Positions 1-27,048 of a stretch of DNA of 27,048 nt are shown here, in pieces; positions within the stretch are counted from its first letter, which is position 1, and every line of letters starts with the position of its first letter. The notes below the pieces were generated by a model that searched no databases, was not told the DNA's origin, and saw only the letters and a list, made by a program, of their open reading frames with translations. The DNA comes from a virus, in the IMG/VR virus record IMGVR_UViG_3300042503_001394, positions 1-27,048 of that record; one strand, 5' to 3'. A program made the position numbers and the translations under genes.

Positions 1-378
1 ACTAGTGTATTTGTCAAAAAAGTTTAAAATTTTGCGCTTATTTTTATCAGATATTTTACTGTATTGCCCATCTAAAAAGTATACCCAGTCTTGTTTTATG
101 TCATTAAAATCAAAGACATAAATCATCATTTTAGGTAGTTCATGTTTTTCTACTAATCTATTATGATTTAGTAGTTTATCATTCTCAAACTTTTTAAATG
201 GAGCATCAATTCTATTTTCATATGTACATATGTACCTAATATCCTCAGAGCTGTGCTTACCTTCCCATGCAATATAAGTATTTAAGGGAACGGCAGGAGC
301 ACCTCTTTTTATGTCTAGAAGCGGATATAAAAACAATCTAGACTTTTGAAAATAATTCGTGTAAAGCGCAGTTAACAT
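1..378 (-). CDS. Conserved crAss-like phage protein, 3' end cut by window edge
   Basis: An ATG at 378 opens a frame that runs without a stop for 126 codons to the window edge, so the C-terminus is missing. The product begins MLTALYTNYFQKSR and later has YICTYENRID and YVFDFNDIKQDW. I recognise this general pattern from crAss-like phage proteins of unknown function but can name no domain. There is no signal peptide or membrane segment. It lies 9 nt downstream of the PD-(D/E)XK nuclease gene and is probably the next gene of the same leftward transcript. The phage-family recognition is from memory; the coding call rests on the clean open frame, start position and spacing. Confidence 0.8.
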   Translation of the reverse strand, partial: MLTALYTNYFQKSRLFLYPLLDIKRGAPAVPLNTYIAWEGKHSSEDIRYICTYENRIDAPFKKFENDKLLNHNRLVEKHELPKMMIYVFDFNDIKQDWVYFLDGQYSKISDKNKRKILNFFDKYTS

Positions 379-387
379 GATATAAAT

Positions 388-1386
388 TTACAAGGTTACT
401 GAATATGTTGCTAAAGAGTAGGGTAAATTGTAATCTTTATTATCATAATGGTATTGAGCAATTTTCAGAACTTCGTTTAGATTTTCTTGCCACTGATTCA
501 TAGTATTTTCAGAAACTTGAAATGGATAAACTTGATTGTAGTTATCCACAACGTTAAAGGTAAATACAATTTTCCAGTTAGCACTTTCAGGATAATTATT
601 TTTAAGGTAGTGTTTTACTAATCTTAAGTAGATAGCTGCTTGTAAATCATATCTGTAATAATCAACAGTTTCTGGAAACTTTTGGATAGGTTTTCCTGTT
701 GTTTTAAGATCATTAATAAATATAACTTGACTTGCAAAATCAATACTTAAGTTATCTACTATACCTTTTAAACCAAAACTATAATTTTCTAAATCCATTG
801 CTAACTCTAATTCATTTAATGCTTGTTCCGTATTCATTAAACTCATTACAGTTCTTTCAGATTTAATACTTAGTAAAGTTTCTTCTACTTTAGTTTTAGT
901 CTCTTGATCAATAGCGGTTCTATTACCTTTATTAATCAAAAAGTTAAAATAATCTATATTGTCAGAAGTTAGTATTTTATCTATTCTTTGCTGATCGGTT
1001 TTTAAAGTTTGATGTAAATTCATAGATAATAATACTTGAATAATATCATCCTCAAAATCATTTAAAGTTTTTCCAGATAGCTCTTCAGAATTGTATTTGT
1101 TAAAAATGTCATGTACTATTTGTTTGTTATTACCTGATGGTACTTTACCCGGAACAATAGTAAAATAGTCATCAAATTTTTCAGGTTCTAGTAAAAGGCA
1201 GTGGAGCAACCTGCCTTCTACTAAGTGTGAGTCTAAAGACTCTTCTTTTTCACGTAAAACATAATGCTTATAAAACATTTTAGGTGAAAATAATAACTTG
1301 TTTAATGAAGAATAACTGAAATAAAATTTACTATTGTAAAAATTAATCAGTTCTTGTGATGAGATATCAATTGTATTTAGCATCAT
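388..1386 (-). CDS. PD-(D/E)XK nuclease (RecE/RecB/Cas4-like superfamily)
   Basis: Predicted metal-dependent DNA exonuclease of the PD-(D/E)XK superfamily, probably acting in the cytoplasm in resection or recombination of phage DNA. The 332-aa product has an N-terminal SSLNKLLFSP element, a histidine motif VEGRLLH (residues 56-62), and the core GIVDN...FINDLKTTG, which gives D211, D226 and K228 as the likely active site. It is followed by the helix DYYRYDLQAAIYLRL, whose Gln/Tyr pattern usually sits behind the active site in RecB/Cas4-like members. Two adjacent ATGs (1386 and 1383) are possible starts. Its 5' end overlaps the preceding gene by 20 nt, suggesting coupled translation. The superfamily is well supported; the substrate (linear dsDNA end or another structure) is inferred. 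Confidence 0.88.
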   Translation of the reverse strand: MMLNTIDISSQELINFYNSKFYFSYSSLNKLLFSPKMFYKHYVLREKEESLDSHLVEGRLLHCLLLEPEKFDDYFTIVPGKVPSGNNKQIVHDIFNKYNSEELSGKTLNDFEDDIIQVLLSMNLHQTLKTDQQRIDKILTSDNIDYFNFLINKGNRTAIDQETKTKVEETLLSIKSERTVMSLMNTEQALNELELAMDLENYSFGLKGIVDNLSIDFASQVIFINDLKTTGKPIQKFPETVDYYRYDLQAAIYLRLVKHYLKNNYPESANWKIVFTFNVVDNYNQVYPFQVSENTMNQWQENLNEVLKIAQYHYDNKDYNLPYSLATYSVTL

Positions 1387-2404
1387 TTATATTAATTAAG
1401 TATTTACCATTACACAACTCATTTAAACCAGAATCTTCAATATAAAATGAAGCGGGTGTATAAGTTGTATAACCCATATTAGATTTGATACTTACATCTT
1501 TAAGAATCATATGCTTCACTATAATATCAAGATTATCTATTGTAAGAATATTTTTTTGCTTTAATAATTTTAAAGATTGTGCTACACTTACCCCCATATT
1601 ATTGTGATAAAGACTCCAATAGTCAAGTAACGATTTAAAATTTACATGTTTTTTAGTAGATTGACTTTCTAAAGAATAACGGTATTCATAAAACAAACAT
1701 AATAAATAAGCAGCACTTTTTTTGTATTGACAATTAGCCATTAATTCCATAGCTAACATTGTATTAGCACTTTCACCGCTATTTATCATAACTGCTAACT
1801 GTTTATAATTTTCTTCATCAATTACTAAACCATCAGCATTTACTTTTTCCAATAAAATATCACTATGAACTAATTTTTTACCAGTAATTTCGTGATACTG
1901 CTCAGAATCATTTATTACATGAACAATCTTATAATTAATTAAATCATAAATATCAAGACTAAAATTATCATCTACGTGTTCTGTTATAAAATTTTTAGCA
2001 TGATAGTTATCTAATACAATAAATTTATAAGGATACTCTTCTATAGAAAAACCATCAAACAAACTGTCCTCAAAAAGTTCTTTTGGTAAGGTATCAATTT
2101 TCATAACATTATAGCTAGAGCTATTAAACTTAGATTTTAACCCATCTATATTTGTTATGTATGTATTTGATTTATCAAGATGACTGACTAATTTACAATC
2201 TGTTGTTTTAATATAATCTCTAAGTTTTGTTCTTGGAAGATTTATTTCAGGATCTACAAAGATTACTGAATCTTTATCAGGAGTAAATTCTACAAAAAGT
2301 TTATTTAACTTTTCAAGATCTCCATTTAAAATATCATTATACTGTAATACAAGACTGTTGTCATGATAATTACCACGGAAAAAAGCTACATTATTTAATA
2401 TCAT
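1367..2404 (-). CDS. Hypothetical phage protein, 345 aa
   Basis: A 345-codon frame from ATG 2404, first gene after the terminator at about 2.42 kb and overlapping the nuclease gene by 20 nt. I recognise no domain. The N-terminal part (residues 1-60) alternates short strands and helices with VIFVDPEINLP, which looks loosely like the hydrophobic strand and Asp of a nucleotide-binding or nuclease fold, but no Walker A is visible. The C-terminal third is helical (SAAYLLCLFYEYRYSL, GVSVAQSLKLLKQKN). Position suggests co-expression with the nuclease. Function unknown. Confidence 0.85.
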   Translation of the reverse strand: MILNNVAFFRGNYHDNSLVLQYNDILNGDLEKLNKLFVEFTPDKDSVIFVDPEINLPRTKLRDYIKTTDCKLVSHLDKSNTYITNIDGLKSKFNSSSYNVMKIDTLPKELFEDSLFDGFSIEEYPYKFIVLDNYHAKNFITEHVDDNFSLDIYDLINYKIVHVINDSEQYHEITGKKLVHSDILLEKVNADGLVIDEENYKQLAVMINSGESANTMLAMELMANCQYKKSAAYLLCLFYEYRYSLESQSTKKHVNFKSLLDYWSLYHNNMGVSVAQSLKLLKQKNILTIDNLDIIVKHMILKDVSIKSNMGYTTYTPASFYIEDSGLNELCNGKYLININDAKYN

Positions 2405-2413
2405 AATTTAAAA

Positions 2414-2440
2414 GTATAAAAGGGGGATTTCTCCCCCCAT
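2414..2440 (-). terminator. Intrinsic terminator after the MoxR-VWA unit
   Basis: On the minus strand a G-run (2433-2438) and a C-run (2422-2426) form a GC stem with a 6-nt loop, followed by TTTTATAC. It lies directly past the stop of the MoxR gene and ends the primase-RuvC-SPL-VWA-MoxR unit. The unbroken G5/C5 stem is unusual in this AT-rich DNA. Confidence 0.85.
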
Positions 2441-2446
2441 TAATAA

Positions 2447-3619
2447 TTATTTCATTGCCATTTTAGCTACTTGAACATTATTCAAAAGCTTTGCAAATTT
2501 AACCTTGTGATTACCGATTAGTTCTTTAATGATGTAGTATTTAAGATCATCATTAAATCCTTCACAATCAGTAGTTAATTTAATTAATCTATTTATCACT
2601 GCTTGATCTACTTTATTGCTGTCTGCTAATGCACTACAGAAGTTAATTACACGAGTTGCAATTACACTGCTAATATCTGCTCTGAAATTACCAGCTACAT
2701 TAACACTGTCATTTAATAAACCTATTACATAAGATTCATTAGTATGTGTAATTAAATCTTTTGGAGAAACAATCTTATCTAACTTATTATTGATAAATGC
2801 AGTAAACAATGTACTAGCTTCTGGACCTATTGCTCCTTCACCTAACATTTGAATCATAGGTAGATTCTTTTCAAAATCTTCTATAGTAGCAATAGCATTA
2901 AAGAAAGTAACAAATGCACGAGCATTGTATCTTTCAGTTATCAATTCAGGATTAAACAATAAAAAGTTGATTGCACGAGTATCTAGCTTATCTTTCTCTG
3001 CCCATTGTGCCCACACATCAATATCAAATTTCATATTGATATTTATAAATCTTGTTTTTTGGGCTGTGTCTAGTGTAGTCACATTGTAATTACCGTTGTC
3101 AGGGTTTGAACTTAAGATTACAGTACTACCTTTAGGTAAAGCCCATGATACAAATTGCTGTCTGTCACACAATTCCATAATAGCCTGCATAAACATTGGA
3201 TTAGCACGACTAAAGTCATCCAAAAACAATATTACAGGTTTATCTACATCTGAAATCCACTCTGGTTTAGCATAGGACATTCTGTGTTTACCTGATGGTG
3301 TGTACTGAGATTTAACGTACATAGATATCATGTTTTCCGGAACCCACTTTTCTACATCACCTTTTACAACTTGATATTCTTTTAATGGGAAACCTGAAAG
3401 CTCACCAACTTCTTCTAATTCAGCTAAATTTAGCTTAATAAAATGCATATCTAATTCTTTAGCTAATTCTATAATAGCTGAGGTCTTGCCGATACCGGAC
3501 TCACCTTCCACATTAATAGCAATAGGGTTCTTGTTTTCCATCTGGATAACTTGATTATTTTTAATCAAGTGTGTTAATATACCTTTTAATTCTTTAGCGT
3601 TTAATTCAATTTGTTTCAT
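2447..3619 (-). CDS. MoxR-like AAA+ ATPase
   Basis: AAA+ ATPase of the MoxR type, which usually works with a von Willebrand A (VWA) partner to remodel or mature a target protein. The 390-aa product has Walker A GESGIGKTS (residues 39-47), Walker B LFLDDF (131-136) followed by SRANPMFMQAIMELC as in MoxR proteins, and a sensor-1 strand ILSSNPDN leading into TLDTAQKTRF, the arginine-bearing region. The C-terminal 150 residues are helical. The ATG at 3619 overlaps the stop of the VWA gene by 4 nt (ATGA), so the pair is almost certainly co-translated. It is the last gene before the terminator. The target is unknown; phage MoxR-VWA pairs have no settled role that I can cite. Confidence 0.93.
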   Translation of the reverse strand: MKQIELNAKELKGILTHLIKNNQVIQMENKNPIAINVEGESGIGKTSAIIELAKELDMHFIKLNLAELEEVGELSGFPLKEYQVVKGDVEKWVPENMISMYVKSQYTPSGKHRMSYAKPEWISDVDKPVILFLDDFSRANPMFMQAIMELCDRQQFVSWALPKGSTVILSSNPDNGNYNVTTLDTAQKTRFININMKFDIDVWAQWAEKDKLDTRAINFLLFNPELITERYNARAFVTFFNAIATIEDFEKNLPMIQMLGEGAIGPEASTLFTAFINNKLDKIVSPKDLITHTNESYVIGLLNDSVNVAGNFRADISSVIATRVINFCSALADSNKVDQAVINRLIKLTTDCEGFNDDLKYYIIKELIGNHKVKFAKLLNNVQVAKMAMK

Positions 3620-4827
3620 AACTCTAGTCTGATAACCTTTCCTGGAAGGTCGTTATTAATTTTTGATCTTTCTGATAGTACCCATAATACAGGGTTTCTT
3701 GGTTTTACTTCAGTCCAACATTCTCCGTCAGTAAAATAGATTAAACTGTTGTACTTATTTCTATTCTCATTAAAGTACTCCAGCACGGGGTCAAATTCTG
3801 TACCTCCTCTACCATGAAACTTCATTTCAAAAGTACCTTTGTATTCATCAATACTTCTGATATGGGTATCACATTGGATAATAGTTACATCTACACCTGT
3901 TTTCCAAATATGATATATTTCATTCATGAATTCTTCTAATTCTGAGTCAGATACTGAACCAGAAACGTCTATACCTAATAAAAGATTTTGTTTTCTTTTA
4001 ATTTTAATACCTGCAGCATCTGGAAACTTAATGTTTTCTTTTCTTCTAGATTTCTTTATATAGACCTTAGCAGAAGTACCTATAAATAATCTTAGATAAC
4101 CTTTCCAATCAAATTTAGGTGGTTCTATTTGTTTAAGAGCTATAAGATAATCTTTAATATTTCCAGGCACAGTACCTCTTTTCTTTTCAGTCATCTCAGC
4201 AGCTTGTTCTAATACTCTGTCTAACTGAGCTTTCATTACTCTTTCTTCAGATTCAGATAATCCTTCAAACTCTCCCCAAGTACTATGATCAGGTAATTGA
4301 GGATCACCATTACCTGGTTGACTACCTTCTATTTGATCTAATAAAGAATCTAATGCTTGAGATCCGGAAGAACCTGTTTGTTCTTTTTGATCTTGAGCTT
4401 GCATAAGTTTCTCATAGTAATAATGAGTACTTTTATTAGGCTCTAAATTTAGTTCAGGAAAAAGCTCAAGCTTCATTCCTCCTTCTGGCAAATAATCATC
4501 ACTAATAGTTTGGTTAATTACTAAGTCCATAGCTATGTTAGCTATTTTCTTATCTTTAAAATTAAACCATTGAGTTAAGTGATTATATGCTATATGCATT
4601 GCTTCATGTTGAATTAAACCTTCTCTATGAAGTTTGGGTAAATTTGTAAAGAATTCTTCATTAATAGCAAGTTGAAAGTTTATTCCATTCTTACTTACTC
4701 CAGCTGTTGGTAAGTCTTTTCTCCATACTTTATTCATCATAAGTATAAAGAAGCCCCAATACATTTCCCGGAACATTAATTCTTTACAAGCTTTACTTAA
4801 GAGTTCTTCTCTATTTTGTAAACTCAT
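3616..4827 (-). CDS. VWA-domain protein with N-terminal HExxH metallopeptidase-like domain
   Basis: Partner of the MoxR ATPase. The 403-aa product has two parts. The N-terminal domain (about residues 1-130) carries HEAMH (74-78) within a zinc-peptidase-like helix, with IANIAMDLVINQ following, as in the DUF2201 N-terminal family. A low-complexity Gln/Ser/Gly/Asp linker covers about 145-200. The C-terminal VWA domain has the MIDAS motif DVSGS (287-291), a GRGGTEF threonine loop and LIYFTDGE, the usual metal-site elements. This order is the one known from VWA-like peptidase proteins paired with MoxR ATPases. Metal binding is strongly suggested. Whether it still cleaves peptides is open. The start lies 12 nt from the SPL-like gene, in the same unit. 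Confidence 0.92.
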   Translation of the reverse strand: MSLQNREELLSKACKELMFREMYWGFFILMMNKVWRKDLPTAGVSKNGINFQLAINEEFFTNLPKLHREGLIQHEAMHIAYNHLTQWFNFKDKKIANIAMDLVINQTISDDYLPEGGMKLELFPELNLEPNKSTHYYYEKLMQAQDQKEQTGSSGSQALDSLLDQIEGSQPGNGDPQLPDHSTWGEFEGLSESEERVMKAQLDRVLEQAAEMTEKKRGTVPGNIKDYLIALKQIEPPKFDWKGYLRLFIGTSAKVYIKKSRRKENIKFPDAAGIKIKRKQNLLLGIDVSGSVSDSELEEFMNEIYHIWKTGVDVTIIQCDTHIRSIDEYKGTFEMKFHGRGGTEFDPVLEYFNENRNKYNSLIYFTDGECWTEVKPRNPVLWVLSERSKINNDLPGKVIRLEL

Positions 4828-4839
4828 AAATTTTTGTTA

Positions 4840-5697
4840 TTAAAATATGTATCTAATTGTATTCCAAGGTATAATGCTATCATGTAATTCAACCCATTGT
4901 TTTATGTATTGAGATTTTAGATCATGTTTATACCTTATATTATTCCCACCGTACTGTGATGTTTTATTTTCTTGAATTTCAGGTTTCCAAAGTAGTTCTT
5001 CTCCAAATAAACTGTTATCCAAATTATACTGATGTTTTCCTTCATTATGAGTAAGAAATATTACTTCAGCTTTTACTTTGTCTTTGTATTCCACACCACC
5101 TTGAACTTTTCTAAATAACTCACCATATTCTATAAGCCAATCTTTTTCTACAATTACGGGAGAAAAATTTATGTGAACATCATATCCTGCTTTAATAAAC
5201 CTATCTATATTTTTTATTCTAAGATCTATTGAAGTTGTGTTAGGTTCAAGTTTATTAGCATATTTCTCAGGCATAAGACTGAATCTTATTCTGATTTTAC
5301 CTTCTGGATTATAAGTTAATAAATCTTCATTTACATATTTAGTAGCAAAGGATCCCATAGCTTTAGGATGATTCTTAAAAAAGTCAAATACTTTACGCCA
5401 ATCATAATGTTTAGCATGTAAAGCCATATCTGAATTACAACCTAAATCATAACTTACAAACTCAGGATGAGTTTGATTAGGTTTTTCTACATCAGCAAAC
5501 CATACATGATGATCAATTTCTGTAAGTATATCATTAATATTAGTTGCTACATCTACACCTTCTGTTTTATATCTTTTACAATAACAATAAGAGCATTGAA
5601 AACCGCAACCCATTATTATAGTAGGAGTTAAAAAATCAGTTGATCTACCGCTAGGTCTAATAATTAAATTTTTGCGTTTTGTGTTTACTAAAGACAT
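4840..5697 (-). CDS. Radical SAM protein, spore photoproduct lyase-like
   Basis: Likely a radical S-adenosylmethionine enzyme of the spore photoproduct lyase (SPL) family, which reverses a thymine dimer without excision. The 285-aa product has C31-x3-C35-x2-C38 in MGCGFQCSYCYC, the 4Fe-4S cluster motif. The only cysteine beyond the cluster region is C87 (DLGCNSDMALHAKHYDW), 56 residues after C31. In Bacillus SPL the hydrogen-donor cysteine lies about 51 residues after the first cluster cysteine, so C87 may be its equivalent. That is inference, not an alignment. The stretch KIRIRFSLMPE and the following IDLRIKNIDRFIKAGYDVHINFSPV fit the radical SAM barrel. It is shorter than Bacillus SPL. Such genes occur in crAss-like phages; the phage substrate is not established. 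Confidence 0.85.
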   Translation of the reverse strand: MSLVNTKRKNLIIRPSGRSTDFLTPTIIMGCGFQCSYCYCKRYKTEGVDVATNINDILTEIDHHVWFADVEKPNQTHPEFVSYDLGCNSDMALHAKHYDWRKVFDFFKNHPKAMGSFATKYVNEDLLTYNPEGKIRIRFSLMPEKYANKLEPNTTSIDLRIKNIDRFIKAGYDVHINFSPVIVEKDWLIEYGELFRKVQGGVEYKDKVKAEVIFLTHNEGKHQYNLDNSLFGEELLWKPEIQENKTSQYGGNNIRYKHDLKSQYIKQWVELHDSIIPWNTIRYIF

Positions 5698-5804
5698 TTA
5701 TTTATGAATTTTGTTTCTAATAGTAAAAAGCAATACTTTTTTACGTAAATAACTAATAATTAAGTATTTAAGTGCTAATATTTGCCGAACTCTTTTCGGA
5801 AAAT

Positions 5805-6290
5805 TTATAGGTTTTTTCTTTTAGCATATTCTGCAATTAATAAAGCATCTATTACACCATCTTGGTTTGTAGTTTGTCTTGAAGTTGTTCTAAAAGATAC
5901 ATTAGGAAAGAGTCTGATAGCAGCTATTTCAGCCATAGCTTTAGTGTCTCTTTTACCATCTTTTCTTGTTACTTCGGAAACACCCTGGAACATTTCTTTT
6001 TGCCAAGTTTTTGCAGCAACTTCTATAAACGGTATTTGATTTAAAGTACAAATAGTTTCTAATATACCTACTTGATGACCCATTGAAAATGCAGTATGTT
6101 TAGTAGTACCATATATAGAATTTAACTTTTCAAAAACCACTATAGAATTAAGATGGTTAATTAACTTAGCTAATTCTTTTATATCAATAGAATTACCTAT
6201 TGTAGGCATTTTATGTAAAACAACATGACCATTATTTAAAATAGCTATGCCTCCGCTTTTACCTATGTCTACTCCTATGTATTCTTTCAT
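5805..6290 (-). CDS. RuvC-like Holliday junction resolvase
   Basis: Endonuclease with the RNase H fold of RuvC, expected to cut four-way DNA junctions arising from phage replication and recombination. The 161-aa length is close to bacterial RuvC (about 170). Motifs in order: YIGVDIGKSGGIA with D8; VVFEKLN with E54; and the C-terminal NQDGVIDALLIAEYA with D144 and D148, giving the usual acidic set. A SMGHQVGILE helix and the EVAAKTWQKEMF segment match RuvC secondary structure. The start at 6290 overlaps the stop of the upstream small gene by 4 nt (ATGA). About 107 nt without a gene separate it from the SPL-like gene. Confidence 0.93.
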   Translation of the reverse strand: MKEYIGVDIGKSGGIAILNNGHVVLHKMPTIGNSIDIKELAKLINHLNSIVVFEKLNSIYGTTKHTAFSMGHQVGILETICTLNQIPFIEVAAKTWQKEMFQGVSEVTRKDGKRDTKAMAEIAAIRLFPNVSFRTTSRQTTNQDGVIDALLIAEYAKRKNL

Positions 6291-6508
6291 ATATTATATT
6301 TTTTTACAAAATAGTTTACAACATCCGGGATATACTTTTTGTAACCAGACTGATTGTCCATACACCATTTCTTAACTTCTTCTTTTGAAGTAAAAGGTGC
6401 TTGCCAAGACTGTTTATTCATTATCATGTCCATAACTGGTTCTAGTTCATTAATAAACATACCAGCTGTCCATCCTTCCCAAATATGTTTTTCTAGATTA
6501 ACTTTCAT
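6287..6508 (-). CDS. Small hypothetical protein, 73 aa
   Basis: Short, Trp-rich frame (HIWEGWTAGMFINELEP, SWQAPFTSKEEVKKWC) between the RuvC gene (4-nt overlap) and another small gene (11-nt overlap). The interlocked starts and stops support a real gene. No domain recognised and no membrane segment. Confidence 0.75.
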   Translation of the reverse strand: MKVNLEKHIWEGWTAGMFINELEPVMDMIMNKQSWQAPFTSKEEVKKWCMDNQSGYKKYIPDVVNYFVKKYNI

Positions 6509-6722
6509 AAATTTCCTTTTTTAGTTTATTTTCAACATCAAGTAAAGCACCTTGAGATACTGAAGGTACCCCATTAATCTGTAAATAACCTTTACCTTTT
6601 TTAACGCATGTACTTATTGTTTCAGTAATTGCGTCATATTGAACCTTTTTAATCAATTCTTCAATTTCTTCAAAATTTGGTTCAAGTATAAAATCTTTTA
6701 AATAATCTGAAGCTTTAATCAT
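6498..6722 (-). CDS. Small hypothetical protein, 74 aa
   Basis: A 74-codon frame whose ATG at 6722 overlaps the primase stop by 4 nt and whose end overlaps the next gene by 11 nt. It is helical, with an acidic first half (EPNFEEIEELIKKVQ) and GKGYLQINGVPSVSQ in the middle. No family recognised. Position between primase and RuvC suggests a replication or repair accessory role, which is inference only. Confidence 0.72.
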   Translation of the reverse strand: MIKASDYLKDFILEPNFEEIEELIKKVQYDAITETISTCVKKGKGYLQINGVPSVSQGALLDVENKLKKEIYES

Positions 6723-7891
6723 GTTTTCTGTTTTTGTATGTCAATTTCTCTTTGTAAATACCATAAAGCTTTTTCAAGATCTTGTATATGTTTATCAGGA
6801 TCTTTTTTTCCAGCTCTGGAAATGTATTTTACTACGTTACCAAGACAAAAACCTAAGTCCCAAGCCTCAATAACTTTTATGGCTTCATAAGGATTTGTCT
6901 CTCCCCCGTAATGTTCAGGATGATTTACGTTGCTCATTTCTTTTAATTGTTTAATAAGTTCATTTCTTACTGCTAATTGACCATGGTCTCTTACTGAGTC
7001 TGATAAATCTTTAGATAACTCCAGCTCTAATGTTATAGTGTCATAATAAGTGTTGTATTTTTCTGAAGCAATTTTTCCAGCAGTATCATTATCAAATAAT
7101 ACAAAGATTCTTTTGTATTTAGTTTTAAGATTACTTATTATATGTAAAGGAATAATTGAGTTTTCACTATCAGGAGCTAAACTTTCAAAATTTGAAAACC
7201 CTAAAGATTTAAAACTTAATAGATCTTTTAAACTAGAAACTAGTATAAGATTGTCAACTTTATAATCTAACTGATCCCAACCTTGTAGATAATTCTTTAC
7301 TTTCAAAAACTTTTTGTCTAAATTTTTAGGTTGGTAAATTTTTATCAATTCTCCTAACTTGTTGAAATAGCCATAGATATAATCTTTTCTTACTGTAAAT
7401 GATGACACTGTACCATCAAGATTTGGTTTAGACATTGTGTAAAACTCTAAAGGATAAACTTCATAAGTTTCTAAACTTTTAGAGTTTATTTTAAAAGCTG
7501 TCCAATAGTCTGAATCAAGTTGATTCCAAGATCTGATTTGATAATCACTTACTTTATATTTTTCTTCAGGTATAATTTCAGCTTTTATTGTTTCAGGAGA
7601 GTTTATATAATCATTATATACTTTTTCATAGGCTTCCGGATAAGTAATACTTTCTAGTAAACTTACTAAACGGATACCATTACCTCCGTGCCCGGAACTA
7701 AAATCTTTAAATCTATAGGTACCTTTACCTGTATCATAGTATATAAACATGCTAGGATCATTATCTCCACTGTTAAATACTGATTTCATTTTAATATCCT
7801 GACCGTTTAACTGTGGTAAGTTAAGATATTTTTCAAATATCCATTCATCCGGTATATGTATGTATTCTATTAAGTTTTCTATTGATATCAT
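6719..7891 (-). CDS. Toprim primase fused to a C-terminal DUF3310 domain
   Basis: Probable DNA primase of the DnaG/Toprim type with an added domain. Residues 35-80 (GDNDPSMFIYY, GTYRFKDFSSGHGGNGI) resemble the primase zinc-binding-domain fold, but the zinc cysteines are absent. The Toprim domain spans about 213-310: LILVSSLKDLLSFKSLGF, where the usual catalytic Glu position is Ser, then LFDNDTAGK with D267 and D269, then SKDLSDSVRDHG. Residues 319-390 (VNHPEHYGG, YEAIKVIEAW, GFCLGNVVKYISRAGKK, DLEKALWYLQREI) match DUF3310, normally a separate small phage protein. An internal ATG at 6937 starts MSNVNHPEHYGG, exactly where a stand-alone DUF3310 would begin, so a 72-aa second product is possible. 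The start at 7891 lies just past a promoter-terminator overlap. The Ser for Glu change is seen in other phage Toprim proteins as I recall. Confidence 0.87.
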   Translation of the reverse strand: MISIENLIEYIHIPDEWIFEKYLNLPQLNGQDIKMKSVFNSGDNDPSMFIYYDTGKGTYRFKDFSSGHGGNGIRLVSLLESITYPEAYEKVYNDYINSPETIKAEIIPEEKYKVSDYQIRSWNQLDSDYWTAFKINSKSLETYEVYPLEFYTMSKPNLDGTVSSFTVRKDYIYGYFNKLGELIKIYQPKNLDKKFLKVKNYLQGWDQLDYKVDNLILVSSLKDLLSFKSLGFSNFESLAPDSENSIIPLHIISNLKTKYKRIFVLFDNDTAGKIASEKYNTYYDTITLELELSKDLSDSVRDHGQLAVRNELIKQLKEMSNVNHPEHYGGETNPYEAIKVIEAWDLGFCLGNVVKYISRAGKKDPDKHIQDLEKALWYLQREIDIQKQKT

Positions 7892-7899
7892 ATGTTTAA

Positions 7900-7931
7900 T
7901 AAAAAAGGAGGGTTACAAAGATAACCCTCCT
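7900..7931 (-). terminator. Intrinsic terminator after SSB
   Basis: A perfect 10-bp inverted repeat (906-915 with 922-931, loop of 6) followed on the minus strand by TTTTTT. It ends the long replication unit just past the SSB stop. The loop and 3' arm contain the -7 element of a promoter for the primase unit. Confidence 0.9.
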
Positions 7932-7945
7932 GTTGATATTAGCAA
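7916..7945 (-). promoter_or_regulatory. Bacteroidota-type promoter for the primase unit, inside the terminator
   Basis: Minus strand reads TTG (945-943), a 19-nt spacer, then TATCTTTG (923-916), a full match to the TTG-N17-23-TAnnTTTG pattern known for the primary sigma factor of Bacteroidota. Transcription would start roughly 15-20 nt upstream of the primase ATG. The -7 element falls in the loop and arm of the terminator hairpin. Confidence 0.6.
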
Positions 7946-7954
7946 ATAAATATC

Positions 7955-8647
7955 TTAGTAAGGAAGATCATCTAGATCAAAATCAGAACCTGGTAAACTA
8001 GTATCATCACCAAAGCTTTCTACTGGTGTCGCTACTGGCTTAGCCATTTTAATAATATGATCATTTTCATTAAATGTCATTACTTTAGAAGAATTTGCTT
8101 CTCCAAAAACATATGTTCCCGGATTATTTTTAGGTAAGAACAGGTTGTGTGCTGTATAACCATTTTTGTTCTCATATTCTTTACCAGCAATACAAAAATC
8201 TAAAAAGATATCTTTAGATACTTTATCTCTATTAAAAGCATCAATAAATTCATGGATAGTGTTATGCTTGTTGTTTTGAGATAGAAACCATTCATCTTTT
8301 CCTAAAGCAGCAGATACTTTCTTAAGAAAAATTAATACGTTTTTATCTCTTTCAATTTTAATACCTGATTTAGTAGTACCATCTGCAAAAGCATATTGAG
8401 ATGCTTGAACTTTACCAATTTGACCTTGGTAATGACCTAAATCCGGATTGTCCTTATCAATAAAAAATCCTTCAAAACCTTCAATAGGTTCTGTTTCTAG
8501 ATTTAATACTACGTGAACAGCTCCTTCAATAAATTTAAAGTCTTCTAGTTGAATATCATTGATTTTAGCGGTAATATTCCCTGGTTTAATTGTTTTACTT
8601 AAACCACCACCGTTACTGTCTACTAAATTTTCTGTGCTTAATGCCAT
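7955..8647 (-). CDS. Single-stranded DNA-binding protein
   Basis: Probable phage SSB coating single strands at the fork. The 230-aa product has a beta-rich core with strands such as NITAKINDIQLEDF, AVHVVLNLETEPI and FLDFCIAGKEY consistent with an OB-type fold. It ends in an acidic, flexible tail (DDTSLPGSDFDLDDLPY) like the protein-interaction tail of bacterial SSB (..DDIPF). It is the last gene of the long unit and is followed directly by a strong terminator. Assignment rests on the tail, size and neighbours (Sak4-like ATPase, helicase, primase); sequence similarity to cellular SSB is weak. Confidence 0.78.
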   Translation of the reverse strand: MALSTENLVDSNGGGLSKTIKPGNITAKINDIQLEDFKFIEGAVHVVLNLETEPIEGFEGFFIDKDNPDLGHYQGQIGKVQASQYAFADGTTKSGIKIERDKNVLIFLKKVSAALGKDEWFLSQNNKHNTIHEFIDAFNRDKVSKDIFLDFCIAGKEYENKNGYTAHNLFLPKNNPGTYVFGEANSSKVMTFNENDHIIKMAKPVATPVESFGDDTSLPGSDFDLDDLPY

Positions 8648-8673
8648 AATTGTTTGTTTTTATTTGTTTTTAA

Positions 8674-8979
8674 TTAAATTGCTTCTTTATTCTCTACTTT
8701 TATAACTTCTATTTGACCAATAGGCATCCAAGTTGAAACATTAGTCACACAAAAATTTTGTCCTACTGGAGCATTTAACCAGGTATTATAATCAAAATAA
8801 AATTTTTGACTATTACCGGAACAATCATTTTTAATTGTCAATGTGTAGTATAATTCACCATTTGATGTTTCTATATCATCATTAGTTATGACCCCACAAT
8901 TACAGTTTTTATCTTTATCACAAGAAATAAAAACCAAACTCATCATTAGAGTCATCATCATTAATTTTAAATTTTTCAT
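8674..8979 (-). CDS. Small lipoprotein
   Basis: A 101-aa product with a type II signal peptide: short positive start (MKNLK), a Met/Leu-rich hydrophobic stretch (residues 6-18) and a lipobox FISC with the lipidated Cys at 20. The mature part starts CDKDKNCNC, a charged stretch after the Cys as seen in Bacteroidota lipoproteins; surface export is possible but not shown. Three further cysteines (22-60 region) and C-terminal beta strands follow. It lies between SSB and the Sak4-like ATPase, an odd place for an envelope protein. A role in altering the host surface, for example superinfection exclusion, is a guess. Confidence 0.82.
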   Translation of the reverse strand: MKNLKLMMMTLMMSLVFISCDKDKNCNCGVITNDDIETSNGELYYTLTIKNDCSGNSQKFYFDYNTWLNAPVGQNFCVTNVSTWMPIGQIEVIKVENKEAI

Positions 8980-8993
8980 TGTTTTATTTTTTA

Positions 8994-9743
8994 TTAATCT
9001 ACAAATATTTTATCCCAATGAGTAATGTACTCACCTTTATCATTTACTTCAGAAATAACAATTTCTTGATTACGTAAATGCTCTGGTCTTGCTCCACAAC
9101 CAACATCATCTGATGTATAAAAACTCAATACATTTGTATCACCTTTTCTATAAAGATAAGCAATAGCATCTGAGTTTGAGGTAGTTATACGTTTCAATTT
9201 CCCAGTTAGATCTAGTTCTTTTACTGAAAAAGTTGAACCATTCTTTTCTAACATAGTGTCTTTAACGTGACCTAACAGAATAATATGAGGAGCTAGTGTT
9301 TGAACATAATCTAGCACTTTAGTGAATGCCATTCTTTGCCAATAGTATCCTGAGCCCTCGGGAAGCCCTATAATATTACCATACTTAGCTTTACCACCTC
9401 CTTCAGCAAACCAGTTTTTACCCATAGGTGACTGAGAATACAATTGTTCTGCATAACCTATACACATTTCTTCTAAAGCTGTAATAGTATCTACAGCAAT
9501 GTATTTATAGGGAGAACCAGCATCTTTAATAGCTTTACCAATCTTTTTAAGTGTTCCTATACTATCAACTTTCATTTTCATAGCTGATACAAAATCAGAA
9601 CCTTGCTCAAAGTCTAGTAATAAACAATTATCTAGATTAGCAATCAAACTTGTTTTCCCGGTTTTAGGCTTAGAGAAAATAATTAGATTTTTAGGATTTT
9701 TTGCTTCAGGTTTACTCCTGGATGTAGGTAATACGATATCCAT
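8994..9743 (-). CDS. RecA-like AAA ATPase, Sak4 type
   Basis: Likely recombination ATPase of the Sak4/RecA-like group, which helps strand annealing or exchange together with the phage SSB. The 249-aa product has Walker A SKPKTGKTS (24-32), a strand LLLDFEQG, Walker B YIAVD (81-85) and a later strand HIILLGHVKD with the polar residue expected at the RecA Q-loop region. Length matches Sak4 proteins (about 220-260 aa), far shorter than RecA. Its ATG at 9743 shares one base with the stop of the upstream gene (TAATG). Proximity to SSB supports the call. Confidence 0.88.
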   Translation of the reverse strand: MDIVLPTSRSKPEAKNPKNLIIFSKPKTGKTSLIANLDNCLLLDFEQGSDFVSAMKMKVDSIGTLKKIGKAIKDAGSPYKYIAVDTITALEEMCIGYAEQLYSQSPMGKNWFAEGGGKAKYGNIIGLPEGSGYYWQRMAFTKVLDYVQTLAPHIILLGHVKDTMLEKNGSTFSVKELDLTGKLKRITTSNSDAIAYLYRKGDTNVLSFYTSDDVGCGARPEHLRNQEIVISEVNDKGEYITHWDKIFVD

Positions 9744-10333
9744 TACTTTTTAATTAATTGATTTAACCATTCTTTGTTACTAACTGGAGAATTCCACATA
9801 ATTGCAGCAAAATCTCTAATTGTCATGTTTGTTAATAATTCATCTACTTCATTTTTGTCTTCATTTTTAGTTATACTTTCAGTTTCTTCAGGGAATAACT
9901 CTTCTGTTAAAGAGATTTGTTTTGTAGTAGTAAAGTCAGGAAAATCATTTTCTAAACTATCAGATTCAGGATTTTTAATTTCAATTTTTTCTAATTCTTT
10001 TACAGGTACTAAATATCTAAAATTTTCACCTTCTGTTTTTTCATATTCTTCATCAAAATATGGATTGTATCTAAGTCTATAAAGAGTTCTTGTAGGATCT
10101 TCAGGGGTTAGATCATAGCTTACAAACTCTGTGTATATATCCTTTTGCTTTAATAACTCACTAGGGAAAAATGATACATATTTTTCAGTTTTTTCTCTAG
10201 GTATATAAGCTGATTTAGGAATATACAAAGGAGCTTCTTCTTCTATAATTTGAAACTTCCAGAGATGTTCTTTAATTAACTCTTCTGTTTTTTCTCTACG
10301 TTCTGCTGTAGTTAGCTTTCCATTACTTATCAT
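9743..10333 (-). CDS. Hypothetical acidic protein between helicase and Sak4 genes
   Basis: A 196-aa product coupled to both neighbours: 4-nt overlap with the helicase stop and 1-nt overlap with the Sak4-like start. N-terminal half is charged (REKTEELIKEHLWKFQII), the middle is a Glu/Asp/Ser/Thr-rich flexible stretch (about 120-165), and it ends in a compact element TIRDFAAIMW..PVSNKEWLN. A disordered acidic linker joined to a short C-terminal element suggests an adaptor that touches a replication protein, but this is inference. I recall similar IRDFxAI..PVS...WL tails in other Bacteroidota phage proteins without a known function. Confidence 0.82.
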   Translation of the reverse strand: MISNGKLTTAERREKTEELIKEHLWKFQIIEEEAPLYIPKSAYIPREKTEKYVSFFPSELLKQKDIYTEFVSYDLTPEDPTRTLYRLRYNPYFDEEYEKTEGENFRYLVPVKELEKIEIKNPESDSLENDFPDFTTTKQISLTEELFPEETESITKNEDKNEVDELLTNMTIRDFAAIMWNSPVSNKEWLNQLIKK

Positions 10334-11286
10334 ACTGTTAATCTTTTTGATTGGGTTGCTGGTGTTACCATTTCTGCTATACTCATTTTCTCAAATTCAG
10401 CTCTAAAGAAACTAATTCTTGGTTCTCCATTTCTTACTTTAAGAAAATGGAACACTAATGTTTTATCATCATCAATTATATATCTATCAGGACCATAATA
10501 TTTAATCTTTTGTTTTGCTGGTCTATTTACGCCTATTAGTAAATCTGCGTGTTGCAACAAAGCATCTGAACCAAATATATCTGATTCTAAAATATAATTA
10601 GAGTATTTACCATCTTCTGCTCTTTCCGGATTATCACTATTTCTATTTAATTGTGATAAAAGAATAAACAGTACAGGTATTTGTTTTTTGAGTTGGGTTA
10701 GTGTTTTACCAAGATTGCTCAACATTTCTTGGAGGTCTTTTTCATAAGGTGCTTTTTGAAATAGAATAGAATGGTCAATAGTTACCAGCACAGGTTCTTT
10801 GTATTCTTCATAGTATTCTAATACTAGTTTTTCAAATTCTGCTACAGTACATGGATTATCTATGACATTTACTTTACTCCCCGCAACTTTTTTTTGAGAA
10901 TATTTATAACATTTCTCTAAATCCTCATCTGTTATAGTTCCTTCAGCACTACATAAATACTTGTATGATTTACTAAGCACACTTGTATATTCTCTAATAG
11001 CCTGAGTTCTTCCTAGCATTTCAAATTGAAACTGTAAAACTCTAAAGTTTTGATCAGGATTTAATCTATGAGCTTCTCTTACTATTTGATCAGCAATAAC
11101 TGTTTTACCGGTACCTGGTCTGGCACCAATAACTATAATAGTATTCCATTCTAAACCATCTAAAGTAGCATCATTAAACTTATTCCAAGGAGTTTTTATA
11201 CTTTTAACTAGACCAAGTTGTCTTTGCTTTAAGTACTTTAAAGCTGAAGAATAAGAATCCTTCTGTGATTTCCACGGTTTACTCAT
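10330..11286 (-). CDS. DnaB-like replicative helicase (SF4), lacking the N-terminal domain
   Basis: Hexameric SF4 helicase, the probable 5'-3' fork helicase of the phage. The 318-aa product consists of the RecA-like core only: Walker A GARPGTGKT (54-62), motif H1a region LQFQFEM, Walker B in PVLVTIDHSILF, motif H3 ILLSQLNR, and a late FHFLKVRNGEPR with the expected arginine. Cellular DnaB is about 450-470 aa with an N-terminal primase-interacting domain. That domain is absent here, as in other phage short forms. The ATG at 11286 is fused to the stop of a 59-aa membrane protein (ATGA). Confidence 0.93.
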   Translation of the reverse strand: MSKPWKSQKDSYSSALKYLKQRQLGLVKSIKTPWNKFNDATLDGLEWNTIIVIGARPGTGKTVIADQIVREAHRLNPDQNFRVLQFQFEMLGRTQAIREYTSVLSKSYKYLCSAEGTITDEDLEKCYKYSQKKVAGSKVNVIDNPCTVAEFEKLVLEYYEEYKEPVLVTIDHSILFQKAPYEKDLQEMLSNLGKTLTQLKKQIPVLFILLSQLNRNSDNPERAEDGKYSNYILESDIFGSDALLQHADLLIGVNRPAKQKIKYYGPDRYIIDDDKTLVFHFLKVRNGEPRISFFRAEFEKMSIAEMVTPATQSKRLTV

Positions 11287-11462
11287 TTGATGACTATTAA
11301 TGATTTTCTATAATTTTTATGGATATAGGTAAGAGCTAAATTTACTAGTTCTATACCTAAGAATTGTAATACAGTGATTTGGATTACAAATATATTAATA
11401 ACTGTGTAACTAAACAACAATGTAACTAAAGAAAATAATAAAATTTTTAAACTGTTTGTCAT
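11283..11462 (-). CDS. Small hydrophobic membrane protein, 59 aa
   Basis: A short frame from ATG 11462 to TGA 11283 that fills the gap between the helicase and its upstream neighbour. Both ends are ATGA overlaps: its ATG overlaps the stop of the 196-aa gene and its TGA overlaps the helicase start. This double coupling is strong evidence that it is translated. The product begins MTNSLKILLFSLVTLLFSYT; residues 5-46 are almost wholly hydrophobic (one long or two short membrane helices), followed by a basic tail (HKNYRKSLIVIK), suggesting a cytoplasmic positive C-terminus. No family recognised. A membrane tether or regulator for the helicase is one possibility. Confidence 0.78.
   Translation of the reverse strand: MTNSLKILLFSLVTLLFSYTVINIFVIQITVLQFLGIELVNLALTYIHKNYRKSLIVIK
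11387..11417 (-). promoter_or_regulatory. Possible internal promoter upstream of the helicase
   Basis: Minus strand has TTG (417-415), a 20-nt spacer and TATATTTG (394-387), a full match to TTG-N17-23-TAnnTTTG inside the 59-aa gene. It could give extra helicase transcript with a leader of about 95 nt. The match lies in AT-rich coding DNA, so chance is a real alternative. Confidence 0.3.
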
Positions 11463-12049
11463 ACTACTTTTTCGGTGAAATGTGGTTTATTATCATCCAG
11501 ACCATTAAGTATTATGTCACAATAATTAGCTAAATCACTTTCATATGTTTTATCTGTATTTTGTTTTCTGATAAAATATTGTGAAGTTCTCATGTATTTC
11601 CAATTTTGTGCTTCATACTCATCTAGATATAGTTTTGTTGCTGAAAATACTGTTTCCCATGTGTAATCATATTCTGTAAAAAACCATCTAAATACATTTT
11701 CCAGGCTTTTTACGTTTACTCTAGCAGGTTTTCCACTAGGTAATTTTATATTAGGAAATAACTCAAGATATCCTTGTAGATTTTCTATGTAGTTATCTCC
11801 TAAAATGTCAGTGCTAGATTTTTTCTTAGCTTTCTTAAAATAGTTTTCTAAACCTTCTAGATAAGCTATAGTCTTTGGAGTGATTTCATTGTTATCAACC
11901 CATCCTCCTTGTTCTAATCTTTGAATTTCTAATGGTATATTGATAAAATTAGAGGGAACTGTTTTATGTTTTATACAATGTAGAAAATATGTTTGATTAG
12001 GTGTTAATTTATGCCGGAGCATCTGTTCGTATATCTCTGTCATTACCAT
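11459..12049 (-). CDS. Hypothetical protein upstream of helicase, possible loader
   Basis: A 196-aa product with an N-terminal helical region that looks like a small winged-helix or HTH (LTPNQTYFLHCIKHK, IPLEIQRLEQGGWV, ITPKTIAYLEGL), a Lys-rich linker (KKAKKKSS), and a C-terminal helical domain (WETVFSATKLYLDEYEAQ, YFIRKQNTDKTYESDLANYC). An HTH-plus-helical layout next to a DnaB-type helicase without its own N-terminal domain is what one would expect of a helicase loader or initiator. This rests on layout and position only. It overlaps the UDG gene by 7 nt and the membrane protein gene by 4 nt. Confidence 0.82.
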   Translation of the reverse strand: MVMTEIYEQMLRHKLTPNQTYFLHCIKHKTVPSNFINIPLEIQRLEQGGWVDNNEITPKTIAYLEGLENYFKKAKKKSSTDILGDNYIENLQGYLELFPNIKLPSGKPARVNVKSLENVFRWFFTEYDYTWETVFSATKLYLDEYEAQNWKYMRTSQYFIRKQNTDKTYESDLANYCDIILNGLDDNKPHFTEKVV

Positions 12050-12747
12050 TCAATTTGTTGGTTATTATTATCAAGGAGTATTTCATTTATTTTATTAAAC
12101 ACATCTTTACAGTCCCATGGTTCTTCTCTGTAGTAACTTGTTGCGGGGTGCATTAATTCAAACTTATAGTTATTATCATTTACTGCATTTTTCCACTCTG
12201 AAGCTTTCTTACCAAAGTAAACATAAATAGTTCCTGGATTATACCATGTTAACACATCAAATAAATATGCCATAAAAGGTTGCCATATTATGTAGTGTTG
12301 TCCCACTTTATAAGTAGTTGTAGTTAAAGCAGTATTAATAAGTAATACTCCTTGATTGGCCCATCTGGTTAAATCCGGATTAGTGCTTATATTAAACCCT
12401 TCATTCACAGTTTTATTTACTTCATCTAATAAAGCCTGTAAGGTTGGTTGTGCTTCTTTAGTATAACTACAAGAAAATGCAATACCATCAGCTATATCTT
12501 TTCCAGGAAAAGGGTCTTGTCCCAAAAAAACTACTTTAAGGTCTTTATAAGGACATTCTTCAAATGCTTTAAAGATATCCTTTAGTTGAGGTGTAAACTT
12601 TTTACCATTAATACTGTCCTTGTAAAGATATTCTATAATTTTATTAAAATCTTCACTATAAATAAAATCTTTTAATGGTATATCCCAACCAGATTTTTTT
12701 AACTTTGCAAAGATTTTATCTTTTACATCACTTAATTTTGTACTCAT
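12043..12747 (-). CDS. ung: Uracil-DNA glycosylase, family 1
   Basis: Base-excision enzyme that removes uracil from DNA. The 234-aa product carries the family 1 motifs: GQDPF (76-80) with the water-activating D78, then GIAFSC; LLINTALT with N138, which reads the uracil; and the leucine-loop region HPATSYY with H200. In the cellular enzyme the first motif is GQDPYH. Here Tyr is Phe (F80) and His is Pro, a change in the residues that exclude thymine and shape the pocket. The rest of the active site is intact. Its ATG (12747) directly abuts the ATG of the rightward gene at 12748 with no spacer. Confidence 0.95.
   Translation of the reverse strand: MSTKLSDVKDKIFAKLKKSGWDIPLKDFIYSEDFNKIIEYLYKDSINGKKFTPQLKDIFKAFEECPYKDLKVVFLGQDPFPGKDIADGIAFSCSYTKEAQPTLQALLDEVNKTVNEGFNISTNPDLTRWANQGVLLINTALTTTTYKVGQHYIIWQPFMAYLFDVLTWYNPGTIYVYFGKKASEWKNAVNDNNYKFELMHPATSYYREEPWDCKDVFNKINEILLDNNNQQIEW
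12675..12707 (+). promoter_or_regulatory. Possible promoter for the rightward gene
   Basis: Plus strand has TAACTTTG at 12700-12707, a full match to TAnnTTTG, about 40 nt before the ATG at 12748. Upstream at 22-nt spacing is ATG (675-677) instead of the preferred TTG, so the -33 element is imperfect. It lies within the UDG coding region. Confidence 0.3.
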
Positions 12748-13053
12748 ATGTCAGAAAATAAATTGAAAGAATTAAAAAATGATGCTATACTTGACATAAA
12801 AATCAATAAAGCATACTATTTCATGGTTAAATTAGAACTCTTTAAAGTTCTAAATGCTTATATTCAAAAACATTCTGAAGATAAAGCTAAAGAATTGACA
12901 AACATAGTAAGTAAAAAATATGAGGAATTAGATGAAGAACAAAAAACAATATTTGTTCTTAGCTTACTTCTTGCTGAAATAGAAAGAGTAGCTGAAGAAA
13001 ATAACATGTTTGAGTTAGTTGATCCAGAAGATCTTATTCAAGATTTAAATTAA
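12748..13053 (+). CDS. Only rightward gene: small acidic helical protein, 101 aa
   Basis: The one convincing plus-strand gene. It runs from ATG 12748 to TAA 13053 where the minus strand has no good frame. The product (MSENKLKELKNDAILDIKIN at the start) is highly helical, rich in Lys/Glu/Leu, with FVLSLLLAEIERVAEENN and an acidic end. Its start abuts the UDG start head-to-head with zero bases between, and its end overlaps the next leftward gene tail-to-tail by 20 nt. A possible plus-strand promoter lies inside UDG. In crAss-like phages the structural genes usually run opposite to the replication genes, so a structural or late role is conceivable but unproven. Confidence 0.8.
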   Translation: MSENKLKELKNDAILDIKINKAYYFMVKLELFKVLNAYIQKHSEDKAKELTNIVSKKYEELDEEQKTIFVLSLLLAEIERVAEENNMFELVDPEDLIQDLN

Positions 13054-13405
13054 ACATTCTTCCTATTTCAATAGAAGTCTGTATGGCTATGTTTATATCA
13101 GCAACACTACAGTTTTCAAATGAAAATGGTTCATCATTTATTACTAAACCGCTATTATCCTTAACCAGATATTTTACTTCATTAAATGTATAACCAGATT
13201 CTAATGCAATTGTTCTTATACACTTATAAAGCTTTGCAAGTTGGGCTAAAGATTTTTCGTTATCTTTTTTTGACATAAAAAGTTGAACAACATCCCCTTC
13301 TTTTAAACCTTCTATAAAATGTTTATAGTGTTTTTGATTAGTTTTATCCACAGGTACAAGCTTACCTTCTGTTTTTGTATATTCTACTAGTTTCCAGTAA
13401 CTCAT
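13034..13405 (-). CDS. Hypothetical protein, 123 aa
   Basis: A 123-aa product starting MSYWKLVEYTKTEGKLVPVD, with a middle helix KSLAQLAKLYKCIRTIALES followed by GYTFNEVKYLVKDNSGL. This helix and loop order vaguely recalls phage NinB-type recombination proteins, but the key residues cannot be matched by eye, so no function is assigned. Its 3' end overlaps the rightward gene by 20 nt and its ATG overlaps the next upstream stop by 4 nt. Confidence 0.82.
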   Translation of the reverse strand: MSYWKLVEYTKTEGKLVPVDKTNQKHYKHFIEGLKEGDVVQLFMSKKDNEKSLAQLAKLYKCIRTIALESGYTFNEVKYLVKDNSGLVINDEPFSFENCSVADINIAIQTSIEIGRMFNLNLE

Positions 13406-13809
13406 ACTTTTGTTTTTAATTTTAATAATTGATCAAAACTAGGCTTATAGATTTTGTCATAATAATCATTTAAAAATACATCTAAATTATTTTCAACTAA
13501 ACCTTTTTTAGAAAGTTTTTGAAATTCTTTTTCTTTATTTTTAATTAATATACTTGCTATTTTTTTATCTGTTTCATCAGTAGAAGTAAGCATTTTGATT
13601 ATTGTATCTACTTCATGATTTTTCATTAAATCAAAATAAACATAAGTGTATAGCTGAAGAAATAAAATTCTTTCACTAGGATCTAAAATAATAGGTTTTC
13701 CTATAGCATGAACTAATCTGTGATATACACTATGATTTTCAATTAAAGTCTTTACAAAATTAGAACTGACTAAAGATCCATACAATAAAAATTCACTAGA
13801 GATCATCAT
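13402..13809 (-). CDS. Hypothetical helical protein, 135 aa
   Basis: Mostly helical product beginning MMISSEFLLYGSLVSSNFVK, with Lys-rich helices (IASILIKNKEKEFQKLSKK). Start 13809 or 13806; it overlaps its neighbours by 14 nt (upstream) and 4 nt (downstream). No domain recognised. Together with the next gene upstream it may form a conserved pair, as both are helical, similar in length and interlocked. Confidence 0.8.
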   Translation of the reverse strand: MMISSEFLLYGSLVSSNFVKTLIENHSVYHRLVHAIGKPIILDPSERILFLQLYTYVYFDLMKNHEVDTIIKMLTSTDETDKKIASILIKNKEKEFQKLSKKGLVENNLDVFLNDYYDKIYKPSFDQLLKLKTKV

Positions 13810-14221
13810 TAATAGTTATTGATAATTTAAAAGAATTGCTAAAACCAGATTTAGTAAAAACATTATTAATCAATTCGTTTACGTATTTAAGAGCATATTC
13901 TTTAGTTTTATCAGAGCAAGTTTCAGAAGCAACAATATAATTCATTATATCAGTTCTGTAGCTACTCATAGTTACCGGAACAATTTCTTGAGATTCTAAA
14001 TACTTTTTAGCTTTTTTGTATTGTTTTGAAAGTAATTCATGACTATTAACTGCATGTTTATTTTCTATAATAAAACTAAACAATAATATTTCACCAATAT
14101 TATTTTTGAAACTTAATCTATTTATAATTTCCCCGGCAGTATGTAAATCATTTTTATCCGAGGAAACATACATTTTTACCAAACTATCAAATTCATCAGC
14201 TGTTATTTTCAGATTATTCAT
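13796..14221 (-). CDS. Hypothetical helical protein, 141 aa
   Basis: Product beginning MNNLKITADEFDSLVKMYVS, helical, with an NLKITADEFD...AGEIINRLSF pattern and a C-terminal beta-like SFKLSITINDDL. No family recognised. It overlaps the next gene by 14 nt. A plus-strand frame at 14106-14345 overlies it but looks like a shadow. Confidence 0.8.
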   Translation of the reverse strand: MNNLKITADEFDSLVKMYVSSDKNDLHTAGEIINRLSFKNNIGEILLFSFIIENKHAVNSHELLSKQYKKAKKYLESQEIVPVTMSSYRTDIMNYIVASETCSDKTKEYALKYVNELINNVFTKSGFSNSFKLSITINDDL

Positions 14222-14232
14222 TAATCTTCAAT

Positions 14233-14328
14233 TTAAAATTTTAAAATCATTTTATAGTGTTCTAAAGCTTCTTCATATGAAGTTGCCCATATTTTGTATC
14301 CATCAATCACAAACAATTCTTTTTCCAT
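14233..14328 (-). CDS. Microprotein, 31 aa
   Basis: ATG 14328 shares one base with the stop of the DUF6915-like gene (TAATG) and the frame ends at TAA 14233. It fills the gap before the next gene start at 14221. The product contains GYKIWATSYEEALEHYKMI, a compact strand-helix pattern that I recall as a recurring short element in Bacteroidota phage proteins, sometimes as the tail of larger ones. Function unknown. Confidence 0.6.
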   Translation of the reverse strand: MEKELFVIDGYKIWATSYEEALEHYKMILKF

Positions 14329-14675
14329 TAGTCTTCTATTTTTAAAGTTTTAATTGCCCATTTTTCTGTTTTACCAGAAGTTATCATCGTAACCCATTCT
14401 TTTGCACTTGGTATATAACCATTGCAATCCTCTTTTACATGTTGTTCTGCAACATATCTAGTATATACTGTTTTACCGTCAGAATTAATAAAGCTTTTAC
14501 CAAATACTCTTTCACATTCAAATATTCCTTCACTATGGTGCCGAAACATTCTATGTAAAGAATGACCTAACCATCCTTTTGTTTCATCTAAATACTCGTG
14601 AATAGCCTGATAATCAGATATTTGACCTTTCCATCTTCTAACAGATGATTTTGAATGTTCTAAAGGATGACTCAT
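14328..14675 (-). CDS. DUF6915 family protein
   Basis: A 115-aa product that fits the DUF6915 pattern from start to end: MSHPLEHSKSSVRRWKG, then YQAIHEYLDETKGWLGHSLH, then RHHSEGIFECERVFG, NSDGKTVYTRYVAEQHVKED and IPSAKEWV. The conserved His residues (HRMFRHHSEG, EQH) could bind metal, but the family has no known function. Its ATG overlaps the stop of the upstream DUF6878-like gene by 4 nt. Confidence 0.85.
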   Translation of the reverse strand: MSHPLEHSKSSVRRWKGQISDYQAIHEYLDETKGWLGHSLHRMFRHHSEGIFECERVFGKSFINSDGKTVYTRYVAEQHVKEDCNGYIPSAKEWVTMITSGKTEKWAIKTLKIED

Positions 14676-15049
14676 ACATTAAAGATATTACCCTCATGTT
14701 TATAATTTTCATATTCAACCACACGGATTTCATTATCTATATGATATTCTCCAGAAGGGATTTTTATTAACACTGTACCATTACCACCTTCATTATTATA
14801 CCAATCTTCAATATCTTGCAAAAGTTTATTTTCTACAAAATCTATTATAAGTGATTCTAATTTAGCATCTTCTATACCTCTGCAAACAGATTCATGATTC
14901 CAATAAGTAAAATCATCAGAATCAAATTCAATTTTTGATAATGATACGCGATCAATTGCTCCGGAATCTCCGGAACCTTCATAATATACTAATATACTTT
15001 TATAACCTTCTATAGCAAGTTTAAGTAATTCTTCTTGTAAGTTTTTCAT
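14672..15049 (-). CDS. DUF6878-like protein
   Basis: A 125-aa product with SILVYYEGSGDSGAIDRV near the start, LIIDFVENKLLQ, and DWYNNEGGNGTVLIKIPSGE followed by charged strands. The GSGDSG motif and the W-NNEGG-G block match the DUF6878 pattern as I remember it. Function of that family is unknown. It is translationally coupled to the DUF6915-like gene. Confidence 0.7.
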   Translation of the reverse strand: MKNLQEELLKLAIEGYKSILVYYEGSGDSGAIDRVSLSKIEFDSDDFTYWNHESVCRGIEDAKLESLIIDFVENKLLQDIEDWYNNEGGNGTVLIKIPSGEYHIDNEIRVVEYENYKHEGNIFNV

Positions 15050-15059
15050 AATCTTTTTA

Positions 15060-15641
15060 TTAATCCCACCATTTTCTTATGTTAGTTTCTAACATTTTAA
15101 ACAGTAGTTTATTAGCTCTTTCTTGATTAATATATGCTATATTCATAGCAATTCTTTGTTTTCTCTCATTTCCTATCTTTTGATTAATAGGAAAGATACC
15201 TTCACCATTCAAAACTCTTTTATAAATTAAAGGATACTTTTTAAAATATTCATCAAAGTTTTCATAAATTATCTCACTTTCCCACGTTGAGTATCCTGGT
15301 TGTTCTTTAATAGATTCAAACCACATTTTAGTTTCATGATAATCCATGTATTCTGATTCATAGTATCCATCTCTTACTTTTTCCATTAATCTAACACAAG
15401 TTCTCATTATCTCAGGATCTCTTTGTGCAGCGGTGTGAATATCTCTTTTAGCAATACCTTTTGCTTGTAATTTTAATTTATGTTCTAGTATTTGAAAAAT
15501 GTAATAACTATCCCAATCTCTATCTTTCCAAATTACAGGAAACCATTGAATTAGATTTTTAATCCCTCTATATAGATCTTTATGATAGTATCTACCTTCA
15601 AATTTCCACCATAGGTATGGGTTTTTAAATAACATTTTCAT
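15060..15641 (-). CDS. Conserved phage protein, 193 aa
   Basis: A basic, aromatic-rich 193-aa product (NPYLWWKFEGRYYHKDLYRG, WFPVIWKDRDWDSYYIFQIL, GYSTWESEIIYENF). The IWKDRDWD-YYI block followed by a long helix with KRDIHTAAQRDPEIMRTC is a pattern I have seen in unnamed proteins of large phages. No enzymatic motif is clear. Its start overlaps the phosphatase stop by 4 nt. Confidence 0.83.
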   Translation of the reverse strand: MKMLFKNPYLWWKFEGRYYHKDLYRGIKNLIQWFPVIWKDRDWDSYYIFQILEHKLKLQAKGIAKRDIHTAAQRDPEIMRTCVRLMEKVRDGYYESEYMDYHETKMWFESIKEQPGYSTWESEIIYENFDEYFKKYPLIYKRVLNGEGIFPINQKIGNERKQRIAMNIAYINQERANKLLFKMLETNIRKWWD

Positions 15642-16402
15642 ACTCTTTCTTTTTTAATTTCTTTATCAATAGTGATCAAGTATTCATTTACAGGTAATGT
15701 ATCAATATAAAAATATCTACCACCTGTTGATCTACCTTTAATATCTATTTCATTTTGTTGAGTATGTCCAACAATTTGAATATAGTTATCTTTAATTTTT
15801 GATTTTTTATTTGATTGCTGAAGTGATTTAGGTCTAATCCATATTGGTGATTGTCCCGGATCATCTCCGTAAGGATCTGGTCTGGTTAAACCATGATGTC
15901 TTATATCAAAAGAATCAAAATGAAACTCATTAGGTTTAAACTTGAACAAATCATTTACATAATCTATAATACTATCATAGTCACTACCATAATAACCTGT
16001 GTCTTTTAAGAAATCTTCACTGATTCCAGCATGACTGCATAAGTAAAGATCATCAATCAATGCACACATTTGAAACATACTCTCATTTTCTATGAAAAAC
16101 TGTTCAAATGATGGTGCCATTTTGTTTTGATAACCTGATGTTGTACCTCTCCATTTAGTTCCCGGGAAATAATGATGATCATGATTACCAATTAAAAGAT
16201 ATACTTTTTTATTAGTGTTTTGCTCAGTATCTTTTTTAAATCTTACAATATTTTCAACATTGTATAATTGCTCAATCCCGGAAATATCATAGGAATCAAA
16301 ATAATCACCAACAAAAACATAATTATCAGCATTTGGATTATCTCTAACTATTTTTTCCCAAATAGTTAAACCATGAATATCTCCTATGTAAACTGTTTTC
16401 AT
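15638..16402 (-). CDS. Calcineurin-like metallophosphoesterase
   Basis: Predicted two-metal phosphoesterase, 254 aa. The signature is complete: GDIHG (D8, H10), VGDYFDSY (D33), LIGNHDHH (N73, H74, D75), SHAGI (H124) and the late VGHTQ. The arrangement resembles phage Ser/Thr or Tyr protein phosphatases such as lambda NinI, though a nucleotide phosphodiesterase is equally possible. Cytoplasmic; no signal peptide. The insert of about 45 residues before SHAG (GTKWRGTTSGYQ and following) may form a substrate lid. It is coupled to the next gene by a 4-nt overlap. Confidence 0.92.
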   Translation of the reverse strand: MKTVYIGDIHGLTIWEKIVRDNPNADNYVFVGDYFDSYDISGIEQLYNVENIVRFKKDTEQNTNKKVYLLIGNHDHHYFPGTKWRGTTSGYQNKMAPSFEQFFIENESMFQMCALIDDLYLCSHAGISEDFLKDTGYYGSDYDSIIDYVNDLFKFKPNEFHFDSFDIRHHGLTRPDPYGDDPGQSPIWIRPKSLQQSNKKSKIKDNYIQIVGHTQQNEIDIKGRSTGGRYFYIDTLPVNEYLITIDKEIKKERV

Positions 16403-16411
16403 ATTAATATT

Positions 16412-16810
16412 TTATAACCAACCTTTATTTTTAAGTATTTTCAAAAAGGAGATAAAGGTTTCAACACCTTCTCTAGAGTGACACATGGATTCTCTTGCTG
16501 TTTCTATTGAATCTGGATTTCTTGCTAAAACACTATTAAACCACATTATACTATCCCATTGTTCTGTAATCCAATTGTCTTTACCTCCTCTTTTATCAGT
16601 AAATTCTATATCAAGTATATCAGTGTAAAATATATATGAATCAAAATCTTTGTAAATTCTTGTTGCTTCAAAACAATATTTTTCATTTTCATAAACACAA
16701 GATTCTAAGTATGTGAGTTTATCTTCATCTATTTCATATGATAAAGCAGTTGTAGGAGTTTGACCTTCCATAACATACCATACACCGTTAATTTGAATTC
16801 TATTTTCCAT
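16412..16810 (-). CDS. Hypothetical protein, 132 aa
   Basis: A 132-aa product starting MENRIQINGVWYVMEG, a beta-rich N-terminal part followed by RGGKDNWITEQWDSIMWFN and a helical C-terminus. It has a 1-nt gap to the tandem paralogue pair upstream and lies at the left end of a stretch without CCGG sites. No family known to me. Confidence 0.82.
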   Translation of the reverse strand: MENRIQINGVWYVMEGQTPTTALSYEIDEDKLTYLESCVYENEKYCFEATRIYKDFDSYIFYTDILDIEFTDKRGGKDNWITEQWDSIMWFNSVLARNPDSIETARESMCHSREGVETFISFLKILKNKGWL

Positions 16811-16811
16811 G

Positions 16812-17186
16812 CTATTTATTTTCTACAATATCTATCAACTTGACCAAGCAAGCAAGTTCTGCTTCCTCGTATGTATAAAAATCTTCTTGATACATTTTAC
16901 CTAATGATTCTCCAGGTTTTGTGATGTGCCATTGCCAAGACTCTTGACTTATAGATGTAATGGTAGAATGCAATTGATACTTCTCTCTAAACCATCTAAA
17001 TGCTTGTTGGAATAGTGGGGTTGAAATTACTGTTACGCCACACCACTCGATAAATTCATCAGGATGAGTTTGGAAGTTATAGATAAAACTATTGTTTTGT
17101 TCATCCACATAATACATACAAGGTTCATCAAATCCAAGTTGCTTCATCTTTAAAGCTAACTCAAAAGGTATAAATTCTTTTTCCAT
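16812..17186 (-). CDS. Hypothetical protein, tandem paralogue A
   Basis: A 124-aa product with the order: FIPFELALKMKQLGFDEPC, a variable middle, QAFRWFREKYQLHS, a second variable region, and YEEAELACLVKLIDIVENK. The upstream neighbour (17190-17585) repeats this layout with the same blocks, so the two are tandem duplicates that diverged mainly in the middle. I recall this family, often in several copies, in Bacteroidota phages and plasmids; its function is unknown. Confidence 0.85.
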   Translation of the reverse strand: MEKEFIPFELALKMKQLGFDEPCMYYVDEQNNSFIYNFQTHPDEFIEWCGVTVISTPLFQQAFRWFREKYQLHSTITSISQESWQWHITKPGESLGKMYQEDFYTYEEAELACLVKLIDIVENK

Positions 17187-17189
17187 AAC

Positions 17190-17585
17190 TTATTTATTTT
17201 GTACAATTTCAATTAATTTTTTAAGACATTCAAGTTCTGCTTCTTCGTATGTTCTACATGATGAAAAGGTGTCATCTGCTTTACCAACTTCAGCTAGATA
17301 TTCCTCATCTGTACCTTTCAAAGAGGTAAAGTTATGAATCACGTGATGTAAATCATACTTCTCTCTAAACCATCTGAATGCTTGTGAGAAGGTAGGAACT
17401 AAGATATGAGCTTCACAAATTTCATTTTCTTCAAACAATGCGTGTAATATGTGACTATCCTTATAACAACCTTTAACTACTAAATCAGATGTGATATATT
17501 TAGCTAAACAAGGTTTATCAAATCCTAGTTGCTTCATCTTTAAACTTAACTCATAAGGTAAAAAGTCTTTCTGTAAATTTTTCAT
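17190..17585 (-). CDS. Hypothetical protein, tandem paralogue B
   Basis: A 131-aa product with FLPYELSLKMKQLGFDKPC, QAFRWFREKYDLHHVI and YEEAELECLKKLIEIVQNK, the same block order as the neighbouring copy. An upstream ATG at 17609 would add eight residues but would overlap the next gene. The ATG at 17585 gives an N-terminus (MKNLQKDFLPYE) matching the paralogue and leaves a 1-nt gap, so it is preferred. Function unknown. Confidence 0.83.
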   Translation of the reverse strand: MKNLQKDFLPYELSLKMKQLGFDKPCLAKYITSDLVVKGCYKDSHILHALFEENEICEAHILVPTFSQAFRWFREKYDLHHVIHNFTSLKGTDEEYLAEVGKADDTFSSCRTYEEAELECLKKLIEIVQNK

Positions 17586-17586
17586 A

Positions 17587-18258
17587 CTATTTCTTTTTAA
17601 ATTGTTCAAACAATTCTTGTGTTGTATAGTATTTCATATCTAAACCAATCCAATTGTTTTTAGATGTAGTTTGAAAATCTTTAATTCTAATCCATTCAGC
17701 AAATTCAATAGCCTCACTATACATTCTTTCTTGTTGCCATTTAGCACCTTCTATAAATGATTCTCTTTTTTCTGGAAATACATACGCCATCATTCCATGA
17801 TTTGTTGCATACTTGACAGCAGCTTCTTCAAGTGTTTCTTGTTTAGGTTTTTCTATCTGATAACCACCATTGTTTTTCACAATTTTTACACTTACCATTT
17901 CAATAGCACAAGGCTCACATTGTACTGCTCTTTTATCACCCATAAACTCTGTTTTACAAGTAACACAAGTACAAGAATAATAACCTGGTGCATAACCACC
18001 TATTGGATATTGTTTAGGTTCTTCTTGTGGAATGATGATTTTGTAAATAAATTCTCTTGGTGTAAATTGAATCATGTTAATCATTGATTCAACCTCAACC
18101 CACTCACAGCTCGGATTCTTAACAAACCACTCTAAAAACTCATCATCAATAGCTTGTATACCATTTTTTTGAAGTTCTGTATCAGTAGATAATAATATTT
18201 CTTTGTATCCTGTATCAGATTGTAAATACCATTTATCTTTATGTTTAATTACTTTCAT
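17587..18258 (-). CDS. Accessory protein with Cys4 zinc motif; probable C-terminal part of a gene split by the HNH insertion
   Basis: A 223-aa product from ATG 18258 (an upstream TTG is less likely). Parts in order: IDDEFLEWFVKNPSCEWVEVE (about 38-57, first 20 of these are the diagnostic block), IYKIIIPQEEPK, a Cys4 knuckle C98-x2-C101...C114-x2-C117, LEEAAVKYATNHG and FIEGAKWQQERMY. I recall longer Bacteroidota phage proteins in which an N-terminal KNIHxLPTDKPSRL...EEIKEGDW part comes before the DDEFLEWFVKNPSCE block. Here that N-terminal part lies as a separate 51-aa frame on the other side of the HNH gene. The zinc site suggests nucleic-acid or protein binding; function unknown. It overlaps the HNH gene end by 14 nt and ends with TAG. 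Confidence 0.8.
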   Translation of the reverse strand: MKVIKHKDKWYLQSDTGYKEILLSTDTELQKNGIQAIDDEFLEWFVKNPSCEWVEVESMINMIQFTPREFIYKIIIPQEEPKQYPIGGYAPGYYSCTCVTCKTEFMGDKRAVQCEPCAIEMVSVKIVKNNGGYQIEKPKQETLEEAAVKYATNHGMMAYVFPEKRESFIEGAKWQQERMYSEAIEFAEWIRIKDFQTTSKNNWIGLDMKYYTTQELFEQFKKK

Positions 18259-18796
18259 AATTTTCAAATTTTATATTTTTATATTTCATTGTCCCTCTTG
18301 ATATTGATTGTCTTATTGTTTTACCATATTTAACATTTCCAAACAATGCAACAGATGCTTCAGAAGCAGAACCAAAAATAATTTCTTGTCCATCTTCAAA
18401 TATTGCTTTTATCTTTTTACCAGCAGAAGAATTTACACCTGTTTTACCTATAAAATGATGTTGCTTGTTTGATTTAGAATAAGGAATAGGTTTTAACATA
18501 AGAACTTCTCTTGAGTGTTTTACATTTTCAGACCTACTCATCCACTCTAAGTTTTCTAAACTATTGTTTAACTTATTTCCATCAATATGATTTACAGTTT
18601 CAAGATTTAATGGATTAGGTATAAATGCTTCTGCTAACAATCTATGAGTTCTCCTTGATTTGTTTCCTATGTTTACTTGATAATAACCATGTGAACTAAT
18701 AGATTGAGAAAGTATTTTTCCTTTTATCTTTTTTCTAATTTGTCCTAAAGTATTTACTTCGTAATCACTAAAACTTGGTATTGTTTTCCATTCCAT
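18245..18796 (-). CDS. NUMOD4-HNH homing endonuclease
   Basis: Free-standing homing endonuclease of 183 aa. Residues 1-30 (MEWKTIPSFSDYEVNTLGQI) are a NUMOD4 motif. The HNH nuclease follows with HRLLAEAFIP (H51), NHIDGN (N69-H70, D72) and NNSLENLEW. Residues about 128-180 (IFEDGQEIIFGSASEAS, IRQSISRGTMKYKNI) form a NUMOD1-like DNA-binding repeat. The ATG at 18796 starts the NUMOD4 motif and lies just past a promoter; the longer frame to 18835 would use TTG and include the promoter, so it is rejected. It seems inserted between two parts of one ancestral gene. Confidence 0.93.
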   Translation of the reverse strand: MEWKTIPSFSDYEVNTLGQIRKKIKGKILSQSISSHGYYQVNIGNKSRRTHRLLAEAFIPNPLNLETVNHIDGNKLNNSLENLEWMSRSENVKHSREVLMLKPIPYSKSNKQHHFIGKTGVNSSAGKKIKAIFEDGQEIIFGSASEASVALFGNVKYGKTIRQSISRGTMKYKNIKFENYESN

Positions 18797-18821
18797 AATT
18801 TGATTATTTAAAATTAATATG

Positions 18822-18852
18822 CAAATATAAAACAATTATATTTATAAATCAA
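18822..18852 (-). promoter_or_regulatory. Promoter of the homing endonuclease gene
   Basis: Minus strand has TTG (852-850), a 20-nt spacer and TATATTTG (829-822), a full match to the Bacteroidota pattern, ending 25 nt before the HNH start codon. The TTG overlaps the stop codon of the 51-aa frame. It suggests the HNH gene brought its own promoter. Confidence 0.55.
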
Positions 18853-19004
18853 GGTAATTCTTTAATTTCTTCTGAATTAGTGATGTAGATGTTTTGAAAT
18901 ACAATGTCTGATTTCTTTGGGATAAGCGACATTATTTCTAATTTAGAATCAAAGTATCTTAACCTACTTGGTTTATCTGTTGGTAAAATGTGTATGTTTT
19001 TCAT
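18849..19004 (-). pseudogene. 51-aa frame, probable N-terminal fragment of the gene split by the HNH insertion
   Basis: From ATG 19004 to TGA 18849: starts MKNIHILPTDKPSRLRYFDS and ends NIYITNSEEIKELP. In the longer proteins of this kind that I remember, EEIKE is followed by GDW and a long C-terminal part. Here it stops two residues later, at the border of the HNH gene, and the matching C-terminal blocks are found at 17587-18258. It may still be translated as a short protein. The part-and-whole comparison is from memory and needs an alignment. Confidence 0.6.
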
Positions 19005-19036
19005 ATTATTTTTTTAAGTATTAAACAATTTTCCGC

Positions 19037-19139
19037 CACTGGACTAAATTTAAGGATGAGAAGTCCTCTATGCTGTACCAATCTTCACTTTTCCTATGGT
19101 CCGTTTTTTACCTAGTCTTTTTCTCAAGAAGACAGCATA
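19037..19139 (-). ncRNA. Candidate structured RNA or leader with pseudoknot
   Basis: A GC-richer stretch without a start-bearing frame between two genes. Helix A pairs 19069-19076 with 19132-19139 (8 bp, TATGCTGT/ACAGCATA). Helix B pairs 19042-19046 with 19113-19117 (GACTA/TAGTC). The two interleave, giving a pseudoknot. Alternative hairpins compete with helix B: 19041-19045 with 19062-19066 (GGACT/AGTCC), and 19094-19100 with 19110-19115. The GACTA...TAGTCC pair interleaved with another helix resembles the P3/P7 layout of group I introns, but the P4-P6 domain is missing. It forms the leader of the 51-aa frame. Strand and function are inferred. Confidence 0.35.
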
Positions 19140-19143
19140 ATTT

Positions 19144-19740
19144 TTATAAATAATGTTTTTTCAAAATAACATTATAGTAATCTATTTTAACAGATTCACC
19201 ATTTACCGAAATAATCCAATTTTGAGGAAACTTTTCCCTCATCATTTCAACTCTTTCTTTCCTGGTTTTGGTTTTGTCTGTTTCTAATTCATAATATAAC
19301 CAAGATTCCCAATAATGATCTTGTTCTGGAGCGTAAAATATAATTGCAATTTGATATCCAAAAAATACAAATGACCAAGTAGGACTATATTCAAATCTAA
19401 AATCTGTATCAGTCCATTTAATTTTCCATCCTAAACCTACAAAATCAAATCCTATCTTTTTAGGTGATGGGAATTGAGATTCGAGTTTACTATTATAATA
19501 ATCCTTAAATGGTTTTATTTCTCTTGGTTCAAAACCATCAACATATGAATTACGTTCATTATATTGTTTAATTCTTTCTATTTCCTTTAAAGCTGCTTCT
19601 GTAGCTTGTTTTGGAGTTGCTTTTTTCCAAACTCTAGGTAGAAAATAAGGGGTACCAATAGTTGTTTTACCAATATAAAACTTTAATTTTAAAGGTTTAA
19701 ATGGTGAGAAATATGTCTTTAAAAATGTAAACCTATTCAT
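19144..19740 (-). CDS. Hypothetical protein with hydrophobic segment, 198 aa
   Basis: A 198-aa product starting MNRFTFLKTYFSPFKPLKLK, with WKKATPKQATEAALKEIERI, GLGWKIKWTDTDFRFEYSP and a hydrophobic stretch WSFVFFGYQIAIIFYAPEQD (about 124-143), then WESWLYYELETDKTKTRKER. The hydrophobic stretch may be a membrane segment or a buried strand pair. I recall the pattern from unnamed Bacteroidota phage proteins. Its ATG shares one base with the stop of the upstream gene (TAATG). Confidence 0.84.
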   Translation of the reverse strand: MNRFTFLKTYFSPFKPLKLKFYIGKTTIGTPYFLPRVWKKATPKQATEAALKEIERIKQYNERNSYVDGFEPREIKPFKDYYNSKLESQFPSPKKIGFDFVGLGWKIKWTDTDFRFEYSPTWSFVFFGYQIAIIFYAPEQDHYWESWLYYELETDKTKTRKERVEMMREKFPQNWIISVNGESVKIDYYNVILKKHYL

Positions 19741-20036
19741 TAGTTTTCTTCTTTAGGAAAGTCACTAAATTTTAATCCCCACATTAATCCTACCCAAGCC
19801 ATTTGTTTTTCAGCTGATTTAGCATACATATTGAGTTTCTTTTGAAGATATTTCTTACCCCATAGTGTCCATTCCTCATATTGATCCATAGTGATAGTCC
19901 AATCATTAAACCAATTATCTTTACGGTCTTTTATATCCTCATATGTAACAGAATAACCTGCAATTTTAAACATTTCATTAATAAGATCTACCACAGCTAA
20001 ATCCCATTTTTCTTCTCGGGTTAATCTTTTTGCCAT
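19740..20036 (-). CDS. Hypothetical protein, 98 aa
   Basis: A Trp-rich helical product (KRLTREEKWDLAVVDLINEM, NWFNDWTITMDQYEEWTLWG, QMAWVGLMWGLKFSDF). Basic start, acidic end. It has a 1-nt overlap with the downstream gene and a 4-nt gap to the glucosaminidase gene. No family recognised. Confidence 0.82.
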   Translation of the reverse strand: MAKRLTREEKWDLAVVDLINEMFKIAGYSVTYEDIKDRKDNWFNDWTITMDQYEEWTLWGKKYLQKKLNMYAKSAEKQMAWVGLMWGLKFSDFPKEEN

Positions 20037-20040
20037 AATA

Positions 20041-20595
20041 TTAAAGTTTAGAAATAATATTCTTTAGTTTCCCTACATAATTAGGATCTTCCGCATAATG
20101 TCTAGATAAATGATCAAAGTAATCTTTTTTAGACTTGTAATTAGCATATCTACTTTGCCATAAAGCATAGTCTATTACAGACATTTGCCACCCTTCTAAA
20201 GTGGTTCTTTCAAAATATGAATAATTTGATTTATTCTTTACAGATACTTTAGCTCTAGAACTAGGAACTTTCATCCCGAATAAATTACTATTGGTTTTAA
20301 CTAAACTACTAGTAAGGTTTCCGGATTCTAACATTGCTTGTGCATAAACAATGTCAGGATGGGCTAAATTAAGGGTTTTAATGAATGATCTTAAGTTTTC
20401 TGGAGTAAGTTCTGTTTGATCTACCAAAGTAGTGTCTAAAACAGATTCTACTTTTTGAATATTTAAGTTAAATACACTAGGTTTTTTACGATTTGAAATA
20501 AAACCTAACATAAAAAACAATAAAGCTAAACTAATAATATGTAAATATCCAAATTTATATCTATTGCTGGTTTTTGAGTTATAATAATAAAACAT
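20041..20595 (-). CDS. Membrane-anchored glucosaminidase-like lysin (GH73)
   Basis: Probable peptidoglycan hydrolase of the glucosaminidase (GH73/FlgJ-like) family. The 184-aa product has a short basic start, one membrane segment (about 18-34, HIISLALLFFMLGF), a linker, then the catalytic domain from about 65: HPDIVYAQAMLESGNLTSS with catalytic E90, SNLFGMK, SYFERTTLEGWQMSVIDYALW and RHYAEDPNYVGKL. This is the usual motif order of the family. The anchor should place the enzyme outside the inner membrane (signal-anchor type), a common plan for phage lysins that need no holin for export. It sits among replication genes and not in a late lysis cassette. Confidence 0.9.
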   Translation of the reverse strand: MFYYYNSKTSNRYKFGYLHIISLALLFFMLGFISNRKKPSVFNLNIQKVESVLDTTLVDQTELTPENLRSFIKTLNLAHPDIVYAQAMLESGNLTSSLVKTNSNLFGMKVPSSRAKVSVKNKSNYSYFERTTLEGWQMSVIDYALWQSRYANYKSKKDYFDHLSRHYAEDPNYVGKLKNIISKL

Positions 20596-20615
20596 AGTGT
20601 TGGTTTTTTTGTAAA

Positions 20616-20885
20616 CTATTCAATAGTTAAAGGTATATCCCAGTTTACTGATTTATATTTTTCTAATTCTAAATAATGCTCTTCCGGAACAAATCTATCT
20701 GCTGAAAAGTATTCATAAGGAAAGTGTTCTTCTGTAAGCTTTATTTCATCTAGCTCAAAAGCTAATTTATTTCCTATTGCTAGGGTTACAGCCTTAGTTA
20801 CTGTATATAGTTTTCCTTTTTTTAACCATTTTTCTAATGGTATTTTATCAGGCCTACCTTCTGAATTTACACATACTACACGCAT
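20616..20885 (-). CDS. Hypothetical protein, 89 aa
   Basis: Beta-rich 89-aa product (MRVVCVNSEGRPDKIPLEKW, LKKGKLYTVTKAVTL, FELDEIKL, YEYFSADRFVPE). The layout of a GxxYTV strand followed by an acidic turn and a final FxxxRFxP looks like a small SH3-like barrel that I recall from Bacteroidota phages. Function unknown. Start overlaps the upstream gene by 10 nt. Confidence 0.8.
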   Translation of the reverse strand: MRVVCVNSEGRPDKIPLEKWLKKGKLYTVTKAVTLAIGNKLAFELDEIKLTEEHFPYEYFSADRFVPEEHYLELEKYKSVNWDIPLTIE

Positions 20886-21115
20886 ACTTTTTCTTTTTCT
20901 ACAATTAAACCTAATTCTTTAAGCATATTTTCTTTTTCAAGTATTGTATCTAAATCACCACTAAATACATCACATTGACCATTATTATGTGTTATTATAG
21001 CACATTGCTCAGCTTGTAGTAGTTCATGATAACATACTTTGATAAGAACAGCCATGACATAATCATAACTGTTCTTATTATCATTTTTTAGTATTAATTG
21101 ATATTTACAGTCCAT
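20876..21115 (-). CDS. Hypothetical protein, 79 aa
   Basis: A 79-aa product (LILKNDNKNSYDYVMAVLIK, EQCAIITHNNGQCDVFSGDL, LEKENMLKELGLIVEKEKVC) with an alternating strand-helix pattern, possibly an ACT-like or ribosomal-clip-adaptor-like small alpha/beta fold; this is a visual impression only. Four nt from the SF2 helicase gene. Confidence 0.8.
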   Translation of the reverse strand: MDCKYQLILKNDNKNSYDYVMAVLIKVCYHELLQAEQCAIITHNNGQCDVFSGDLDTILEKENMLKELGLIVEKEKVCV

Positions 21116-21119
21116 ACTA

Positions 21120-22253
21120 TTAATATAAGGTAATATTAAAATCTTTCCAAGTTATTTTATTACTGTCTAATGCAGATAAAGCACTATTTACCCAATCTTC
21201 ATCTACAGTACCTTTAAAACATAATATGTGGATAACTGCTTTATCATCAGGTGATAACCGGACCATTCGTCCCAGTCTTTGGTTGCTCTTACGTTCATTA
21301 CCATAAGCATGCATAATTATACATTGTTTAAGATCTGGTATGTTAACACCTTCACTTAATTGCATAACAGAACTCAAAATTTTAATTTCCCCAGATTTAA
21401 ACTTATTTAAGTTATCTTCAGATTCAGAATTATTACTATGATAACTAAACTTTGAAAGTTTATCCGCTTGTTCTTGAGTATTTGCAAACACAATAAGTTT
21501 TTCCCCGGATTTACTAACATGATTAATAAGCTTTTTAGCATATAATTCTTTACTAGGATAAGTCATCAAAGCTTTCATTCTCATAATGTTATTCATCTGT
21601 TTTTCTTTAGGATAAAAAGAAGATAACAACCTATTAGTCCAGTATGCATAATTGTCTTTTTCAGTAGTGAAAAAACTCGGTTTATTTTTAAGCTTAACTT
21701 CTACATTTTGCTCTTTACCTAAGTGTAATTCATGAACATATATGTGATAATCATTTAATATGTTATCATCTATAGCATCATCAACCAAATAAGTATATAC
21801 TACCGGTAAATACTTTTGAATTATTTTATACTTTTCAGTATACTCGTTTACAGGCGGTGTACCAGTTAATCCTAAAATAATCCCGGAATAATTAGTAAGA
21901 AAAGAAAGATGTGACTCTTTAATACTATGACATTCATCAAACACTACAAGATCATATTCTATAGGATCATGTTTAGTTAAACTAATATAAGTACTAAATG
22001 TAATGTTATCTAATAAATGATCAAACTTCCATTGTTTAATCTCTTTAGCCCACTCTGCAAATAACACCTTTTTCGGTGCAACTATAAGAATTTTAAGGGG
22101 AAAAAGAGTTGTCTTTAATTTAAGCTGGTAATGATGTTCTAAAAACAACAATCCGGTTCTAGTTTTGCCAATTCCTGTACCCAATGCTGCCGTAGACCGA
22201 TTGTATTGAACTATAGTTTTTAAACAATCTTCTTGTACTTCATCTTTAGTCAT
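21120..22253 (-). CDS. Superfamily 2 DNA/RNA helicase
   Basis: DEAD/DEAH-type SF2 helicase. Using ATG 22253 (377 aa; an upstream GTG at 22277 is possible but would extend further into the neighbour). Motif I GTGIGKT (25-31), Ia LIVAPKKVLFAEWAKE, II DECH (106-109), III LTGTPP (129-134), IV-V region EKLIVFANTQEQADKL and LSSVMQLSEGVNIPDL, VI QRLGRMVR. All helicase motifs are present. The DECH box and the order suggest a Snf2/RecG-like or UvsW-like translocase of the kind phages use in recombination-dependent replication and branch migration. It is compact, without accessory domains. It overlaps the upstream coiled-coil gene by 8 nt. Confidence 0.92.
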   Translation of the reverse strand: MTKDEVQEDCLKTIVQYNRSTAALGTGIGKTRTGLLFLEHHYQLKLKTTLFPLKILIVAPKKVLFAEWAKEIKQWKFDHLLDNITFSTYISLTKHDPIEYDLVVFDECHSIKESHLSFLTNYSGIILGLTGTPPVNEYTEKYKIIQKYLPVVYTYLVDDAIDDNILNDYHIYVHELHLGKEQNVEVKLKNKPSFFTTEKDNYAYWTNRLLSSFYPKEKQMNNIMRMKALMTYPSKELYAKKLINHVSKSGEKLIVFANTQEQADKLSKFSYHSNNSESEDNLNKFKSGEIKILSSVMQLSEGVNIPDLKQCIIMHAYGNERKSNQRLGRMVRLSPDDKAVIHILCFKGTVDEDWVNSALSALDSNKITWKDFNITLY

Positions 22254-22488
22254 TACTTTTATTTTTTGACAATTCACATAACCATTTTTGTCCTTGAGAA
22301 ATCATTAAATCTTTTCTAGTTTGACAAAGTTTATCAGTTAACATTTGATTCTTATTAAATTCTTGATTTATATGTTTTTCAAGATTTTTAAGTTTATCCA
22401 AAAGTTTACTTTTTTGATGTTCTTGATAAGCTATTACTACCAGTAAAGATAATAATATTACACTTAAAATAATTTCACTTATTATCAT
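22246..22488 (-). CDS. Membrane protein with coiled coil, 80 aa
   Basis: N-terminal membrane helix (MIISEIILSVILLSLLVVIA, residues 1-20) followed by a heptad-like charged helix (KSKLLDKLKNLEKHINQEFN) and a short tail. This is the topology of inner-membrane spanin (Rz-like) proteins and also of many unrelated membrane coiled coils. No outer-membrane spanin partner is visible next to it. The membrane glucosaminidase is about 1.7 kb downstream. Start overlaps the upstream stop by 4 nt. Confidence 0.8.
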   Translation of the reverse strand: MIISEIILSVILLSLLVVIAYQEHQKSKLLDKLKNLEKHINQEFNKNQMLTDKLCQTRKDLMISQGQKWLCELSKNKSND

Positions 22489-22934
22489 ATTTCTGTTTTT
22501 ATTGTAGTTAATTCATCTTGAATGTTTTCTAATCTTTGTTCTAATATATTTACTTTATTAATCAAATACGTTTGCTTTTTATCATAATTATCACCCATTA
22601 TTTCTTTCATAACTATCCGATCACTTTGTATTAAATTTTCATTTTCGTTAATGATATTTTTTAAATACTCTTTATAAGTGTGATCTTTTTCATTAATTAT
22701 ATTGGTTAAAGAATGTATTACAGTTGAATGATTTTTATTAAAATAAAATCCGGTTCGCTCTAATGTCTCCCCGGATAACCACACCCAAAAAGCACCTAAA
22801 TGCTTATAAAAGATTAATGGTTCGTATTTTTGTTTGCTTTTAAGTGTAGATAACGTAAAAGGACAAACATTATAAAAGGCTTCAAAATAAACTTTATTTA
22901 AACCAAATAAATTTTTTACTTCATCTCTATTCAT
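22485..22934 (-). CDS. DnaA domain IV-like DNA-binding protein with coiled coil
   Basis: A 149-aa product. Residues 38-80 (EPLIFYKHLGAFWVWLSGET... then ERTGFYFNKNHSTVIHSL) match the helix-turn-helix of DnaA domain IV, where the signature is IGxxFGxxDHxTVxxA; here NHSTVIHS (68-75) takes that place. DnaA domain IV reads 9-bp DnaA boxes. The C-terminal 60 residues form a coiled coil (INKVNILEQRLENIQDELTT), likely for dimer formation. There is no ATPase domain. It lies 2 nt from the ParB-like gene, so the two may form a DNA-binding module. Assignment from the HTH motif alone; targets unknown. Confidence 0.78.
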   Translation of the reverse strand: MNRDEVKNLFGLNKVYFEAFYNVCPFTLSTLKSKQKYEPLIFYKHLGAFWVWLSGETLERTGFYFNKNHSTVIHSLTNIINEKDHTYKEYLKNIINENENLIQSDRIVMKEIMGDNYDKKQTYLINKVNILEQRLENIQDELTTIKTEI

Positions 22935-22936
22935 AA

Positions 22937-23671
22937 TTATTTTTTATTTATTCCAAAAATTTGTTTGCGGATATAATTACCCGTTTCTGTAGAATCTGAA
23001 ATTAATCTAATAGATTTCATGTGTTTGTCAATATTAGCTAACACTTTTTCATGATCATAAGAAGATCCTACTTGTAAGAAGGCATGTAAAAAATTAAATT
23101 TAATGTATCTATCAGCAGTTCCTATTTTTATAAAAATGTCATTAAACTGTTTGCACATAAGTTCTGCATTAGGATTAGTAATTACAAAGTCTCCTGTTTT
23201 AATAGTTTGTGTGTTACTTTTCATAGTATAACTGTTTATTCCAATAGCTGCTAACATTGATACTTCAATATCATACATATTTTTCCATTTGAAAAGTTTC
23301 ATATAATCTGGTCGGATCATTTTCCATGCATTAATGTAATTCATTAAATCCCAAGATTTACTTGAATTATTTAAGTAAGCCATTTTTTCAATCAGATCTT
23401 CTTCAGAAGTTATTTCAATTTCAATACACGGAATAGGTAAGTTTTCTCTTTCTAATGCTGTTGCTAAATGTTGACCATCTATTATATAAGTTTTTAGTAA
23501 ACCTTCAAAAATGCTAGTAGTAGTTATTACAACAGGTCTAATAATTCCCATTTTACGAATACTTTTTATCATTTTTTGAACATGTTTACTATCTATACCT
23601 CTATTCATAGAAAGCACAGATAATTTTGAATAATCAGAAATCTCTTTAATTTTCATTTTTGTAGTTGTCAT
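22937..23671 (-). CDS. ParB-like (ParB/sulfiredoxin fold) protein
   Basis: The first 100 of 244 residues fit a ParB N-terminal domain: MNRGIDSKHVQKMIKSIRKM, GIIRPVVIT, then YIIDGQHLATALERENLPIP with D65 and H68 in the DGQH nucleotide-binding box (GERR-type region in plasmid ParB), then EDLIEKMAYLNNSSKSWDLM. In this fold the box binds CTP or carries nuclease activity. The C-terminal 140 residues are not recognised and lack an evident HTH. No ParA gene is in the window, so plasmid-like partition is not implied; a regulatory or nuclease role is as likely. Confidence 0.85.
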   Translation of the reverse strand: MTTTKMKIKEISDYSKLSVLSMNRGIDSKHVQKMIKSIRKMGIIRPVVITTTSIFEGLLKTYIIDGQHLATALERENLPIPCIEIEITSEEDLIEKMAYLNNSSKSWDLMNYINAWKMIRPDYMKLFKWKNMYDIEVSMLAAIGINSYTMKSNTQTIKTGDFVITNPNAELMCKQFNDIFIKIGTADRYIKFNFLHAFLQVGSSYDHEKVLANIDKHMKSIRLISDSTETGNYIRKQIFGINKK

Positions 23672-23688
23672 AATTATAATTTTAATTG

Positions 23689-23907
23689 TTAATCATTTGA
23701 GTTTAATACCCATTTTAAAGTGTTTATACTAGCGGTTAATGTATCTACACAGTTACTTGCTGCATACATTTCTCCCGGATCAGCACTGCCCCAATTTTTC
23801 TTATCTTTATGATAAGTAGTACGTGCTCTATTATACCATTCTGAAGCTTGTTCTAATTCAAGTTCAAGATTATTAAGATGTGTTTGAATTTCTTCTACTA
23901 ACTTCAT
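23689..23907 (-). CDS. Small coiled-coil protein, 72 aa
   Basis: Helical 72-aa product (KLVEEIQTHLNNLELELEQA, SEWYNRARTTYHKDKKNW, then VDTLTASINTLKWVL). The HLNNLELELEQASEWYNRA helix is a coiled-coil candidate. No family known. Five nt from the HNH gene. Confidence 0.78.
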   Translation of the reverse strand: MKLVEEIQTHLNNLELELEQASEWYNRARTTYHKDKKNWGSADPGEMYAASNCVDTLTASINTLKWVLNSND

Positions 23908-23912
23908 TTTAA

Positions 23913-24305
23913 TTATTTTAAATATCCTAATTCTCTAGCTTCTAATGGATTAGAATGAATATGATTATGACATGACCTGCAAGTAGCAAAATAACTACTC
24001 TTATCTAAATAATATTCATTTCTATTAGATCCAGCAAAAGAGTGATGAACATCTGTAGCAAAATTGCTACATCCCGGAAATTTTATTTGACATAAAGAAT
24101 TTTCATTTAGAAACTCTAATCTAAGTTTTAAATACTCTATATCTTGTTTAGCTCTTTTCTTGGAAACACGAGGGATCACCTTCTTAACAGTTGGTTTTTG
24201 AATATTTTTGCCCAGATGAGTACTCCAGCAATTTTTGCAAAAAGGTTTTCCCTCATGTCTTTTCCAAATAAACTGTTCAGTATTGCAACTAGAACAGATT
24301 TTCAT
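23913..24305 (-). CDS. HNH protein of the NinG/Rap type
   Basis: A 130-aa product. N-terminal zinc ribbon (CSSC...CKNC, residues 4-27), a basic linker, then the HNH core: LCQIKFPGCSNFATDVHHSF (HH), followed by SYFATCRSCHNHIHSNP with CxxC and HxxxH. This C-P-x-C/HH/CxxCH-IH order is that of phage NinG-like (lambda Rap-type) recombination nucleases and HNH proteins. Junction or DNA cutting is the likely role. Starts at 24320, 24317 (ATG) and 24323 (TTG) are possible, but 24305 puts the first residue just before the zinc ribbon and leaves a 1-nt gap to the upstream stop. Confidence 0.85.
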   Translation of the reverse strand: MKICSSCNTEQFIWKRHEGKPFCKNCWSTHLGKNIQKPTVKKVIPRVSKKRAKQDIEYLKLRLEFLNENSLCQIKFPGCSNFATDVHHSFAGSNRNEYYLDKSSYFATCRSCHNHIHSNPLEARELGYLK

Positions 24306-24306
24306 T

Positions 24307-24690
24307 TTAGTCTTCATCATCAAAATATTCTGGTTTATAATCAGTTTGTTTTTTAATAACTAACTCATTATCAAATACTTTAATATCATCAGTTAATCTT
24401 TTAATAAAAGTTTCTTCACCGTCATCTCCTGATAATAACCAATCAATTCTATGAGCATATATTTTAGCTAATCTTAGCAAACTATATGCTTTTTTAAATT
24501 CATTAATTACTTCTTCAGGATATTCATAATGAACAAGATCAGGAACAAAAGTGTGATCATAATGACGCTTCTTTTCCCCCCTTAACTCTGATTCTGTTTT
24601 CTTTCTCCCAGAATTATATATTTCTTTTTCTATTTCATCAGCAATATCTTTAATACGATATTGTTGATAGTCAAATCTTCCTCCAGACAC
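24307..24690 (-). CDS. Conserved phage protein with GTG start, 127 aa
   Basis: A 127-aa product MSGGRFDYQQYRIKDIADEI with a GTG start at 24690. I recall stand-alone phage proteins starting exactly MSGGRFDY, which supports GTG over any internal ATG. The second half has RLAKIYAHRIDWLLSGDDGE and an acidic end. Function unknown. First gene of the long unit after the terminator at 24.71 kb. Confidence 0.83.
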   Translation of the reverse strand: MSGGRFDYQQYRIKDIADEIEKEIYNSGRKKTESELRGEKKRHYDHTFVPDLVHYEYPEEVINEFKKAYSLLRLAKIYAHRIDWLLSGDDGEETFIKRLTDDIKVFDNELVIKKQTDYKPEYFDDED

Positions 24691-24705
24691 AGTTAAATAA
24701 AATTA

Positions 24706-24727
24706 AAGGGAGGTATTTCACTCCCTT
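24706..24727 (-). terminator. Intrinsic terminator
   Basis: Minus strand AAGGGAG (727-721) pairs with CTCCCTT (712-706), loop of 8, followed by TTAATTTTATTT. It ends the two-gene unit 25.47-24.73 kb, just after its last stop. Confidence 0.8.
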
Positions 24728-24732
24728 ATTAA

Positions 24733-25212
24733 TTAATTAGTTCTTAACTTAGGTAAAAAACTAGGATTGTCTTGTGGAATAATACTAAAGAAATTTCCTG
24801 GAAGTATTTTTTCCTGGATAAATAACTTTATAATATCTTCTTTAGATATACCTAGATCTTTAAAGCTTAAACTGTTAGTAAATACTTCATCTACTTCATC
24901 ATAAGCAGCCATAGACTGAGCTAATTGACTTTTAGGAAATAAAGTAAGAAGTATAGAATCAGTAAGTTTTTTTGTGATTGTGTGTTTATATACATTAAGA
25001 AGTCTTTGGGCCCGGAAATGAACTTTGTTAATTCTTTTCTGTTTTGCTAAACACATTGTGGCCAATTCCGTTTCCGGAAGACCTTTGAGTCCATAAAGAG
25101 CTCTTTTGTATAAATAATTTTGGTAACTGTTTAGTTCTCCATTATCATACTTTACAAAAGTAGGAGCATCCAACTTTTGATAATTGCTTTTAAATTCAAT
25201 GTTCTGTTTCAT
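24733..25212 (-). CDS. Hypothetical protein, 159 aa
   Basis: A basic-then-acidic helical product (YQNYLYKRALYGLKGLPETE, LAKQKRINKVHFRAQRLLNV, SLSFKDLGISKEDIIKLFIQ). The central KQKRINKVHFRAQRLLN stretch is strongly basic and could touch nucleic acid. The frame is followed by a terminator. I think related proteins occur in crAss-like phages, but can assign no function. Confidence 0.83.
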   Translation of the reverse strand: MKQNIEFKSNYQKLDAPTFVKYDNGELNSYQNYLYKRALYGLKGLPETELATMCLAKQKRINKVHFRAQRLLNVYKHTITKKLTDSILLTLFPKSQLAQSMAAYDEVDEVFTNSLSFKDLGISKEDIIKLFIQEKILPGNFFSIIPQDNPSFLPKLRTN

Positions 25213-25234
25213 AGTTTTTAATTTTTAATAGTTA

Positions 25235-25474
25235 TTATTCAATATATTCATCATAATTATAGTCTTCAAGTTCAAGTATTTTAATCATTTCATCTTCAAT
25301 TTTACTTACTGTTTCATCAGTTAATATCTCAATAATATAATATCCACATAAAGAGATCTCATGTAATTGATTATTATTATCTACATGACATACGTAATCA
25401 ATTTCCCGGTAACTAACTTTAACAGCTTTAGTTCTATTTTTTAAATCTTTTTGTATTTGTTGTTGACGTGTCAT
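25235..25474 (-). CDS. Hypothetical protein, 79 aa
   Basis: A 79-aa product with a basic N-terminus (MTRQQQIQKDLKNRTKAVKV), beta strands (SYREIDYVCHVDNNNQL, YYIIEILTD) and an acidic C-terminus (LELEDYNYDEYIE). 22 nt from the next gene and directly downstream of a terminator. No family recognised. Confidence 0.78.
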   Translation of the reverse strand: MTRQQQIQKDLKNRTKAVKVSYREIDYVCHVDNNNQLHEISLCGYYIIEILTDETVSKIEDEMIKILELEDYNYDEYIE

Positions 25475-25486
25475 AAGTAATTAAGA

Positions 25487-25522
25487 ATAAAAAAATGGAG
25501 TAGCATTTCTACTACTCCATTT
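25487..25522 (-). terminator. Strong intrinsic terminator after the 155-aa gene
   Basis: An 11-bp perfect stem (493-503 with 512-522), loop of 8, followed on the minus strand by TTTTTATTCTT. It insulates the 155-aa gene from the downstream unit and could also work in the other direction because A runs flank the far side poorly; leftward use fits best. Confidence 0.88.
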
Positions 25523-25541
25523 CTGGGTTTTAGGATTTAGA

Positions 25542-26009
25542 CTAGATATCAAAAGACGTATTTGCTTTCATTGCAGTTCCTGCTTGAGAAGCCGCATAAG
25601 CATTACGCAATTGTTCTACATTATCATGCTGAACAAGTACATCTTCTGCATTTGACATATTAGTATAAACTGTTTTGCGGTAAATTGGCTGTCCATTTAC
25701 TGAACATACAATACCAGTATTTCCTGCAATTTTAAGATCTCTTGAAGGATCTTTTTCATTGAAAGGAGTTACTGATTCTTTAATAAGAATTTTACCTGAT
25801 AATTCTTGACCTACGAAGAAATTTGCCATTTGCAATTCTTCTACTGTACCCGGAATAAGGGCATTTACTTTTCTTGCTCTGATGAACCCATTATCATCAA
25901 ACATTGTTCTTACTTGAGCTACTTTTACAAAACCATACTCTGGATTGTTTTCACTAACTGTAATAACTGAACCTTGCTCGTTTCCAAGCACAACAACTTT
26001 AGCACTCAT
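25542..26009 (-). CDS. Conserved crAss-like phage protein, 155 aa
   Basis: A beta-rich 155-aa product (KVVVLGNEQGSVITVSENNP, GFVKVAQVRTMFDDNGFIRA, GQELSGKILIKESVTPFNEK, GNTGIVCSVNGQPIYRKTVY). The repeated strands and GKI-IKES element look like an OB-type or similar small barrel, followed by a helical, alanine-rich end (NAYAASQAGTAMKAN). I recognise the KIxxKESxxPF...K.AG.TG..C...GQPIYRK pattern from crAss-like phages but know no function. Its isolation between a 110-nt leader and its own strong terminator suggests high, separate expression. Confidence 0.87.
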   Translation of the reverse strand: MSAKVVVLGNEQGSVITVSENNPEYGFVKVAQVRTMFDDNGFIRARKVNALIPGTVEELQMANFFVGQELSGKILIKESVTPFNEKDPSRDLKIAGNTGIVCSVNGQPIYRKTVYTNMSNAEDVLVQHDNVEQLRNAYAASQAGTAMKANTSFDI

Positions 26010-26120
26010 AATAGTGTAATTTAGAAATTAATAAATAAATAATTAGAATCTGGATAGAAGAGTACTATATTTAATTACCTATCCACAGCAATTAAACGAG
26101 TTTATGATTAAAGGAATTAA
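26010..26120 (-). promoter_or_regulatory. Leader of the 155-aa gene with an inverted repeat
   Basis: The longest gene-free stretch near the right end. TGGATAG (26051-26057) and CTATCCA (26079-26085) form an inverted repeat around an AT-rich loop containing AGTACT. The right arm extends to CTATCCACA, one mismatch from the DnaA-box consensus. No TAnnTTTG element is present, so the promoter, if here, is of another kind (possibly for a phage polymerase). Operator, leader hairpin or protein site are all open. Confidence 0.35.
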
Positions 26121-26402
26121 TCATATATCATACGGATCCGAAAAGTCTATGAAATCATCATCAAGAAACCCATCAAAGTTTGGGTCATCTTCTTCTCTGT
26201 CTTCTAGAGGGAAAAGTTCTATATCAATTAGCGTAGGATCAATTTTATTTAAATCAATTTCACTAGCTAAAGATCTTTCATATGGGTCAATGTAATCCCC
26301 AAAGTTTAAAGCAATCAATTCTTGAATATCTTGATCAGTAAGTTGAAGATATTGTTCTATTGTTAAGTATATTGTTTTACCTGTTGGTAAGTTATATAAC
26401 AT
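26121..26402 (-). CDS. Conserved phage protein LPTGKTIYLTIEQYL type, 93 aa
   Basis: ATG 26402 gives MLYNLPTGKTIYLTIEQYLQ, the start I remember for a small family in Bacteroidota phages: a strand (GKTIYLTIEQYL), then LTDQDIQELIALNFGDYIDP, then an acidic tail (EREEDDPN..DDDFIDFSD). An upstream ATG at 26489 would add 29 hydrophobic residues lacking that family look and is rejected. The tail is acidic and probably disordered. Function unknown; a near-match promoter -7 element (TATCTTTA) lies about 25 nt upstream of the start. Confidence 0.82.
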   Translation of the reverse strand: MLYNLPTGKTIYLTIEQYLQLTDQDIQELIALNFGDYIDPYERSLASEIDLNKIDPTLIDIELFPLEDREEDDPNFDGFLDDDFIDFSDPYDI

Positions 26403-26487
26403 TTGATTGTGTTTACTATACAATGTAAAGATATATTTATTTAATAAGGTTATCTTGTTAAATAAAAAATAAGCTTGATTATATAGC

Positions 26488-26515
26488 AAAAACCGGGAGA
26501 AGTTACTCCCCCCGG
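26488..26515 (-). terminator. Intrinsic terminator of the right-hand unit
   Basis: CCGGGAG (493-499) pairs with CTCCC...CCGG (506-515) with two extra bases on one side; on the minus strand it is followed by TTTTTG. It ends the three-gene unit at the right edge. Confidence 0.8.
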
Positions 26516-26547
26516 AATTATTAAACTATGAAGAAAACATGAAATTA

Positions 26548-26706
26548 CTATTGAAAAAATACAATATGCTTAGAATTAATTGCAACTAATTGATCAGTAG
26601 TTAAAGTAAAAATACAAATATCTTTATCTTTAATTGCTTGTGTAATATCATTAATTGATTCTTTAACAAGAAATCTTGTACCTATACTGGTAACTATTAA
26701 TGTCAT
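26548..26706 (-). CDS. Small hypothetical protein, 52 aa
   Basis: ATG 26706 to TAG 26548. Product MTLIVTSIGTRFLVKESIND, then ITQAIKDKDICIFTLTTDQL and VAINSKHIVFF: strand, helix, strands. The ATG shares a base with the stop of the upstream gene (TAATG), supporting translation. Short, no family named; last gene before the terminator. Confidence 0.72.
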   Translation of the reverse strand: MTLIVTSIGTRFLVKESINDITQAIKDKDICIFTLTTDQLVAINSKHIVFFQ

Positions 26707-26876
26707 TAGTTCTTAGCTTTGTATAATTGTTTTTCATACTTGAGGTGTTTTCTTTCCTCTTCTGATTTTGTAAATACTGATCTATCAATATTTACTTTAT
26801 TGGCATTTATTTCTGCCTGGATTTGAGCACGTTTATTTTTATAATCCGCTGTTTCTGTTACTGGTACTACTTTCAT
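26706..26876 (-). CDS. Small basic helical protein, 56 aa
   Basis: ATG 26876 to TAA 26706. Product MKVVPVTETADYKNKRAQIQ, rich in Lys/Glu, ending RKHLKYEKQLYKAKN, helical. It is coupled to the next gene by TAATG and its start lies inside the end of the upstream frame. Function unknown. Confidence 0.72.
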   Translation of the reverse strand: MKVVPVTETADYKNKRAQIQAEINANKVNIDRSVFTKSEEERKHLKYEKQLYKAKN

Positions 26877-27048
26877 CTTTATTAGAGTTTATTTGGTTAA
26901 TAATATTTATTTGAAATTCCATTAATTCTTTAAGATCCATGTTAAACATAAGATCAAAGAATTGTTTTTGTATTCTTGTTGCATCACCTATTACATTAGA
27001 AATTTCAGCCCCTATAATTTCATGATCATTACCATAAAATATCTTTAA
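26839..27048 (-). CDS. Partial hypothetical protein, N-terminus beyond the window
   Basis: An open frame enters from the right edge and ends at TAA 26839 (69 residues visible): KIFYGNDHEIIGAEISNVIG, then FFDLMFNMDLKELMEFQINI, and a polar tail. It overlaps the next gene by 38 nt, long for this window, so the last residues or the next start could be misjudged. No family recognised. Confidence 0.65.
   Translation of the reverse strand, partial: LKIFYGNDHEIIGAEISNVIGDATRIQKQFFDLMFNMDLKELMEFQINIINQINSNKDESSTSNRNSGL

Follow-up and report, generated by a model that had tools for sequence, protein, structure and literature searches.

Closest described systems and the layout of the locus

Free-standing HNH nuclease genes that split phage genes are established (PMC2988022, PMC8351571, PMC10448857), and variable insertion of homing endonucleases is known from environmental phage genomes, including a Bacteroidetes phage data set (PMC7468147). 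The closest precedents for the case described here are mobE in nrdA of Aeromonas phage Aeh1, where by later accounts the split ribonucleotide reductase works (Friedrich et al. 2007, via PMC2988022, PMC8351571), and mobA in the topoisomerase gene 60 of T4, where an HNH gene likewise splits a phage gene into two frames (PMC2988022). In phage ICP1, HNH-3 homing endonucleases also lie between fragments of phage genes, and there the tape-measure fragments are rejoined by splicing (PMC10448857).

The window, i.e., the whole 27,048-nt stretch of DNA that was analysed (IMG/VR record IMGVR_UViG_3300042503_001394), holds a clear new case of this known phenomenon, and an unusually well controlled one. 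As in Aeh1, so far as the accounts above describe it, a free-standing HNH gene lies inside a phage coding sequence and both halves are open genes; on the same accounts, the Aeh1 host gene is characterised, whereas that of the window has no assigned function, and the window gene lacks its native linker and takes its downstream start from the inserted unit. The T4 case is a single lineage and a core enzyme, whereas the window element occupies one site in four diverged phages, and unlike ICP1 the window has no sign of splicing between the fragments. The locus thus adds a natural case of gene fission in which one element recurs in several diverged phages and over 100 relatives with an unsplit gene act as controls; and whereas the classical examples sit in core replication genes, this one does not. 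Our reading, very probably correct as judged from sequence comparison, is that insertion of the HNH gene split one host gene into two open halves, with homing as the likely mechanism. The parts are as follows:

18849–19004, minus strand: N-half of the host gene, 51 aa, ATG at 19004 to TGA at 18849, MKNIHILPTDKPSRL...NIYITNSEEIKELP
18858–18893, minus strand: conserved DNA block at the 5' insertion point, AACATCTACATCACTAATTCAGAAGAAATTAAAGAA
18822–18852, minus strand: candidate Bacteroidota promoter of the HNH gene, TTG-N20-TATATTTG
18245–18796, minus strand: HNH gene of homing-endonuclease type, 183 aa, ATG at 18796 to stop at 18245
18245–18258, minus strand: overlap of HNH end and C-half start, 14 nt, ATGAAAGTAATTAA
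17587–18258, minus strand: C-half of the host gene, 223 aa, ATG at 18258
18181–18857, minus strand: shared tract, 677 nt, with the LP-stop, a 52-nt spacer, the HNH gene and the first 26 C-half codons

A recheck of the reading frames found all coordinates of the initial annotation correct, including the 14-nt overlap, and likewise its observation that a TTG (18852–18850) overlaps the N-half stop TGA (18851–18849). The N-half is family sequence up to ...SEEIKE, while its final codons, LP and the TGA, derive from the inserted unit; the spacer that separates it from the HNH gene is AT-rich; and in the C-half, codons 1–26 belong to the shared tract and codons 27–223 are ordinary family sequence (TELQKNGIQAIDDEFLEWFVKNPSCE...EQFKKK). 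The N-half is preceded by a 139-nt non-coding gap (window 19005–19143) with an inverted repeat, TATGCTGT/ACAGCATA, which folds no better than shuffles and has no relatives among the fetched loci.

The HNH protein passes the Pfam cut-offs for NUMOD4 at residues 1–43 (PF07463, E=3.4e-9) and for HNH_3 at residues 49–92 (PF13392, E=1.3e-10), it matches PHROG 59 (E=6e-39) and PHROG 959, and its C-terminal part is probably DNA-binding. Nucleases of the HNH_3/NUMOD kind are often intron-encoded, as is I-HmuI, and on this ground the HNH gene might lie inside an intron or intein, with the uninterrupted protein still being made. I-HmuI of phage SPO1 is indeed the closest solved relative, with the same NUMOD4 and HNH module alignable over residues 1–95 (PDB 1u3e, E=1.1e-9). 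However, the non-coding sequence amounts to 52 nt 5' of the HNH gene and to none 3' of it, an insert too short for an HNH gene plus a ribozyme core, and the joined halves would be without the native linker of 26–50 aa. A group I intron was rejected, with no relevant Rfam match either in 17000–20000 at E≤1 or in the whole window, and so was an intein, the HNH gene occupying a different frame, closed by a stop at either side. We regard an intron or intein as very improbable; unlike I-HmuI, the HNH gene appears from its sequence to be of the free-standing type.

Uninterrupted relatives and the shared junction

A first scan of IMG/VR with the C-half gave 80 loci, dozens of which read through from the N block to the C block without a stop. 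When block profiles were combined with a second locus set taken from the family alignment, the N and C blocks were found in one frame and in the same order in 108 distinct ORFs, all of them on other viral contigs and without this HNH gene. These ORFs bear out the suggestion of the initial annotation that both frames occur in that order in one longer protein, each being a single homologue that spans the 51-aa and 223-aa frames, and they contradict the opposing case it had raised, in which the two frames would always be separate genes.

Exactly four family members have the N block alone, and each carries this HNH element at its break: the window, L163 (= L008), L164 (= L013) and L162; weaker matches of this kind are other protein families having just part of the N block. 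Those with the C block alone are the HNH-bearing loci, five contig-end fragments, L198, an intact gene on reading whose N block scores under the threshold, and L018, the carrier of a different HNH gene. That one other invasion and the contig-end fragments aside, the split members are only the carriers of this HNH gene. The known copies of the element are three complete ones (window, L163 and L164) and one 5' junction (L162); element-specific DNA patterns matched only L162, L163 and L164, and an HNH-wide scan gave, among the matches listed, distant HNH genes only.

The element starts at the identical base in all four loci, opening TTACCTTGATTTATAAATATAATTG... after the conserved block that ends GAAGAAATTAAAGAA, and the N-half ends in the same LP-stop in each. 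At this point empty family members read on as GGAGATTGG (IKE-GDW; base frequencies over 38 empty sites), so that the empty site runs ...GATGAAGAAATTAAAGAAGGAGATTGG... across the insertion point. The order of the blocks is not due to chance, given the 108 joined ORFs and the recurrence of an identical junction in three other contigs. The same recurrence, in IMG/VR contigs from other metagenomes, refutes an assembly chimera, a concern with any metagenomic viral contig such as the window; that an assembler joined the HNH gene into the host gene is practically negligible as an explanation.

The four loci have N-halves of different sequence and of 51, 52, 23 and 55 aa, while the shared tract is near-identical in L163 and L164, with flanks diverged on both sides. 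At the 3' end, identity passes the end of the HNH gene to C-half codon 26 (MKVIKHKDKWYLQS[DE]TGYKEILLSTD), followed by ordinary family divergence. The corresponding interval of intact genes is occupied by a hypervariable linker of 26–50 aa, absent from the split genes, that lies between an upstream island, TCTGATGAAGAAATTAAAGA, kept in 85 of the 108, and a downstream island kept in 102 (≤3 mismatches in 20 nt for both). The tract of about 677 nt lies between these two conserved islands and therefore replaces the host linker, and since it extends into the C-half, the HNH gene travels with the start codon and a new N-terminus of the downstream half. Among the viral contigs searched, the 26-codon stretch was never found without this HNH gene, nor was an empty allele found with the same KHKDKWYLQSDTGYKEILLSTD / KVIKHKDKWYLQSDTGYKEILLSTD linker. 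The initial annotation had called the locus a clean picture of invasion: the HNH insertion and its recurrent identical junction stand, but the insertion is not scarless, with the native linker lost and 26 C-half codons linked to the element. A hairpin at the start of the HNH gene is no more stable than in shuffles.

The host gene family belongs to uncultured Bacteroidota phages. A search of a bacterial genome collection returned just two partial matches, in Bacteroidota MAGs, and among isolated phages neither the full host protein nor the start of the C-half has a significant relative, the sole match to the C-half there being a zinc-ribbon-like stretch of 31–33 aa in Caulobacter phages.

Movement between diverged host genes

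The three complete HNH copies are 93.5–94.4% identical in DNA, with dN/dS of 0.14–0.34, which indicates purifying selection on the HNH gene. When the 80 relatives of the window C-half are ranked on sequence outside the tract, the HNH-less L006 and L001 come nearest, whereas L163 comes only 52nd and L164 61st. High HNH identity with such low host-gene ranks means that the history of the HNH gene differs from that of the host gene. Gene neighbourhoods differ among the four contigs, except for distant phrog_25117 relatives and a few others in L164. On these comparisons the element has moved between diverged host genes, in four loci and to the same site of otherwise empty alleles. The window has two tandem paralogues of phrog_25117, 41.6% identical, at 16812–17186 and 17190–17585, and a relative lies near the L164 split gene as well.

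These comparisons also bear on the idea that a cassette of HNH gene and C-half displaced the end of a paralogue already in place, of which a 51-aa N-terminal stub remains, so that the two halves come from different alleles. The first 26 C-half codons do occur only with this HNH gene, and the family is mosaic and multi-copy (tandem copies in L020 and L023), so halves can reshuffle. Past codon 26, however, the three C-halves differ strongly, and that of the window is nearer to L006 and L001 than to L163 or L164; the HNH gene thus did not carry a complete C-half along, and we consider such a replacement rather unlikely.

In the preferred reading, insertion by homing, the nuclease would cut or nick the uninterrupted gene at or near the conserved DNA block, and recombination-repair from an HNH-bearing copy would carry over the HNH gene with flanking sequence, bounded by the islands YITSDEEIKE upstream and TTDxDLIKDGVQAIDDEF downstream. 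The transferred unit would supply the N-half stop, its own promoter, the nuclease, and the C-half start codon with 26 new codons; with the start codon inside the unit, the C-half would be translated afresh at the HNH stop. Ordinary homologous recombination within so mosaic a gene family could also spread the element, yet the identical site and the identity of the nuclease favour homing with co-conversion.

Other HNH genes have invaded the same family. In L018 (2309–3522), the first 9–10 host codons (MKNLHIIPT^EEIWKDI) run in frame into a distant NUMOD4/HNH_3 gene, and the remainder of the host gene restarts after it. In three further loci, the host protein is interrupted after PKQ or SKQ by an in-frame fusion to a NUMOD4-HNH_3-AP2 nuclease; the remaining host part (KETLEE...) restarts as a separate overlapping ORF:

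L059, 2–1272: NUMOD4-HNH_3-AP2 fusion
L248, 464–2138: NUMOD4-HNH_3-AP2 fusion
L247, 3–1050, reverse strand: NUMOD4-HNH_3-AP2 fusion

Together with the site of the window element, these place the entries into the host family at three conserved blocks, and the family could thus serve as a model for nuclease site choice and for the upkeep of split-gene expression. It is possible, if on balance somewhat doubtful, that the unit combines a nuclease, a promoter of its own and a movable restart for the host gene, replacing the linker and keeping the downstream half expressed, and that the islands are landing sites for different HNH genes at the three positions.

Expression of the parts and the host protein

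The candidate promoter of the HNH gene consists of a -33-like TTG (18852–18850), 20 nt, and then TATATTTG (18829–18822), which agrees in full with the Bacteroidota -7 consensus TAnnTTTG (PMC6847099, PMC9723704). Such motif pairs occur 4 times on the minus strand versus 1.2 expected in shuffles, which makes the pair weak evidence when alone. The spacer has 0–1 substitutions in its 52 nt among three loci, versus an HNH synonymous distance of 0.12–0.19, and may hold a promoter in use. A scan for sigma-70-like promoters was uninformative, since the DNA is AT-rich.

The 14-nt overlap of HNH stop and C-half start is arranged in the same way in L163, and it offers a candidate restart; judged from this arrangement, translation of the C-half most likely starts anew at the HNH stop, and the two genes may be translationally coupled. 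L164 has an additional 97-aa HTH_17 (excisionase-like) gene (1902–2195) that neither the window nor L163 has. It lies precisely where the HNH gene would otherwise meet the restarted C-half, and it overlaps each of the two by a few bases (4 nt with the C-half).

The initial annotation held that the two halves are kept open rather than decayed. They are open at every locus where they are seen, although openness alone is not evidence of function, and the split gene might be a dead relic, inactivated by the insertion, whose open halves are merely recent. The host family is without an assigned function, and the protein has no functional match in Pfam, NCBIfam or PHROGs. In an AlphaFold2 model of the intact L006 protein (mean pLDDT 69), the break falls between strands 38–45 and 54–56 of the N-terminal beta-rich part, at moderate confidence; each half would then miss part of that predicted domain, and neither would fold as a whole domain. 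Against a relic, the C-half start is kept, overlapping either the HNH stop (L163) or the extra gene (L164), and change in C-half codons 1–27 between loci is mostly synonymous (dS 0.20–0.70 versus dN 0.02–0.05, on few sites). The C-half further retains the helical C-terminus of the L006 model and has a fresh start. We consider a relic unlikely, and the 51-aa piece may still complement the C-half. The L006 model has no significant fold match in the PDB, and its structural matches are uncharacterised viral proteins only, including A0A5S9BZ14 of Tenacibaculum phage PTm1.

Throughout the host family, near-invariant islands (MKNIHxLPTDKPSRL, YITSDEEIKEGDW, KIILTTDQDLIKDGVQAIDDEFLEWFVKNPSCE, KQETLEEA, GAKWQxERMYSEEE and EQFKKK) alternate with hypervariable linkers (alignment A2, 37 intact genes), and modules look swapped between genes, the C-terminus of the window gene being 98% identical to that of L014 over 49 aa. 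At residues ~85–122 of the C-half lies a cysteine-rich module, CTCVTCKTEFMGDKRAVQCEPCA, common to phrog_8931/10481 and Caulobacter phages, which sits in other gene contexts at many loci (L024–L050).
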